Positions 1-64,000 of a DNA stretch of 64,000 bases are shown here, piece after piece. Position 1 is the stretch's first letter. The number at the start of each line of letters is the position of its first letter. The notes below the pieces were generated by a model. It worked only from the letters and a program-made list of their open reading frames with translations. It was not told the origin of the DNA and searched no databases. The stretch lies in the IMG/VR virus record IMGVR_UViG_3300028045_000001, positions 64,001-128,000 of that record. The stretch is one strand, 5' to 3'. A program made the position numbers and the translations under genes. The stretch is from a virus.

Positions 1-9
1 TTTTTTTAT

Positions 10-20
10 TTATATATTAC
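10..20 (+). promoter_or_regulatory. phiKZ-type early promoter
   Basis: TTATATATTAC, followed four bases later by ATG. This is the first of seven exact copies in the window, all on the + strand and all intergenic. The core TATATTAC is the early-promoter element described for phiKZ, which is read by the virion RNA polymerase. It would drive the topoisomerase B gene that starts at 134. The assignment rests on motif identity and position. Confidence 0.7.
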
Positions 21-133
21 TTACATGAACCCAAAGGATAGAGGGTAGCACTCTTAATTTTTATGTAGTAATTACATTATATATGTATTGAGGTAATATT
101 TAGTATTTTAAACGGCACGCATTGGAGAACAAA

Positions 134-2563
134 ATGGCAAATAATGAGATAGCAGATTACGGGATGGATGACATTGCGGACTACTCTGACAATAACTTAC
201 TCGGGATAAGGGTATCGCCGACATCTGTTCTTGGAGAGCTTGGTCCAAAGGGACAGGTATTATGTGCCCGAGAAGTGATTGATAACAGTGTGGATGAGCA
301 CGTGAAAGCAAAGGTCGCTGTCCCTATAAAAGTATGGATACACGAGTATCGTGGTGGGTATGAGATCAAAGTACTGGACTTTGGTAGGGGCATACCTCCT
401 GAGGGACTTGAGATAGTAGCAACTAAATTATACACCTCTGCTAAGCAGGGTGGCACTGCTTACGGAGGTGCTACAGCCGGTACATTTGGTATAGGTCTTG
501 TTGCATCGGCAGCCGCATCCAGATTGTTTTATTGTATTGCTATGAGAGAGGGGGAGTATGCCAAGATAGCGATTGAAGAAGGCAATACCAAAGAGTACAT
601 CCATGATACGAAAATGGGATTTACACAAAGTGGCACTTACACCTTCATACAGTCGGATCCAAAAATATTTGAGGACTGTGATGAGTTTATTGGTGGTGAG
701 GGCGAGAAAAGATTAATGGAGTTCTTACACTTCATTTCTGCAGTGTCTCCAAAACACCTACAAATAGAAGTTTATAAATCAAAAGGTAGGCGGACAACCA
801 TAAAAGACTTACTTGCAGATACTTCAGATGTATTGCGCCAATTCGAAATACCTCCAAGAGCACAAATAATATTTAAAACCAACCCAGACGATACAATGAA
901 GGAGTATGTCCAACAATATTATGGGATCAGGCCAGAGAATACACTTTTCGATATAACTGAATTGAAAAGGGAGCTTACAGATACTGGCGACATGGGATTC
1001 AATGTAAGTTTTGTAGTAGCCAATAATATGCGGGCCCCAGTACAAGTAATGTCGGCAGTCAACCGTGTATTCATGCGACTCCAAACCTCGGATCACATAA
1101 CTGTATTTTTAAGTACGATCAAAGAAATGGTACTACCCTATATAGACGATGAGGACATTGGAATATTCTTTAGGTCACAATATAGACTACCCATATACCC
1201 ATCAATACTTGTTAATTTAAGGGAGGTCAAATTTGTAGGAGCCTCAAAAGAAGGATTCAAAAGTAATAAATTTAGGGACCGTTACAGGAATGCATTGATA
1301 GAGTGTTTCAATACCCTTCCTGAAAAATGGGAAGAGCTGCATGAAGTATTAAAGGACGACATAGACACTAAGTATAAAGCATTCAGTAAAACAATAGTTC
1401 GCCACAAAGGTTTGAATAATGTATTTGAACATTTGAATAAGCCAAAGAACTATAAGGGTTGTCGAAGTAAAGACAGTCGAATTATAGAATTATTTCTTAC
1501 TGAAGGAAACTCTGCCGGTGATGCATTAAAGACATCACGGGATTCCACCACACAGGCACTGTATTATTTAATGGGGAAACCTGTAAATGCCCTGCAGAAA
1601 AGTAAATACGATGCCGATGAGATATATCAAGATCTTAAGCAGCTAATAGGTGTCGAATCGCATGACGCTACACTTGACAATATGTCGTTTAATAAGGTGC
1701 TCATACTGGCAGATGCCGATGCTGATGGACTGCACATCACAACGTTACTCATAAGTATTTTTTACAAGATCAATCCATTGATTATATCTGAGGGAAGGGT
1801 AGCTATCTGTAACCCGCCATTGTATTCGTTCTCGGTTGGCAACAAGACTTTATTTATGAGGGATGAAAACGCTAGACGCGACATGTTGATAAAGTTAGTG
1901 TATGCTCCGGCGCTGGATATTTTTATACAGACTGGGGATACGGTCATTAAGTTAGAAGGAGACAGCTACAGAGACCTATGCTACATGGTATTGAACGTCG
2001 GCACACGTATAGAGAATGCTGCTAAGATAGTGACTATGGACCCATCTTTGATGGAGCTATTCGCACCAGTAGTAGAGTTACTGAACCCAGATAAGATAGA
2101 CATAAAGGGACTCCAGGAGTATATTGAACTGCCTCTCAGTTATAACGAGATTGATAAAGCTATCATCATAGATATGCAGGATGGCTCCGAAAAAACAATA
2201 CCAATTAATAATTTATACGCTCAATTAAAGGAGGAAGTTTGTCCAGTATTGGATTCAATAAATGCAAAGTACTTTAATTTGTCTGTAACTACAAAGCAGA
2301 CCGATTACTACGAGGATCAACAGGTGACCTTTGTGTATCTACTCGGGCTATTTAAGTTGCTCGATAAGCAGGCAATTATATCTAGATTCAAAGGGATAGG
2401 GCAATTGAATCCCGATCAAATCGGACACACTTGTGTATCTCCAGCGACGCGATCCATAATAAATATATATGCTATAGGGGATGTGGAAAAGATAATGGCA
2501 TATCTTGGAGAAGACCCTTCTATTAGAAAATCAATAATAGAAAATGTTGATGCAATAATTTAG
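134..2563 (+). CDS. Type II DNA topoisomerase, B (ATPase) subunit
   Basis: 809-aa GyrB/ParE-like subunit. ATP hydrolysis here powers strand passage with the A subunit encoded at 3210, relieving supercoils during phage DNA replication. The N-terminal GHKL ATPase motifs are clear: REVIDNSVDEH, DFGRGIPPEG and GTFGIGLVAS. The TOPRIM domain carries TEGNSAGDA (acidic E about residue 457) and the metal-binding DADADG (D527, D529, D531). Near the C-terminus FKGIGQLNPDQIG matches the conserved end of GyrB. I start at ATG 134, because GGAG lies six bases upstream; a TTG at 122 is in frame but overlaps that SD. The ATPase, TOPRIM and C-terminal elements are all in one chain, unlike split T4-type subunits. 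Gyrase-like or topo IV-like activity cannot be told from sequence. Confidence 0.93.
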   Translation: MANNEIADYGMDDIADYSDNNLLGIRVSPTSVLGELGPKGQVLCAREVIDNSVDEHVKAKVAVPIKVWIHEYRGGYEIKVLDFGRGIPPEGLEIVATKLYTSAKQGGTAYGGATAGTFGIGLVASAAASRLFYCIAMREGEYAKIAIEEGNTKEYIHDTKMGFTQSGTYTFIQSDPKIFEDCDEFIGGEGEKRLMEFLHFISAVSPKHLQIEVYKSKGRRTTIKDLLADTSDVLRQFEIPPRAQIIFKTNPDDTMKEYVQQYYGIRPENTLFDITELKRELTDTGDMGFNVSFVVANNMRAPVQVMSAVNRVFMRLQTSDHITVFLSTIKEMVLPYIDDEDIGIFFRSQYRLPIYPSILVNLREVKFVGASKEGFKSNKFRDRYRNALIECFNTLPEKWEELHEVLKDDIDTKYKAFSKTIVRHKGLNNVFEHLNKPKNYKGCRSKDSRIIELFLTEGNSAGDALKTSRDSTTQALYYLMGKPVNALQKSKYDADEIYQDLKQLIGVESHDATLDNMSFNKVLILADADADGLHITTLLISIFYKINPLIISEGRVAICNPPLYSFSVGNKTLFMRDENARRDMLIKLVYAPALDIFIQTGDTVIKLEGDSYRDLCYMVLNVGTRIENAAKIVTMDPSLMELFAPVVELLNPDKIDIKGLQEYIELPLSYNEIDKAIIIDMQDGSEKTIPINNLYAQLKEEVCPVLDSINAKYFNLSVTTKQTDYYEDQQVTFVYLLGLFKLLDKQAIISRFKGIGQLNPDQIGHTCVSPATRSIINIYAIGDVEKIMAYLGEDPSIRKSIIENVDAII

Positions 2564-2602
2564 TTACGTTATCGGAATATAGGTTTCTCAATATTACAAT
2601 AG

Positions 2603-2613
2603 TTATATATTAC
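2603..2613 (+). promoter_or_regulatory. phiKZ-type early promoter
   Basis: An exact TTATATATTAC lies in the 99-base gap between the topoisomerase B gene and the small ORF at 2663. It gives that ORF, and possibly the topoisomerase A gene beyond it, a start separate from the B subunit. A partial AATATTAC sits just upstream. Confidence 0.65.
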
Positions 2614-2662
2614 TATATAGATGTATCATGGCATACTTTTTAGAGAGAAAGGTGGTATAATT

Positions 2663-3052
2663 ATGGAACCAGAGTCGGCAGCGGAGTTAAGGAAGCGGGT
2701 CGCTATATTGGAGCGATCTACAGGACCTCAAATTATACAAAACATTGGACAGTGTCTCACCGGCAATACGTTGAAACAGTTGGCGGTATCTATTCTAGAA
2801 CGAAATAAAATAGGGGTGACTTACTTTAGATCAAAGTGCGATGAGTTATTTAGACAAGAAGGAATACGGAACAATAGAAGACGGAGTAGTCTAATATATA
2901 ACTATATAGATATGCTCAAAACTAAGCCAAACATCACTTGGCCAAAGTTCATACATTTGTTGATGTATTTGGATTTTAAATTACTGAAGGTTACAATCGA
3001 GATAGAAGTAGATGGAGAGGCGCAGACCCATGTAGTTGAGTCAGACGAATAG
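2663..3052 (+). CDS. Small basic protein between topoisomerase genes, unknown
   Basis: 129 aa, not recognised. The start at ATG 2663 has GGTGG seven bases upstream. An in-frame ATG at 2621 has no SD and lies almost on the promoter, so I reject it. The centre is basic (NNRRRSSLIYN). The second half is predicted helical, with a TWPKFIHLLMYLDFK segment that recalls small helical DNA-binding folds, and the tail is acidic. It has its own phiKZ-type promoter and lies between the two topoisomerase subunits, so an early regulatory or topoisomerase-associated role is possible. That is inference only. Confidence 0.8.
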   Translation: MEPESAAELRKRVAILERSTGPQIIQNIGQCLTGNTLKQLAVSILERNKIGVTYFRSKCDELFRQEGIRNNRRRSSLIYNYIDMLKTKPNITWPKFIHLLMYLDFKLLKVTIEIEVDGEAQTHVVESDE

Positions 3053-3069
3053 TTATTAGGCGGATGCAT

Positions 3070-3107
3070 CAGACAGCGCCTTGATTCATCCATCAAGGCG
3101 CTGTCTG
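3070..3107 (+). terminator. Hairpin terminator
   Basis: A 16-bp perfect stem (arms 3070-3085 and 3092-3107) with a 6-base loop follows the small ORF. No T-run follows, so termination by the host intrinsic mechanism is not assured. It belongs to the recurring hairpin set of this genome. Confidence 0.7.
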
Positions 3108-3209
3108 AAGGCTATAGAAATTAAGAAGCATCGCCTTGTATCCCGGCAAGATGTCACTCTAAAATTAAAAAAAATAAATATTGTTTGATTCAAACTTGGA
3201 GACACTCGT

Positions 3210-5435
3210 ATGAAAAAAGAAGGACATGGATTTTTAGGACTAACTGACGATGCGACGTCATCTGACGTAATAGAACAATTCAGCATCGAGTATATGTTGT
3301 CCCTATTGCAACAGCGAGCCAGACATGGGATCGATGGCCTGTCAAAGGTTCTAAGAAGGATAATATATGTTGTTCACGCAGTCAATAAAAAGAAGAAAGT
3401 CTATAATCATACTGGCATGGTCATGGATTATCACCCATCAGGTGACAGTAGCATAAGTGACGCTATGACCAGCCTCATGCAGCCATGGGTAAATGCTATC
3501 CCATTGTTGGACAATCAAGGCGGTATAGGTAGCTACAGTGGAAGCAGGGCTGCTGCAAGTAGGTACCTAGAGGGCATGGTATCCCAATTCACAAGGGACG
3601 TATTCATAACCCCATCCTTTAATAAAACATTGACTATGATACCGGTATCTGGAGAAAAGCTATATGAACCAGAATACTTTATACCGAAAATTCCAACTGC
3701 ATTTATAATGGGGTCTAATGTAACTGCAAAAGGATTTCGAACTAAATCGCCTCAGTATAATTTTAACGACGTGTGCGAATTAGTTAAATATTTATCAGAG
3801 CATATATTGGAAAAACAGACCGATCTAACGGATGAGCATCTTGATGAGATGGCTAAGTACCTTATCCCAGACCCACCGTCGCACGCCCATCTAAGGAATA
3901 GGCGGCAATTATTGGCAGGTATAAAGGAGCGAAGGTTTGATATCCCATTGGCATTCGATGGGCATTTGGACATAAGTAGGTCCTCTGTGATCGTCAAGAG
4001 CATACCGCCTGGATACTCCTTCGTTAAAAATGTCGATGACAAACTCAAAGACCTTATCAGAGATAAGAAATCCTGGCTATGGCCGATACAAGAAAACTAC
4101 AATGATGAGACCGATCAGAGGTCCTCTGTTATGTGGGCAAAAGCCCGGATAGAATTAAAGAGATCGGCGGATGTGTTTGAGCATTTGCATTCATTCAAAT
4201 CAGCCGTAGGGTTCTCTCAAAATAATGTTTATAATTATAAATGGCTATATAGAGGACAACTTAGGGTTCTTAATCCAATAGAAATGCTAACGCTCTGGGC
4301 TAAAGAACGAATGAGCAACATTGGCTCGGAGTACACTCATTCAATAAAAACAAAGATTGAGGAGAACAGACGGTTAAAGGCACTGATAAAAATACAAGGC
4401 CACACCAAGGAAGTTATTAGAATCATTGAGGATAGCGAGGACACAGTTGACGCAAACAAAGCGCTAGCTAATAAATTCGAGATATCTGTGTATCAGGCGT
4501 CCGCTATAACTGCGATGCGAACTGGGCAACTAACCAAACGAAGTAAGGCAGTGCTCATGGAAGATGAGAAACAATCCGTGCGCTCTATAAAAGAACTAAA
4601 TAATGCATTCAAACAAATACCAGAACGGATGTTCCAGGAAGCGGACCAATTGCAAAATAAGTATAGTGGGAGAGCGGGCAGAAGGACCAGTTTTTCTAAT
4701 TTCAGTATGTATGTACAAATATTCAATAGAACGAGTACAGGATTCATCCAGTTGTACAGCATGGATGAATTAAAAAAGAAGTTTGTTGATTTCAAGGGAG
4801 TGCCTATGAATATAGGTAGTTTTTCAAAAGGTCGAGATTATAAGTACATTCTGGTAGACGGATCAGTTATAACTGAAGTTAAAAAAGACTTGCCGAAAGA
4901 ATCAACTGGCGTGCTGGTAACCAGTCCCAATAAACTTATGTATACGGTTAAGCTGAGTGATGGTACTATATGTTATTTAAATAAACTATATGCTATTGAA
5001 AATGGAACGTTGGTTTCTGACAAAGTATTATTGGTAACCAGAAAGGGAACCCTAACTGAGACAGCCACTACTTCGCTCCCTCTTAGGAAAAGTGCAAAAG
5101 CAGTCGGCAATATGACCGATGTCAAGCATGTTGCCAATGTCCCAGGAAAACAATATTATGTCGTTTATGTTGACCCAAAAGAAAAGAATGTAATACGGGC
5201 CACTATGGTGACGACACCACAGGGCAGTATAAAGCAAGTTTCAGTACGAACAAAAATACTGGCTGTGAATAAAATGACTCAACCATTGATGGTGACACTG
5301 CCATCAGACGTGATAAATAGACTCAGTACAAACCACATCTATATAAGTGACATGCGCCCAAGATTTGATAAGTCTGCCCACATCGTAATCGATGTTAAAA
5401 AATTAAAGAAGAAAAGATCACTATTGATTGGTTAG
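3210..5435 (+). CDS. Type II DNA topoisomerase, A (breakage-reunion) subunit
   Basis: 741-aa GyrA/ParC-like subunit that cuts and rejoins DNA and works with the B subunit at 134. The N-terminal winged-helix region contains DGLSKVLRRIIYVVH, matching the bacterial DGLKPVHRR block, and MDYHPSGDSSISDAM. The catalytic tyrosine is Y119 in AAASRYLEGM, close to Y122 of E. coli GyrA. After a long coiled segment, residues from about 530 to the end are rich in beta strands, as in the C-terminal pinwheel. I see no clear GyrA box (QRRGGKG), so a topo IV-like enzyme is at least as likely as a supercoiling gyrase. SD GGAGA precedes ATG 3210. Confidence 0.92.
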   Translation: MKKEGHGFLGLTDDATSSDVIEQFSIEYMLSLLQQRARHGIDGLSKVLRRIIYVVHAVNKKKKVYNHTGMVMDYHPSGDSSISDAMTSLMQPWVNAIPLLDNQGGIGSYSGSRAAASRYLEGMVSQFTRDVFITPSFNKTLTMIPVSGEKLYEPEYFIPKIPTAFIMGSNVTAKGFRTKSPQYNFNDVCELVKYLSEHILEKQTDLTDEHLDEMAKYLIPDPPSHAHLRNRRQLLAGIKERRFDIPLAFDGHLDISRSSVIVKSIPPGYSFVKNVDDKLKDLIRDKKSWLWPIQENYNDETDQRSSVMWAKARIELKRSADVFEHLHSFKSAVGFSQNNVYNYKWLYRGQLRVLNPIEMLTLWAKERMSNIGSEYTHSIKTKIEENRRLKALIKIQGHTKEVIRIIEDSEDTVDANKALANKFEISVYQASAITAMRTGQLTKRSKAVLMEDEKQSVRSIKELNNAFKQIPERMFQEADQLQNKYSGRAGRRTSFSNFSMYVQIFNRTSTGFIQLYSMDELKKKFVDFKGVPMNIGSFSKGRDYKYILVDGSVITEVKKDLPKESTGVLVTSPNKLMYTVKLSDGTICYLNKLYAIENGTLVSDKVLLVTRKGTLTETATTSLPLRKSAKAVGNMTDVKHVANVPGKQYYVVYVDPKEKNVIRATMVTTPQGSIKQVSVRTKILAVNKMTQPLMVTLPSDVINRLSTNHIYISDMRPRFDKSAHIVIDVKKLKKKRSLLIG

Positions 5436-5441
5436 TAAGTT

Positions 5442-5470
5442 ATGTTTGGTCTCTACACGAGACCAAACAT
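5442..5470 (+). terminator. Hairpin terminator
   Basis: A 12-bp perfect stem (5442-5453 with 5459-5470) and a 5-base loop, a few bases after the topoisomerase A stop. A short T-rich stretch begins about 14 bases later, not immediately. Confidence 0.65.
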
Positions 5471-5504
5471 GATATACAGTTAATTTTTTACATGGAGCTA
5501 CTAT

Positions 5505-6170
5505 ATGACTTCCAAACAAAAGAAAATGATAGATTTTTTATACAAGGAATATCTTAAGGTTGACCCAAGTGGTGCTAATGCTAAGAGAATAAAAGCTAAG
5601 CTATCCGCTATGGATAACTCACAACTTGAGAAGTTTATGAATGGTCTAAAAAATAAAACGGAGATGCTCGATCTTGAATGTCCAAACATGAAAGTCAATC
5701 TACAAATAAGTGACCTATTAAATGGAATAGAGTCATTAGGGGTTGAGTTATTTTCAAGGCTTCAATTAACAGACCCCATAGCGAATAGACCATACCTAAC
5801 GAACGAGAAATTTATGGTGCTAACTGTTCCAGTTAGACGAGCTGGCATGCAGAGCCTCCGATTAAAAATGAACTTATCTGAAAATGACAGACATGTCGAT
5901 CAGGCAACTGGACAAGTTATAGGTGATGATAAGGCGGCTAAGGTGTCGTTTCCTGAGGCACATGCTCTGAACGCCAAGGGCCTCGGGGTTGTATTAAAAG
6001 AAGTAATGAATGTTAGGGGTGGAAATTTCCACTCTTGGGCACAAATGAAAACACTATTAGAAGAGACTGGAGAGTGCAACCTTAGTGAGATAGTCCCAGT
6101 ATCCAGAACTCGAAGTGTCGTAACAACTAAAAATCTTATGCTTGGTTTACACTACGACGTTAACCTATAG
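5505..6170 (+). CDS. Protein resembling the C-terminus of RNA polymerase beta
   Basis: 221 aa. The N-terminal 100 residues are helical and unfamiliar. From about residue 130 the order of features follows the end of bacterial RpoB: a TGQV element, a GxxKxA stretch, then FPEAHALNAKGLGVVLKEVM, comparable with [21 protein letters not shown]. The protein ends LMLGLHYDVNL, comparable with the terminal LGINIEL of RpoB. It lacks the HGNKG region of beta, so it would cover only the last part. A beta-N-like gene lies 2.4 kb downstream. The alignment is by eye and weak in identity. Alternatives are a conserved jumbo-phage protein with no polymerase role, or a free-standing mimic of the beta clamp region. 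Confidence 0.5.
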   Translation: MTSKQKKMIDFLYKEYLKVDPSGANAKRIKAKLSAMDNSQLEKFMNGLKNKTEMLDLECPNMKVNLQISDLLNGIESLGVELFSRLQLTDPIANRPYLTNEKFMVLTVPVRRAGMQSLRLKMNLSENDRHVDQATGQVIGDDKAAKVSFPEAHALNAKGLGVVLKEVMNVRGGNFHSWAQMKTLLEETGECNLSEIVPVSRTRSVVTTKNLMLGLHYDVNL

Positions 6171-6181
6171 GGGAGGTCGCT

Positions 6182-7081
6182 ATGTCTGCATTATTTACGA
6201 CGTCTACTACTAAGTCTGTATCTAAAGAGATACCGGATACCTCATTTGGAGGTGCTGCTTCAAAAAAAACAGTAGATGAAAAGGGCCCGGCTTATGTCAA
6301 GGCCATGTCAGAGAAATCCGACACACCTATAAAATCCGATAAAGACATATCCGTGGCTAAGATTAAACTGGCCAAGGAATACGCGGATAACAAAATAACT
6401 TCAACTACAACCACTATATCCAGAAAAATAGATACGGTAAAGTCAAGTGTAAGCGATGGTGTGAGCGTCGTGATAGATGGCGAGCACAGTCCAATTAAGG
6501 CCGCGCTCGATTTAAAAAGGTCGCTGGTGTCAAACATACAGAGTGCTTGCGAGGGAGCCAACGATCTAATTGGAAATATGATCAATGGGATAAATACTAC
6601 TTTGAATCAGTTGCAGTTCGATGATATCTTTGATGACGTACTAAAAGATATTAATTTATCTGATCTATTGGAAGTTCTCTCAAAGTGTGTATTCTGGGCC
6701 AAGTCACACTCAGTAAAATTGGCCAGTAGTGCAGAGGAGTTCACTAAACTTGGAGATGTAGGTACATATAAAAACATACTAAAGGCAGGCGTTGTCCTTC
6801 CAAGTGGGATTGATCGAAAGTGTAAGAATAACGTGATCAATAAGCCAGCACCAGGAAGGACAAAATCTGAACACGTTGCGGATGTGGAATCGGCGTTCAC
6901 ATCGACAGGTGATACTACGTCCGAATTTTACAAGACAACGTCAGAAGGCATTAGCACAGTCCAAACTGATATCTCCTCCGATACATTCGATATGGACAAA
7001 ACGGACATAGACGTGGCCTTGCTGTTTGGGGATGAATCCACCATTAAAATGGCATCTGCTATAAAACAACAATACGTATAA
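6182..7081 (+). CDS. Unknown protein
   Basis: 299 aa, not recognised. It starts 11 bases after the previous stop with a strong GGGGAGG, so the two are co-translated. It is rich in Ser, Thr and Lys, with a low-complexity N-terminus (about residues 1-60), a helical middle (about 105-180) and a Ser/Thr/Asp-rich tail. The composition would suit an extended virion or assembly protein, but nothing identifies it. A strong hairpin follows directly. Confidence 0.75.
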   Translation: MSALFTTSTTKSVSKEIPDTSFGGAASKKTVDEKGPAYVKAMSEKSDTPIKSDKDISVAKIKLAKEYADNKITSTTTTISRKIDTVKSSVSDGVSVVIDGEHSPIKAALDLKRSLVSNIQSACEGANDLIGNMINGINTTLNQLQFDDIFDDVLKDINLSDLLEVLSKCVFWAKSHSVKLASSAEEFTKLGDVGTYKNILKAGVVLPSGIDRKCKNNVINKPAPGRTKSEHVADVESAFTSTGDTTSEFYKTTSEGISTVQTDISSDTFDMDKTDIDVALLFGDESTIKMASAIKQQYV

Positions 7082-7085
7082 CTGA

Positions 7086-7120
7086 ACCACTATCCCTCTC
7101 CAACGGAGAGGGATAGTGGT
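7086..7120 (+). terminator. Hairpin terminator
   Basis: A 16-bp perfect stem (7086-7101 with 7105-7120) closed by AAC. It ends the 5505-7081 unit and is followed by a new phiKZ-type promoter. Confidence 0.75.
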
Positions 7121-7141
7121 GTATTCTCAGTTATGTTTTAT

Positions 7142-7152
7142 TTATATATTAC
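7142..7152 (+). promoter_or_regulatory. phiKZ-type early promoter
   Basis: Exact TTATATATTAC with ATG four bases after the C, directly behind the 7086-7120 hairpin. It makes the 7211 gene the head of a separate early unit. Confidence 0.7.
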
Positions 7153-7210
7153 AATTATGAAAAGCACGTATTGATTACTAATCACACCTTTACAAAAAAG
7201 GAGAACTGCT

Positions 7211-8428
7211 ATGTATGATGATCTTTGCACTACGTCCACACAAGGGACACCAGATGAAAAGCATGCTAGCGTTTATTTGCAAAAATTACTAAATTCTGGT
7301 TGGACGCAGGTAAAAGAGTCAGAGGTACAGAAACATTATGTGCAGAGTAAGTGGATCTGCGGCGTACTGGTAGTGAATACTTCAATGACCCCAATTTTAA
7401 TAGTAGGTAAAGATGGGGATAAAAGGATAGTATCCCCTTACTACGATAAAGCACGCAATGTGGTCGATATATACAAACCGATAGGTGAAGCAAGTGGATC
7501 CTTTTGGAAAGAGAAATTTGGTATCTCACATAATCCCGCCTACCCAAAATACAATACCTGTGTCACATGGTTAAAGAAAACAATACCGGTGCACAGTATC
7601 AAACTAAGTGTAAATAAAAATAATTTTTATTTATGTAATGACCAAGGCTTGCCATCGATGATCATTGCAACTGATACATCGGAGGAAAACTTCAATACTC
7701 TAACTTATCCAGAAAAAGGGATGGATATAGATACTATTGTGAAGCACTGCGGCACTGAATTAAATGCGTTATTCAAGAATAGATTACCAAAAATAGTCGT
7801 AAATGATCCATGTAGTAAATTAAAGAATATAGACGTATATTTTGCATTGGACACATTCATACTTCCTGTAGAGGTTGTATGTAACATAGGACAAATCGAG
7901 TCCATAACATTGGTTGGAGTTGGACACTGTGGTGCAGTTAAGATCTTATTCAAGGCAGAGGACACTGATGTTTTAGAAAGACTTTATAATGAACGACATG
8001 AAGCTATATTAGTACAGTCAGATATCGATGTGCCTCCAAGAGAAATACACATGTCTGGCAGCGTAGTCGCATTGGAGCAAGTTATAGAGGATAATCGACG
8101 CGCATTAAATACTGCGGATGTGGTGACCGAAGAACTACAAAAAATAAAAATGGAGAACGATGAGCTGGTAGGGGAAAAAGAAAAATTAAACGATCAATAT
8201 GTAAAAGTTAAAATAGAAAATAGGAGTATGAAAGATAAACTCAGTGTCGAAGCTGAGAAAGAAGCCAAGGCTAAACGAGAATATGAAAGAAGATCCAGAG
8301 AAGAGACTTTGAAAGGAGAAAAAATAAAACATAAGACGTCAATAATGGGAATGATAAAAACTATAGTTGGTGCCATACTAACACTGGCGTCATCCATATT
8401 GTTGTGGAAAGTAAAATATGGCAAATGA
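7211..8428 (+). CDS. Early coiled-coil protein with C-terminal membrane anchor
   Basis: 405 aa, family not recognised. Residues 1-280 look globular and mixed alpha/beta. About 295-375 is a highly charged coiled coil rich in Glu and Lys. A hydrophobic stretch follows (TIVGAILTLASSILLW, about 385-400) with a short basic end (KVKYGK), as in a tail-anchored membrane protein. The phiKZ-type promoter and SD AAAAGGAG indicate early expression. A role at the host membrane or in organising phage replication sites is conceivable but unproven. Confidence 0.85.
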   Translation: MYDDLCTTSTQGTPDEKHASVYLQKLLNSGWTQVKESEVQKHYVQSKWICGVLVVNTSMTPILIVGKDGDKRIVSPYYDKARNVVDIYKPIGEASGSFWKEKFGISHNPAYPKYNTCVTWLKKTIPVHSIKLSVNKNNFYLCNDQGLPSMIIATDTSEENFNTLTYPEKGMDIDTIVKHCGTELNALFKNRLPKIVVNDPCSKLKNIDVYFALDTFILPVEVVCNIGQIESITLVGVGHCGAVKILFKAEDTDVLERLYNERHEAILVQSDIDVPPREIHMSGSVVALEQVIEDNRRALNTADVVTEELQKIKMENDELVGEKEKLNDQYVKVKIENRSMKDKLSVEAEKEAKAKREYERRSREETLKGEKIKHKTSIMGMIKTIVGAILTLASSILLWKVKYGK

Positions 8429-8616
8429 TTAACGACACAGCGATGTGTTTAGACGACCCGTCATTATAAAATATGTAGTCACACTCATTGTATGGGCTCT
8501 ATCCGCTTCTTTGGAGATGAGAGCTGCTTTACTTGATCACTCGGTAGTTGCGATACAAGAGAGGAGAGGGTGCGTAGGGTATAATAGCACGGTTAGCTAA
8601 AGGAGGCACGAAAAAT
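8429..8616. other. Intergenic region, 188 bases
   Basis: No ORF, tRNA or phiKZ-type promoter seen. It contains TATAAT at 8580-8585 without a convincing -35 element, and the SD AAAGGAGG of the next gene. Confidence 0.4.
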
Positions 8617-10128
8617 ATGGCAAAGTGGGATGTGGTTTTTAGTAACGTGTCAGACAAGTTACCTAAATTTAATGACAAGCTATTGTTAGATTTTAGGAAT
8701 GACTCTGTCGATCAGGCTATAAATTATTTGGAATATTTATTCCAAGAAAGCTTGAAGACATTCGAAGGAAGAGTGACGTTTAAACAGCATTATATTCTAA
8801 GTCCAGAAGAGCAAGTCAAGCATGAATTCAAAACCAAACCTCCATGGAAAATAGAGGTGAAGCCCTCCGAATGGAGACTAGTCAGGTTTGATTTTGAATT
8901 CAACTCGGAGATATACTCTTCGTACCTATATGTGCCACATTTAGTCAATGGGAAGCATTTCGTACTTAATGGCTTGGAATTATATCCTATATTTGGATTA
9001 ATAGAAAAAGGCATACACAGGGCACCGAAGGGAATTGTTATCAAAGTTCTTAGGGCATGGATATCTGCTAACAGATCGGCACACATAAAGTTAGTGGATA
9101 TGTTCGAAAAACATGTTAGTCTTGAGAACAGCGTAGTCTGTAAAGTTCACCATAGGAAGAAGATGGATCCACCACCGATATTCCTGTTTCATTTAATTCG
9201 ACAGGGGTTCTACGGGGCCTTTCAAAGGGTGGGATTTGAAACTGGACAGATAGATGTTGTTGATGTCGCAGTAGAAAATGATGATGAATTTTTGTACTTT
9301 CTACTAAGAAAGGATGTCTATTTAAAAGTTCATAAATCATTTAAAACTAACCTTCGATTAAAGAGATCTGTGGTAGCATTTATTGAGATAACAAAGAGAG
9401 GAAAGAAGCGATTTCTAATTGAGGACTTACTACATCCACATGGTGATTATTACAAAGTATGTATGGGGAGGTATATATTCAAAGTGGGCAGTGAGCCATT
9501 ATTGTGTAGCAATATAATAGACCACATGAGCAGCTTGGAGCAATTTATTGATCCGAAAGCAATAATGCAATTGTCTAAAGTAGATATATATGCAAAGGAT
9601 ATATATGAGTTGTTTGAAATCATCGAGTTAAAGATAGATGAGTGGCTGGTACACTATAAGCCAACAGATATGTTTCAAAAGCGATTGGGCGCAATGGATG
9701 AGTTACAAACGTCATTCATCCAGGAGATTTTTAATAGTGCGTATGATATCGGAAATAAGAAAAATAGAGTACTGACCCCCGACGTAGTTAAAGCATTCAC
9801 GAAGAAGATTCCATCCGGGAGTATAGTGCATCATATGCGCGGCAATAAGATGTTACAAATGCCACAAAAATATAACTCTAACTGGCTCATTACCATAGGG
9901 GCAAAGCAAATAAGATCTATTGATAACATAGAGAAGCGATCGGCTCCGAATAAGTCCAGAAGAATATCGGACTACCTTGTTCTCGCAGATGAAAGTGTCC
10001 CAGTTGTTGAGACAATGTTGACTTACCCTACATCAGCCCCATGTACGTCCGGAAATATAAATCCATTTATAGAAGTGGATTCTACCGGTGGTATAATTGA
10101 ACCGGATTATGCAAAAGTAGACAAGTGA
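8617..10128 (+). CDS. RNA polymerase beta subunit, N-terminal part
   Basis: 503 aa. Several blocks align in order with the first about 600 residues of bacterial RpoB. VPHLVNGKHFVLNGLELYP (about 106-124) corresponds to the MxxxGxFxINGxERV region. KVHHRKKMDPPPIFLFHLI (about 176-194) corresponds to RIDRRRKLPATIILRAL. The last residues SGNINPFIEVDSTGGIIEPD correspond to GLINSLSVYAxxxxYGFLETP, followed by YAKV against YRKV. phiKZ- and AR9-type phages encode beta in two pieces, and a piece of this size and extent fits the N-terminal one. It would form the lobe and fork side of a phage polymerase; virion or nonvirion type cannot be decided. The catalytic beta' subunits are not in this window. SD AAAGGAGG is excellent, and the next gene is coupled. 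Confidence 0.68.
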   Translation: MAKWDVVFSNVSDKLPKFNDKLLLDFRNDSVDQAINYLEYLFQESLKTFEGRVTFKQHYILSPEEQVKHEFKTKPPWKIEVKPSEWRLVRFDFEFNSEIYSSYLYVPHLVNGKHFVLNGLELYPIFGLIEKGIHRAPKGIVIKVLRAWISANRSAHIKLVDMFEKHVSLENSVVCKVHHRKKMDPPPIFLFHLIRQGFYGAFQRVGFETGQIDVVDVAVENDDEFLYFLLRKDVYLKVHKSFKTNLRLKRSVVAFIEITKRGKKRFLIEDLLHPHGDYYKVCMGRYIFKVGSEPLLCSNIIDHMSSLEQFIDPKAIMQLSKVDIYAKDIYELFEIIELKIDEWLVHYKPTDMFQKRLGAMDELQTSFIQEIFNSAYDIGNKKNRVLTPDVVKAFTKKIPSGSIVHHMRGNKMLQMPQKYNSNWLITIGAKQIRSIDNIEKRSAPNKSRRISDYLVLADESVPVVETMLTYPTSAPCTSGNINPFIEVDSTGGIIEPDYAKVDK

Positions 10129-10138
10129 GGTGAACCAC

Positions 10139-12025
10139 ATGATAGGCACGCATAACGCATACAATCAAGCGCAACAAATTACTACAATACAGGCTATACA
10201 TGGGGATGAGCGGGTAACGCTTCCAAATGGCAGTATTATTACAATCCCATACGGGTATGAGTTGTTACTTTCAAATGAAAGGCCCATTTTAAATACTGCT
10301 GGCAATCCAACCATACAGCCGATCAGTACTAATAATTTTCATACCAACACGTCCAACTGGCAGCCACGTAATGGAGGAATGGTGCACCGGCATAACCAAG
10401 ATGTTTATTATAGTGCCATGCAATCCTTATGTAATGCAATAAGAACGGATGGCGACATTAGTGAGGATGAGTACAAGTTCTTTTGTGAGAATATGAACGT
10501 TATCGCAAGGAAGTATCATATGTGGGTAGAGCAATTCCCACAAGCAGCCGAGAATCATCTCATACAAGCAAGGTTGAAGATAGTTGAAAATATATTGGCG
10601 CAGTATCGCGAACAACGAAATAGAAACGGACTTGGTTCAGGCATAACATTGGAGGATTTCGAAGTAGAGGTTTACGATCGAGATATGTATGTTATAGAAA
10701 GTAATGTATCCTTTGCGAGTCCGAAGTCAAGCAAACCTACTGTTCGTAGGCCAAGTAGTTTATCCGACGCCGGTTTGCTTGCGGCTCCGGAGTATACACG
10801 CAAGTCATTATTAAGTACCCCGGAATCACCTGAAGTCGACAACGTTTTTGGATATGGGAATGCATGTAAGGTAATAGAAAGGCAGGAATCGATTATTGAT
10901 GAGGCTGATGCGTTCAGGTATTACTCTGGAGACGAGCCGCTTGCGTTTGATAATCCGTTCAAGCCAAAAATAGAAGTGGAATTAGATCAAGGTAATATTA
11001 AACAAGAAGACGACTCACTTCATTTCAATCTAAGTTATAAATTAGTAGGGAGGAAGGATACAATGAACAGTATGGCAGATGCACTGAAAAAGGCCATGGA
11101 AGAGAAAGTAGAATCCCCTGAGATAGCCCCATTATCTTGGGACAAAGTGACAGGTGAGATGATCGAGCAGGATACAATCCGTTTCGAAAAACTCCGAGAA
11201 TCTAACGACATCTCTACATTCTTAGCGAAGAGTCACAGTCGTGTCCAATCAATAGAAAGTATTAATGAGTTAATTAAGGTACCTCCGTTTTATGATGCAC
11301 ATGGATTTGTAAACGAAGCATCCGGATACATCATTGAATGCACGTCCGAAAAAGTGAAGCGCTTACCCATCCCATATTCAGCGTTTCGTGATTTTAAGGA
11401 GTCCAACGAGGCATTTATGTCTGATGGGTTTCTTAAAGCATGGGATGCGTATATAGTTAATAGAGGCAATGAGCTCCTATATCATTTGACACTTGGTGAC
11501 ACGTTTCCTTCAGCGGAAAGCTCAGTGGATTTTGTAGATTTTGCTAAGGAACACAAGGATTGGCTAGTAAAACATAAAGCTAACGCGAGGTATTACGATA
11601 TACTAAGCCAAATTAGGGACATTCCGAATTTTGTTGTCACCGACCCAGAAGAAATAGTAATGTCAGACATTATGTGTCCATCTGGTGTGGCGTGGTCGTT
11701 TGGAGAGTTTATAAAACCCGATGGGGATAAGGAGAAGCAAGGAGAGACTATTCTTAGAGCCATATGTAAAAATAATATATTTGTAAAAGAACCATGCGTT
11801 TATATAAATACCAATTTGTTGTTTGAAGGTATGACGCAATACGGAGAGTTTTCTGTTACTCAAATACAAGATGAGTTATTTGATGTCATCAGTAACAGCA
11901 TGACAATGAAGTGTCCTCTGATACTTATAACCTTTCCAAGAAAGTCAGGATGTAAGCGGTATAAGGTAACTATCCCACTTAGTGCTACATTTCGCAATAA
12001 AATAAAATTTATTCCAGATGTATAG
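10139..12025 (+). CDS. Unknown protein coupled to the polymerase beta-N gene
   Basis: 628 aa, not recognised. ATG 10139 uses GAGGTG that overlaps the previous stop, so translation is coupled to the polymerase gene. The region around residues 190-290 is Ser/Pro-rich and probably disordered, separating an N-terminal domain from a C-terminal globular domain (about 310-628). Coupling suggests a polymerase-associated or virion protein, but I see no catalytic motif. I considered a nucleus-shell protein because of the length and have no sequence support for it. Confidence 0.8.
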   Translation: MIGTHNAYNQAQQITTIQAIHGDERVTLPNGSIITIPYGYELLLSNERPILNTAGNPTIQPISTNNFHTNTSNWQPRNGGMVHRHNQDVYYSAMQSLCNAIRTDGDISEDEYKFFCENMNVIARKYHMWVEQFPQAAENHLIQARLKIVENILAQYREQRNRNGLGSGITLEDFEVEVYDRDMYVIESNVSFASPKSSKPTVRRPSSLSDAGLLAAPEYTRKSLLSTPESPEVDNVFGYGNACKVIERQESIIDEADAFRYYSGDEPLAFDNPFKPKIEVELDQGNIKQEDDSLHFNLSYKLVGRKDTMNSMADALKKAMEEKVESPEIAPLSWDKVTGEMIEQDTIRFEKLRESNDISTFLAKSHSRVQSIESINELIKVPPFYDAHGFVNEASGYIIECTSEKVKRLPIPYSAFRDFKESNEAFMSDGFLKAWDAYIVNRGNELLYHLTLGDTFPSAESSVDFVDFAKEHKDWLVKHKANARYYDILSQIRDIPNFVVTDPEEIVMSDIMCPSGVAWSFGEFIKPDGDKEKQGETILRAICKNNIFVKEPCVYINTNLLFEGMTQYGEFSVTQIQDELFDVISNSMTMKCPLILITFPRKSGCKRYKVTIPLSATFRNKIKFIPDV

Positions 12026-12031
12026 GTGAGT

Positions 12032-12077
12032 TTTACAAGGGTCGACATATGTCGACCCTTGTAAATTTATTTTTTTT
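12032..12077. terminator. Bidirectional terminator at a convergent junction
   Basis: A 34-base perfect palindrome with no spacer (arms 12032-12048 and 12049-12065), followed on the + strand by a T-rich run to 12077. It separates the + gene ending at 12025 from the - gene ending at 12083. Confidence 0.85.
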
Positions 12078-12082
12078 TACTA

Positions 12083-12907
12083 TCATCCAATTATTAATGA
12101 CTTATGGCTACCTATGCTAACCTTCCTTGCTTCTACAGCCTCCATAGTATTTAGTGGTATGCTCTGACAACAAGTTTTATTGACTAACTTAGTATCTAAC
12201 AATTCTGTGTATTCTATAGTCGAGGGGGTGGCAGTAAGGCCAATTACTGTTTTTTCTATACCCGAGTATATTCCGAACTCAGATATTTTGCATTTTCTGA
12301 GATCATTGAACATTATGTTTATAACCTCCAGTACCTCCGCCCCGGTAACCCTAAGGATGCAATCAAACTTAGCATTGATTGTTTCCGTCAGAGCAACGCC
12401 ACCTGAGGAGGGGGCCTTGGTTGGCTCAGGGTATAACTGTACTGGATCAATAGTGAACGGTACCGTTGATCCATCTGAAGTTGTTTTTGAAAGAGTCACA
12501 ACATTACTCTTCTCTATAAGTTTCAGCCAATAAAGAAAGTATTCGATCCCGTTAATATTGCGCTTTTCCCTTAGACGATACATGGCCCGTTCGCTTGAAA
12601 TGAGGTCCTCATCAACTGGAACAATCCTGAATGGTATGGGGGTATATAGATCAAGCTCATCCGCACTTGGATCGTACGCTTCGCTTCCTTGATCAGTGTC
12701 AATATTATACTCACCTTCGATGCCTATACCAAAGGCGTGTATAGTTGGATAACCAACAGGAACTTCCTCATCTTCAGCAATCGAATACTTTTTATTTAAA
12801 GTTATATTAGGATTTGGGATGTACGTCATACCAAGTTGATTGAATAATGAATCTTTAAGCCCGGCTATTGTATTGACACTCCTTGATACTTTTAATAAAT
12901 TGTTCAT
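12083..12907 (-). CDS. Probable baseplate or tail structural protein
   Basis: 274 aa, family not identified. It has mixed alpha/beta character with many short strands. It is encoded directly downstream of a 721-aa gene on the same strand and close to portal, tube and sheath. SD GAGGAG lies six bases before ATG 12907. A virion role is inferred from position only. Confidence 0.7.
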   Translation of the reverse strand: MNNLLKVSRSVNTIAGLKDSLFNQLGMTYIPNPNITLNKKYSIAEDEEVPVGYPTIHAFGIGIEGEYNIDTDQGSEAYDPSADELDLYTPIPFRIVPVDEDLISSERAMYRLREKRNINGIEYFLYWLKLIEKSNVVTLSKTTSDGSTVPFTIDPVQLYPEPTKAPSSGGVALTETINAKFDCILRVTGAEVLEVINIMFNDLRKCKISEFGIYSGIEKTVIGLTATPSTIEYTELLDTKLVNKTCCQSIPLNTMEAVEARKVSIGSHKSLIIG

Positions 12908-12917
12908 CTTGTTCTCC

Positions 12918-15083
12918 TCAAGTTAAATCCGAAAAGTCGTAAGTGAATTTCATGTCTAACTCGTAATTAATATTAGTTTGATTATCAACTGCAGAGCTTA
13001 TTGTTAGCTCTTCAGATAAGTCTACTTTGCCCTCAGACGCATGTTTCACACAGCTCACAATGTCGATGTTCAAGCTTACTGGCTTTTGTCTGTCAGTGCG
13101 ACTTACATCTGAATCTATCTTTAACATAGATTGTATTAGATTGGCATTAGATGAATGGTTGACTCCTTTATTGGTATATTTTTTATTAAGTAATGTTAGC
13201 CAACGGCTCTCATTGTACGGCCTATCTAAAATACAAATATTATAGCTACTAAGATAGGTTAGTAATTCTTTAAGGCCCACTAAATTAATGGACTGATCTT
13301 CATTTATGTTCCCATACTTTGCAAACAATCTCGGATCTAAACTAAATGAGGATTGACTTATAGCTGATGCCAACAGGGACCATTTAGTATGCTCATTTAC
13401 ATTTGAGCTATCAACCGCAGTGACTAATTTAAAAATATTGTCACGTAATATGAACCATTCGTTATATGTAGTGTACCCTGGAATAAGCTCAACTACGCTG
13501 TACTCATTATTAAATAATTGCTCGAACAAACGATTGGCCGCTTCTACGGCGATGCCATCGGCAGTTTTACAGATGAAGTTAAAGTACCCATGTAGCACGC
13601 TTACTTGACACAGCATCAATTCTTCAAAATCTTCATTAGTCTCACATACTTGTGATACTGTGGATAACTTAGATAATATAGATTCAACATCAATATAGTC
13701 TGTTATTTTGTATGCGGCACCGTCGTAATCAAAATTCAAATTTATATCTGCAACTAAGGTTGGAAGAGGAATTTTGAATACGCGCGGGCTACTATATACA
13801 GTCGGTATAGTGGTCGGTTCTTCTATGCCATCCATCCTCCGCATACAGTAATGTAGCAACGCCAACGATTCGGAACTACTTAATACTATATCCGCTACAT
13901 ATGTATTCTCCAATACAGATATTTTATTGGCTTCCGCCTTGCTCACTAGATATAAGTATGAGCTAATTATGAATGTCCTCATGATCTCATTAAAATCATT
14001 CGTAACATTCTCATTGGACAATTCTATAAACTTAGTTGGTATACAAGCAGTAGGTTGAATCGATAACAATTCAGTTTGCTTATTAATGAATTGAGCATCG
14101 ACTATTGGCTCTGTATTCGGATGACTACTGAGAAAGTATTCGAACGTTTTAAGAGAAGAGATTTTACCTGGTTCAATATGTGTGTTCTGCATAGTTGAAT
14201 CACTGTAGTGCTCGGTCACAATTTTCGGAGTTAGCCGTAGCGTCTCAGTAGAATTTTCTTTGCTTAGATAGATAGTTTTATTATCTATAGCCCCACCTAT
14301 CTCGGTAAATAATCTACTAATTAGGGTATCAAAATTAGATTGCTTCCCTCTGTTCTTTAAAAGGTAATCAATATTTTGATACAGGAATAAGGATTGTTTG
14401 TGGGTTAAAGCGGAAGTATATTTGCCCAATCCTTTGGAAGAAAGATATTCGAAAATATGGTACGAATGAACCTCACTGGTTCTTATGTTCCTATTACGTT
14501 GTAGCAACAGTGAAAGACTTAGATGATACCAAGTAGTTGCCCAGAACACGATTGGGTAGAATGCCTCATAGTTAAACTCCTTCAAGTACCACCGCTCTTT
14601 AAGCATCGATAGGGTATCTTTCATGCATTTAACAAGGCTATCCACTTCCTGCGATTCGAGTATGGTTGAGTCATAATTTAATACTTCAAAATCATCCGCA
14701 TCTATTGCACGATCAATGGACTTGACTGGGTAGCGTATGGACTTTATAAGATCGATTTGATCCGGATAAGCTAAACATAATTTTTTATAAAAATCACTAG
14801 TGATATTATAAGCTGTCCTTGTTTTATTATGTATGGATAGGTTTTCTTTAGAGTACAATATCCTCGCATGCGTATCTAAAGAGGTTATATACATTGGCTC
14901 ATCTAATAAAGAATATTCTCCTATAAGATTTAAATAGTAAGGGTTTTCTTTATCCTGCAGACTCCCAACATTTAATTCTGTTGAGGTGTTGTCCCTAATG
15001 AGCTCAGCAAAAGTAGTATTTTTTATAGTAACCGTTTGTAAAAAATCGGAGATTTCTTTCAAATAAATACTTGTCCGAATCAT
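12918..15083 (-). CDS. Probable virion structural protein
   Basis: 721 aa, not assigned to a family. I start at 15083 (MIRTSIYLKE), because AAAGGG lies eight bases upstream; the upstream in-frame codons overlap the leader of the divergent portal gene. The N-terminal half is helical, with Tyr/Leu-rich segments around 180-260. The C-terminal end is strand-rich (NYELDMKFTYDFSDLT). It forms a two-gene unit with 12083-12907. Tail or baseplate use is inferred from the neighbours. Confidence 0.7.
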   Translation of the reverse strand: MIRTSIYLKEISDFLQTVTIKNTTFAELIRDNTSTELNVGSLQDKENPYYLNLIGEYSLLDEPMYITSLDTHARILYSKENLSIHNKTRTAYNITSDFYKKLCLAYPDQIDLIKSIRYPVKSIDRAIDADDFEVLNYDSTILESQEVDSLVKCMKDTLSMLKERWYLKEFNYEAFYPIVFWATTWYHLSLSLLLQRNRNIRTSEVHSYHIFEYLSSKGLGKYTSALTHKQSLFLYQNIDYLLKNRGKQSNFDTLISRLFTEIGGAIDNKTIYLSKENSTETLRLTPKIVTEHYSDSTMQNTHIEPGKISSLKTFEYFLSSHPNTEPIVDAQFINKQTELLSIQPTACIPTKFIELSNENVTNDFNEIMRTFIISSYLYLVSKAEANKISVLENTYVADIVLSSSESLALLHYCMRRMDGIEEPTTIPTVYSSPRVFKIPLPTLVADINLNFDYDGAAYKITDYIDVESILSKLSTVSQVCETNEDFEELMLCQVSVLHGYFNFICKTADGIAVEAANRLFEQLFNNEYSVVELIPGYTTYNEWFILRDNIFKLVTAVDSSNVNEHTKWSLLASAISQSSFSLDPRLFAKYGNINEDQSINLVGLKELLTYLSSYNICILDRPYNESRWLTLLNKKYTNKGVNHSSNANLIQSMLKIDSDVSRTDRQKPVSLNIDIVSCVKHASEGKVDLSEELTISSAVDNQTNINYELDMKFTYDFSDLT

Positions 15084-15121
15084 AATTTTAACCCTTTGTG
15101 ATAGTAAGGAGAATTTTAATA

Positions 15122-17704
15122 ATGTCTGATACAAAAAATAATGAGCCTCTCTACATCAAGACACAAAGATTTCTGACAGAGATCTTTGGAGGAAGCGGGA
15201 CTGTGAGCGTCCCAAACAAGCATAGCGATCTAATAAATAGGGATCTACTTTACGGAGCTAGCCTGCATACGAAGGAAGAAATGCTCAGGATCTTGGATCC
15301 AGGTGGACAGGTGGAAAAGAGCGATCATACTGCTAATGATATAACCTCCCTTGTGTCAGATATATTGACATCAAACAGGTCTGTTACAGAAACAAATGAA
15401 GAATTGATTTCTTTATCGCCTGAATTAAAGCAGGCTGGAAAATTGCTTATATCGTCTATATTATCTCCAGATGACTTACAAAATAATTCGTTATCGTTTA
15501 CTCAAGATCACCCACTCCTAACACAGGAGACCAATAACGCTATCTCTGAACTTATATCGGAACACATGTGTAAGACTCGCAATCTTCATAAACTGTTACC
15601 TAAGTGGTTATATAATATTTTACTTGGCTCAGGTGCCACCCCGATAATGGTGTTACCTAATAGTAACAATAGGATATTGGATGACTTGGCCAAGCAGATA
15701 GACATAGTACGAAACAACAACATAGATACTCCGGTGGAGTACAGGGTCAGAGATAGTGTGCTTAGAGATGAGTTGGATTTCAAAAAGAGTTTTTTTCAAG
15801 AGAGTCCAAGTCCATCATTGCGTAGTTTCGGCGGCATCTCATCTCTCCCGAAGCTTGAAGATGCGTATAAAGCCGATATTATAGAAACATTTAAAGATGA
15901 GAAATTATGGGAGGACGCAAATAAAAATATAGTTCCATTATTGAGTGCCCTCGACGATAACGAAGTAGTCATTGTGTCCGATAACTTTCCTGCGATAGGT
16001 AAGGGCAGGAAGAATGTAATCAAAGCTGAAAAAAGAATCAGCGATATTGTAAAGCAACGATTCATCAGTAAGGCTAGAGATATTTATAAGATAGATGATA
16101 ACCTTATGTTGGCCGAAGGCGATCATCCGACCATGCTTCCACTGGATTCGAATACTGTTATACCTGTCGGGGTTCCAGGATCCTCATCGGAGCATGTTGG
16201 CTATTTTGTTACAGTAGATGAGTTGGGTTCTCCTATGGGCGCTTCTGATACAGACAGACGCGGGGCAACAGTGCCAGAACTGAGTAAGACCACCTTTGAC
16301 GTAATGTTCGACGGATCTAAAAGCCTTGCCAAACTATCTGCAGATGATAAAGTAAAATACTCTAAGACAATATTTAATATTGCACTGAAACAAATGATAG
16401 AGAGTAAGCTTACTGACATTGGATTAGCTGGAAGTAAGTTAGAAACTTTTAATAACGTGGCGGGGTTTATTTTTAATAACTTCATTAAAAAGAATAAAGT
16501 TCGATTGGTATTTGTTCCGGCAGAATTGATGGTATATATTGCACTTGATCATCGTCAGGACGGTACAGGTAAGAGCAGGCTGGAGGATGGTGCATCTCTC
16601 ATATTAGCTTTGAAAAATACACTAATCGTTTCAAACATCATGCGAGCTATGTCGAATGCCATGCCACAAAAAACTATATCAGTGGATGTGCCGGATGACG
16701 TAATTAACATCCCTGCCTTATTTGAAGATATATACAATATACATTCACAGAAGAAGACATTCAATGGCGTCACTAATCCGATAGCGATCTCCAAAGGAAT
16801 AGTGGACCAGCACCTGACTATAGTCCCTAAGAACCTCAAAGGGCTAGAGGGTCTGGAGAATATGGAGGAGGCAATGAAGTCCACCTCGAGTGGCGACGAC
16901 AACGATAATCTAATTGAGAGGTTCGATAGGCAGTCCTGTATTAGCATAGGGCTACCGCATCACACACTGGGTAAATTAAACGAGTCTGATTTTGCGACAT
17001 CGATCACCTCTAACAATCTATTATTCTCAGCCTCAGTTAGGACTGATCAAAAGACAGTGACAGATCACCTTACACGGCTGGCTCAATTGGAGCTCACTTA
17101 TTCTGAACCACTACAGCGCAATATCGTCAGTATAATCAAAAAGGATAGTAAGTTTGTAAAGGATTTGGCGAAAGAAGGTAAGAAGACGTTGAAGCAAGAT
17201 GAAGAGTCGGCCGACAAGGGAATATATGGCCTCTCTAATCTGGCAAATGACAATGGGTCTATGGAAGGAGTTCCAGATAAGATCATTACCATATTGAAAT
17301 CAATCATAAGTGGCCTATACGCTACATTACCGGCACCAAATAATGTAGTCGACAATGCCCGATTTGAAGAGCTCCAGAAATTTATCGATATTGCTGATAA
17401 ATTGGCAGATAAGATATGTAGCCCAGAATTATTGGCCAAGGAAGATCGAGAGGACGAGCGGGTCTTGATGGCGGCAAAGGCGCAGATCGTTAAAAATATT
17501 GTACAAAAATTTATAGCAGAGCAAGGTTTCGGTGGAGTATTCGAGGCAGATATCAAACGTGACTTTGATGTCACCGATGTAGCATCGTTGGCACTATTCG
17601 TTAAGAATGTCAGGGCTTCAGTCGATGATCCTGCTAGGATAATAGCCGAGAAGCGTAAAGCTGCTGGAGGAGACGAAGGTGGTGGTGGAGGCAATAACTG
17701 GTAA
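15122..17704 (+). CDS. Probable portal protein
   Basis: 860 aa. The length is in the range of phiKZ-type portals. Features consistent with a portal are a long mixed N-terminal domain, an internal helical stretch, and near residues 600-660 the run RFDRQSCISIGLPHHTLGKL followed by a SDFATSITSNN segment. This resembles the region of large portals that precedes the long stem helices. The C-terminus is a charged helix ending in a Gly-rich tail (GGDEGGGGGNNW). The start is ATG 15122 with AAGGAGA upstream; an in-frame GTG at 15098 is less likely. The gene stands alone between the minus-strand structural genes and the tube and sheath. A different large head-tail protein is possible. Confidence 0.6.
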   Translation: MSDTKNNEPLYIKTQRFLTEIFGGSGTVSVPNKHSDLINRDLLYGASLHTKEEMLRILDPGGQVEKSDHTANDITSLVSDILTSNRSVTETNEELISLSPELKQAGKLLISSILSPDDLQNNSLSFTQDHPLLTQETNNAISELISEHMCKTRNLHKLLPKWLYNILLGSGATPIMVLPNSNNRILDDLAKQIDIVRNNNIDTPVEYRVRDSVLRDELDFKKSFFQESPSPSLRSFGGISSLPKLEDAYKADIIETFKDEKLWEDANKNIVPLLSALDDNEVVIVSDNFPAIGKGRKNVIKAEKRISDIVKQRFISKARDIYKIDDNLMLAEGDHPTMLPLDSNTVIPVGVPGSSSEHVGYFVTVDELGSPMGASDTDRRGATVPELSKTTFDVMFDGSKSLAKLSADDKVKYSKTIFNIALKQMIESKLTDIGLAGSKLETFNNVAGFIFNNFIKKNKVRLVFVPAELMVYIALDHRQDGTGKSRLEDGASLILALKNTLIVSNIMRAMSNAMPQKTISVDVPDDVINIPALFEDIYNIHSQKKTFNGVTNPIAISKGIVDQHLTIVPKNLKGLEGLENMEEAMKSTSSGDDNDNLIERFDRQSCISIGLPHHTLGKLNESDFATSITSNNLLFSASVRTDQKTVTDHLTRLAQLELTYSEPLQRNIVSIIKKDSKFVKDLAKEGKKTLKQDEESADKGIYGLSNLANDNGSMEGVPDKIITILKSIISGLYATLPAPNNVVDNARFEELQKFIDIADKLADKICSPELLAKEDREDERVLMAAKAQIVKNIVQKFIAEQGFGGVFEADIKRDFDVTDVASLALFVKNVRASVDDPARIIAEKRKAAGGDEGGGGGNNW

Positions 17705-17714
17705 AATGTAATAC

Positions 17715-17748
17715 ATACATACCTCTCCTACGTAGGAGAGGTATGTAT
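17715..17748. terminator. Bidirectional terminator at a convergent junction
   Basis: A 34-base perfect palindrome without spacer, centred at 17731/17732 (CTCCTACGTAGGAG in the middle). It lies between the portal-like gene (+) and the tail tube gene (-). Confidence 0.8.
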
Positions 17749-17760
17749 AAAATTTACAAT

Positions 17761-18615
17761 TTATCCATTGACATGCTTAGGTAAGTTCGATAGCTCTTTA
17801 GAGATTCCACTTGATTTAATGGCGTCACTTACTTGGGAATAAGTTGGTGGAAGAAGGTTCAGATCAACTTTATGGAGTTGTAGTTCTGTAGCTATCGCTT
17901 TTCCAATATTTCGTACAGCTTGATTGTGCTGCAACATTCCGGAAAAAGCGATCGTTCGATCTGGACTCTTACTGGTAGCTATGTTCTTTTCCATACCTAT
18001 CGCCCCGCCAGGATCTTTCGGGAACATATTCGTAACGAAACCAACATCGATGATATTTTCCGGTCGATGGCTTGGATCAAACTGTATGAACATAATCGAC
18101 ATACTGTACGAAGATGGGATGTATGGAGGTGGATTCTCAAACCGTGAGAATGCGATGCCACTATCTGGATGCTTCGTATCCCAGGCCCATTGGGTGAAAA
18201 TATTCCATACCGGATTACCAAAAATCTCTGGTATTACAAATGATGGGGATATCGGAGATCGCTTTGTTTGGATTGGAACTTCCATTTGTTGCCCGTCATT
18301 ACCAGCGGGTCTAGCGGCCACATCCATAGTGTATTGGATATCGATGCCGGAGATTGTGGTAACGCGGGTTTCAATTAAATTCTTAATAGCCCCCTGTAGT
18401 AACGGATATGGGTTGTACATGTCAGGAAGTTTGATGACTATAGGTACCACCGGCTCAAGTACTAATGGTGCGGATGCATCAATGTACCTTGTCTGGGTCG
18501 CCGTCCCATACATACCGGGCCTGCCAATATTGGCAATGAAGTCGTTCTTTCCAATACTGATAATTTCCGATGCATCGGCTACAATGTTTTCTAAACCGTC
18601 CAATTTATTCGGCAT
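17761..18615 (-). CDS. Tail tube protein
   Basis: 284 aa, encoded directly after the sheath gene as in phiKZ (gp29 sheath, gp30 tube). Repeated strand-forming segments such as APLVLEPVVPIVIKLP and SMSIMFIQFDPSHRPENIID fit a tube fold, and the C-terminal part is helical (VRNIGKAIATELQLHKVDL). SD GAGGA precedes ATG 18615. A strong hairpin separates it from the sheath, so its level may be set independently. The call rests on position, size and fold-like pattern, not on a diagnostic motif. Confidence 0.7.
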   Translation of the reverse strand: MPNKLDGLENIVADASEIISIGKNDFIANIGRPGMYGTATQTRYIDASAPLVLEPVVPIVIKLPDMYNPYPLLQGAIKNLIETRVTTISGIDIQYTMDVAARPAGNDGQQMEVPIQTKRSPISPSFVIPEIFGNPVWNIFTQWAWDTKHPDSGIAFSRFENPPPYIPSSYSMSIMFIQFDPSHRPENIIDVGFVTNMFPKDPGGAIGMEKNIATSKSPDRTIAFSGMLQHNQAVRNIGKAIATELQLHKVDLNLLPPTYSQVSDAIKSSGISKELSNLPKHVNG

Positions 18616-18642
18616 ATTTATAAATCCTCTTCATTATTTATA

Positions 18643-18685
18643 ATACTCGGGAATTATACCTATAGAAGGTATACTTCCCGAGTAT
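18643..18685 (-). terminator. Hairpin between sheath and tube genes
   Basis: An 18-bp stem with one mismatch (18643-18660 with 18668-18685) and a 7-base loop. It lies between two co-oriented late genes and could be a partial terminator or an mRNA processing or stability element. Confidence 0.65.
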
Positions 18686-18696
18686 ACAAGTTAAAC

Positions 18697-20787
18697 TTAT
18701 TCTGGCGTAAAGCCTTCACGACTACAGTTGATATCAACATTCCAAACTCGGTTGGTTGCAGGTGCTTGGATATCGACTGCAACATGCGTCTCATACCCAC
18801 GTTTCTGTTCTTCAGCAGTTTGATACACCCTCACACTGAATACATATTTTCCATTGTAGGTAGTCGCAAGCTTGTTGGTGAGGTCATCTGTAATCTGCTG
18901 CTGCAAAATATCAAATGGTATGTCCATTCCAGAGAAAAGCGTCCAGCTTTTTCCAATAAGTTGTTTTGTATACGTGAGCGTATCCACAAAATACAGGCTA
19001 CTTAAGACTGAAGTTTCATGACGATACCCAGTTCGAAGGGCTGCGTAGAAGAGGCCAACTCTATCGAAGTAACTTAAATAGTTACCACCTGCCGCCCAGA
19101 GGCGTCCCTTAGAGTCTTCGCTGGATGGCGTGTAGTTAACCGATTCAAATAGGTTACACTCGCTATTAGGTCTTCCCCCAAACGATCCCTGTAAAATCTC
19201 TGTCCCCATGTACTCAGATCGCATCTGGGCAATCCTCAGCGAGCAGGGCACCAGTTCATTTGAGGGCAGCGTTCCAACCTGCATCCCAATACTGAACCTA
19301 CAAGCTCCTGTGCCCTTATCTATTGATTCTGGAAACAACAAACCGTATGCCCGTAAAGAGATAGCAACACTCTCATCCTGATACTCGTTATTGATGGGAG
19401 GTCGTAAACCATTGGTTGGGTTGGCCGACCCAGACTCGTATACTGGAGTCTCTCCATCCTTATAGTGCACGGATAGGTCTTGAGTAGCGACCGTCACTAT
19501 CAAATCGTCCCGAAGCGTCATAGCCTCAAGCAATGCTTTCTTCGTATCCAAGGAACACCCCATGTCATACACGTGGGTCATAGGGTATCGAAGTTTATCC
19601 ACGATAGTTGGGGCAAGCGTACCACTGCAAAATTTAATAAGCTCACCTTCGATTGTGACATCATCTAATACACCGTCGGTCCCATTTGTAGCATAGATAT
19701 TGTTTGCCGAATTAAAATTTAATCCAGCCTCTACATTAAGTCCAGATAGTTCTGTTTCAGATGTGACTACCCACAATCCCGGATACGGATCATTTTTAAA
19801 GTCCTTGCCGGTAAAGATATCCACCATCATTCCATTGTCCGTAATGACGATGCCCTCATCATCATAACTTCCGGATTGAACATCAGTGAGCCATGCTTGA
19901 CCAATGGCGTTGATGTTTTCATGATAGATTGCAAATGAAGCTGGGAGGTCGGAGTATCTGGTTGGAAAGTGATCTCCGAAATACATCTTAGCAGTCGTAA
20001 CTGGATCCTTCGCGTCTGGTAAGAATGAAAATTGATTAGACACATTTCCATTCTCGTCAAGAACGTTAGCAACAGAAACGTTCCCATACAGCTTTTTCTT
20101 CGGGGCCATTGTATAAATCTGACTTCCGATATTTTGTATCATCAGAGCGTCGAGATTTGCAAAATCGCGGTATAGTGAAAAACATCTGTCGCTACCGAGT
20201 GCGCCTGGATATGCATCCAATTCAACCATGATAGGATAGGTGATCTCGTCCCCATTTGTAGAAGGGGAAATGTTCCCTATCCCATTTTCCAACTCAGTGT
20301 CCAGTAATGCTCTTGTTCTCCACACAATGGACATACCTGTCTGAGTTACAATGGCGGGTGGAGTCGCGGTGTCCATTTCGGGTACTGGCTTTCCAAGAAC
20401 AGTGTTGACTATGCCGTCGGAGTCGCGCGACCATGTAGGGCAATCTGTATCTTTTGTAACAACGGCTTCAAGTACCACATTTGCAGACGTAGCAGTATCG
20501 TCAGCCAAGCGAATAATCCAAACCCCATGCCTTTCAAACATGGTCTTAGCCAGCTTCGCCTGTAGAGAATAATATAATTTATTATCCTCATTGAATGTTT
20601 CGCTTCCATATACAGTCTTAGCGAATTTGAAATCTGGGCACCAAACCAGTTCGCCCACTGGACCACTCTGGGCCTTCATTGGACAAATCAATTTATGCAA
20701 GGGCAGACTCTCGTCTTCGATTGGTCGATAAATACTGTTATCAACTACGTTGATTTTCCAATGCGGGTGAGGTTGTATGCTAGCCAT
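18697..20787 (-). CDS. Tail sheath protein
   Basis: 696 aa, essentially the length of the phiKZ sheath. The contractile sheath surrounds the tube and drives injection. The order fits large phage sheaths: an N-terminal domain, a central variable beta-rich insertion (about 150-430), then a conserved C-terminal half with KSWTLFSGMDIPFDILQQQI and the terminal strand VWNVDINCSREGFTPE. That strand takes part in subunit interlocking in known sheaths. I start at 20787 (MASIQPHPHW) with AGAAGGAGAG upstream; the in-frame extension to 20985 overlaps the divergent gene and has no SD. Codon choice is somewhat richer in G/C than that of its neighbours, as expected of an abundant protein. Confidence 0.85.
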   Translation of the reverse strand: MASIQPHPHWKINVVDNSIYRPIEDESLPLHKLICPMKAQSGPVGELVWCPDFKFAKTVYGSETFNEDNKLYYSLQAKLAKTMFERHGVWIIRLADDTATSANVVLEAVVTKDTDCPTWSRDSDGIVNTVLGKPVPEMDTATPPAIVTQTGMSIVWRTRALLDTELENGIGNISPSTNGDEITYPIMVELDAYPGALGSDRCFSLYRDFANLDALMIQNIGSQIYTMAPKKKLYGNVSVANVLDENGNVSNQFSFLPDAKDPVTTAKMYFGDHFPTRYSDLPASFAIYHENINAIGQAWLTDVQSGSYDDEGIVITDNGMMVDIFTGKDFKNDPYPGLWVVTSETELSGLNVEAGLNFNSANNIYATNGTDGVLDDVTIEGELIKFCSGTLAPTIVDKLRYPMTHVYDMGCSLDTKKALLEAMTLRDDLIVTVATQDLSVHYKDGETPVYESGSANPTNGLRPPINNEYQDESVAISLRAYGLLFPESIDKGTGACRFSIGMQVGTLPSNELVPCSLRIAQMRSEYMGTEILQGSFGGRPNSECNLFESVNYTPSSEDSKGRLWAAGGNYLSYFDRVGLFYAALRTGYRHETSVLSSLYFVDTLTYTKQLIGKSWTLFSGMDIPFDILQQQITDDLTNKLATTYNGKYVFSVRVYQTAEEQKRGYETHVAVDIQAPATNRVWNVDINCSREGFTPE

Positions 20788-20857
20788 AGGTAAACTCTCC
20801 TTCTGAAATAAATGATATAATTTTATAAACCAAAGAAAACATTTAGGAGTTAATGAG

Positions 20858-21871
20858 ATGAACTTTAGAATACTGAACAACTCGTTCGTGCGAATGCACA
20901 ACTTCCAGCTCCAAGTGGCAGAGGCCGTTAAATTTTTAAATAAAAATCCACAATGTATAATAGATAATATTAACAAGCAGCACATCTTAAACCAAAAGAC
21001 GTTGATAAACAGTCCAATAGAGACTATCTATACTTCTATCAGAGATTTGGGTCTCGATGAAAAGTTCGCCCTAGTTGATTTTACACATGTGGTCAGCGGT
21101 TCCGCCCCTGACATATTTAATTTAACAATCGTGCCAATCTTTATAAACGATCATCAACTCGTGGTGAACATAACGCCGTTTATCAAAAGAAGAAGATTTG
21201 CCGAAGACAGAATCATCCTATCCGATATTGGGCTGTTCCATAGCCTCATCGTACGGGGTATGCTAATGACCTCGTACGAACAATTCCTTGCCGATAATAC
21301 AAAAAATGATGTGTGGATAGGTCATAATATTGTAATACCATTGGCTATATCTTATAGTATGATTATGACATACCTAATCCCAATGTCGCAGGATATGAAA
21401 GATGTGGAGACGGTCAAAACTATCTTCGTGTGGTTCTTTATGGCCCGCGTACAAAAAACAGACAAGCTGCAAGAACTCAGTAACCCACCATTACTATATC
21501 AGTGTAAAATAAATCTATCGAAGATGGAGATCGACAATGTATTACATGAATTTCTAAAGGACTTCGATTTAAACAGCGAGATGTCACTCAGGGAATTGTC
21601 ACATAGGATAAAAAAGGTCGTACCAACTGTCCCAAAGAACTTTGATGATGCGTGGCTATTGAGGCGATTTACGGGCGGCCATAAGAATGTAAATGAGCTC
21701 ATGGTCGGTATATCTTACCCACCATACTGGCTCTTCCATATCCTCACTATAGTGTCAGGCGCAAAGGACCCACACACGACCCTATTAAAAAAGTTTAGAT
21801 TGTACGATCAAATGTTGATTATGACATCAAGGCTTTTAAAGTCTAAAGGATTCTTAACTAAAATAAAATGA
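20858..21871 (+). CDS. Probable virion protein, unknown
   Basis: 337 aa, not recognised. Largely helical, with a hydrophobic strand or helix around 155-175 (IVIPLAISYSMIMTYLIPM) that may be buried and not a membrane segment. GGAG precedes ATG 20858. It heads a long + strand structural operon, divergent from the sheath gene. Confidence 0.7.
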   Translation: MNFRILNNSFVRMHNFQLQVAEAVKFLNKNPQCIIDNINKQHILNQKTLINSPIETIYTSIRDLGLDEKFALVDFTHVVSGSAPDIFNLTIVPIFINDHQLVVNITPFIKRRRFAEDRIILSDIGLFHSLIVRGMLMTSYEQFLADNTKNDVWIGHNIVIPLAISYSMIMTYLIPMSQDMKDVETVKTIFVWFFMARVQKTDKLQELSNPPLLYQCKINLSKMEIDNVLHEFLKDFDLNSEMSLRELSHRIKKVVPTVPKNFDDAWLLRRFTGGHKNVNELMVGISYPPYWLFHILTIVSGAKDPHTTLLKKFRLYDQMLIMTSRLLKSKGFLTKIK

Positions 21872-21887
21872 GATAACGGTGAATGAT

Positions 21888-24464
21888 ATGGTAACGAACG
21901 GGGCTATAGCTGCACTACATTCCTACGTGATAGAGAACATATGGAATGAACCGCACAAAGAATCTAGAACAAATATTAAACCGGTTAAGGTATATACTGA
22001 ATCGCGGATTAATGCCATGTTCATAAATGACACCCAAGTACAATTGCCTACTAATGAGCCATATTTTATTATGTATATAAATAAGGGCGATTTACCTGGA
22101 CCGGCAATTGCAGATGGCTGGACGTCTGGGACGGAACTCATTATAAAATATCGAAGAATAGTGGAAATATTTTCTGAGAAAGGATGCATGTTTCCAAAAA
22201 ACTCATTCTATTTATTGTTCGATCTGACTATAGATACGATCATTATAGCTGTAAAAAAATCTATGTTCATCCAGTTAGGTGTCATTGGGCAAGATACGTA
22301 CGTCTCGACCTGGTCCGACTCCACGATAGAAGATAATTATACTGTAACTTCCAGCCGCATAAGTAATGAGATAGATCAATCCAATATGTTCGATTTAAGT
22401 TATGACGGGACATTGTATGTAAATGGAAGAATCTCTTCTCCGATAGCTCCTGCACAAATTCCAATCGGATCCTATGTGGAACATGTCAAAGATGACGATG
22501 TGAAAATAAAATTTCGTATCGACTTAGATGATCCATATGAGAACAGAATGTATCTTGACGCCTCTGGGGTACAACGACAAATAATCCATACGCCAAAGGC
22601 ATTAAATCCAGATGGACTGATACTTACTTTAAATACTGTCAAGGTTTATGCTAGAAAAAAGATCGGAGACCTATCTGGAATTCTTGTAAGTGATGCAACC
22701 TACAACCATAACTTTTCACAAATTACACACGCCGATTTCGGAATACCAAGGTACATAATAGAGGATGCCCAGAGTATACTTGGGGTGGACAACATATATC
22801 TTGAAGTACATATCAGCATGTATGGTAATGATAATGTTGTCACGCAAGATAATAATTACATTAATCAATTATACGGCCTGAGCGATGTCGAAATAGTTAG
22901 GATATTATCCGGAGAGGAGGCCACCCTCCCATTCTGGTCGGCCGAAGTGTTGCAAGAGACCCCATATCTAAAAGCTTTCTACGAAGTAGAGGAGAATCCA
23001 AGCTGGGGATACTTTACAAGTATACTTGGCTGCTACTATGCGACTTCTTTGTTATCCAAGGTTATGTTCTCCTTTGATTTAGGGGATGTGGCAACTGACG
23101 TAATAACGATAAGTAAGGATTACATTGCCTCCGATTCCTCCCAAGTCATACTGTTTGAAGATGGGCTAAAGATAAGTGACGAGTATTTCATATCCAACGA
23201 TCTTGGGAACGCGGTATCATTCGAGTTCAATAGTGCGTTCACACCAAAGAATGATTCTGCATACAACGGTCGTATAATTGAAAGAATCCAAACTGATAAG
23301 TTCCATAAGTATACGTCGACGAGTGGAGACGAAGAACTAACCTTTAATTTTAAACCTATGGTGTACCTACAGGGCGAGTTCACTGCTATAAAACTATCAG
23401 ACATGTTGATGGAAGACAGGTCCATTTATTGGCAATCATTGACTCAGACGAATGTTTACAATTCATCTGTAGATAATAATGATGGGACATGGACGCTGGC
23501 CTTCACTCCATTGGCGATAGATCGAACATTCATTATAGCAGAAGACTTGCCTGAAAACTTGATTACTCCAACTTATCATAAGTATGACCTATCCGAATTG
23601 AAAACAAATAATAAACCATTTGTGTTTGATCTGATATGTAAAGATATAAATGATGTGGATGTTCCGATATTAAAATTGAATAGTCTGCTGATCTATCTTA
23701 ATGGTAAAAAATTAACTATGGGAATTGATTACAAGATAGCTACCATAGCGTATGATGAGCGGATTGTTGCACATCAAATTTGCATAACTTCATTATCTTA
23801 CATACGACGAGTTGGCAGCAATGCGTGTGAGGTGTACACTAATAATGAATATGAACTATTTAATCATCTTGGGTTCGCTGCATATACGGACCTTGGTGTA
23901 CTACCTATGAAGGGATCGTATTTTAAAGATTTATCCGAGCTCACCGTATTAGGTCGGTTGATCACAAACCCAAGGGTAGTTGCGGATAGCTTGCATGTGG
24001 ATGATCCAACGTACATGGCTTGCTCGCCGTACAGTATAAATACCCGCATACCCGAGGCAGCAAATAAAAGTATAGAGGGGTATTTAAAAATTGCCCAGAA
24101 CAAAAAGATAGCTACGATCCAGGACTATGTCAGTAACCTCGATACGCATCAGTTAGGGGCATTTGTCACACCACCGTTCTTTTATAGGCTTTACTCTATC
24201 TATACCCAGGTATTGTGCAAGGACATCTTGTTGGGGAAGATAACTGCAATACCCAATGATCCAGATGGAATAGATGATACTGCGACATTCTCAAAGTATC
24301 AATTGCTCAAAGAACATGATATCGTATATGGCACCGATGTTAATTGGGACTACATTGATGCGGATGTAATGCACTCAGATGTAGTGACTTCTCCAAGCAA
24401 ATACGCTATGATAAATACTATAAGGGGCCTGTTGCCAAAAGACAACATAAAGGATGATAATTAA
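21888..24464 (+). CDS. Large beta-rich structural protein, probable baseplate or tail
   Basis: 858 aa, no family assigned. Strand-rich throughout, with repeated surface-protein-like segments (for example SSQVILFEDGLKISDEYFIS), as in tail or baseplate proteins of jumbo myophages. ATG 21888 has GGTGA five bases upstream; GTG 21879 is an alternative. The next gene follows within two bases, so the two are translated together. Confidence 0.75.
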   Translation: MVTNGAIAALHSYVIENIWNEPHKESRTNIKPVKVYTESRINAMFINDTQVQLPTNEPYFIMYINKGDLPGPAIADGWTSGTELIIKYRRIVEIFSEKGCMFPKNSFYLLFDLTIDTIIIAVKKSMFIQLGVIGQDTYVSTWSDSTIEDNYTVTSSRISNEIDQSNMFDLSYDGTLYVNGRISSPIAPAQIPIGSYVEHVKDDDVKIKFRIDLDDPYENRMYLDASGVQRQIIHTPKALNPDGLILTLNTVKVYARKKIGDLSGILVSDATYNHNFSQITHADFGIPRYIIEDAQSILGVDNIYLEVHISMYGNDNVVTQDNNYINQLYGLSDVEIVRILSGEEATLPFWSAEVLQETPYLKAFYEVEENPSWGYFTSILGCYYATSLLSKVMFSFDLGDVATDVITISKDYIASDSSQVILFEDGLKISDEYFISNDLGNAVSFEFNSAFTPKNDSAYNGRIIERIQTDKFHKYTSTSGDEELTFNFKPMVYLQGEFTAIKLSDMLMEDRSIYWQSLTQTNVYNSSVDNNDGTWTLAFTPLAIDRTFIIAEDLPENLITPTYHKYDLSELKTNNKPFVFDLICKDINDVDVPILKLNSLLIYLNGKKLTMGIDYKIATIAYDERIVAHQICITSLSYIRRVGSNACEVYTNNEYELFNHLGFAAYTDLGVLPMKGSYFKDLSELTVLGRLITNPRVVADSLHVDDPTYMACSPYSINTRIPEAANKSIEGYLKIAQNKKIATIQDYVSNLDTHQLGAFVTPPFFYRLYSIYTQVLCKDILLGKITAIPNDPDGIDDTATFSKYQLLKEHDIVYGTDVNWDYIDADVMHSDVVTSPSKYAMINTIRGLLPKDNIKDDN

Positions 24465-24465
24465 T

Positions 24466-26064
24466 ATGAATGATCAAGTAATAGCTATAGGTGATCAACG
24501 GCCAGAGGTATACTCTGAGTCCACTATATATGATCCCGATATTCACGGCTCCGATACATCAGTTTTGGGGGGACTCGGTGGACCTTACGTCCCGCAACTC
24601 GATGCTCTTGTAATGGATATGAAAGGAAGGCTTAAGCGGGTAGTGTCAGTGGATCCAGATACCTACAAAGTGACTTATGCCAGGATCCATACAGACTCGG
24701 ATGGAAAAGAAGATTCATTGATAAATTATGGCAATGAAATTTATTGCATCTACTACGATAACGCCATCAATCCGAATAAACTAATTATCGATGCGAAGGT
24801 TGCTATATTTGGAACAAATGCATACGAGTATAGATTGATGAAAGTAATAGAGGGGGCTCCGATCTCGATAGGCTTGTACATCGATATCCACGGCACTGTG
24901 CAAGGGGATCGTATACCAATGATTGAATCGGGCGTCAGCAGCGTTAAGACCTGCGCAAATGCATACACTAATATTGTATTACATCCAAATGAACTTGTGA
25001 ACATGGAGATCTATGACAGCAACGGAGAGATGCTGAGTGAGATAAAGTTAATCTCTTGTAAAGCAAATGCTATAAGTCAATTGCCAGTCATAACTAACCC
25101 AATAGTGGACTTTGTCATACATAGCTCACAAGAGCGAGGCAATGAGATAATCTGCTATTCCGATCAGGATGTAACTGAGATAGGGTTATATCCAACGATT
25201 GTATATTCTGATGGTTCGACCCAGAGCATAGCAATTGATGGGCAGGACTGCATTATGTATGGTCTGGAGCACATAGTGCAACCGTACATTGGGACACGCT
25301 TCAAACTCATTTGTAAGTACTACCCTGGAGTGACTACAGATGTTGCAGATGGAGCAATAGCCCCCGGACTGAATCACCTAATTGCTGAAAAATATGTAGT
25401 GATAGAAGAACGTGAAGAGCATCAAATCGCCAAAGTTTCCTTACTTCCGGTATGGGACAGCAACATGACTGGTTGGAAAATACGAGCGAGGGCATATAAA
25501 TTTGATAGAAGCTCCCCAGAGGACGTCACTGCACAGATACATTGGATAAATGGGATTAACACTGCCCTATACAACTCAGAGCAATTATATAATCTTGAAA
25601 TTAGGGATGGTGATATTGTGCTGCACTCGCAGATAGGGAGCGTAACACTCAGGCAACCTACTCATGCTATCCCATGGATAATTGATACATACGGCGGAGA
25701 CTCCCCATTATCTCCAAGACCTTTCATATCCTGCGTCGAGGATGTTTATTTCATAGATGCCAATAAGTTCCCAGATGTGGGTTTATTTTTACAATCTTTC
25801 TTTATGAACGCGGTTCCACCGTATAACGTCCCAGGAGGTGAAACAGAAACCCCAACTCCTACACATTTCGTTATCCGGGATATTGAGTTCGGACAAATGA
25901 TAGTGCCCGAAGTACTTCCAATCGATGACTACAGCTTTATACTAAACATCATAGAGGATAGTTCGAGTTTGTATAAGGATACAAATGTAATAATTGAGTT
26001 CTTGATTGAAGTTGGATCGGCTGCGTTTTCAACTATTTATGGAGTGCCAGTTGAAATAAAATAA
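24466..26064 (+). CDS. Beta-rich structural protein
   Basis: 532 aa, not recognised. It contains many short beta strands and Gly/Asp turns, typical of tail or baseplate components. The start at ATG 24466 is one base after the previous stop, with AAAGGA inside the upstream gene; an ATG at 24454 in frame overlaps that gene. A 32-base palindrome ends the unit. Confidence 0.72.
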   Translation: MNDQVIAIGDQRPEVYSESTIYDPDIHGSDTSVLGGLGGPYVPQLDALVMDMKGRLKRVVSVDPDTYKVTYARIHTDSDGKEDSLINYGNEIYCIYYDNAINPNKLIIDAKVAIFGTNAYEYRLMKVIEGAPISIGLYIDIHGTVQGDRIPMIESGVSSVKTCANAYTNIVLHPNELVNMEIYDSNGEMLSEIKLISCKANAISQLPVITNPIVDFVIHSSQERGNEIICYSDQDVTEIGLYPTIVYSDGSTQSIAIDGQDCIMYGLEHIVQPYIGTRFKLICKYYPGVTTDVADGAIAPGLNHLIAEKYVVIEEREEHQIAKVSLLPVWDSNMTGWKIRARAYKFDRSSPEDVTAQIHWINGINTALYNSEQLYNLEIRDGDIVLHSQIGSVTLRQPTHAIPWIIDTYGGDSPLSPRPFISCVEDVYFIDANKFPDVGLFLQSFFMNAVPPYNVPGGETETPTPTHFVIRDIEFGQMIVPEVLPIDDYSFILNIIEDSSSLYKDTNVIIEFLIEVGSAAFSTIYGVPVEIK

Positions 26065-26071
26065 TAATAGC

Positions 26072-26103
26072 CTGCCCATGCTAACAATTGTTAGCATGGG
26101 CAG
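26072..26103 (+). terminator. Hairpin terminator, perfect palindrome
   Basis: A 32-base perfect palindrome without spacer (arms 26072-26087 and 26088-26103) between co-directional structural genes. No T-run follows. Confidence 0.75.
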
Positions 26104-26122
26104 CACATAAGGATGTTGGACT

Positions 26123-27421
26123 ATGGAAATAAAAGCCATAACAATAAAAACAGGACACGAGGTACATTCCCAGTGTAAGAATACCCATACCTATAAAGAA
26201 CTACTTAACTCCATAGATATTGATGTAGAGATAGCAGTACATTTTATCGATGTATATGGGAATATATACAATGTGGATATAAATAAACTACATCTGAACT
26301 TACCCGAGTTGGGTGACACTTGGGAAGAGTTTGAATATAATGTAACATTACAATTGGCTATGACTGGATATATGTCAGATCTTAGAGTGGAGAATGTCAT
26401 CAGTACCATCGGAGAGGATGGTCGCACTGACTATGTTTATTCGGAGGAAGATATGTATCAGGAAGATCGTATAAGGATAGTGCCCACTGAAGCGCTACAA
26501 AGTATCGACATCAAGCGAGGTAGTATACAAATCCCAGACGATATAGACAATTCATTATTGAACCTTAAAAATAATGATCTAAGAATTAAAATATCCGATT
26601 CCGATGCTGGAATAATAAATTTAGAGAATAGTATCTGTGTAATAAATGGAAAGGCGTTCTATCCATTAATGTTTGAGGGAGACATGTGGGTGACTCAGTG
26701 TGTTGATACATTGTCCCAGACTTCGGGTGATGCCTTTTTTATAGATTTCACAAACGTAGGTGGACACACCTTATATAAATTCTCAGAACTTAATTATGAA
26801 TTATTGAATAATGTCCTCCTCGATGATCAAAAATGCAGTGGGACGGTCTCTCTAAGTTTACCGACCGATGTCACTATGTACAATAAAACTCCATTGTTAG
26901 TTATAGAAGGTAGGATATTTTTCCCGAATGAGTTTAACTACACTAACAGTAGGGTAACGTTCGATCTAACTAAATTTCCAATAGAGGCAATGCTTGTGTC
27001 CGACTATGGAAAAGATATAAAGACTACTAAGTCATCTGGTACAGACACAGAGATAGCCCTTAAGGATGTAATAGAAAAAAAATGGGCGGATGTCAACTAT
27101 ACTGGATCATTTTTAATACTGGTTAATTCAGAATTATTAATCCATCAAAGAACATTGTATAATACGTTTATAGAGTCGGCTGTATTCGATCAAGCGTTCA
27201 CAAATCAATCCTTACTTGTAAAACAAAGTACAAGAGAGTTCGTGAATTACGTGCAGGATGAGACAGAGTATAGGTACTTATTATCATTTAAACCATCCAA
27301 GGACCAAATGCTACTATCAAGGGACATGTCTACCTTGGCGACATATGGTAAATCGGATCCACGAATGGGATTAAATCTAAAACATGGGTACTACACAGTA
27401 CTTAATATAAAAAAGAGGTAG
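26123..27421 (+). CDS. Structural protein, unknown
   Basis: 432 aa, not recognised, mixed strand-rich sequence. The neighbours on both sides are virion-type genes. The next gene starts three bases after its stop, with its GAGG inside this gene, so the two are coupled. Confidence 0.7.
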   Translation: MEIKAITIKTGHEVHSQCKNTHTYKELLNSIDIDVEIAVHFIDVYGNIYNVDINKLHLNLPELGDTWEEFEYNVTLQLAMTGYMSDLRVENVISTIGEDGRTDYVYSEEDMYQEDRIRIVPTEALQSIDIKRGSIQIPDDIDNSLLNLKNNDLRIKISDSDAGIINLENSICVINGKAFYPLMFEGDMWVTQCVDTLSQTSGDAFFIDFTNVGGHTLYKFSELNYELLNNVLLDDQKCSGTVSLSLPTDVTMYNKTPLLVIEGRIFFPNEFNYTNSRVTFDLTKFPIEAMLVSDYGKDIKTTKSSGTDTEIALKDVIEKKWADVNYTGSFLILVNSELLIHQRTLYNTFIESAVFDQAFTNQSLLVKQSTREFVNYVQDETEYRYLLSFKPSKDQMLLSRDMSTLATYGKSDPRMGLNLKHGYYTVLNIKKR

Positions 27422-27424
27422 CGT

Positions 27425-28108
27425 ATGAAATTCCAACCCGATCACTTCTTTAAAAGATCGAAAGGACAGGTTATATTCACCGGTAAGATAATGACGATCG
27501 ATATCCCAGACAGGTATGGAAAATTAGGTTGGCTGAACTGGGGCGAACAAATGGAAGTCATAGGTATATTCACTATGGTTATCAATGAGGATATATCTGT
27601 TGGATATAATTGTCAGGCACTGATAACGACCATGCCTTCATCCACGGAAAGAATAAACATCGACGGCTCCGCGTATGTCAGGCTAATATACAACAAGAAT
27701 GATGTCTTCTTGGTATCTGAAGATATTATAAAACAAAATAGTATACCGTACAACATACTCAATGAATTTATTTTCTTGGGTAACCTCCCAGCGTGGATGA
27801 ACTATAAAAATTCATATGAACTATTTGAAAACACCTCTGCATTAACTGGGGTAAATTTTTCAGCAGACAGGGTTTACTTTCATGTAATGCTGTCCCACTG
27901 TTGGAGGGATAGGGACAATGTGATGAAGATGTATAGGAATACGGGAATGCATGCTCCTGGTATCTTTATACCGATGAGGTCAACGCCGTATTCCGCACTA
28001 ACTACTATGGCTCGCACAATAGGTTCTTTTGATAGTGATGGGATCACATCCGCTATCGTAAGCCCTACCGAAGAGGTTTCTGACTTAGAAAACATTATGA
28101 GGGATTAA
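27425..28108 (+). CDS. Unknown protein, probably head or tail assembly
   Basis: 227 aa, not recognised. The N-terminal half is strand-rich; the C-terminal half is helical with a Trp-containing HCWRDRDNVMKMYRN segment. It is coupled upstream to 26123-27421 and lies directly before the prohead protease gene, so a virion assembly role is likely but unproven. Confidence 0.7.
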   Translation: MKFQPDHFFKRSKGQVIFTGKIMTIDIPDRYGKLGWLNWGEQMEVIGIFTMVINEDISVGYNCQALITTMPSSTERINIDGSAYVRLIYNKNDVFLVSEDIIKQNSIPYNILNEFIFLGNLPAWMNYKNSYELFENTSALTGVNFSADRVYFHVMLSHCWRDRDNVMKMYRNTGMHAPGIFIPMRSTPYSALTTMARTIGSFDSDGITSAIVSPTEEVSDLENIMRD

Positions 28109-28112
28109 TAAA

Positions 28113-28979
28113 ATGAAATCAAAACAATTAGCTAAGCGAGTATTTCAGGCTATAGGTATAGCCAGGGAACTCAATGGGTATGTACTATCCGCGTCAAGGC
28201 CAGATGAGAAAGGGTATTTCAGATCACCGGTCATACAACTTGATACAGAGTGGCGAGGTGGAGTACCGGGGCAGTATGATACGGATTCGTTGTTGGATGC
28301 CATAGAAAATCCAATAAAGTCGTTTAACATCGCACTTCGAAGTGGGAATTGTTACGGAGAATACTACCATCCTATATACTCAGGTCAGCCACTTGGAGCA
28401 TGGGTGAAACGATGCATGACCATAGATGGATCATGTGAAAGTCATTTCATATCACACATTGAACCTGGCCCCGACATTAATGATAAGCCGGTCCTTGTTA
28501 TGGTGCATAAACCATCCGGACCATATGCAGAGCAATTGGACGGATCACTAAGGGACCCGGATAAAAATACTTCCTATTCCATTAGGTGTCTTGTCAATAA
28601 GCGCAGAACCCAATCTGGCAAGCTACACGTAGACGTCGTTAAGACATTTGACCACTGCGACTGTCCGGGGTTTGAAGTTGCCGGTACAAGATATCAGCCA
28701 CACATACATCGAGTAGCATCGAACAACATGGGGCCAATCGATGGTCATGATTTGGATGTTAGTATGGTAATGGCGGATCTTATGCGCGATCATGAATCCG
28801 ACAGGGTCAGACTACATAGTGACATTATAAATGATTTGAAACTAATCTTGGATGACGATGCAATGCGAATGCCGGATATGGTACAATTCATTGATAAGGT
28901 GAATAAAAAAGCAGTGTTCACAGACGGCACTGAAAAATCTGCATTCGAGTGCTTCTTTATCGGAGGTGGTCATGACTAA
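28113..28979 (+). CDS. Prohead maturation protease, gp21/S80-like
   Basis: 288 aa. It resembles the T4 gp21-type serine proteases that trim scaffold and internal head proteins. The catalytic-His-like motif is NCYGEYYHP (H86), matching the GExxHP element of the family. It is followed by SHFISHIEP and then a KPSGPYAEQL block. The Ser-containing NTSYSIRC (S154 or S156) lies where gp21 proteins have GxSSRG. It sits directly upstream of two ClpP-fold genes and close to terminase and internal-head paralogs, whose shared cleavage-like motif would be its natural substrate. Which serine is the nucleophile is uncertain. The last 8 bases overlap the next gene. Confidence 0.6.
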   Translation: MKSKQLAKRVFQAIGIARELNGYVLSASRPDEKGYFRSPVIQLDTEWRGGVPGQYDTDSLLDAIENPIKSFNIALRSGNCYGEYYHPIYSGQPLGAWVKRCMTIDGSCESHFISHIEPGPDINDKPVLVMVHKPSGPYAEQLDGSLRDPDKNTSYSIRCLVNKRRTQSGKLHVDVVKTFDHCDCPGFEVAGTRYQPHIHRVASNNMGPIDGHDLDVSMVMADLMRDHESDRVRLHSDIINDLKLILDDDAMRMPDMVQFIDKVNKKAVFTDGTEKSAFECFFIGGGHD

Positions 28980-29766
28980 TATCATTAAACGATTGTTGGA
29001 TCCAACTCCCGCTTGCAATTTTACTCCTGTGAGTCTAAAGGCAGATTGGAAATTGCCAAAGACACCCAGGACTACTCGTCCCGACAGTGCAGTAGATATG
29101 AAAGGTTTATCTCTAAATGATGCGCAGGGCGGTGAAAGTGACGGTATAGTTACCATTGATACGTTTCTTGAAGGCGGAGCCAAAGATGCCGCTACAGAAT
29201 GCAATGGTGAATCCACTGTAACGGATCTCCCTTTCTCATTAAAATTAGAGAAAGTATTGGATGGGTCGTTGCATCTAACGGTGATCATAATGGGATACAT
29301 TGATCAGCCATTCTCATGGATACAATTAGAGAAGGTACTGATGCGATTATCGGAGTCAGATAGTGTTACTATGTACATTATCTCTGGCGGTGGCAGCATT
29401 GCGGGTGGCATGTGCGTAGTGTCTGCTATGAAAAAATGTAAGGCGAGGATAACGACTGTTGGCATGGGAGTAATTGGATCAATGGGGTCTGCTATTTGGA
29501 TGTACGGGGATGAGTTGATCGCTATGCCGATGTGTGAGATAATGTACCATATGTCTGCTGGAATGTCATTTGGAAACTCCCTTGCTGCGAAAGAGGACGC
29601 CGAAAACATTGTGGATTATATTAACAGCATTTTTTTACGGAAGGCTGTGGAGTTAAATATCATTACTCCAGAAGAAGCTGAAATGATAAATAAGAATAAA
29701 CAGGATGTTTACATAACAGCTGAGGAGTACAATGCTCGACAGGGGGGAAGTAGAGATGATCAATAA
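28972..29766 (+). CDS. ClpP/SppA-like serine protease
   Basis: 264 aa. The N-terminal about 95 residues are a charged extension absent from housekeeping ClpP. The rest has the ClpP crotonase-like fold: an IISGGGSIAGGM oxyanion block, the nucleophile S170 in GVIGSMGSA, and catalytic H193 in IMYHMSAG. The Ser-His spacing of 23 is close to that of ClpP. Phage ClpP-like enzymes usually act in head maturation, so it may join or regulate the gp21-like protease encoded just upstream. ATG 28972 follows GGAGG and overlaps the previous gene. No ClpX-like partner is in the window. Confidence 0.8.
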   Translation: MTNIIKRLLDPTPACNFTPVSLKADWKLPKTPRTTRPDSAVDMKGLSLNDAQGGESDGIVTIDTFLEGGAKDAATECNGESTVTDLPFSLKLEKVLDGSLHLTVIIMGYIDQPFSWIQLEKVLMRLSESDSVTMYIISGGGSIAGGMCVVSAMKKCKARITTVGMGVIGSMGSAIWMYGDELIAMPMCEIMYHMSAGMSFGNSLAAKEDAENIVDYINSIFLRKAVELNIITPEEAEMINKNKQDVYITAEEYNARQGGSRDDQ

Positions 29767-30445
29767 AGGCGCTGCAAGCGTAGGGATGATCGACAGTATT
29801 GTCTCTATGAACGATATGGAGGATATAGAACATATCTCTAAGATAGTCGTAGGGGAGGCTCCTGTCAAGGAGAGTAAAGGGGATGACGAGGATAGCCCTG
29901 GTAAATGCTTCGACGTCGTCTATGATGCACATGGACAAAGGACAATTGTTTCTTACATCGAGGATTTATGTGAATGGGACACCACAACATTTACATTACT
30001 ATCTATTTTGTTATCTGAACCTGAAGATACGACTATAGTCATAAATGCGGGTAGTATGTATGCCCAGCCACATACACTTATTGCTACCATGAATGCAATA
30101 GCTAATTCAAACGCAAAGGTTATAGTTGATATCAGATGGGGAAACGCAGCTACGTATTTATTAGCTGCTGTTGCGGATGAGGTTACTGTCAATGAGACAT
30201 CGTGCGTGGTGTTCAATCAGTTTAGAGCCTATGGGTCTGGTACAGTAGAACAGGCCAGACAGAGGACAACGGTAGCATCAAAAAGAATCAGTGCGCTCTA
30301 CGAAATATTAAGATCAACTGGGCTATTGACAGATGACGAAATTAATAAACTATCCACTGAACATACTACTTCTATTTGGTTATATGGCGATGAGCTAATG
30401 GAACGAATAGCAAAGAAGAACTCGATGTCAGTTAGCAAAGTATAA
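29756..30445 (+). CDS. Catalytically dead ClpP-like paralog
   Basis: 229 aa. It aligns with the C-terminal domain of the preceding protease, but the nucleophile serine is Ala (about A131 in GNAATYLL) and the histidine is Asn (about N154 in VVFNQF). The GDE/ADE landmark and the helix after it align without gaps. It starts inside the end of the active gene (11-base overlap) behind AGGGGGG, so the two are made together. This suggests a mixed assembly of active and inactive subunits, as in ClpP/ClpR systems; that is inference. Decay to a non-functional gene is less likely, because the frame and SD are intact. Confidence 0.72.
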   Translation: MINKGAASVGMIDSIVSMNDMEDIEHISKIVVGEAPVKESKGDDEDSPGKCFDVVYDAHGQRTIVSYIEDLCEWDTTTFTLLSILLSEPEDTTIVINAGSMYAQPHTLIATMNAIANSNAKVIVDIRWGNAATYLLAAVADEVTVNETSCVVFNQFRAYGSGTVEQARQRTTVASKRISALYEILRSTGLLTDDEINKLSTEHTTSIWLYGDELMERIAKKNSMSVSKV

Positions 30446-30462
30446 CATTTTCGATAACCCAC

Positions 30463-30496
30463 CACATCGCGTGTTTTAATAGAAACACGCGATGTG
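30463..30496 (+). terminator. Hairpin terminator
   Basis: A 14-bp perfect stem (30463-30476 with 30483-30496) and a 6-base loop after the protease cluster. Confidence 0.75.
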
Positions 30497-30519
30497 ATTA
30501 CATATATGAGGTATATGAA

Positions 30520-31782
30520 ATGCACAATATATTTGTTCAATTTAATGAGTCCAACAAAAAACTTACAGATATGGATATATTGGAATCAACTATGAAGTTC
30601 TTTGAAGAGTTTGAAGAAGTAGATGAGTTATTCCGAGAGCTCGATTCTGAGTTGAACAGGTGCAGTAATGCACAACTTATTTGTGCTACAGTGAGCGAGT
30701 TCGGGCTTACTCCCGCCGTAGCCAAAGTTACAAGTGACCATGACTTAACAATGGCACTTGGTGAGCAAACCGCGTCATTGCAGCAATTTATAGATGGAAC
30801 TTCTGAAAAGGCCATTGAAGTAGAAGTCGTAATGAATGAAATGAAAAAATTCATTCAGGACAGTATGAATACTCTAGTAAAGATAGTGCTCACAGTAGTT
30901 AAAAAACTCATAGAGCTTAGTGGGAAAGTAGTGACCTACATAATCCGTGCGCTTAATCACAATAAAGACGAGGTTCGTGAATTACGGGAAACCATGGATG
31001 AGACCATCAAAGAAGTTACGGAGGTGTCAACCAAAGATATCAGTTCAAGAAACCCAATGTATACAGATGAATATGTCATGAATGTAGAATTATGGCATGC
31101 TGGGAAACATCCAAAGCAAGCGGAAATCGAATTGACTCCTACTACTAACTATGCTGCGTTTGTTAAAATTCGTGAGACACTGGCGAATAAGGCAAGCATG
31201 CTGCAGGATACTGACGCTTTGATCCAAGACTTCGTCGGTAATTTAGATACGGAATACTACAATACGTTCCAAGAAATTTTAAAGGGATTGCATTTCGATT
31301 TCTATTGGGATAAGAAGAACCTAAGTCTAAATAGATTATCATTAGATAAATCTAAAATTGGAAAGAAGGGCGGCGCTAAGGGAATAGACAATAAGACGAA
31401 GAAGCCTCATTTCGAGGCTAAGTTAAATGAGCTGCTAACTGGGCAATTAGATAATCAAATGGCACCAGTACTCGTTATGATTAATGCACAAAATGGATTG
31501 ATCAAAGATACGAAGAAGTATCTTACCGAATTAATTAAATCATTTGATGGAACTAATATACAGCCCAATGATAAACATTATCAAGTGGCCTCACAATTGG
31601 AAGAACGATATGGCTCTACTGGTAGAAGCGATGACGGTAAGGGTGGGATCCATGAGCTGAGTAAGGCGGTTCTCGCATACAGAAGATCTATAATGGAACG
31701 ATGCCTGTATGTAAGTAATACGCATACAAAAATGATTAGCATTATATGCAAAACTATGGCTTCGACCATACCAAAAAAATAA
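30520..31782 (+). CDS. Internal head protein-like paralog (copy 1)
   Basis: 420 aa, a paralog of the proteins encoded at 35294-36508 and 36540-37871. The three share an acidic N-terminal about 100 residues with a GL(T/N/D)xxxA element, then an SLQ(G/Q)(Y/F)(I/M)D motif, then IxxEVxMN, then an amphipathic basic helix. Here these are SLQQFIDG and VEVVMNE, with the conserved Glu at about 102. The arrangement resembles inner-body and internal head proteins of phiKZ-like phages, which are cut by the prohead protease. The C-terminal two thirds have diverged. GAGG precedes ATG 30520. It stands alone between two hairpins. Confidence 0.6.
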   Translation: MHNIFVQFNESNKKLTDMDILESTMKFFEEFEEVDELFRELDSELNRCSNAQLICATVSEFGLTPAVAKVTSDHDLTMALGEQTASLQQFIDGTSEKAIEVEVVMNEMKKFIQDSMNTLVKIVLTVVKKLIELSGKVVTYIIRALNHNKDEVRELRETMDETIKEVTEVSTKDISSRNPMYTDEYVMNVELWHAGKHPKQAEIELTPTTNYAAFVKIRETLANKASMLQDTDALIQDFVGNLDTEYYNTFQEILKGLHFDFYWDKKNLSLNRLSLDKSKIGKKGGAKGIDNKTKKPHFEAKLNELLTGQLDNQMAPVLVMINAQNGLIKDTKKYLTELIKSFDGTNIQPNDKHYQVASQLEERYGSTGRSDDGKGGIHELSKAVLAYRRSIMERCLYVSNTHTKMISIICKTMASTIPKK

Positions 31783-31791
31783 TGCTTTATG

Positions 31792-31821
31792 ATAGCAGCT
31801 CCAAACATTTGGAGCTGCTAT
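31792..31821 (+). terminator. Hairpin terminator
   Basis: A 14-bp perfect stem (31792-31805 with 31808-31821) with a 2-base loop, ending 20 bases before the terminase start codon. Confidence 0.75.
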
Positions 31822-31841
31822 AAGTAAGAGGGCGACGATAA

Positions 31842-33962
31842 ATGGATACTGTGTTGTTATATTTCAAAGATTACTTGGCTAAGTGTGCGGTTATTTATGA
31901 TGCAGAGACGCCCAATAAATCCTTTATTAAACTGAGTACCATTTATAAAAAAAAGGGGATAGAGAACAATAAATGGATGTTAGCTCTGTGCCAAAAAGAT
32001 CTAATAGGGGTTGATCCACATAGTAGTGAATTATCGTATGATCAGAAATTAAAAATAGGACTCGAGTGCAAGATAAACCCCATATATTTTTTTAGAGAAG
32101 TTTGTCGTGTGCCAGTGACGGGATCTAACCCAGTTCCTTTTTTGGCGGACCAAGCTAACCTACCTGTACTGTGGCTGTTTCTTAGTAGTATAAACTTGTT
32201 CGAAGTCATAGCAAGACAAATTGGTAAGACTGTATGTATGTTAGCAATATATGAGTATATAACGTATATAGGCTACTACAACTCCTCATCGAGTATGGTA
32301 ACACAGACAGACAAACTCCGCGTTGAAAATATCTCTAGGCTAAAGGTAATGCGCGATGCCCTTCCTAAATGGATGCTGCATAAATCCATAAGGGACAGTG
32401 ATAACAAAGAGGAGCTGTACTACGAAGCGTTGGGCAATAAGCTACTCACCTTTGTTGGGTCGGCGGATCGAAATGCAGCGGATGGTAAGGTACGTGGCCT
32501 TACTGTACCAACTCTAGGCTGGGACGAGTTCCCGTACATCAAAAATAATGAGGTCATGTATAAAGCTGCCACTGCCACCATGTCTACTGCAATTGAACAA
32601 GCGCGGGAAGCTGGAGTGCCCTCAGCCAATATGATATTCACAACGGCAGGGGATCTCACCACAAGGGATGGTAAGTTTGCTTACTCGCTTGTACTTGGCG
32701 CGATGTCATGGCAGGATATACTATTTGATAGCATTGATATGAGTAGCCTAAAGAAAACTGTCAATGCAAACAGCGTTAATGATATGGTTTATATCACCAA
32801 ATCCTATCTGCAATTGGGGAAGACTAAGGAGTGGTTAGAAGAGCGTAGAAGAAAGAACTCGTTGTCTGAAGCAGAGTTAGATAAAGATTTTAGATGCATT
32901 TGGTCAACGGGGAACAGGGAAACTTCAGTGGTTGATCCTACGATACTCAAACTATTAAACGAGTATCAAAGGGATCCCGAGTATATACAACAATATGACA
33001 ATACTCATATATGTTGGTTTAAAAGTAAGGCTGACATTGATAGGATTGCTCCAACAATATCGTGTGTTATGGGGGCTGACGGCAGTGAGGCCATAGGAGC
33101 TGATTTCACGACATTCGTTATAACTGACTCCTCTGATCTTTCTGTGCTCGGCACATGTAAATGCAATATATCCAACTTGTTACAATTATCAGAGATGATA
33201 TTTGAACTGCTGATGAAATTTAAACGCATGATCTTCGTGCCAGAACGCAATAGCACAGGGGCGGCCATAGTAGACAACATATTGATATTCTTTTCACGTG
33301 CGAATGTCAATCCATATAAACGAATATTTAATACATTTGTTGATACAGGGGATAATTTAGCAGTTAGTAAAATAAACCAACTTATAAGTCCACTTGGCTC
33401 AGATAAAAAACGATTTGGATTTAGGACTACGGGAAGATCAAGAGATCTACTATACAATACTGTATTACACGACAGTATATCCGAATGTAAAACCAAACTA
33501 TATGATCAAAGACTTATAGAAGAGATACAAGGGTTGGAGAAAAGGAATGGTAGGATTGATCACTCTGAGGCCGGACACGATGATTTACTTGTGGCTTGGC
33601 TACTGTGTCTGTGGTTCATAAAGTACGCCAGGAATACACATCTTTACGATATAGATAGTTCTAAATTTATGGTCAACCATATAGATCCACACGCCAAGTA
33701 TACCAAGCAAGAAATAGAGCAACAAATGCAGCTTAGAGTACGCCGAGAAGGATTGGTGGAACTTATAAAAATATCATTCTCCAATTCTATGGGCGAGGTA
33801 TATAAACGAGAACTGAGGCTCATTGAATCGGCTATCAATGAAGATATTAAAGTTCCCGTTAAAACCGCCAGTGACGTTGAAGAATCTGTCCGCAAAAAAA
33901 GAGATAATAGAAAGAGGGATTTGCCAGCAACGTTACGACGCTTTTACCCACCGGCAGTATAA
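31842..33962 (+). CDS. Terminase large subunit
   Basis: 706 aa. This is the motor that pumps phage DNA into the prohead and cuts it. The ATPase Walker A is ARQIGKT (K129), of the T4 gp17 type with Arg instead of a second Gly, and Walker B is LGWDEF (D228, E229). The C-terminal RNase H-like nuclease domain shows VMGADGSEAIGADF (about 410), PERNSTG (about 470) and HDDLLVAW (about 580), which supply its acidic residues. A basic tail ends the protein. Its length is typical of jumbo-phage TerL. No small terminase subunit was recognised nearby. Confidence 0.92.
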   Translation: MDTVLLYFKDYLAKCAVIYDAETPNKSFIKLSTIYKKKGIENNKWMLALCQKDLIGVDPHSSELSYDQKLKIGLECKINPIYFFREVCRVPVTGSNPVPFLADQANLPVLWLFLSSINLFEVIARQIGKTVCMLAIYEYITYIGYYNSSSSMVTQTDKLRVENISRLKVMRDALPKWMLHKSIRDSDNKEELYYEALGNKLLTFVGSADRNAADGKVRGLTVPTLGWDEFPYIKNNEVMYKAATATMSTAIEQAREAGVPSANMIFTTAGDLTTRDGKFAYSLVLGAMSWQDILFDSIDMSSLKKTVNANSVNDMVYITKSYLQLGKTKEWLEERRRKNSLSEAELDKDFRCIWSTGNRETSVVDPTILKLLNEYQRDPEYIQQYDNTHICWFKSKADIDRIAPTISCVMGADGSEAIGADFTTFVITDSSDLSVLGTCKCNISNLLQLSEMIFELLMKFKRMIFVPERNSTGAAIVDNILIFFSRANVNPYKRIFNTFVDTGDNLAVSKINQLISPLGSDKKRFGFRTTGRSRDLLYNTVLHDSISECKTKLYDQRLIEEIQGLEKRNGRIDHSEAGHDDLLVAWLLCLWFIKYARNTHLYDIDSSKFMVNHIDPHAKYTKQEIEQQMQLRVRREGLVELIKISFSNSMGEVYKRELRLIESAINEDIKVPVKTASDVEESVRKKRDNRKRDLPATLRRFYPPAV

Positions 33963-33995
33963 AATATTAAATTGTTGGGATAAGGATATATTAAA

Positions 33996-35243
33996 ATGTA
34001 TAAGAATCTGAAAGAGGCGTTCAATAAAAACTTTGAAGTTATAATAACCCCAGCCATTATAAATCATATAGAAAATTATTGTATCCAATGGGAGCTACAT
34101 AAGAAACATCCTTTGACATTAAACAGCGTATACATAGGAATCCACAAATTAAGTTTTTTAAACAGTGAGGATGGCCAATACCTACTTGGGTTATTCGATA
34201 CAACCATTAAAGAAGTAGCTGCTGTGTTAAAGAAGACAGAGGGTGTAGAGTTCAAGCACAACGTAGCATCCCACCCTTACAATCTTTTTGCTTTGTGGGT
34301 GTACTACAAAATAGTTCATTCCAATGTATCGGCTAAACAGAAGCATACTGCGTGCTTTTGTTTGTTGAAGATGCTGCAGTATAAATTTTTTTCTGGGAGA
34401 ATACGGATACATTTTAAGCATCCTCCAGATCAAGCAACTATGGATTATACATTAAATGAACTGGATAACAAATTCGATATCGTTAAGTATGGGACATGGA
34501 AGAAGGTAATAGAGGCTGCATCACTCGATATCATGGACAAGAAGTCCATTCACTATAATGCACTACGGACATTTGCAACAGATAAGGACGTAAGAGATGT
34601 GGTGGTCAATACGTTCAATAAAGTCTCAAGTAGGGTTAAGATTATAGCGCAAGCATGGTACCGTAACAAAGCACATGATAGGGTCATCACCTCGTCTGCG
34701 TTGACTACGGAATTTGAAGGGAAAAAGATAATAAAGAATATAAGTGGGATTGAGAACATGCTGTCCTCCATACATTCGCAAATAATATCTGGTCCAGCAT
34801 TTATAGATCATAACGATATGGAGATAGTGGTATCTATAACTAGAAAAATTAGCTCCGAGATGCTGCAGCGAACACTTATGCAACTATCAGATGTAGCATT
34901 GCAACAGGCCCGTATGGATAAGCACGAAGCTATTACAAAAATTAAGGGGTATGAGACAATAGTAAGTATGAGGATGTTAGTTAATGAATTACTACTAGTT
35001 GTTTACAATGCATGCCTTTTAGAAAAAGTTAATACAAAGAACCCACTTAGGATAATAGAGAAGGCATCCAACTTAATGCAGTCGTCACAGATAAAAGACC
35101 TGCGTGTACTAAGAGTTAAACGATCATTGGATCACTTCATAACTGAACTCGGCATTAGTCGACGCCACGCTACGATAGTGTCACTTAGATCGGCAGTTGT
35201 AATATATCTCTTATTGAGGTCATTTAAATACATGGCGAATTAA
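33996..35243 (+). CDS. Unknown helical protein downstream of terminase
   Basis: 415 aa, not recognised. Mostly helical, Lys-rich, with a long helix-rich centre and no enzymatic motif seen. It starts 33 bases after terminase with AAGGA upstream, so it is co-transcribed. A head or packaging role is inferred from the neighbour only. Confidence 0.75.
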   Translation: MYKNLKEAFNKNFEVIITPAIINHIENYCIQWELHKKHPLTLNSVYIGIHKLSFLNSEDGQYLLGLFDTTIKEVAAVLKKTEGVEFKHNVASHPYNLFALWVYYKIVHSNVSAKQKHTACFCLLKMLQYKFFSGRIRIHFKHPPDQATMDYTLNELDNKFDIVKYGTWKKVIEAASLDIMDKKSIHYNALRTFATDKDVRDVVVNTFNKVSSRVKIIAQAWYRNKAHDRVITSSALTTEFEGKKIIKNISGIENMLSSIHSQIISGPAFIDHNDMEIVVSITRKISSEMLQRTLMQLSDVALQQARMDKHEAITKIKGYETIVSMRMLVNELLLVVYNACLLEKVNTKNPLRIIEKASNLMQSSQIKDLRVLRVKRSLDHFITELGISRRHATIVSLRSAVVIYLLLRSFKYMAN

Positions 35244-35244
35244 C

Positions 35245-35288
35245 TATGTGACATACGAACGCCTTGCAAGGCGTTCGTATGTCACATA
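35245..35288. terminator. Bidirectional terminator, 44-base palindrome
   Basis: Perfect palindrome without spacer, centred at 35266/35267 (CGCCTTGCAAGGCG). It is the longest of the set. It begins two bases after the + gene and ends five bases before the - gene of a convergent pair. Confidence 0.85.
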
Positions 35289-35293
35289 TGTAC

Positions 35294-36508
35294 TTACCTT
35301 AAAGAATCTAATTCCTTTTTAACGTATTTTTCTGTAGCTATCGATATAGTGGAAATATCTCCTATAAAGCTATACGCCATCTTAGTTATTTCATGTAATA
35401 ATTTTGACCCACATGTTATGGCGGCGGCAGAGTGTTTCTGAACTTTTCGGTACTCAGTTGGGTCCCCTTTTGTTTCAGTTAGGAGTTTGCTGTATTCGTT
35501 TAGTTCTTTCGTTATTAACTGACCCGCCTTGGTTATAGCAACACCCCCACCCTCGACTGCAGTATCAATAGTAAATAAATAATCTGTGTCTAAGAATAGC
35601 TGGAAAATAAAGTATGCTTTCGTTAAATTATCAACGGTGCCGAATCGAAATTCGCCGGCAGTCATGGTTACCACTTCATATTTCATTTCTGGAGAAATAG
35701 CAACGTTGATGCCAAGCAGTCTAAATGCTTCAAATAGCTCAGTTGAGAGTGCTTCAGAATAATCTGGATCAGAATCATACCCTTTTCTTAAACTTTTTAT
35801 TTTTGTTTCCCAGGGAGTTATTAGTGACCCAAGTTGAGCGTACTTAAGTTTTTTAATTATTTTAATCTTTTCAACTATATCCTGAACTTTAGTTTTTATA
35901 ACAACTCTTTCTTTGAGTAGGTTGTTCTTGCTTTTTTTTGTGAACCACTCATGTGTAGCATCAATGACTTCTTTTTTGTTTGGGACTCTTTCTCCTCCGA
36001 GTGTACGTATAGCCAATTGGCGCAGTAGGTGATCTAATGTTGTCTCTTTCTTTTTTAGATCGGATTTAGATATCTTAGAAAATAGCTTAAATTTTCTAAG
36101 CAGCTTAATAAACATCTGGCGTAGTAGGGCTAAGAGTTTAACGAACTTATCATATCCAGTTTTAATAAGCTTAGTGATGCTATTCATCATGACTTCTTGC
36201 ACGATATCGACATCGTCAATATCATCCATATATCCTTGTAGAGATACATCCGATTCGATGAACAGCTCGTTGTAGTTCCGCTTTATGGCCAACTGAGCCA
36301 TCCCTTTATTTAGCCCATTCTCCGAGATTACTTCTGCAAATTGAGATACAGTCCCTATGTCATTAATGAGGGTGTCCATTTCAAAAACTACAGTATCTAT
36401 CTCATTGAATATCTCATTGATATCAATCCTTGCAGCAATAATATCAGAAGAAGTAGCCTCCTCAGTTCCCATTTCAAATAAAACTTCAATTTTATTTTTA
36501 TTTTTCAT
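35294..36508 (-). CDS. Internal head protein-like paralog (copy 2)
   Basis: 404 aa. It shares with copy 3 the segments SLQGY(M/I)DD and IVQEVMMN (Glu about 105), followed by an amphipathic basic helix and a FIKL/FIKI block. The later part is Lys-rich and diverged. The acidic about 105-residue N-terminus would be a removable propeptide if the Glu is a cleavage site. The best SD, AGAGGAG, is 15 bases from the ATG and directly abuts an ATG-TAA pair, an odd start arrangement. Last gene of a three-gene minus operon. Confidence 0.6.
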   Translation of the reverse strand: MKNKNKIEVLFEMGTEEATSSDIIAARIDINEIFNEIDTVVFEMDTLINDIGTVSQFAEVISENGLNKGMAQLAIKRNYNELFIESDVSLQGYMDDIDDVDIVQEVMMNSITKLIKTGYDKFVKLLALLRQMFIKLLRKFKLFSKISKSDLKKKETTLDHLLRQLAIRTLGGERVPNKKEVIDATHEWFTKKSKNNLLKERVVIKTKVQDIVEKIKIIKKLKYAQLGSLITPWETKIKSLRKGYDSDPDYSEALSTELFEAFRLLGINVAISPEMKYEVVTMTAGEFRFGTVDNLTKAYFIFQLFLDTDYLFTIDTAVEGGGVAITKAGQLITKELNEYSKLLTETKGDPTEYRKVQKHSAAAITCGSKLLHEITKMAYSFIGDISTISIATEKYVKKELDSLR

Positions 36509-36539
36509 AGTTTTAATTTACATCTCCTCTTTTTATGCA

Positions 36540-37871
36540 TTACTCATGTTCTTTTTTAAGTTGCGTTAATAGTAATCCCAATTGATAGTTTACAGCGTTC
36601 CCGATTTTAATGAGTTCGGTCGTGTGTGCTGCCGTTGTTTTTAAAAGCTCCATGAGTATTTTGGAAGCTACCCCAACATTGATGCGTGACCTTTTTACCA
36701 CATAAGGAGTAGCAGTGCCGTTCTGCATATCCTCGGATTTAAACCTTTCGGCTTTCAATCTCAGAACCGTTTGATCCCACCAACGTAAAAAGAATTTATC
36801 TATAGATCTCAGTTCATCAGTGGATAATTTCTTCCAACTAAGGTATGCCTTTTTTGCCAACTCATCTGCAGTAGCTAACATCCGAGCTGGAGTGTGGCGG
36901 TAAATTTTACCATCGTTCATATATGCTATCGGCATATGATATTGTCTATATATGGTCAATAATTCATACAGGTCAGTAACTTTGTGTTTTACGCTGACGG
37001 GTTTTTTAGAAACTTTAAGTCCGTTGGAATTTAGTGGCCCTACTGCCACACCAAGTTTACTCAGATCCTCTATGACATCACTGGAGGATAGAAGTGTTGT
37101 ATAAAATGGAGTTGGAATAGGGATGGTGTTCTTTTTAAATGCATCCATCTCTTGTACAGATGCATCATGAAAGCTATTGATGGCATTGTAATCTATTGTA
37201 TTGAGTATCTCAATTGATTTAAACAACGAGGTAGGGGAATCACTAAGGTGTATGTTGGGCATTGTAACATTATGATCGCTGATTACTTCGAACACCCGAG
37301 AGTCGTCCACCCATTCGACTGTGCCGTCGCGCTTGAGCCTATCGGGTCCCTCATACATATCTATTATACCCCGAATGCGTTCAATAACGTCTTCGATCGA
37401 AATGTTATTTTTTTTTACTTTCACATCGGACTTAAACAAGAATGAAAAAACTTTTTTAGCTATCTTAATAAATAAGTCCCTAATATGATGCATGGCTTTG
37501 ACAATATTATCGTACCCCTTTTTAATGGTATCCGCAAGCCCATTCATCATAACTTCTTGAACAATAACTGAATCACACTGGTCGTCTATATATCCTTGAA
37601 GCGATGTATGCGAGTGCTTAAAAAAAGTATCGAGGTTATATTTAATTCCAAGGGTAGCCATCCCCTTGTCCAGTCCAGTTTCTTCAAGTGTAGTTTTAAA
37701 AATATCCATAGATTCTAACCTTCTATTATCGGAATCCATTTCATCTATGCTAACTGCAATTGTATCAAATAAATTATTTAGTTCGATCACGTCGTCAAGA
37801 TAATCTATCTCATTGTGGATAGGGATATTGCGTGATGGGTCAACATCCATATTTGCAAATAGGTCCTTCAT
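36540..37871 (-). CDS. Internal head protein-like paralog (copy 3)
   Basis: 443 aa. It is the closest relative of copy 2 over residues about 30-140 (SLQGYIDD, IVQEVMMNGL, then a Lys-rich amphipathic helix). The conserved Glu is at about 106. I start at 37871 (MKDLFANMD), because AAAGGAGAG lies just upstream; the in-frame extension to 37937 runs back into the preceding gene. The function is inferred from the phiKZ inner-body protein architecture and from the protease cluster nearby. Confidence 0.6.
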   Translation of the reverse strand: MKDLFANMDVDPSRNIPIHNEIDYLDDVIELNNLFDTIAVSIDEMDSDNRRLESMDIFKTTLEETGLDKGMATLGIKYNLDTFFKHSHTSLQGYIDDQCDSVIVQEVMMNGLADTIKKGYDNIVKAMHHIRDLFIKIAKKVFSFLFKSDVKVKKNNISIEDVIERIRGIIDMYEGPDRLKRDGTVEWVDDSRVFEVISDHNVTMPNIHLSDSPTSLFKSIEILNTIDYNAINSFHDASVQEMDAFKKNTIPIPTPFYTTLLSSSDVIEDLSKLGVAVGPLNSNGLKVSKKPVSVKHKVTDLYELLTIYRQYHMPIAYMNDGKIYRHTPARMLATADELAKKAYLSWKKLSTDELRSIDKFFLRWWDQTVLRLKAERFKSEDMQNGTATPYVVKRSRINVGVASKILMELLKTTAAHTTELIKIGNAVNYQLGLLLTQLKKEHE

Positions 37872-37890
37872 GTTGCTCTCCTTTGTATGA

Positions 37891-38730
37891 CTACACGATG
37901 TAATAAAGTAATCTGTTGAACTCCCTTTTATCGGCAATGATACTGGACCTTGAGAATTTTCTTAATTTTTCATTATATTCTGCTTCTTGATTTTCCCAGC
38001 TCCTGACTTTTTCAGCAAATGCCCCTATCTCAAATCCTCCTTCAATTCTTCCTTTATCCAATGACAATATTAGCTTATTATAAATATGCGCCTTTACTGC
38101 ACATACAGCTAAATCAACAAAAGATTGATACGCTGCCTCGCCAAGATTGTTTAAGTCCTTGTCATAATTAATCTTGAACGTTAGTACATAATTTAAGTGA
38201 GACTGAGTGGCTGGTATCAATTGGATTATGTTGGTACCAACTACTTCGGCTATTTGTGAGACACTTTCAGTTGCACCGGAGATCATTTCTATAACTCTTC
38301 CTCCAGCACCTGCCATTGTGTTAGTACCTCCAAGTCTAGAAAGCGAAAGGATTCCCGTCGCGTCACCAGTGGCGTTATCGAACACGGATGGGTAATTAAT
38401 AGATGTGACCGATGTTATATCGCCACCCTCTAATAGTTCTTTCGGTATTCTATAGATAGAGTATCGTCCTGAGGACCTTCGTTTATCGTTGTCATTTAAC
38501 TCTGGCATCACCGCCATTTCTTCCCTTAACATTATATCCTTGGTTCGAGCGCCCCTTAGATTTATATCTGGTAGTACCCAGGTGCCAAGGACTTGTTCCC
38601 TTATTACATTGTCTACATTGATCCTATTATCTCTCTTAGGATTAAATACCACATCAAGTATCTCTTTTGGCACAGTATTTGATAATCTCACAAAAAAAGT
38701 CTCTATTGGGTTGAATGAGCCACCAGGCAT
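37891..38730 (-). CDS. Probable virion structural protein
   Basis: 279 aa, not recognised. It has a Gly/Ala-rich middle (about 140-170) and a C-terminal helical region with many charged residues. I start at 38730 (MPGGSFNPIE) with AGGAGG seven bases upstream; the longer frame to 38922 overlaps the divergent small gene. First gene of the minus operon with the two internal-head-like paralogs. Confidence 0.7.
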   Translation of the reverse strand: MPGGSFNPIETFFVRLSNTVPKEILDVVFNPKRDNRINVDNVIREQVLGTWVLPDINLRGARTKDIMLREEMAVMPELNDNDKRRSSGRYSIYRIPKELLEGGDITSVTSINYPSVFDNATGDATGILSLSRLGGTNTMAGAGGRVIEMISGATESVSQIAEVVGTNIIQLIPATQSHLNYVLTFKINYDKDLNNLGEAAYQSFVDLAVCAVKAHIYNKLILSLDKGRIEGGFEIGAFAEKVRSWENQEAEYNEKLRKFSRSSIIADKREFNRLLYYIV

Positions 38731-38842
38731 AATTTGACCTCCTAAACTAGCCGTTAAAAGTGTACTGTAAGCAGTTATATAATAATCTAAAATTGATAAA
38801 TATTTTATACCCAATACAAGAATATTTATTAGGAGAACAGTT

Positions 38843-39076
38843 ATGGACAAAACAAAGCAGCCTCTTTCAAAGGTATTGTCAATGAAGCCAACAGAAGCTG
38901 ATCTTGGCTCCAGTGAGTTCAAAGAATTATGGAACTACATTAAGTCTTGGGAGATAAAAGTTCCCGGAGATACTGTCCACGATAGGGGGAGACCAGCAGG
39001 TCAGCATGTAATGGATATTCTGGTAGCAGTCGGCCTAAGGAACTCAGCCGATTATTTTAAATCAGATACAGAGTAA
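38843..39076 (+). CDS. Small protein, unknown
   Basis: 77 aa. A good SD (TTAGGAG) precedes ATG 38843. Soluble and charged, with DTVHDRGRPAGQHVMDIL as its most distinctive stretch. Divergent from the structural operon. The upstream gap contains TTATATAATAATC, a poor match to the phiKZ-type promoter. No homolog recognised. Confidence 0.7.
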   Translation: MDKTKQPLSKVLSMKPTEADLGSSEFKELWNYIKSWEIKVPGDTVHDRGRPAGQHVMDILVAVGLRNSADYFKSDTE

Positions 39077-39198
39077 TTCAGTCTAATATAAAAAAAGGGG
39101 GGGAGTCCCAATGTTTTATTTACTGACCGATCTTCAAAGTCTAAGAGTATAATAGACGTACTTTAAATGACTTTATTAAAATTATAAGATAGATAATC

Positions 39199-39232
39199 CA
39201 CAGGGCTGTGAGCATATGCTCACAGCCCTGTG
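39199..39232 (+). terminator. Perfect palindrome terminator
   Basis: A 34-base palindrome without spacer (arms 39199-39215 and 39216-39232). It closes the unit of the 77-aa gene and sits 31 bases before the promoter of the noncoding block. The 39077-39198 stretch before it holds only a homopolymer tract (seven A then seven G near 39092-39105) and no gene. Confidence 0.8.
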
Positions 39233-39263
39233 AGTAAATTGAATGTCTTTTAATTTTTTTCAT

Positions 39264-39274
39264 TTATATATTAC
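39264..39274 (+). promoter_or_regulatory. phiKZ-type early promoter of the noncoding block
   Basis: Exact TTATATATTAC followed by TATAATGA, as good a match as any in the window. No gene of more than about a dozen codons lies downstream before the hairpin at 39858. Confidence 0.7.
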
Positions 39275-39900
39275 TATAATGAACATAGAAATTGTGACTT
39301 TACTTTTCCAAGTATAGTTATGGTTACTATGCTCTACTTTACTCCGATATCGGCATTCATATAAATGTGATTGAAACTTGTAGTTGGAAGGAGGTGAAGT
39401 CTAAAGTGGTAGATCTAGTGACACTAAATTAAAATAATTTGGAGTCCCTGATCGCCAGTGCTTATTGATTCATGTGTAGGAGAGTTCTCCTAACCTACGC
39501 AAATTGCATTAGAGTACTTGGAGAGGATGATCTTACGCATATGATGTGGGGATGCGGTCGTAACTAGTGTTATGGTTTAAGATTTTTAAAAATTAATAAT
39601 ACTATTCTTGGGACAATGACTAGAGTGGGGTAGCGTTGTTTTACATTTAATTGAAGTTTAATTTCAGGAAATGGAGATCAAAGATATGTGGGATAGATTT
39701 GATGTTTTAAGAATGTAACGATATAATTGAACGATAAGTTTTTTAAAATAATAAACTTTCGCTTTAGGTTAGTATGTGAACTGTATATACATTTCTCTTC
39801 ATAAGCATATTGACCTATGCCGACTATCGGTATATATGTATTGATGGCGTTCAAAAGGTTGATTTGATAATGGCGATGTTTTGACTATTATCAAATCAAC
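39275..39900 (+). ncRNA. Candidate long structured noncoding RNA, about 620 nt
   Basis: A gene-free stretch between a phiKZ-type promoter and a 14-bp hairpin, in a genome where other gaps are mostly under 300 bases. Stops are dense in all frames. Local helices are visible: 39477-39492 (6 bp, with a competing 7-bp pairing of 39474-39480 and 39494-39500), 39533-39563 (TTACGCAT with ATGC..CGTAA, bulged), and 39816-39834 (8 bp, 3-base loop). An unusually long SD-like AAGGAGGTGA near 39389-39397 precedes a GTG at 39406 that opens only eight sense codons. A second tiny frame starts at ATG 39684 (10 codons). It could be a large phage RNA of the GOLLD/ROOL kind in concept, but I cannot show homology. 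It might instead be a decayed gene. Confidence 0.5.
39858..39900. terminator. Hairpin terminator at a convergent junction
   Basis: A 14-bp perfect stem (39858-39871 with 39887-39900) and a 15-base loop, facing the end of the SbcC-like gene at 39942. The loop contains GGCGAT, complementary to ATCGCC near 39450 in the same transcript, so a long-range contact is possible. Confidence 0.65.
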
Positions 39901-39941
39901 TACCTTGATGATCTCAATTAGTTACCGTGTTTCTTTTTTAT

Positions 39942-42479
39942 TTAAAGTATACGTACGTGCTCATTGTAAATTTCCGGCAGGATCATACTCCCAGGGTCAG
40001 AGCTCAGGCAGATCACATCACTATTTGGCATGTTCATCAGCGATGCTTGATGATCGATTAAAAACATATGTGTTATTTTTTTATCCTTTAACAACGATAT
40101 TAGTAACTCCAATACTTTCTGTTGATGGACCTCTGTCATATTGGCAGATATCTCATCAAAGAAAATTGGGAACCTATTGTTCCAACCAGTCACTGTATAT
40201 ATTCCCAACTGAAATGCTAAGTTAATGGCATTCTTTTGTCCATCACTACACTCTTTTATTTCTGGGACAATGTGGTCTCCAACAGTGACTTTAAAATCAA
40301 ATGTTATCTCTGACCCTTTGTTGTATTTATGTATCTTTAACGGCTCAATCCACATGACCTTTAAGTATGAGTTGGCTTTGGCTATAACTCTGTTTGTAAA
40401 TGATCGTATATGTGTGTGAGGAATGGCATCGGGTGACAACTGCTCAGTTACCAATTCGTACTCATATATTTTTTCTTCGATCTCCTTTATATTTGGTAGA
40501 ATTTCTCCTTCTAGTCTAGTAATATAACTATCTTGTTCTTTAAGTATGGATGAGACCTGGATCAATCTATCAGTAGCCGATGCTTTAGCGGCATTGAGCT
40601 CTATTAAGTTTTCCCTGTAGAAGGTAATGGCTCCATTGGAAATAATCCACTCTATCACGTTATTAAAGGCTTCTTTGATGTCGGCTACCACGTCCAATTT
40701 TTTTTTATATTCTGTCGCCGATTTGAGGTCCGTGGTATGTATGTTCAGTGAACGTTTTATGGATGCTATTTCGAGGTTTAATTTCGATAGCTCGACTTCT
40801 TTGCTTATAATTGTCTTAGTTGTAAATTGGATAGTTTTATCCTTTGATTCCTGCAAGGTCTTTAACTTAAAACGATGCGTTGATAGCACTATGGATAATG
40901 CATCACGTTGTGCTCGCTTAGTTGAATTGGATACAAGTTTTCGAATGCGATTTAGTATGATGGATGGGTTGCTCGACAACACCTCATTGAGCGAGGACCC
41001 ATCCAATATATATTCGTTCATTTGCAACGAATCTAAAAATGATCTTAACTCAGTCAACGCCGACCTAATGCTATTTGTAAAGGGCTCTATTTTTGACATA
41101 GTTTCGTGCAATGAACTAACCGCACTTTGAATCTTCGCGTCTTGTACTTCAACAAGTCGTTCTAACTCTGTCACCTTGGCGGATAGTTTCTTTTCTTTAC
41201 CAACCATATCAGTTCGCAATGAACATTCGGTAGTACAGTCCATAGGGTATACAACTAATCTATGCTCATCGAGGTACTTGTGGGCCTGGTCTAAGTTATC
41301 AGTTACCATGGACAAGGTGCTTTGATATTCTGAGATTTTAGACCTAAGTATTTGGCAGGTATGTTCCATACTCTCTATCTCAGGCATTGGTAGTATCTTA
41401 GTACCACAGTCCCGTATAGTGTTTAGCAATGAATCAAGTTTATCAGTATTGTTTGATATATGTTCCATCTTTTCTCTATCAATAATTGGCAGAGAGTCGT
41501 CGAGTGTCAGCTTAGATAGCATATCTTCGTGTCCAGCTATTTTTGTTTCGTATCCACGCATAGTTTCATTTATGTCTATGTATCTAAGCTTACTATGCAT
41601 GTCCAATTCTTCTTTGATAGTTATCGCTTGATCAACTTGGCGTTCTTTCATGAAATTTAATTTATCAAGAACATTAGTTATAATTTGTATTGTATTAGCC
41701 ACCTCATATATTGGAGTAGTCATCGCTATGTCGGACAGTAACTCCTTGGCATTACGCACCATCTGCATGGACGACTCACTTGGTTTCTCCGGCATTCGAT
41801 TGCTGATGTCAGTTACTTTCTGTTCGAACACAACTATCAATTTATCCATAATATTAATCTGGGAGGTTAAGATGTCTGATTCTTTCCGGACATCCTTTAG
41901 GTTACTCTCTGGCAGGATTTGATCAAGTAGTGATAATTTTCGTGTAGTAAGTAGCTTTAGTTGACTCTTAGCTGCCCTCAATTCTCGGTGTATTTTTTTG
42001 TAGTGTTCTAACACAAACCCTATATCAACTGGGTTTGCTTTTATAAATAATTCCCGCCTTTCTATTTTGCTCATTTCACATAGTTTATATTCTCCGTGCA
42101 CTAGTTTGTTCACGACTGGCGTCCAATTTAGATATTCGATCATTAATTCTTGTTGGACGGTAGCCGTCCCAGACACATTCAAATCATCTGTATCATTTTT
42201 TATGAAGCTATGATTCTTACCCCCCTTAGAAAAGTCGCTAGTTATTTCATATACGTCTCCTGTGATAGTATCTTCTAAAATAAGTTTACACGACCCCTTC
42301 TTAAATTCAGGCTTGGTCTTTGGGGCAGGGGACATTAATTTGAACAAGCTACTTTTACCAACCCCGTTGGCCCCGGTAACTATATTACAGTTGTTGTATA
42401 CCTGGATGCTTAATTGCATTATGCCTCCAGTGATAAAAGGTATATGCCCAACTACATCTATACTCTTGATATTTAACAT
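39942..42479 (-). CDS. SbcC/Rad50-like ATPase (T4 gp46-like)
   Basis: 845 aa. SMC-type ATPase subunit of a DNA end-processing nuclease complex. Walker A is GANGVGKSS (K42). Long coiled coils follow, with a hook-like turn near residue 414 where two cysteines are spaced as CTTEC, not the usual CxxC. The ABC signature is CSDGQKNAINLAF and Walker B FFDEIS, with a final LIDHQ switch histidine. It would act with an SbcD/gp47 nuclease to resect ends for the UvsX-like recombinase at 49423, but no such nuclease gene is in the window. The start at 42479 has a GGAGG-type SD. Confidence 0.88.
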   Translation of the reverse strand: MLNIKSIDVVGHIPFITGGIMQLSIQVYNNCNIVTGANGVGKSSLFKLMSPAPKTKPEFKKGSCKLILEDTITGDVYEITSDFSKGGKNHSFIKNDTDDLNVSGTATVQQELMIEYLNWTPVVNKLVHGEYKLCEMSKIERRELFIKANPVDIGFVLEHYKKIHRELRAAKSQLKLLTTRKLSLLDQILPESNLKDVRKESDILTSQINIMDKLIVVFEQKVTDISNRMPEKPSESSMQMVRNAKELLSDIAMTTPIYEVANTIQIITNVLDKLNFMKERQVDQAITIKEELDMHSKLRYIDINETMRGYETKIAGHEDMLSKLTLDDSLPIIDREKMEHISNNTDKLDSLLNTIRDCGTKILPMPEIESMEHTCQILRSKISEYQSTLSMVTDNLDQAHKYLDEHRLVVYPMDCTTECSLRTDMVGKEKKLSAKVTELERLVEVQDAKIQSAVSSLHETMSKIEPFTNSIRSALTELRSFLDSLQMNEYILDGSSLNEVLSSNPSIILNRIRKLVSNSTKRAQRDALSIVLSTHRFKLKTLQESKDKTIQFTTKTIISKEVELSKLNLEIASIKRSLNIHTTDLKSATEYKKKLDVVADIKEAFNNVIEWIISNGAITFYRENLIELNAAKASATDRLIQVSSILKEQDSYITRLEGEILPNIKEIEEKIYEYELVTEQLSPDAIPHTHIRSFTNRVIAKANSYLKVMWIEPLKIHKYNKGSEITFDFKVTVGDHIVPEIKECSDGQKNAINLAFQLGIYTVTGWNNRFPIFFDEISANMTEVHQQKVLELLISLLKDKKITHMFLIDHQASLMNMPNSDVICLSSDPGSMILPEIYNEHVRIL

Positions 42480-42563
42480 GTGCGACCTCCTTTACCTATG
42501 GTATACAATATGAGCAAGCTGTAAGAAACAATGTAGTTTTGACATAACTCAGTAAATTTTGAA

Positions 42564-42574
42564 TTATATATTAC
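42564..42574 (+). promoter_or_regulatory. phiKZ-type early promoter (distal)
   Basis: Exact TTATATATTAC, the first of two in the 321-base gap before the gene at 42801. The other content of this gap is the second promoter and a possible 14-codon leader. Confidence 0.65.
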
Positions 42575-42634
42575 CGATATAGACGAGTCCACATTGGAAT
42601 GAAGAATCGAATAAATATTTCAGTGACATTTTAG

Positions 42635-42645
42635 TTATATATTAC
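42635..42645 (+). promoter_or_regulatory. phiKZ-type early promoter (proximal)
   Basis: Exact TTATATATTAC 71 bases after the first copy, with ATG four bases later. The tandem pair suggests strong or layered early transcription of the 42801 gene. Confidence 0.68.
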
Positions 42646-42729
42646 ATACATGGTATTACAATAACACAAACGGCTATGAATAAAAATATATGGGCAAGGA
42701 AAGGCATATTTTTTTAAGGTGGGTGTAAC

Positions 42730-42774
42730 ATGCTATGTCTAAGCACAGTAGTTACATTGAACTTGTTATTTTAA
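42730..42774 (+). CDS. Possible 14-residue leader peptide
   Basis: ATG 42730 preceded by AAGGTGG at good spacing opens 14 sense codons (MLCLSTVVTLNLLF) and a TAA, 26 bases before the next start. The peptide is hydrophobic. It could be a translated leader that tunes the next gene, or chance. No repeat of a rare codon or terminator-antiterminator pair is obvious. Confidence 0.3.
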   Translation: MLCLSTVVTLNLLF

Positions 42775-42800
42775 TTTATTTTTAAAAGGAGAAAATGAAA

Positions 42801-43241
42801 ATGGATCTTTTTACAAAACTTGATTACTCTTTTGGTGCAAGCGAAAAACATGGGACACCTGCACACAGAGCCAAGCCAGACAAAGCTAAACTCAGTAAAT
42901 TTTATACTGATGAGGGCATTACAGACGAAGAGTACAAGAAGTTTTCTGTAGCCACCGAAAAGATGATCGAGGGGGCTATGGTGCAGGTTGCTAAAGATGG
43001 GATCGCAGCAGGCGAAGCACGAGTTATCTCAGTACCAATGGGCGTAGGGGATACGTTTGAAGTCTCGTACCACCCAGAAAAACTCCAGCCAAATCCTCAG
43101 ACAGGCATTCCAACTCTTAAGAAGCACGCCGTCGGGGCTAAGCGAAAATACAGTATGACAACAAAGCAGAGAAGCTTGGCAGTTTCAATTTCAGAGAGTG
43201 CCATAGCTGCAGAGGGCTCTTCTAAGAAGAAGGCAGCGTAA
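42801..43241 (+). CDS. Early basic protein, unknown
   Basis: 146 aa. AAGGAG serves ATG 42801 (spacing nine) better than ATG 42795 (spacing three). The N-terminal region is Lys-rich with a charged helix (DEGITDEEYKKF), a beta-rich centre follows (EARVISVPMGVGDTFEVSY), and the end is Lys/Ser/Ala (SSKKKAA). No family recognised. Two tandem phiKZ-type promoters make it one of the most strongly marked early genes here. An abundant early DNA- or RNA-binding or host-takeover protein is plausible. Confidence 0.8.
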   Translation: MDLFTKLDYSFGASEKHGTPAHRAKPDKAKLSKFYTDEGITDEEYKKFSVATEKMIEGAMVQVAKDGIAAGEARVISVPMGVGDTFEVSYHPEKLQPNPQTGIPTLKKHAVGAKRKYSMTTKQRSLAVSISESAIAAEGSSKKKAA

Positions 43242-43249
43242 AGCATGCG

Positions 43250-43285
43250 CTCATATACACTTACCGAATGGTAAGTGTATATGAG
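43250..43285. terminator. Bidirectional terminator
   Basis: A 16-bp perfect stem (43250-43265 with 43270-43285) and a 4-base loop, between the convergent 42801 and RuvC-like genes. Confidence 0.8.
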
Positions 43286-43299
43286 TAGTATTATATATT

Positions 43300-43872
43300 T
43301 CATCTAATGTGGACAAAGTCTGTATCTATAAATGTACACGCTACCGCAATCGCATCATACTCGTGCTCAGAAATTTTTTCTTTGTCAACCAAGCTTTGTT
43401 GTTTGAAAACAATTTCATTTGAGTTTAGCGTAGTAGATTTAATTAGCGCTTTACTCGCATTCCCATTTCCCGCAAATATGCTCTTTATTCGTCTGGGTGC
43501 ATACTTGTACAATGGGCTCTCGTATTTTCTAAACAACAACCTCTCTATGCATTGTATACACAGCAATAATGCAGGGAATGCGTTTGGGAACTTTCTATTC
43601 ATAAATGCATCTTCGGAGGCATGATAATCAGGAGAGAACGTCTCACATAGATCAGACAATACTTCTTCTATAATTTCCAGTGCTATCAGCCTTGAATAGA
43701 ATTTTTCGATAAGTCCTTTTCTTTTACTTGCTCTGTATGTGCCCTTCACGACGCCAGTTCTCATAACTGTACGGAGATTTGTTTTTACACTATAGTCAAT
43801 AATACACCAACCAAGTTTAGTTGTACCGGGATCTATCCCTATGATACGCACACAATCTTTTGTCTTTTTCAT
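43300..43872 (-). CDS. RuvC-like Holliday junction resolvase
   Basis: 190 aa. RNase H-fold endonuclease that resolves recombination junctions and branched DNA before packaging. The acidic motifs are in order: GIDPGTT (D14), ASEDAF (E87), and a HEYDAIAVA motif (H170, D173) like the HxxDA of RuvC. The length is close to bacterial RuvC. I choose ATG 43872 (GAGGGG four bases upstream) over TTG 43875. It stands alone between an early gene and the promoter at 44016, and would work with the SbcC-like and UvsX-like proteins. Confidence 0.85.
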   Translation of the reverse strand: MKKTKDCVRIIGIDPGTTKLGWCIIDYSVKTNLRTVMRTGVVKGTYRASKRKGLIEKFYSRLIALEIIEEVLSDLCETFSPDYHASEDAFMNRKFPNAFPALLLCIQCIERLLFRKYESPLYKYAPRRIKSIFAGNGNASKALIKSTTLNSNEIVFKQQSLVDKEKISEHEYDAIAVACTFIDTDFVHIR

Positions 43873-44015
43873 CAATCCCCTCGCCCCACATTTATTTATT
43901 AATTTATGTACCGTTATGATTTAATTAGAGATATTAAAGTCGTGTATCACAATGGAAGGATGATACAAACGTTTTTATAACATAACGCTTAACTTTTATT
44001 TCAACGCCATATCGT

Positions 44016-44026
44016 TTATATATTAC
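44016..44026 (+). promoter_or_regulatory. phiKZ-type early promoter
   Basis: Exact TTATATATTAC with TGTAATGA after it, 50 bases before the start of the 44077 gene. Confidence 0.7.
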
Positions 44027-44076
44027 TGTAATGAATTCAATAAAATAATTATAATTATTAACTAGGAGCAGTTACA

Positions 44077-44523
44077 ATGCCAAATAACAAAGATGCAACC
44101 ACTCTCATTGGTGAACTCACCAAGGACCTGGATATCGCTAAGGAACATGTCGAGATAGTTCTTGCACAATACAACTATCTATATTCACAAGTACAAAAGA
44201 TAGCCGACTCCATAGGTGCGGGAGATATACGCGCTATACCGTCAGCTATGCCGACACTTGGACCCGGCGGCTCTTCCGGCCCTTCCGGCTCTGGAGCACC
44301 GTTAGCGCCTCAGTTTGCTTCTGCTCCATTGACACAGCGGACTAGTTTGGCACCTCAGCAAGTACCGCAGCAGGTGTATTCAGACGGTCGGGGCGGGTTC
44401 TGTATAATGGATCAATATGGTAGACCGATCCCATGTGATCATAATGGCTATCCAATCCCAGGCAGGAATATCGGCCACGCCTCTTTTGCCCCGTCACCCA
44501 TGCTTAAGAAAACGGCTATATGA
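44077..44523 (+). CDS. Early protein with Pro/Gly/Ser-rich linker, unknown
   Basis: 148 aa. Residues 1-47 form a probable amphipathic helix or coiled coil. Residues about 57-95 are a flexible Gly/Ser/Pro/Gln-rich linker. The end is Tyr/Gly/Pro-rich with two cysteines (GGFCIMDQYGRPIPCD). SD TAGGAG precedes ATG 44077, and the phiKZ-type promoter indicates early expression. An adaptor or oligomerisation role is possible; no family recognised. Confidence 0.8.
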   Translation: MPNNKDATTLIGELTKDLDIAKEHVEIVLAQYNYLYSQVQKIADSIGAGDIRAIPSAMPTLGPGGSSGPSGSGAPLAPQFASAPLTQRTSLAPQQVPQQVYSDGRGGFCIMDQYGRPIPCDHNGYPIPGRNIGHASFAPSPMLKKTAI

Positions 44524-44542
44524 TGTAAGTATATATGTGACA

Positions 44543-44580
44543 CACCCATGCTCCCTCTGTGCACAGAGGGAGCATGGGTG
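44543..44580. terminator. Bidirectional terminator, 38-base palindrome
   Basis: Perfect palindrome without spacer (arms 44543-44561 and 44562-44580), between the convergent 44077 and 44584 genes and three bases from the latter's stop codon. Confidence 0.85.
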
Positions 44581-44583
44581 GCG

Positions 44584-45933
44584 TTACCTTTTATTTTTTG
44601 TCTTGTCAGTGTACAATGATACCATACACTCAGTCCCATATACTTTATCGTGCCCTTGCTGTCCAATGACGCTTATGCTGAATACCAGTTCACGGCAAGT
44701 TGCAGGAACTATCTCGTATCCATTCTCCCCATCGAAATGATAAAACCACTGCGAGCCAGGCTTAATGTCTACAGCAAACGGATTTGCCATGTTCCAATTG
44801 AAGCTGGTCATAACACTTTTCATTCTGTTTAATTCCGTCATTATCGGATAAGGATTACCATAGGAGATCCCGTACCTTACCGATAGAGTATCTGACGTCA
44901 TGGTTTCAATATCGCCTATCTCTAGCACCCGTATTCTTTCTGCTAAGTCAACAGATACCTTATCTTGGTTTAATTGGTCACTATTACTTAGCAGTTCATC
45001 TCTAAAGTCTACTAATATCGTGTTGGCCACCTCCTCTGCATATATGGCCTGTCCGTCATGGTCTATGACTTTGCTATTCGAAACGATATGTAATTCATCA
45101 TCAATGATTTTGTGAAAACATTGCGAGCTAGTATATGCACTTGGATCCACGTTGTAGACATGTACTGTATCTGTATTCCAAACTCTACTCATGTCAACTT
45201 CGTAGTTTGGGTATATATACATGATCTTATTGTGTACATAGTAGCATACGCCCTTCTCGTATATGCCATAACGTTCTTGTAAATATCCAAATAGATTGGA
45301 TATATTTTTTAATGGCTCTATTAAAAAATTAGTGTAGGATTTTGTATTGTTCGGCTCTGCAACTTTGACTCCAGTTATGCCAAATTGATGTACGTACAAT
45401 TTTAAAGCTTCTATCAGTGTAATGTTCTCGTGTATCCCATTACATCGCATCTTTCTAAATTGATATTCTATTGGGTCCAATAATTGCCCTGTCACAGCCA
45501 ATCTTGCGGACATATGTCGTTCTTGTGGAAGCTCACCAGTGACGGGTAGAATTTTATCTTTTGGTAGCACTTTAAATAAATCAAGCTTCTCTTTAAAGAC
45601 TATGCGATTATCCATAGTGTGTAATGGGTCGTCCAGTTTTTTAATGGCGACGTCAGTCTTAAAGAAATTTATAACGCATCGAAGATCTTTATAGTGCTCC
45701 ATGGCTTGTATATATTCAGCTGGTGACAGATCGAACTCCACTTCAATATAATCTGAAAAAGATTTTTCAAAATTTCTAACAATATCTAATCTATCCGGGG
45801 ATCCAATTTCTATATGCATAGATTTGTCGTCAGAGATTAGAAACATTTTCATAAGTAGTATGTTATTGTCTTGATCGCTCATGACCTTATGTACACTATC
45901 GGCCAAAGCTTGACTCATAGATATGTGTGCCAT
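44584..45933 (-). CDS. Probable baseplate protein
   Basis: 449 aa, family not identified. Mixed alpha/beta, with an aromatic-rich middle (YGIYEKGVCYYVHNKIMYIY) that recalls baseplate hub-type proteins. Last gene of a compact four-gene minus operon of virion-like proteins. GAAGGT lies seven bases before ATG 45933. Confidence 0.65.
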   Translation of the reverse strand: MAHISMSQALADSVHKVMSDQDNNILLMKMFLISDDKSMHIEIGSPDRLDIVRNFEKSFSDYIEVEFDLSPAEYIQAMEHYKDLRCVINFFKTDVAIKKLDDPLHTMDNRIVFKEKLDLFKVLPKDKILPVTGELPQERHMSARLAVTGQLLDPIEYQFRKMRCNGIHENITLIEALKLYVHQFGITGVKVAEPNNTKSYTNFLIEPLKNISNLFGYLQERYGIYEKGVCYYVHNKIMYIYPNYEVDMSRVWNTDTVHVYNVDPSAYTSSQCFHKIIDDELHIVSNSKVIDHDGQAIYAEEVANTILVDFRDELLSNSDQLNQDKVSVDLAERIRVLEIGDIETMTSDTLSVRYGISYGNPYPIMTELNRMKSVMTSFNWNMANPFAVDIKPGSQWFYHFDGENGYEIVPATCRELVFSISVIGQQGHDKVYGTECMVSLYTDKTKNKR

Positions 45934-45944
45934 ATGTTAACCTT

Positions 45945-46397
45945 CTATATTTTCATAAGACGTTTTAATTTTGCAAACGGCGTATCCGCTTTCTGCAGCC
46001 TCAGATCAATCTGCATTCTCGAATCAATAAATTCTTGTAATTGTCCAATCAACATAATAGTTCCCTGCCTGTTCAGTTGTACCTTAGGATCATTCATATG
46101 CTGATTCCTTTCTTGCCAACTAAGCCATTCATTCAGTACGTGTATCATGTCTGGGATATGCTCTACGTTAGTTATTGAAAAGTACCTCTCAGCTAAAGTG
46201 AATTCTACTAAATGCATCAGTGAGACCTTGCCTTTATGCTGAAGTGGTGGTCCATCGTGTCCTGGTGGATCAATCCCCCTCTCAAGATATCTTGGATGGA
46301 TTGGATGCGTATTGATTGGACCCAATGTTTTAATCCAATGTAGGTTAGCATCCATAAGTTCGCTTACAGAGTTAATTGTTTTATTATAGTTAAACAT
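45945..46397 (-). CDS. Small probable baseplate or tail protein
   Basis: 150 aa, not recognised. Helical, with a Pro/His/Gly-rich stretch near residues 30-50 (HPIHPRYLERGIDPPGHDGP). ATG 46397 is 10 bases from AAGGGA; a TTG at 46406 is too close to it. It lies within the four-gene operon 49345 to 44584. Confidence 0.7.
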   Translation of the reverse strand: MFNYNKTINSVSELMDANLHWIKTLGPINTHPIHPRYLERGIDPPGHDGPPLQHKGKVSLMHLVEFTLAERYFSITNVEHIPDMIHVLNEWLSWQERNQHMNDPKVQLNRQGTIMLIGQLQEFIDSRMQIDLRLQKADTPFAKLKRLMKI

Positions 46398-46430
46398 TAC
46401 ACACAATTCCCTTTATAGTAGAAGGTCAAA

Positions 46431-47855
46431 CTAGTTAGTTAGATTGAATACATATTCCTTTAGTATGTAAATTAGCATTGGAATATAATAAAATTGCTCT
46501 TTATCATTTAAACTTTTATAGGCCGTAGCATAAGTTACAACACTATCGTAATTTATTTCCTTGTTTATATAACTTACTACAATTGCCTCCATGGCACTTA
46601 GTGCAACCGAAGGATCCACGGGGGTATGTCCGATGCAGTCGGATGGATCGGCCAGATAACAACAAGGATCTGGTTCTATTTGTGAATCAGTGGCCTCGTA
46701 GAAATTTTGTGAGAAGATGTATAACTCAGAGGTACACGTGACCGAGACTTCATCTACCACTGTAGACTTATGATGCTTCTGGCAGGTTGGCACATTAGCA
46801 GCTCTTGTATCAGAGTAACCATATGGACATAGTGGCGCGTGCCGTATGTATAATTTTTCTATCAAATTATTTAGATTAACATCATTGGGAGAATACATAT
46901 GCTGCTCTATGTATAGCCACGGTAGTAACTCTTCAATTTCAAGATCCACGTCCCGTTCAAATATGCCCCATATAGTGCGGTCATAATGCAACGAGTCCAT
47001 GTACTTTCTTGGCATGTATCCGCACTCGGAGGTGCTTAAAAATTTAGATAAAAATTTCACGATGTATGGATCAAACACACCATCCCTTCTAATGACTGTC
47101 TTTATTCCATTGTCGTAGAATTTTGTAAAGTAATACCTGACCAGTTTAGTCACTAACCCTTTAGCACTTGTGTACGCTCGGTATTCCGAGGTCTCGAGCA
47201 TATTGTTGGATCCAGACAGAAAGGTGTCCTTTTCAAAATACAATTCTTTAACAACCGACTTTTGAAAATTATCAACATCTTGCCCAGTAGCGAACTTATG
47301 TAGTTCGAAGTTAATGCTAAATACAGTTAATTTACTGACCGACATACGTGTAATATTGGTTAGTTTGAAGATGCCTATTTGATTAGTAGCGATAGGGTAC
47401 AAGAACATATCGCCCTTAGTTGGTTTGAATCCAGGGTACGTATGTCCAGATCCAAGTATCCCACTTATATTACTATCATTGTCATATGTATAGTCGAACG
47501 ATTCATTTAATCGTATAGAGAAATTGTGAATACATACAAGATCCGTATCGAGTGGGTCAGTTGTGTGTGGGACATCATGTTGGCTTGTCTGGGATAAGAT
47601 ACTGTCCTTCAACCGTTGGTAGTATGCGACTTTTATATCTGTACCATTGATTGCTCCTATGATGCTGGAAATAACATCCTTGTCGGAATCCATATTGTAG
47701 GTAGTACGGACAGTTGAAATGTCGGCTATAGTGGCCATCTTTTGAATAGTGTCATAGGTGCTGTCGTCTGGACCTTGATCTGCTCGCTCTTCTATGATCT
47801 CTTCTACGAGGGTTACCTCGTCCTCGCTCAGTCCTTTTGTATTTATAAAGCCCAT
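46431..47855 (-). CDS. Probable baseplate structural protein
   Basis: 474 aa, not recognised. A cysteine-rich patch near residues 335-405 contains several Cys and His residues (APLCPYGYSD, TCQKHHK, DPCCYLADPSDC), possibly a metal site. It starts five bases downstream of the previous stop with a GGGGGG SD inside that gene's end. Confidence 0.68.
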   Translation of the reverse strand: MGFINTKGLSEDEVTLVEEIIEERADQGPDDSTYDTIQKMATIADISTVRTTYNMDSDKDVISSIIGAINGTDIKVAYYQRLKDSILSQTSQHDVPHTTDPLDTDLVCIHNFSIRLNESFDYTYDNDSNISGILGSGHTYPGFKPTKGDMFLYPIATNQIGIFKLTNITRMSVSKLTVFSINFELHKFATGQDVDNFQKSVVKELYFEKDTFLSGSNNMLETSEYRAYTSAKGLVTKLVRYYFTKFYDNGIKTVIRRDGVFDPYIVKFLSKFLSTSECGYMPRKYMDSLHYDRTIWGIFERDVDLEIEELLPWLYIEQHMYSPNDVNLNNLIEKLYIRHAPLCPYGYSDTRAANVPTCQKHHKSTVVDEVSVTCTSELYIFSQNFYEATDSQIEPDPCCYLADPSDCIGHTPVDPSVALSAMEAIVVSYINKEINYDSVVTYATAYKSLNDKEQFYYIPMLIYILKEYVFNLTN

Positions 47856-47860
47856 TGTGT

Positions 47861-49345
47861 TTATTTCCCCCCTTGTTTATAATAAGAACTCATGTCACTA
47901 CCATCTGTGTAGTTTTCTCGGTACACATTAATGTCAACGTTCCATACAGTCAAAAACATTCCAGGCGACTCTTCTTTTATGTTCTTACTAAGAACTATCC
48001 TATATGAGTTCTTATTTATTCCAGCATTGAGTGCCACTTCGGTTCCGGATATGGATAAGTTCTCGTTCGCTACTTCAACATCATTAGAAAATATATTGAT
48101 TAATATCTTTGGCTCCGCGTATGGATTAAAACACTTAGCCTTGTCGTTAAGAATATGATCTATTGAATACTGGGTTAAAGTTATACCGTTGATGCTACCT
48201 GCTAAATCCAAGATGGTTGGCATCGGATCATCTATTGTGAATATCGAACTAAAGAACGGCATGTAATATTCATTTGTGTGTACAAAACTACTACTTGGTA
48301 CAGTCCACTTATCGAACCATGGTTCTTGTATCATGAGTCGCTCCGTATAAGGATGCTCGGTGACCGCATCAAGATATTTTTTAGAATACGCAACTGTGTT
48401 ATCCCAGTTATTTTTACTCTGCCATTCTCTTATGGCAAGGTACTCTTGGAATACCCTAACCGGATGATGGTCGTGTATATTCTTAGAGTTAAGTATTGGC
48501 TCCGGTGGGTGAAGGTCGTTTGGAATTAACATATTGTTTATTGTCTCGGAGTACTGCACGAATACCGCGTGGGAGTGTGTTATTATGGCGGACAATTTAA
48601 TATCAACAGAATAACTCTTACTCACCATATTGCTTACTTCTGGGTCAGAGCGCTCTTGGTCAAATTCTATTTTGACGTTGACCTTCGTTTGGCCATTCCG
48701 TATGACTAATTTTTTTCTATCCTCAAGAAAATCCGAATTGAAGGAGATAGATGTTTCGGATTTATCATATAGGTACTTATAAAAATTATTGGTGTCGGAG
48801 TCTAATAGCTTATATAAAGAGAACAGGACTAACTGCACCTTTTTTGGAATGGGGGTATCAAACGATATTGCCTGCACACTGTTAGTTAAGTTACTTCCAT
48901 ACACTGAATATAATCTAGCCATGAAATTGGCGGCTTCATTGTAGTCTACAAAAGTTATCTTATTTTGAAGCTCAACTCGAATTGGAACTAAGTGGCTTGA
49001 TAAGTATATTCTATTTTCATCATCTCTCAATATAGGGGCCTTTTCACCTAATCTATAAAAAGGGATACTATAGTTGGACATGTGCTCGGGGGTTAATAGT
49101 CCTTCTCGTTGACGTGGGTTAAGGGAATCCATAATTTCACACGTTATTCGGTTGTCAGTTAGTTTTGCATTATCATTTGAATCGTTTGTTTCTGAGCCCC
49201 CAGTCGTTGTAGATTTATAGTTGATGTTCCCTACAAAAAAATCAATGTACCCTAATTCCTTAAGTACTGTAGTCAGAATTTGTTGTGAGACAGGCTTTGT
49301 AAAATTAATAAAGGTGTCTCTTAAAGTCTCATAAAAAATCTGCAA
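47861..49345 (-). CDS. Probable baseplate/tail protein with sheath-like C-terminus
   Basis: 494 aa. The frame has no ATG near its start; TTG 49345 has AAAGGAG nine bases upstream and is the only reasonable start. The C-terminal segment VWNVDINVYRENYT closely matches the end of the sheath, VWNVDINCSREGFT. This suggests a shared terminal strand by which it could engage sheath or baseplate neighbours. The rest is unassigned. First gene of the four-gene minus operon, divergent from the recombinase. Confidence 0.7.
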   Translation of the reverse strand: MQIFYETLRDTFINFTKPVSQQILTTVLKELGYIDFFVGNINYKSTTTGGSETNDSNDNAKLTDNRITCEIMDSLNPRQREGLLTPEHMSNYSIPFYRLGEKAPILRDDENRIYLSSHLVPIRVELQNKITFVDYNEAANFMARLYSVYGSNLTNSVQAISFDTPIPKKVQLVLFSLYKLLDSDTNNFYKYLYDKSETSISFNSDFLEDRKKLVIRNGQTKVNVKIEFDQERSDPEVSNMVSKSYSVDIKLSAIITHSHAVFVQYSETINNMLIPNDLHPPEPILNSKNIHDHHPVRVFQEYLAIREWQSKNNWDNTVAYSKKYLDAVTEHPYTERLMIQEPWFDKWTVPSSSFVHTNEYYMPFFSSIFTIDDPMPTILDLAGSINGITLTQYSIDHILNDKAKCFNPYAEPKILINIFSNDVEVANENLSISGTEVALNAGINKNSYRIVLSKNIKEESPGMFLTVWNVDINVYRENYTDGSDMSSYYKQGGK

Positions 49346-49422
49346 TTTTAGTATCTCCTTTTTTATAATGAATCTCTGCCATTGTATAAAATAACCAGTA
49401 CGATAAAAGCGAGGGTAAATTT

Positions 49423-50814
49423 ATGTTATTCAGCGACAATAAAATAGCTAAGCAAATAGTACACTTTAATACCGATACTATATTTGATTTAGCTGTAGGT
49501 AAGTATATTAGGGGCCACAATGGGAAATGGCTACTCGATGGAGGAATATCTACATTAATGACGGCAGTTACTGGCCGACAACAGTGTTACAAATCCACTC
49601 TATCCCAATCATTGATGACCCGTACAATGCTATTATACGATTCGATTGAAGGTATGATATATGATAGTGAGACTTCTTTGTTGGACCCATACGCAAGATT
49701 TTCTTTTTTTTACGGTGATGCTGCCGCAACAGAATTAATGAAACGAATGAAAGTGTACAATAAAACAACTCACGCCATGGGAGACATGTTCGATCTTGTT
49801 ATGCGTACGGCCAAACAAAAGAGGAACTCCATCAAAGACTTTACTGTAGAGTCACCGTTCGTGGATGTTGAAACCGGAAAAAAATTAAAAGTAACGATAC
49901 CCTCGATAGTTTTATTTGATAGCTACACATACATGATGTCTATAGTGGAACTTGAAAAATATGAGGAAGTCTCAATAGAAGATTCCACTACAAATACACT
50001 AGCCATGACCGATGCCCGCAGTAAATCCAAATTCACTAGAGCTGCATCGGACTTTTGTCCAAATTCAGGCATTGCATTGATGTCCACTGCACACGTAGGT
50101 AGTAAGGTAGAGATAAGCAAGTATGCTATTTCGCCAAAACAACTCCAGTTTCAAAAAACTGGAGATACCATTAAATCTGTTGGGACTGGGTACAGCTTTT
50201 TAAACAGTATCTTAATTCAAACAGGATCCCCCAAGGTTATGGTAGCCAGTAGTAAAAAAGATGAGTGCATGTATCCTATCGATGGCGGAACAGGTGCGGA
50301 AGTTATAGAGACGCAGGTAGTGATTCAGAGATGTAAAAACAATTCCTCCGGTGACGTTCTATCTTTTATATTTTCCCAACATGAAGGTTTTTTATCGGAA
50401 GTAACAAACTATCACTTACTAAAATCTAATAAATATTATGGCCTGGATGGAAGTAAGATATCACACCACCTATCCTTATACCCAGATGTAAAACTATCCC
50501 GTACCAATATACGAGAAAAAATTAAACATGATTACAAGCTGGTGCGAGCACTGCAGTTAACTGCTGAATTGTGTTTCATTCAAACGTATTGGCACACTGC
50601 CAATATACCATTTGACATCGACATATCTCCAATTAAATTAAAAGAGGCTATAGAGGACCATCCAAAATTAACTATGGATGAGGTGCTCGAATCCAGGGGA
50701 TATTGGTCATTAGATGACAAGAAGGAAGCCCGTAAATATTTATCAATCATGGATATCTTAGAGATGATATCTCAAACACAGTCAAATGCCAAGGATAAGG
50801 TGAAGAAGCAATGA
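49423..50814 (+). CDS. UvsX/RecA-like recombinase
   Basis: 463 aa, probable strand-exchange ATPase for recombination-dependent replication and repair. Walker A is GRQQCYKST (K57), with an aromatic before the Lys as in T4 UvsX (GPSKSFKS). MIYDSETSLLD follows at the position of the UvsX acidic element, then VLFDSYTYM as Walker B (about 163). GIALMSTAHVGSKVEI and a GDTIKSVGTGYSF loop follow where RecA-type proteins have motif 3 and the DNA-binding loop. It is larger than UvsX (391 aa), with an insertion between the acidic element and Walker B. A RadA- or KaiC-like ATPase is the main alternative. Its stop overlaps the next start (ATGA). Confidence 0.7.
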   Translation: MLFSDNKIAKQIVHFNTDTIFDLAVGKYIRGHNGKWLLDGGISTLMTAVTGRQQCYKSTLSQSLMTRTMLLYDSIEGMIYDSETSLLDPYARFSFFYGDAAATELMKRMKVYNKTTHAMGDMFDLVMRTAKQKRNSIKDFTVESPFVDVETGKKLKVTIPSIVLFDSYTYMMSIVELEKYEEVSIEDSTTNTLAMTDARSKSKFTRAASDFCPNSGIALMSTAHVGSKVEISKYAISPKQLQFQKTGDTIKSVGTGYSFLNSILIQTGSPKVMVASSKKDECMYPIDGGTGAEVIETQVVIQRCKNNSSGDVLSFIFSQHEGFLSEVTNYHLLKSNKYYGLDGSKISHHLSLYPDVKLSRTNIREKIKHDYKLVRALQLTAELCFIQTYWHTANIPFDIDISPIKLKEAIEDHPKLTMDEVLESRGYWSLDDKKEARKYLSIMDILEMISQTQSNAKDKVKKQ

Positions 50815-52289
50815 AAGACGCTATCGCAGGAATACACAACGAAGATCCCAATTTTATTGAGAGGGCAATTGCAGTAGGTTCAGAAGTCAGAAGTGGTGCT
50901 ATACAAAAAATTAATGAAATTTTTAACGACCCAACTATGTCGGAACTGTCTACAAGGGGACTGGATCTTTATGACACTATGAGGTTGGTTACCTTCACGA
51001 AAGAAAAAATGAACTCTCTTGTGAAAGATATGCCGGAGCAAAATAGAGCGCAAAACGCTCTCGGTAGATCAAAGAGCCAAATAGACAATCGACTTATGAC
51101 TGCGACACTTACTTCTGGTACTTCTCCAGCGGAAGTCATAAAGCAATGCCTTGCACAGATTGAATCTAAACGACAAGCATTGGCTGAGAACCAAGATAGA
51201 ATAAATAAATCCAATCTGTGGCTGTCCAGAATGGATAAAGAAATATATAGCTATAAAGATATTCTAGAAGTAAGAAAACGGCAATTGTTAAGAATAACTA
51301 AGGACATAGAGGAGACAGAACGTCACATTGAAGGCATGAAGGTAGAGCTTGTACGTAAAGAGCAACATACAAACGTTGCTACTGTAGAACGTGCAGAGAT
51401 AAGATTAGATGAAGTTATTGAAAAGCGAGCTAACAAAAAAATAGAGATAGCTAAGCTTGAAAATAAAATACGCACTATAGCAAACGAAATGATTAAGAGA
51501 GCAACTGGCATAGGATCCTCCATCGTATATGTGGAAGGATGCATTAAAGAAATAGCATCATTTAATGAGCTATACAAAAATGTATGTCGGAAGTATGGTT
51601 GGAAAATAGGAGAATGGGACGAAGAAGATCTTATGAATGCCGAGATACATAGTAAGTTGCGTTTAGCATTCACCCACGCTAAGCACGACATTCACGCAAA
51701 TGGTGTCGTTGGAAATGGTACACAATTTTGGATAGAGGGTCTTGGTATCCCTGTAACTACAGTGGCGCAGTTGACTCAAGAACACCTAATGGAAGAGCAT
51801 GAACTTTATAAGCAGTTGAATCGAAAATTACCTGCGGCTGTCGACCCAGACATGGAGTTGTATCTCAAAAATACAAACGATAATCCGCCTATCATAGTAA
51901 ATGGATTTATTTTAACCCATCCAGATGCTATCGGAGTTCGCGTTGGATTTAAAGGTAAGGATGGGTTCATAAACGGCATACTTAGGGACATACAACCGGA
52001 CTATCAGGATTCCGGAAATTCAATCCTACGATTAGTACTTGGGGATGGGAGCGGTGTTATATCAGTTGCCGTCAATGATATTGATATCGAGTCCTTTGGT
52101 TACGTTACACGTGACATATCAATTGAGTTTCAAGAGCAATGGCTCGACAGAATGTATGAAAGATTCAAGTATTCTTGGAGACCTGTAGCAGAACGATTGG
52201 GATTGACTTCACTGGTCAATAACGAATTCGCATACATCAATGAAAATAAAGCCCAATTAGATACGCCAAAGATTGATTTTTCTTGTTGA
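50811..52289 (+). CDS. Coiled-coil protein coupled to the recombinase
   Basis: 492 aa, not recognised. It starts four bases inside the recombinase gene, so the two are made together. Residues about 120-240 form a long charged coiled coil. The C-terminal part (about 300-470) is globular, with a strand-rich block (PPIIVNGFILTHPDAIGVRV). The coupling suggests a recombination mediator or loader, comparable in position to UvsY-type partners, but the sequence does not show that. Confidence 0.75.
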   Translation: MKDAIAGIHNEDPNFIERAIAVGSEVRSGAIQKINEIFNDPTMSELSTRGLDLYDTMRLVTFTKEKMNSLVKDMPEQNRAQNALGRSKSQIDNRLMTATLTSGTSPAEVIKQCLAQIESKRQALAENQDRINKSNLWLSRMDKEIYSYKDILEVRKRQLLRITKDIEETERHIEGMKVELVRKEQHTNVATVERAEIRLDEVIEKRANKKIEIAKLENKIRTIANEMIKRATGIGSSIVYVEGCIKEIASFNELYKNVCRKYGWKIGEWDEEDLMNAEIHSKLRLAFTHAKHDIHANGVVGNGTQFWIEGLGIPVTTVAQLTQEHLMEEHELYKQLNRKLPAAVDPDMELYLKNTNDNPPIIVNGFILTHPDAIGVRVGFKGKDGFINGILRDIQPDYQDSGNSILRLVLGDGSGVISVAVNDIDIESFGYVTRDISIEFQEQWLDRMYERFKYSWRPVAERLGLTSLVNNEFAYINENKAQLDTPKIDFSC

Positions 52290-52308
52290 ACAAATCAATA
52301 GTCCTACG

Positions 52309-52338
52309 GTTCACTATGCCTGCGAGGGCATAGTGAAC
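52309..52338 (+). terminator. Hairpin terminator
   Basis: A 12-bp perfect stem (52309-52320 with 52327-52338) with a 6-base loop, extendable by four pairs around a one-base bulge. It ends the recombinase unit. Confidence 0.7.
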
Positions 52339-52391
52339 GTACATTTTATAAAGGGGTAACTTTATAATTTAAATAGAGGGGGAACATTAAC

Positions 52392-52475
52392 ATGGCAAAT
52401 ATTGTCTATACTTCGAAGGCCACGCAACAAAGACATGTGTTGGATGGCTTGGTGATTAAAAAAGACGTTCGTTGA
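52392..52475 (+). CDS. 27-residue small protein
   Basis: ATG 52392 is preceded by GAGGGGGAAC at good spacing and opens 27 codons, beginning MANIVYTSK and ending KKDVR. It is basic and has no membrane segment. It lies in the 255-base gap between the recombinase terminator and the gene at 52545. The strong SD is the reason to believe it. Function unknown. Confidence 0.5.
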   Translation: MANIVYTSKATQQRHVLDGLVIKKDVR

Positions 52476-52544
52476 TTTGGCAGCAGCCCTATGAAAATTA
52501 AAAAGAATAATTAAAGATCGGCGGACAATGAATAGGAGTCAGTA

Positions 52545-53444
52545 ATGATTGATTTGATGGAATATAAACATTTGTTATCGAATAAAGAAACTCATGATAT
52601 AGGGCAATCTATACGGGAGCTGGATGCGTTAATAATCATGTTGGATGATCAAGTTAGCCTGCAAGCTTTTTCTGCAATTGGACTTATCAAAGTAGTCTTT
52701 GATAAGTTCTCCGCATTGCTGCGTAACATGGCGTACACTATCACTAGGGCAACAAAGGACTTAACACAAAGTGAATTTATGTTGTTCTTTAATGGTAATA
52801 ATAGTAAAGTAAAAAGAGTCTTGGCATTGCCTTATGAGGTCGTTAAAGGTGTAACTATTGATACGCCAGCAGGACTAACTACGACATACGAAAAAGTAAC
52901 CAGTGATGTTGTCGTGACGTATAACGTGCTATCTATGTTGGAAACATCTACCAACGCACTTAGACTTTTTAATGCTGTGTTAACAGATACAACAGATAGT
53001 GCAGTGGAACGTAATTTGACGCAGGTAGTAAAAAAATCAATCAGCAACAGAATAAAGAATTCCGCCAAGCTCGTAAAAACAAACTTCGCCAAAGGAACTA
53101 CTGTACGAGCACCCTTCAATAGAGTTTTCGAATACGAAGATTCCCTTGGTAACACTGTCACTAATTTACGTTCGTTGGAAAACAGGCTACTGAACGTATC
53201 ATCTATACATAAAAACATGAAGGAGAGTGAAAGTATATGTGATACTCTAATCTCAAATCTGACTAGCGGCGACGGCGACGTGGTTGAATTATCGAACGGT
53301 TCATTGAAGACACTCAGTGAGTACGTTCGCAATATCGCAGGTATCTTTGAAAACTATGCTCTGACGCTCACGGTACACCAAGTGATAGAGCACAATATGC
53401 AATATGTTATCAAAGAGCTTGGGGCTAGTCACAAGATTTTTTAA
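52545..53444 (+). CDS. Unknown protein, possible virion or internal protein
   Basis: 299 aa. Near residue 37 the segment VSLQAFSAIGLIKVVFDKF is weakly like the SLQ-helix region of the internal-head paralogs, but the acidic propeptide and the EVMMN motif are absent. The rest is helical and Thr/Asn/Val-rich. GGAG precedes ATG 52545. The next gene starts 13 bases after its stop. Confidence 0.7.
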   Translation: MIDLMEYKHLLSNKETHDIGQSIRELDALIIMLDDQVSLQAFSAIGLIKVVFDKFSALLRNMAYTITRATKDLTQSEFMLFFNGNNSKVKRVLALPYEVVKGVTIDTPAGLTTTYEKVTSDVVVTYNVLSMLETSTNALRLFNAVLTDTTDSAVERNLTQVVKKSISNRIKNSAKLVKTNFAKGTTVRAPFNRVFEYEDSLGNTVTNLRSLENRLLNVSSIHKNMKESESICDTLISNLTSGDGDVVELSNGSLKTLSEYVRNIAGIFENYALTLTVHQVIEHNMQYVIKELGASHKIF

Positions 53445-53457
53445 TGAGGTCCAAATT

Positions 53458-53991
53458 ATGACCGGAGAAGCGATTGAATCGGCTATAACAAAAGAGCAAT
53501 TGCAAGTAGCATTACAAAACAAAGATATCGAATACATTAAACACGAAATAACAGTTATCTCTGACAGCGTTAAAGAAGTGGCCTCCAATACCGTCGAAGC
53601 CATCAAAACCTATTCCATAGAGCTCACGGAAATAAGTAATAACATAGCCTCAATGTATGAAATAATGGTTTCTCTGAAAGAAGCGGATGTAAAGATAAAT
53701 AGTCGTATAGATAAGTCCGATGCCGTCCTTGATGACACAGCGGTAGAGATTAAAAATCTAATGATAGGGGCAAATATATACAAAGAAAAGATTTCAGAGT
53801 TAACCAAGCAACTATCAGATGTTAAAAAAGAAATCGACGACATTCGAAAAGATATAAAAGCGGTCAGTGCTTCGACCAATACGTTTTTCGGAAAATTGGT
53901 TGTAACAAAGAGTATCCTTACAACAATAGTGGCAGTGGCGTTGTTATTTGCTAAAGATATTTTTAAATGGCTACGCACCTTCTTTATTTAG
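53458..53991 (+). CDS. Coiled-coil protein with C-terminal membrane segment
   Basis: 177 aa. I start at 53458 (MTGEAIESA) with GAGGT upstream; the in-frame extension to 53404 overlaps the previous gene. Residues about 10-140 are an acidic, heptad-rich coiled coil. Residues about 147-166 are hydrophobic (SILTTIVAVALLFA), followed by KDIFKWLRTFFI. The architecture is like the early 7211 protein. A holin, spanin-like or membrane tether role is possible; none is demonstrated. Confidence 0.78.
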   Translation: MTGEAIESAITKEQLQVALQNKDIEYIKHEITVISDSVKEVASNTVEAIKTYSIELTEISNNIASMYEIMVSLKEADVKINSRIDKSDAVLDDTAVEIKNLMIGANIYKEKISELTKQLSDVKKEIDDIRKDIKAVSASTNTFFGKLVVTKSILTTIVAVALLFAKDIFKWLRTFFI

Positions 53992-54010
53992 TTGGAGTAG
54001 TTCTATTTTG

Positions 54011-54044
54011 ACATATAGGGGTCTCCATGGAGACCCCTATATGT
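54011..54044. terminator. Bidirectional terminator, perfect palindrome
   Basis: A 34-base palindrome without spacer (centre at the CCATGG near 54027). It abuts the stop codon of the helicase gene on the minus strand. Confidence 0.82.
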
Positions 54045-55550
54045 TTAAAACAAATCAGTTGTTGTCGAGTTATCTTTTTCGTCGTCCGCATACTCTGCGT
54101 ATATATCTTTTACTGCCTTAGACTCCGAAGCATAATCATCCATTATGCCGTTACTGTTAAATTTATATGCAAAAGATTTATCTTTAGCTGGTGTGTTATC
54201 TACGTATCTATGCTTACCTCTTAGGGCCGTAAGATATGGGTTGCCTAAATGATTTTCTTCTATGTGTGTGTACATTGTCAGGTCAAACTCATGTTCGAGT
54301 CCTTTACATACGGCTATACAACTAGGACTAAAGCGTTTAACAATATTGGCGGAGTCCGATGATATTGTTAGGGCTGTATGGTTTAGTTGGTTGGCTGTGA
54401 TATAGGCATAGCCGTGGTATCGTGCATGGTTGACAACATCCGTGGCCAACTTACTTAGTCCTCTTTCTGAATTTTCATTATTAAGTTGCATCTTTGCAAG
54501 GTAATCTTTTATGACAGCAAAGATCTCGTACCCTTCTTGTTTATATTGTTCAAATAAATCTAGATATGATTGGTAATCGAATGTGTCTCCAAGTCTTCTT
54601 ACAATTTTAAAATGCCATCCGTTCTTAGCGAACTCTTTATGTACAAAAGCCACTATATCCCTATCTGTGAAATCTTCTGGTGGGGCAGTATTGAATAGAT
54701 TGAGGTACAACTCTATAAACCATTTCCTGGTATTTTTCATTGCCTCGTTTTCAAGTGATATGAATAGGGCCAATGGCTTTAAATCAGTTTTAGGTGGCTT
54801 ATTTAGTGTCGTTATCCACCTTCCGATTTTTAGTAACCACCCAGACTTAAAGTGATGGGATAGTCCATATATCATCATGGTTTCGCCATAGCAAATACCT
54901 GCGTTTTCCCCCATCATTGCGTTCAGTCCCTGAAGGCCCATCTTGAGGACATTGGTCGATGCGGTTCTTTTTGAATCAGCAGCGAATGCACGCTCCATAG
55001 AATCAGTATCATTGAAATCTATCTCATCTACCCTATCAGTTGTTTGGATGGCCAACTTAGGTGGACTAAATGATCGGGCTGTCTGCAGTACACTATCCAG
55101 TAGTTCATCTTGTTTTGCTGGATTGGACGTGTACTTACATTTCCTTACCCTACTTATCATGGCACATACATGAGCATCGTACGAGTACCAAGTTATGCTC
55201 TTGTATAATTTAGATCGTATGCGCCTACACTTTTCAGGATTGATTGTATTGTCGATTATACACTTTATTGACTCTAATATTTCTGGATCGCCATCTATCT
55301 GCTTAGAATGCTGTAACTTGAGCAGTACATCATGAGCCCTCCCATCAGTTATATTCCCTGACTCATGCAGCATGGAATTTATTATTCCAACCAACAATAC
55401 GTTTATGTCAGAGTTTAGTTCATCGTCACGGTCAACCTCTTTTTCGAATACCTCCAGCACAGATCTAACTAATTCTTTGTCATCCGCCTCATCGCTATGG
55501 GTAATTAAGTAAACAATATCAATTAATAATTCATGATCGATGGTAATCAT
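54045..55550 (-). CDS. DnaB-family replicative helicase
   Basis: 501 aa. The N-terminal about 190 residues are helical and diverged, as in the primase-interacting domain. The RecA-like domain has GETMMIYGLSHHFKSG (Walker A, K235), FISLENEAM (motif H1a-like), VIKDYLAKM (D349, the DYL of DnaB motif 2) and YITANQLNHTA (388-393), matching the SQLNR of DnaB motif 3. It would unwind the fork for the polymerase at 62250. The Walker A has Phe before Lys, unlike the Gly of bacterial DnaB. The tail is acidic. No primase was seen in the window. Single-gene minus unit. Confidence 0.75.
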   Translation of the reverse strand: MITIDHELLIDIVYLITHSDEADDKELVRSVLEVFEKEVDRDDELNSDINVLLVGIINSMLHESGNITDGRAHDVLLKLQHSKQIDGDPEILESIKCIIDNTINPEKCRRIRSKLYKSITWYSYDAHVCAMISRVRKCKYTSNPAKQDELLDSVLQTARSFSPPKLAIQTTDRVDEIDFNDTDSMERAFAADSKRTASTNVLKMGLQGLNAMMGENAGICYGETMMIYGLSHHFKSGWLLKIGRWITTLNKPPKTDLKPLALFISLENEAMKNTRKWFIELYLNLFNTAPPEDFTDRDIVAFVHKEFAKNGWHFKIVRRLGDTFDYQSYLDLFEQYKQEGYEIFAVIKDYLAKMQLNNENSERGLSKLATDVVNHARYHGYAYITANQLNHTALTISSDSANIVKRFSPSCIAVCKGLEHEFDLTMYTHIEENHLGNPYLTALRGKHRYVDNTPAKDKSFAYKFNSNGIMDDYASESKAVKDIYAEYADDEKDNSTTTDLF

Positions 55551-55610
55551 TATTTATATTCCTAATTATTTTATATAAGTATGGAAATTCTCATAGGAGG
55601 TCTTTAAAAC

Positions 55611-57161
55611 ATGTCACATCTCTTTCACACATACATGGCACGTAGAACTAAAACTGAGTCTACGAAAGATATGCCATTTAGTGAACAAGTCTGGATAAAC
55701 AATGCAACCTCAGCTTACGATGCCTTATCATTGCGACACAAAATTATACATTGTGTCAGGCAACGTTTTATACATTCATATTTTAAGCATGTTTGTGATA
55801 TATATCATGTCGATGGCCCATCTATTTTTACGGACATGGAAGCCGAATTTAATCGAAGGGAGAAGCGGATTGATGACGAGATCAATTATGCTAACGTAGG
55901 AGACTATGACGATGCTTGGTCCATAGCTAAGTCATTCATCACCCGTTGCAGATACATTAAGGGATACATGCCACCGAACGAAGCTCGTGAATTGGTCAGG
56001 CCAGATATTAATGATATCATGGGATTTTTTATAGATCAGAATACAGAAGAAAATTTTGTACCGAGTGTAGGTGGGCTTGATGCAATTAAAGGGATAGTTG
56101 CCTTCATTTTATATGCGGTAAAGCAACATGTTCCGATAACTGAAATGGATACCTTTATTCCGGATCCTTGTGTCCTATATCCAATGTATTCTGGGAATGG
56201 AGTTGTCTGGGTGAATAAAGTCCAAGTAGCCGAGCCGGGCTACTTACCCGAACGCAAGCTTCGGGAAGACTATAAATTTCATGATCATATATTAAGCTAT
56301 TTGAACATGCTGAACTTATCCGGCCAAGATTTTAACGCCATCATGCTATCCCTTTCATGCTTAGCGGTTGTAAATGACTCCCGCTCTGCGACAGGCTTTC
56401 AAAGATTATGTAATGTTGTAAACAATTATTATCTTAGCGGACAAAGACTCTCCAATAAATGGGAGGCTAAACTACCAGCACCTATATTCTTAGCAACAAT
56501 GAGATTTATGAGTGCACTGGTGACCGAGAATAATGTAAAAGTAGACAATCTTCACCTGTTGCATTTCATCTATGATCATGCACCTCCAATATATGCAAAT
56601 CTTGGCGATGTTGTCAAAAAGGCAATTGGAGGCCGGTATGTAAACCAGCATGAGGTGGCTATGCTAAAGAAATATGGCATTTCTAAAATAGTGCCAATGA
56701 AACGTAGCTATGATCTTTATAATCATATAAGGATGAATGCGGCTGACGATGATTTAGGTGAAGATGAATCAGTTACTGAAAATGATACAGGTGAGGGCGA
56801 CGGAGAAGAGGTTACTGGCGATAAGAACGTTGATGCCGGTGACGCGGATTCTGATACTAACATTTCAGATCCAGATGCAGACGGATCTGCCGAAGGGGAG
56901 GAGGAACCTGAAGAAACCCATATCGTAAAGATTGATGACGCTGGTATAGAATTTGAATTAAGTAGCGGTAATCTCTCATTTGCTGAATATATTTTGAGAG
57001 AAAGAATTATAAAACGATTGAATACAATATTGGCCAACCCAGGTAATCTTTCGGCAGAGAAAGTTGAATACTTAAAGTATTTCAGAAATCACTGGATTTA
57101 CTTGGTCAGTATAAACACTCTGTTGGCAATAACAAAAAATCTCAATATTGAAGGAGTTTGA
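55611..57161 (+). CDS. Candidate head scaffold/assembly protein
   Basis: 516 aa, not matched to a family. It ends two bases before the capsid gene, whose SD lies inside its last codons, so the two are coupled. Residues about 385-440 are extremely acidic and repetitive in Asp/Glu/Gly (for example GEGDGEEV), and charged helices flank this. Such a protein next to a major capsid gene fits a scaffold or core protein, probably trimmed or expelled during maturation. That is inferred from context. The SD AGGAGG is strong. Confidence 0.55.
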   Translation: MSHLFHTYMARRTKTESTKDMPFSEQVWINNATSAYDALSLRHKIIHCVRQRFIHSYFKHVCDIYHVDGPSIFTDMEAEFNRREKRIDDEINYANVGDYDDAWSIAKSFITRCRYIKGYMPPNEARELVRPDINDIMGFFIDQNTEENFVPSVGGLDAIKGIVAFILYAVKQHVPITEMDTFIPDPCVLYPMYSGNGVVWVNKVQVAEPGYLPERKLREDYKFHDHILSYLNMLNLSGQDFNAIMLSLSCLAVVNDSRSATGFQRLCNVVNNYYLSGQRLSNKWEAKLPAPIFLATMRFMSALVTENNVKVDNLHLLHFIYDHAPPIYANLGDVVKKAIGGRYVNQHEVAMLKKYGISKIVPMKRSYDLYNHIRMNAADDDLGEDESVTENDTGEGDGEEVTGDKNVDAGDADSDTNISDPDADGSAEGEEEPEETHIVKIDDAGIEFELSSGNLSFAEYILRERIIKRLNTILANPGNLSAEKVEYLKYFRNHWIYLVSINTLLAITKNLNIEGV

Positions 57162-57163
57162 AC

Positions 57164-59254
57164 ATGTTTCTAAATGAAATACTTTCTAGTATCGATGACA
57201 ACCATGATAATAAGGGCGATCTTGCTGCTGCCGGTGCGACAGCTATTGGGCGCAAGATCACAAAAACGGTAAATCAATGGACTGCCCACAACAACCTTGA
57301 CGGGACAGTAGGGACGTATCAAGTACCAGCTGTAAACTCTGCACTTGATGAGCACACACTCGAATCAATAGGGGTCGAAGCCATAGATGCGCTTGTAAAA
57401 TCCTGTGATATCACATCTGGTTCCCTCCAGGCAAAGAAACTTGTTGCTATCGATATTGCAAAGAATGCTGTCTGTTCTGGACCGGACATCATGTCTCTCC
57501 AAAATATGATGGACCCTATGAACTCGGAAGTTCAGTTTACTGATCCTGGGACACTATCATTCTTCCCAAGCTCTGTCCCCGATGCACATGCATTTGGTTC
57601 GGATATCGATAAGGTATCATCCGATTTACGTCTCACACTTTCAGTGGACATTATGTCATTTCATAATCGAATTGCCCACAGGTTGATGCACGTTAAACCA
57701 ACTCCAGATGCAATCATTCGCTATCGAAAAGTGAAAGCAGTGGTCTTCAACAACCAGGATATGGATGCTGCCACGATGGAGCTTGTGGATCTGTATGAAG
57801 ATGCATCGATCGTTAGTCCTACGCTTCCCAAAGTTATTCCACGGACAGCGAATGGTGCTCCAGAAGAGGGATACATAGAGCCAGGTTCAGATGATCTGTT
57901 TAAACTATCGATTGATGCTTCCAAGCCAGGGTACTCCTCTTACAATCGACAGGACACTATTGCTGATGGTGCCTTCATTGATAAGGTCAAGTGGGAAATT
58001 GGCCCAGATGCCGCTGGTCGATCTGATATGATCTATACCGTGGGTAAAGCGCGGGGCAAGCTTGGATTTACCACAAACTCCGAAGCATCTATGCGTACGC
58101 TATTCTTTGAGACCGACATCATTGTCGACAAAACAACAGAAGATGCCAGTGGTACTGCTGCTGCAGCTTTTGCTGGCATCCATGCGGATGACCAACTGGT
58201 AATTAAGTTGACACTCACTGTGAGACTTCACCTTCGCACCGGCGACATAAATACTACCGGAAGCGTTGCTGCAGTTAAAGTGGAAAAGAAGGGTGGGGGC
58301 ATAGCACAGCCGAGTTCTACTACCGCTCTAGAGGCTATCCAAACAGGCGTGGCGTTTACGAAAATATCTTCATATGCGATTGATGCAAGATTCTCAGAAG
58401 AAAATCTTCGAAAATCTTCTATTGAGATTGAAGCGATCCATTCCGAACTTGCTTACAACCTTCCAACTGGAGTTAACTACTTTTACAGCGAACCACTCAT
58501 GGGGAAAAAGAAAGATGACCGAGCGGTTGAGCTGCTGACTTCAATCATTGGGATCGGCCAGGATAAGAAAGTTGCAGGCGAGATCGAGCAGGTACTTAAT
58601 GATATCACGTCCGCTATTACTGTTACAGACGATAGTTACTCACACAATGGTGCTGGTACAAGCTATGCAGCCGGATCACTGGTACGGCCATTTGTATATA
58701 CTGGAAATATTGACTGTAACGATTTCAAAACACATGAAATCTCAAATCTGCCATATGATGTTAAACAATTTGTTATGACAACAATTGGAAATGTTCTGGA
58801 CAGAATTCATGCGACCAGTTTCTTTCCGCAACAGCTGGCAGGAAGAGCTCCCACATATAAGGTGCTAACTTCCGGGGACATCATCTCCAAGCTTTTCTCT
58901 CAGCCACGGATGGCAATTGCAGGACAACCGGACAAGTCCACCACTCTTGAGGGTGGATCTTCGTACAGACTGGAACTTCCAAATGGAGCCATCATTGAAC
59001 TTCATGCATCTACCCAGGCAGAGCATGCAGATAAAATTATCGGTATCCCATATGTGAGCGATCCAAATTCTGAACTTAACTTCGGAGCAAATTGGACATT
59101 CGGCATTGCAGTGGCCCATTATGTAAAGACTGGCGCGGCTGTTGCAAAACGCATTGTTGCTAACTCAAGGGAGGCATTCATTCCTACGAACCCACTTGGA
59201 TTCCTATTGAGTGTACGTAACCTTGATGATATTCTAAGTAACTACAAGGACTAG
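57164..59254 (+). CDS. Major capsid protein
   Basis: 696 aa, probable HK97-fold capsid subunit of the phiKZ-type size class. An N-terminal helical region (about 1-100) may be cleaved at maturation. A strand-rich middle follows, then a helix and strand pattern ending in SREAFIPTNPLGFLLSVRNL. AAGGAG lies seven bases before ATG 57164; TTG 57158 is rejected because it overlaps the previous stop. Codon choice is visibly more regular and richer in C- and G-ending codons than in neighbouring genes, as expected of the most abundant virion protein. A strong terminator follows. The fold is inferred; I see no single diagnostic motif. Confidence 0.72.
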   Translation: MFLNEILSSIDDNHDNKGDLAAAGATAIGRKITKTVNQWTAHNNLDGTVGTYQVPAVNSALDEHTLESIGVEAIDALVKSCDITSGSLQAKKLVAIDIAKNAVCSGPDIMSLQNMMDPMNSEVQFTDPGTLSFFPSSVPDAHAFGSDIDKVSSDLRLTLSVDIMSFHNRIAHRLMHVKPTPDAIIRYRKVKAVVFNNQDMDAATMELVDLYEDASIVSPTLPKVIPRTANGAPEEGYIEPGSDDLFKLSIDASKPGYSSYNRQDTIADGAFIDKVKWEIGPDAAGRSDMIYTVGKARGKLGFTTNSEASMRTLFFETDIIVDKTTEDASGTAAAAFAGIHADDQLVIKLTLTVRLHLRTGDINTTGSVAAVKVEKKGGGIAQPSSTTALEAIQTGVAFTKISSYAIDARFSEENLRKSSIEIEAIHSELAYNLPTGVNYFYSEPLMGKKKDDRAVELLTSIIGIGQDKKVAGEIEQVLNDITSAITVTDDSYSHNGAGTSYAAGSLVRPFVYTGNIDCNDFKTHEISNLPYDVKQFVMTTIGNVLDRIHATSFFPQQLAGRAPTYKVLTSGDIISKLFSQPRMAIAGQPDKSTTLEGGSSYRLELPNGAIIELHASTQAEHADKIIGIPYVSDPNSELNFGANWTFGIAVAHYVKTGAAVAKRIVANSREAFIPTNPLGFLLSVRNLDDILSNYKD

Positions 59255-59296
59255 TGACAAGGTCACAGCATAAAGAAATGATGCATGTTTATTGAT

Positions 59297-59345
59297 GAGA
59301 CAACCAGCTTCCCATATGGGAAGCTGGTTGTCTCCCTTTTTTATT
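59297..59345 (+). terminator. Rho-independent-like terminator after the capsid gene
   Basis: A 38-base perfect palindrome without spacer (arms 59297-59315 and 59316-59334), followed closely by a T-run. Of the set it is among the closest to a classical intrinsic terminator. Confidence 0.85.
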
Positions 59346-59414
59346 ATAGGTACCGCATCTGGTGAAATCCAGCTACTGCCCGTTGAGTTTCTTTTGTTCT
59401 TCAATAATTTTTGG

Positions 59415-59425
59415 TTATATATAAC
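59415..59425 (+). promoter_or_regulatory. Variant phiKZ-type promoter
   Basis: TTATATATAAC differs from the consensus by one base (A for T at position 9). It lies 50 bases before the first dehydrogenase-like gene and after the capsid terminator, which makes it the natural start of the 59475-62108 cassette. Confidence 0.45.
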
Positions 59426-59474
59426 TAACACGAGTAGTATTATTTATTAATCCAACTTATTAGGAGGTATCACC

Positions 59475-60188
59475 ATGAACAAAAAGAAAGTAGCTATTGT
59501 CGCAGGGACAGAAAAGTATGGGGCACATACTATCGGCAATGCCATAAGGGAAGCACTGTCGTTTAAATACGATGTGATAACGGTTGGCCGCTATGGTGGG
59601 GATATTGAGGTAGAAATATCAAGGGGAAATTATTTGAAATTACTGGATGCCATCGTCGATAAGTTAGATGGCAGGCATGTGGCGCTGTTAGTTAACTCAA
59701 TGGCTACAAACGAAGATGACTTATTAATCGAGGAGAATCTATTCCCCTATACAATACTGTACGATGTGCTGACAGACAATGGATTGTTCGGGAACAATAT
59801 AGTGGGCTTCCAGGAGTCCACTGAACCTAAGGCACACAGTGTGATTAACATTGGGGGCCTTAGTGCATATATGGTGGGTAGAGGGAAAAGGAACCACACC
59901 ATACTAAAGGCAGCTATTGATGGGTTTACCAAAAGTATAGCTGCACAGGGGGTGCGATGTAACACTATATCTCCGGATCGCGTTATGGCTCATTACGAAA
60001 TAACGGAGGGATCGGAAAAAGAGTTCGTGGAGAACTATCCAAAAGCGAGTGCCTGGAATCCTTTGGGCAAAGTACTTATGGCAAAGGACGTTGCAGAAGT
60101 GGTCGTCATGGTGGACAATTGCGCAGCTATCAATGGGCAAAATATATTGGTAGATTATGGACACTCTATCGTGCAGAAAGAATTTTAA
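59475..60188 (+). CDS. Short-chain dehydrogenase-like protein lacking the catalytic Tyr (copy 1)
   Basis: 237 aa with the complete SDR (Rossmann) outline: a nucleotide-loop-like AGTEKYGAHTIG (10-21), LLVNSMA at the NNAG position, SVINIGG, an active-site helix with K145, GVRCNTIS, and a terminal AINGQNILVDYG. The catalytic pair is altered. The residue four before K145 is H141 in place of Tyr, and the usual Ser is G128. R39 after the second strand would favour NADP if a cofactor is bound. Normal reductase chemistry is unlikely; NAD(P) binding or sensing, or a scaffold role, is inferred. AGGAGGT precedes ATG 59475. Confidence 0.78.
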   Translation: MNKKKVAIVAGTEKYGAHTIGNAIREALSFKYDVITVGRYGGDIEVEISRGNYLKLLDAIVDKLDGRHVALLVNSMATNEDDLLIEENLFPYTILYDVLTDNGLFGNNIVGFQESTEPKAHSVINIGGLSAYMVGRGKRNHTILKAAIDGFTKSIAAQGVRCNTISPDRVMAHYEITEGSEKEFVENYPKASAWNPLGKVLMAKDVAEVVVMVDNCAAINGQNILVDYGHSIVQKEF

Positions 60189-60257
60189 AGTTAGAAGCGC
60201 CCATAGTCATGCTGTACTCTGTTATTAACTTTTTTCGTATAAGGAGTAAAAAGGACC

Positions 60258-60974
60258 ATGCTAAACAAAAAGGTAGCTATAGTTACCGGTGCCTCAAAGA
60301 TGCGACCGAATATTATAAACAATGCCATAGGTAGGGCGTTGTCTGACAGGTACGATATAATAACGATAGATAAACATAGTGGAGATATTCAAATAGAGAT
60401 ATCCAGGGAGAATCAATTTGAGTTGTTGAATGCGATCAATGACAAATTGAAGGGTAGGCCAGTCTGGCTGCTAGTTAATGCAAACGCCATCCTTACATGC
60501 GACGAAAAACATCCGCCACATAATAAGTTATTTCCAAATCATAGCTTCCCTTACCTCATAATGTATGATATATTAATGAATAATGGATTATTCGTTAAAG
60601 CGGGATTTAAGCCGATACATAGTGTGATCAATATTAGAAGTGCATTTGCTGACGCCATTCAGAAAACCACTCATAATGACACTATGGTAAAGGCGGTAAT
60701 AAATGGGTTCACATATAAATTGGCAGCTGAGGGGGTGCGGTGCAATACTGTATCTATAGGGCCGGTTTTAATGAGGACTACTTCACAAAAATTGACGGAT
60801 GAAGAAATTAAAATGCTTTATCTTCAAATTAAAACATGTCCTCTAGATAGAACACTTATGCCGGAGGACGTTGGAGATGTGGTAGCTATGATAGATGCAT
60901 GTAAAGCTATCAGCGGGCAAAATATACGTGCCGATTATGGCCAACATGTATCCAACAATAACTTACATAGATAG
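60258..60974 (+). CDS. Short-chain dehydrogenase-like protein lacking the catalytic Tyr (copy 2)
   Basis: 238 aa, a tandem duplicate of the previous gene with no indels over the first about 75 residues and common landmarks beyond. S128 and K145 are kept, but the Tyr position is D141. The glycine loop is TGASKMRPNIIN, missing the last glycine. D38 after the second strand would favour NAD over NADP, unlike copy 1. The end AISGQNIRADYG matches the SDR C-terminal motif. The different losses in the two copies suggest separate drift or separate specialisation, possibly within a heterodimer. SDR tetramer and dimer interfaces are retained in outline only. Confidence 0.75.
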   Translation: MLNKKVAIVTGASKMRPNIINNAIGRALSDRYDIITIDKHSGDIQIEISRENQFELLNAINDKLKGRPVWLLVNANAILTCDEKHPPHNKLFPNHSFPYLIMYDILMNNGLFVKAGFKPIHSVINIRSAFADAIQKTTHNDTMVKAVINGFTYKLAAEGVRCNTVSIGPVLMRTTSQKLTDEEIKMLYLQIKTCPLDRTLMPEDVGDVVAMIDACKAISGQNIRADYGQHVSNNNLHR

Positions 60975-61060
60975 AGAACTCGTACCTATGTATCGCCATA
61001 ATGGCGTAACGGAATCTGATATTAATTTACCACAGGTTGATAAAATAAGAGGTGAATACT

Positions 61061-61483
61061 GTGAAAGGAATTAAGCACAAGCATGACGACATTCGATTTC
61101 TAAAGGCAATCATAGAAGAAAATGCAATAGAAGAACATTGGTCATTTATTGATAAGTTGTTTTCTGAAATCATCAATAAGCGGCACGAGCTATTCTATGC
61201 GAAAAAGGCAGACCCAATTGAGTTTAACGTCACTATGTATTCTTCGGGCACGGATGGCTTTTTAGAATTATCATGTAAAATAATAGGGGTGCTGTATGAT
61301 AGCGAGTACAATAGCTCCAAATTATGTGTGGACATAGATGGGATTGTTTCGAGCTTGGACACAACTATGATCCTTTCTATAGATGGCACCCCATTCCATA
61401 AATGGCTTGGACAATGTCATTTAAAATTAATAGAAAGCATGAGAGCACAGTTGGACGAAGAAGTAGTTAACTTTTTTATATAA
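61061..61483 (+). CDS. Unknown protein in the SDR cassette
   Basis: 140 aa. I choose GTG 61061 with AGAGGTGA upstream; a GTG at 61052 is in frame but inside the SD. The N-terminal half is helical and charged; the C-terminal half is strand-rich with SIDGTPFHKWLG. It is weakly similar in layout to the next protein (a Gly-containing strand pair then a Trp helix). No family recognised. Confidence 0.72.
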   Translation: MKGIKHKHDDIRFLKAIIEENAIEEHWSFIDKLFSEIINKRHELFYAKKADPIEFNVTMYSSGTDGFLELSCKIIGVLYDSEYNSSKLCVDIDGIVSSLDTTMILSIDGTPFHKWLGQCHLKLIESMRAQLDEEVVNFFI

Positions 61484-61520
61484 TTTAAAATCCATCTATT
61501 TAGTATAAAGGAGACTTGTT

Positions 61521-62108
61521 ATGAAGGACTTTACATCATTGGAGAATGAGCTACGCAGATCGGAAGAAGTAGTCTCAGAACATAAAGCTCAATTACTTGT
61601 GGCAGAAGAAGCACAGGTAATACTATTTGGACAGTTTAAGCTTCGGGAATATAAGTTATTTCGTGGTATCGTCAAATATTTTCTACTTAACGAATTTATT
61701 CGCGAGTGGACAATTACCACAAAGGTAAATGGCATTTATAAAACTATATCTGGGATAATGCTTGGTACAAGTACCGCAAATGAGTTGTATGTTCGCAATA
61801 CCGATGTCGCATGCACTTTCCCAACTTGGATACCGATGCACTCGATAACCACAATATCAGGATATAAGATACTCGATTGGATTAAACGATACTGTGAAGA
61901 AATCGAAATCCACAAAATGGCTCGAGCGATAGCGAACCGCCCCGTTCCAATTGGAACTAAGATCGCATATTGTTCAGGTAAGGATAAATTAAAATTCGTG
62001 TATCCGATATCGTACGCCGCAACCCATAAAGAAAAGCTTACAGAAGAGGCTGTCGATATATCGAGTGTACTTTATGCTACAGTGTATGAAAGATATGCAA
62101 CCAAGTAA
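61521..62108 (+). CDS. Unknown protein, end of the SDR cassette
   Basis: 195 aa. Residues 1-35 form a charged coiled coil. The middle is strand-rich (TISGIMLGTSTANELYVRN), then comes ISGYKILDWIKRYCEE, which parallels the IDGTPFHKWLG region of the preceding protein. AAAGGAG precedes ATG 61521. No family recognised. A hairpin ends the unit. Confidence 0.75.
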   Translation: MKDFTSLENELRRSEEVVSEHKAQLLVAEEAQVILFGQFKLREYKLFRGIVKYFLLNEFIREWTITTKVNGIYKTISGIMLGTSTANELYVRNTDVACTFPTWIPMHSITTISGYKILDWIKRYCEEIEIHKMARAIANRPVPIGTKIAYCSGKDKLKFVYPISYAATHKEKLTEEAVDISSVLYATVYERYATK

Positions 62109-62121
62109 AGAACCTCATTCC

Positions 62122-62149
62122 GGGAGCTGTGTTTAGCAACACAGCTCCC
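62122..62149 (+). terminator. Hairpin terminator
   Basis: A 12-bp perfect stem (62122-62133 with 62138-62149) and a 4-base loop, with a T-run about 15 bases later. It separates the SDR cassette from the polymerase. Confidence 0.75.
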
Positions 62150-62249
62150 TCCGTTTAGAGTGTATTGTTTTTTTTTATTTAAGTGGGCTCAAGCAAATAA
62201 TATACATCCAGAATTAACAAATCCTGTAAACTTTTAGGAGGAACCATAT

Positions 62250-63977
62250 ATGTCCAAACCATCCAGTGATAATGATTGGGCTGTCCTACATACGTTTAGA
62301 TTTCACTTACCGAGATCTAAGGGTGGCGGGGAAGTAGTCAAGGTCTGCTTTCAGAATGTAATTACTAATGAGACTAAGATAGAGTACATTAAAAATCCAA
62401 AAAGAAGTTTCTGGATAACTAAGCCAGAATTCCGCGATAAACGAAGCCCCAGATATTTTAATTATAATAAAGAGTGTGAAAAATTAAGTAATCTAGATGA
62501 GTACAAATGCTATAATTATGAATTAAAACCGACCATACGTAAAGTACTGGGACTACCTCCTGTTTGGAACGAATGGAAGAGTGACCTATTTAAAAACCCA
62601 CATGTGTTTGGGGCAGACATACCTATAGAAGTCCTAATAAAAAAATACTATAATGAAAAGTGTAGTGGACGAATATCAAAAATTGCATTTGGATCACTCG
62701 ACCTCGAGACCTCAGTGTTACCCCAAACGTTCGAGCAAATAATAATCTTTTCGTTTGTAGACCATAATAAAAATCTTTATATTTCAGTGTATAGGCCATT
62801 TATAAAGGATGCAATGGTCGACGATGAAGTTACTGCACATGTCAATAAGTTATTGGATAAATTAAAAACTAAAGAAATGAATATAAAAATATTCGTTAGT
62901 TATTTTGACACAGAAGCGGAAGTTATAAAGGATGGGCTTAAAAATTTACATGAGAGTAAAGTGACTATATGTGGCATATGGAACATTGACTTCGATATAC
63001 CGAGGCTATTTAAACGCATGGGTGCGCTTGGATTAAACCCTACCGATCTATTCAATTCTCCGGATACTCCGAAAGAATATAGGACCTGGGAGTACGTCGG
63101 CAATGGTACAAAGATCATTATGGCGGATGACTTAAGCGTCAATATACGTAGGGACCAGACAAAGAAAAAGAAAAAGGGACACATAATGGATAAGTGGCGA
63201 CTGTTGTTGACTGGAAGTAGGGTGGCGTTTATTGACAGCGCATTACTATACGCCAGGGTCAGGAAAACATCAGAGCGCAAGGCATCGTATAAGTTAGGGT
63301 ACACCACGGAACAAGAATTAGATATGAGCAAATTGCAATTTCCACAGGGATTGGATCACTTTGAGATGCAAAGAGATAACTTCACGGATTACATCGCATA
63401 TGGTGGACTGGACCCTGTGTTAGTATTGTTGTTGGAATTAAAAAATAAAGATGTTCTCACTTTACTGGGCGATATCGGGAATAGCCGCCTACGCGATTAT
63501 GCATACCCAACCGTAACACTCAGGGACGACCTCCACGGGTATTATCTATCCAACGATCTGATTGGTGGATGTGCTGGTGGGGATATGTCGGGAAAATTTG
63601 ATGAGCACCTACATTCTAGGGGCGGTGCCGTGCTCCCAACAGATAGATTCAATGGTACCGGACTATGTGTTTTAGAGGAAGCCCCCGAAGTAGAGACCCT
63701 AATTCGTAGAGCAGTGGGCGACCTAGATGTGAAAGCAATGTACCCAACTATAGCTGATAAGTTTAATATTAGTAAGGGCACCAAAGTCTCAACATGTATA
63801 GGCATAGAAGGGTGTGGAAAAGATATCATTGTCCAAGAACAAACAATGGAGAAATGCTTTGGATGGATGACTTCCCCGAAAGCTAACGCGATCTTATTCT
63901 GTAACGAGTTCTTTAATCTTCCAAATACCACAGAGATGCATAGCGTGATCGATCAGCATTTAAATAAGATTCAATAA
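62250..63977 (+). CDS. Family B DNA polymerase, N-terminal part (exonuclease and motif A)
   Basis: 575 aa. The 3'-5' exonuclease motifs are present: Exo I SLDLETS (D151, E153), Exo II NIDFDIPRL (N245, D249) and Exo III YGGLD (Y384, D388). Polymerase motif A is DLDVKAMYPT (D493). The frame then stops at 63975-63977, about 80 residues after motif A, without motif B (KxxxNSxYG) or motif C (DTD). The protein is therefore the front half of a polymerase whose remaining fingers, palm and thumb must be encoded beyond the window: a split gene, an intron-interrupted gene, or a truncation. AGGAGG precedes ATG 62250. The replicative role is inferred from the family. Confidence 0.85.
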   Translation: MSKPSSDNDWAVLHTFRFHLPRSKGGGEVVKVCFQNVITNETKIEYIKNPKRSFWITKPEFRDKRSPRYFNYNKECEKLSNLDEYKCYNYELKPTIRKVLGLPPVWNEWKSDLFKNPHVFGADIPIEVLIKKYYNEKCSGRISKIAFGSLDLETSVLPQTFEQIIIFSFVDHNKNLYISVYRPFIKDAMVDDEVTAHVNKLLDKLKTKEMNIKIFVSYFDTEAEVIKDGLKNLHESKVTICGIWNIDFDIPRLFKRMGALGLNPTDLFNSPDTPKEYRTWEYVGNGTKIIMADDLSVNIRRDQTKKKKKGHIMDKWRLLLTGSRVAFIDSALLYARVRKTSERKASYKLGYTTEQELDMSKLQFPQGLDHFEMQRDNFTDYIAYGGLDPVLVLLLELKNKDVLTLLGDIGNSRLRDYAYPTVTLRDDLHGYYLSNDLIGGCAGGDMSGKFDEHLHSRGGAVLPTDRFNGTGLCVLEEAPEVETLIRRAVGDLDVKAMYPTIADKFNISKGTKVSTCIGIEGCGKDIIVQEQTMEKCFGWMTSPKANAILFCNEFFNLPNTTEMHSVIDQHLNKIQ

Positions 63978-64000
63978 GAGGTTAGTCACCTACCAACATA

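Follow-up and report, generated by a model that had tools for sequence, protein, structure and literature searches.

Results

The locus and its flanking genes

The analyzed window, a stretch of 64,000 nt to which all coordinates refer unless the genome is named, corresponds to positions 64001-128000 of a virus record of 239,960 bp. A phiKZ-like gene set was found in the window (terminase, tail sheath, virion proteins, topoisomerase, RuvC-like and SbcC-like proteins), and a homologue of PHIKZ055, an RNA polymerase subunit, is encoded outside it in the same genome. The identity of TerL to that of named phages did not exceed approximately 34%, which places the virus far from any cultured relative. 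Queries with PHIKZ039 (PhuZ) and PHIKZ054 (chimallin) were empty, a result of single-sequence searches only that is not evidence of absence.

With long ORFs of the same genome as its training set, a codon-pair gene model called 243 genes, and the longest called gap of the genome (1,019 nt) spanned positions 38923-39941. After the addition of a small ORF reaching into this gap (Table 1), the non-coding block at 39077-39941 (865 nt) represented the longest non-coding gap of the genome; the second-longest called gap (596 nt) contains an ORF overlooked by the gene caller. The small ORF, preceded by AGGAG and with no family match, is probably real, and would be the final probable protein gene ahead of the block. 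It was skipped because the gene caller had begun the phrog_3179 gene, on its left, at a false TTG further upstream; the start of the phrog_3179 gene is probably near position 38730, since the family match begins only at residue 71.

Table 1. Coordinates of genes, signals and predicted structures at the analyzed locus.
Feature	Coordinates	Strand	Basis or remark
Small ORF, 77 aa	38843-39076	+	AGGAG upstream; no family match
Perfect 17+17 palindrome	39199-39232		123 nt past the small ORF; divides it from the block
phiKZ-type promoter, core TTATATATTACT at 39264-39275	39238-39284	+	Genome-wide promoter profile
Proposed non-coding RNA, about 620 nt	39285-39905	+	No coding signal, fold z; ends inferred
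16S 3'-tail complement AAGGAGGTGA, 10 nt	39388-39397	+	Unique in the genome
12-codon GTG frame; 8 codons from GTG at 39406	39394-39432	+	Behind the SD-like stretch
Predicted long stem	39473-39539	+	39473-39481/39531-39539 and 39484-39489/39523-39528
Predicted stems, most significant internal part	39765-39847	+	39765-39777/39805-39817 and 39824-39833/39838-39847; z -3.8
Terminal hairpin (predicted stem of 17 bp)	39857-39901	+	Proposed 3' end; 42 nt from the SbcC-like stop
SbcC-like gene, 845 aa	39942-42479	-	Converges on the block; neighbour, outside the proposed RNA

None of the six frames of the block carried a coding signal, the best score over 150 nt being -0.03, compared with 0.097 at the 5th percentile of true genes. 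The original prediction had emphasized that stops crowd all frames; this is correct, yet usual in non-coding DNA, as the longest stop-free run on the plus strand (44 codons, against a mean of 53 in shuffled sequences) is at chance level, and the absent coding signal is the stronger fact. Open stretches of the block gave no convincing family match in PHROG or Pfam, and the block showed no similarity to the called proteins of the phage or of the cassette of its near relative G001 (see below). A decayed gene was rejected for this lack of coding signal and protein similarity. The search for an antisense target of the block within the genome gave no significant match.

Promoter and gene-end signals

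The phiKZ-type promoter predicted at 39264 was recovered (TTATATATTACTATAATGAA from 39264, with upstream elements common to other sites) as a strong full-length copy (score 34.5) in a profile of TTATATATTAC sites, which comprised 45 promoters in the genome, 43 of them on the plus strand. Behind 40 of these 43, the same strand carries an SD-led ORF (at least 35 codons) whose start is at most 320 nt away (typically about 70 nt), and two of the remaining three lead called small genes, at 58 and 150 nt. The promoter at 39264 is the only one of the 43 with no plus-strand gene behind it, the next such gene being 3,532 nt off, past the SbcC-like gene. The consensus described for phiKZ promoters is TATATTAC (PMC7058600), and in the analyzed genome this core is repeated ahead of phage genes, as in phiKZ-type early promoters. 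By analogy, we infer early activity of the promoter at 39264, with a timing taken from phiKZ only. In addition, the promoters at genome positions 144598, 170970 and 171614 share a nearly identical leader (AACGAATAGGATAAGTTATATCGCCTGATTCATCGA...) ahead of different small genes, and thus constitute a repeated leader element.

The 34-base palindrome upstream of the promoter (CACAGGGCTGTGAGCAT/ATGCTCACAGCCCTGTG) was found to be perfect as well, although the insulating element proposed in the original prediction is ordinary in kind, being a member of the gene-end hairpin set of the genome. Throughout the genome, 79 perfect hairpins with arms of at least 12 bp were detected, of which 74 were intergenic, most of them either between converging genes or a few tens of nt past a plus-strand stop. 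Their arms measure 12-22 bp, a T run is often absent, and they represent a very regular gene-end signal. The 14-bp hairpin predicted at the end of the block was also perfect (39858-39871/39887-39900) and occupies the position typical between converging genes elsewhere in the genome, so that the block resembles any plus-strand gene converging on a minus-strand gene. Of the intergenic hairpins it has the highest A+T content; its loop is wide, and it may serve both the proposed RNA and the SbcC-like gene. Since it could equally serve the latter, and given its composition and loop, it is regarded here only as the putative 3' end of the RNA.

Predicted RNA fold and match to the 16S tail

The predicted folding energy of positions 39280-39905, end hairpin included, was -172.6 kcal/mol, compared with -138.1 kcal/mol for shuffled sequences (z -4.7). 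Random genome windows matched the z of the block at first because many contained gene-end hairpins, and the control was therefore redone on 80 windows free of them, among which the most negative z was -2.69 (mean -0.63). When the end hairpin was left out (39282-39852), z values ranged from -2.8 to -3.2 on the plus strand and from -1.4 to -1.9 on the minus strand. Under this folding model, the plus-strand signal is real but moderate, and its best-supported parts were 39282-39471 (z -3.1) and 39757-39852 (z -3.8).

At a finer scale, the predicted structure departed from the one originally drawn. Both rival pairings around 39474-39500 exist (the palindrome TAGGAGA/TCTCCTA and GTGTAGG/CCTACGC), but each is excluded by the first helix of the predicted long stem (Table 1), and the local helices proposed at 39533-39563 and 39816-39834 were missing as such among the high-probability helices, with stronger ones nearby, namely the two internal stems listed in Table 1. 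A contact of ATCGCC with GGCGAT in the terminal loop is possible but not significant: 29 of 500 shuffles did as well, and a long-range kissing contact was rejected on these grounds. In the predicted fold, the GATC of this contact is mostly paired to 39412-39415.

The stretch complementary to the 16S tail was located as predicted and occurs once in the 240 kb, both strands considered. At least 10 nt of 16S complement were found in 14 of 2000 shuffled blocks (a chance of about 0.7%), and the stretch is partly paired in the predicted ensemble. It does open an eight-codon GTG frame, at a spacing of 11 nt, but not only that one, as had been stated, since a 12-codon GTG frame is also present. This match, a single observation in a single sequence, is the only concrete hint at the action of the proposed RNA.

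Relatives of the phage and known RNA families

Protein-guided scans of viral and genome contigs resulted in one near relative, G001 (identities of 52-53% for TerL, 32% for the SbcC-like protein and 36% for the phrog_3179 protein), plus more distant ones. In G001, the interval from the phrog_3179 gene to the SbcC-like gene harbors small ORFs of 195, 57, 67 and 150 aa, accompanied by phiKZ-type promoter cores in the same direction, and nothing in it resembles the block except the promoter. Judged by eye only, the 150-aa ORF of this slot (L030:3130-4924) is a likely P-loop protein and the 67-aa ORF is similar to AbrB-type regulators. In a more distant relative (L032) another ORF directly follows the SbcC-like gene, hence no such gap exists. 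No DNA match to the block was found in phages, plasmids, viral contigs or genome contigs. An intact ORF at this place in related phages had been named in the original prediction as evidence against an RNA; G001 does carry small ORFs there, but none is similar to the block, which argues for a variable slot rather than for an intact version of the block. Judging from these sequence comparisons, the slot seems to accommodate varying cargo, and either an RNA gene carried as cargo or the loss of a gene would be compatible with this.

No covariance model of Rfam matched at the gathering score, either in the window or in the rest of the genome. At E values up to 10, the block gave weak chance matches only, mostly microRNA models on hairpins, and no bacterial large-RNA family. 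Neither tRNA nor tmRNA genes were found in the 64-kb window. For lack of a match, assigning the block to GOLLD, ROOL or another Rfam family is not supported.

Other structured non-coding stretches were found in the same genome. Genome positions 22632-23060 (approximately 430 nt, non-coding and strongly structured, plus strand) showed z values of -6.9 with the end hairpin and -3.8 without it (-0.85 on the minus strand, also without it), and had no Rfam family beyond chance microRNA matches and no DNA relative. At genome positions 55770-56020, a non-coding element of approximately 235 nt is closed by an 18-bp stem (TTGCAGGGCCTG...CAGGCCCTGCAA; z -4.7), with no Rfam family in the closed element and no DNA relative. 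A promoter-led structured leader of approximately 200 nt (genome positions 57493-57757) has a run of ten T at its end, ahead of the gene that starts at 57758; it resembles an attenuator or a 5'-UTR RNA, comparable to the p40 leader of phiKZ. No sequence was common to the block and the other structured gaps beyond chance. With at least three such further stretches, it is plausible that the phage uses RNA more widely.

Discussion

The block combines its own promoter and end with no coding signal and structure above background, the features of a phage non-coding RNA gene in general. We consider it rather probable, from sequence analysis, that it represents a real early non-coding RNA gene with no relative among the sequences searched. 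This reading is favored by the longest gap of the genome, devoid of coding signal and family match, by a strong promoter with no gene behind it, by a gene-end hairpin, a strand-specific fold and a unique 16S match, as well as by the other structured gaps of the genome and the non-coding RNAs known in phiKZ (PMC8545117) and phiR1-37 (PMC4848604). It is weakened by the lack of homologues, the moderate excess of folding, the A+T-rich, wide-loop hairpin and the protein genes in the slot of G001, and also by the SD-like stretch being partly paired and a single observation at a chance of about 0.7%. Thus, the original prediction held, on computational grounds, for a promoter-driven, hairpin-ended, non-coding unit with significant plus-strand structure, and failed for a large ornate RNA similar to GOLLD or ROOL, a likeness left unsupported by the absence of Rfam matches, of homologues and of a tRNA island in the window.

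As GOLLD and ROOL, the candidate is large, phage-borne, non-coding and of unknown function, and GOLLD has been reported as ribosome-bound in pull-downs (PMC12286853). However, both are widespread families, often located near tRNA genes (PMC12286853), while the candidate is an orphan with neither covariance-model match nor tRNA island; their elaborate structure is supported by covariation, while that of the candidate is a predicted fold. In phiKZ, a phage of the same broad group, non-coding RNAs of approximately 100 nt (from the 3' UTR of PHIKZ298) and 180 nt (from the 5' UTR of p40) have been described, the latter found partly in 30S fractions (PMC8545117). They are likewise structured and early, but are short pieces of mRNA ends, whereas the candidate, of approximately 620 nt, would be transcribed from a promoter of its own that leads no gene. 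They showed no sequence match to the block. A small RNA without ORF, from intragenic/intergenic sequence, was detected by RNA-seq in phiR1-37, a phiKZ-related phage (PMC4848604); its likeness to the candidate lies in its origin from an ORF-less stretch, although the block had no sequence match in the phage collection.

The main rival explanation, which we regard as unlikely, is an empty slot: the cargo gene would have been lost or replaced, leaving promoter and end hairpin around functionless DNA. The small promoter-led ORFs in the same slot of G001 agree with such a history, as does the failure to find anything similar to the block wherever it was searched, but the block retains neither remnants of an earlier reading frame nor similarity to proteins, the strand-specific structure exceeds that of the controls, and a dead stretch of 865 nt should shrink in an otherwise compact genome. 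Improbable, in our view, is a messenger for a very small peptide, in which the strong SD at 39388 would lead the 8- or 12-codon frame and the rest would be untranslated. Although AAGGAGGTGA ranks first among the SDs of the genome, with the longer frame starting inside it and the shorter one at 11-nt spacing, this explanation has to accommodate GTG starts, only 8-12 codons, approximately 470 nt of untranslated RNA after them and an SD partly paired in the predicted fold. Slightly less credible still is an antisense or collision regulator, where transcription from 39264 would run into or against the SbcC-like gene and lower its expression: the promoter does aim at this converging gene with no plus-strand gene between, but a hairpin of the gene-end type intervenes, and a structured spacer of 600 nt would be unnecessary. 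A DNA element (such as a replication origin, packaging or recombination site) instead of an RNA would agree with the long A+T-rich non-coding DNA and the perfect palindrome, but is very improbable, given that no iteron-type repeat array was found, that palindromes of the same class lie at gene ends genome-wide and that the folding signal is strand-specific.

If the block is an RNA gene, a phage RNA polymerase would start at the promoter at 39264, early if the timing of phiKZ applies, and would produce a plus-strand RNA of approximately 620 nt, with termination or trimming at the terminal hairpin, as the genome-wide hairpin pattern suggests. This RNA would fold beyond expectation and encode no protein of note, and it would probably act early in host takeover, as the small promoter-led genes carried in the slot of G001 suggest. 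Because one strong SD-like stretch is followed by almost nothing, it might dock on the 16S tail of 30S subunits via that stretch and compete with or regulate translation, a step that we consider doubtful. Bolder, and a long shot, is a large phage RNA of a new class, transcribed immediately upon entry and docking on the 16S tail by its unique 10-nt match, through which host translation would be shut down or redirected without a protein; the phage would carry a set of such RNAs, to which the other structured gaps might belong.

Few long non-coding RNAs are known from lytic phages, and their jobs are unknown. The early genes of phiKZ-like phages take over the host and, if true, a promoter-driven RNA in such a phage would make it possible to test cleanly whether RNA, besides protein, serves giant phages in this takeover. 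Looking for phage promoters that lead no gene would be a simple way of listing RNAs of this kind in the genomes of other giant phages.
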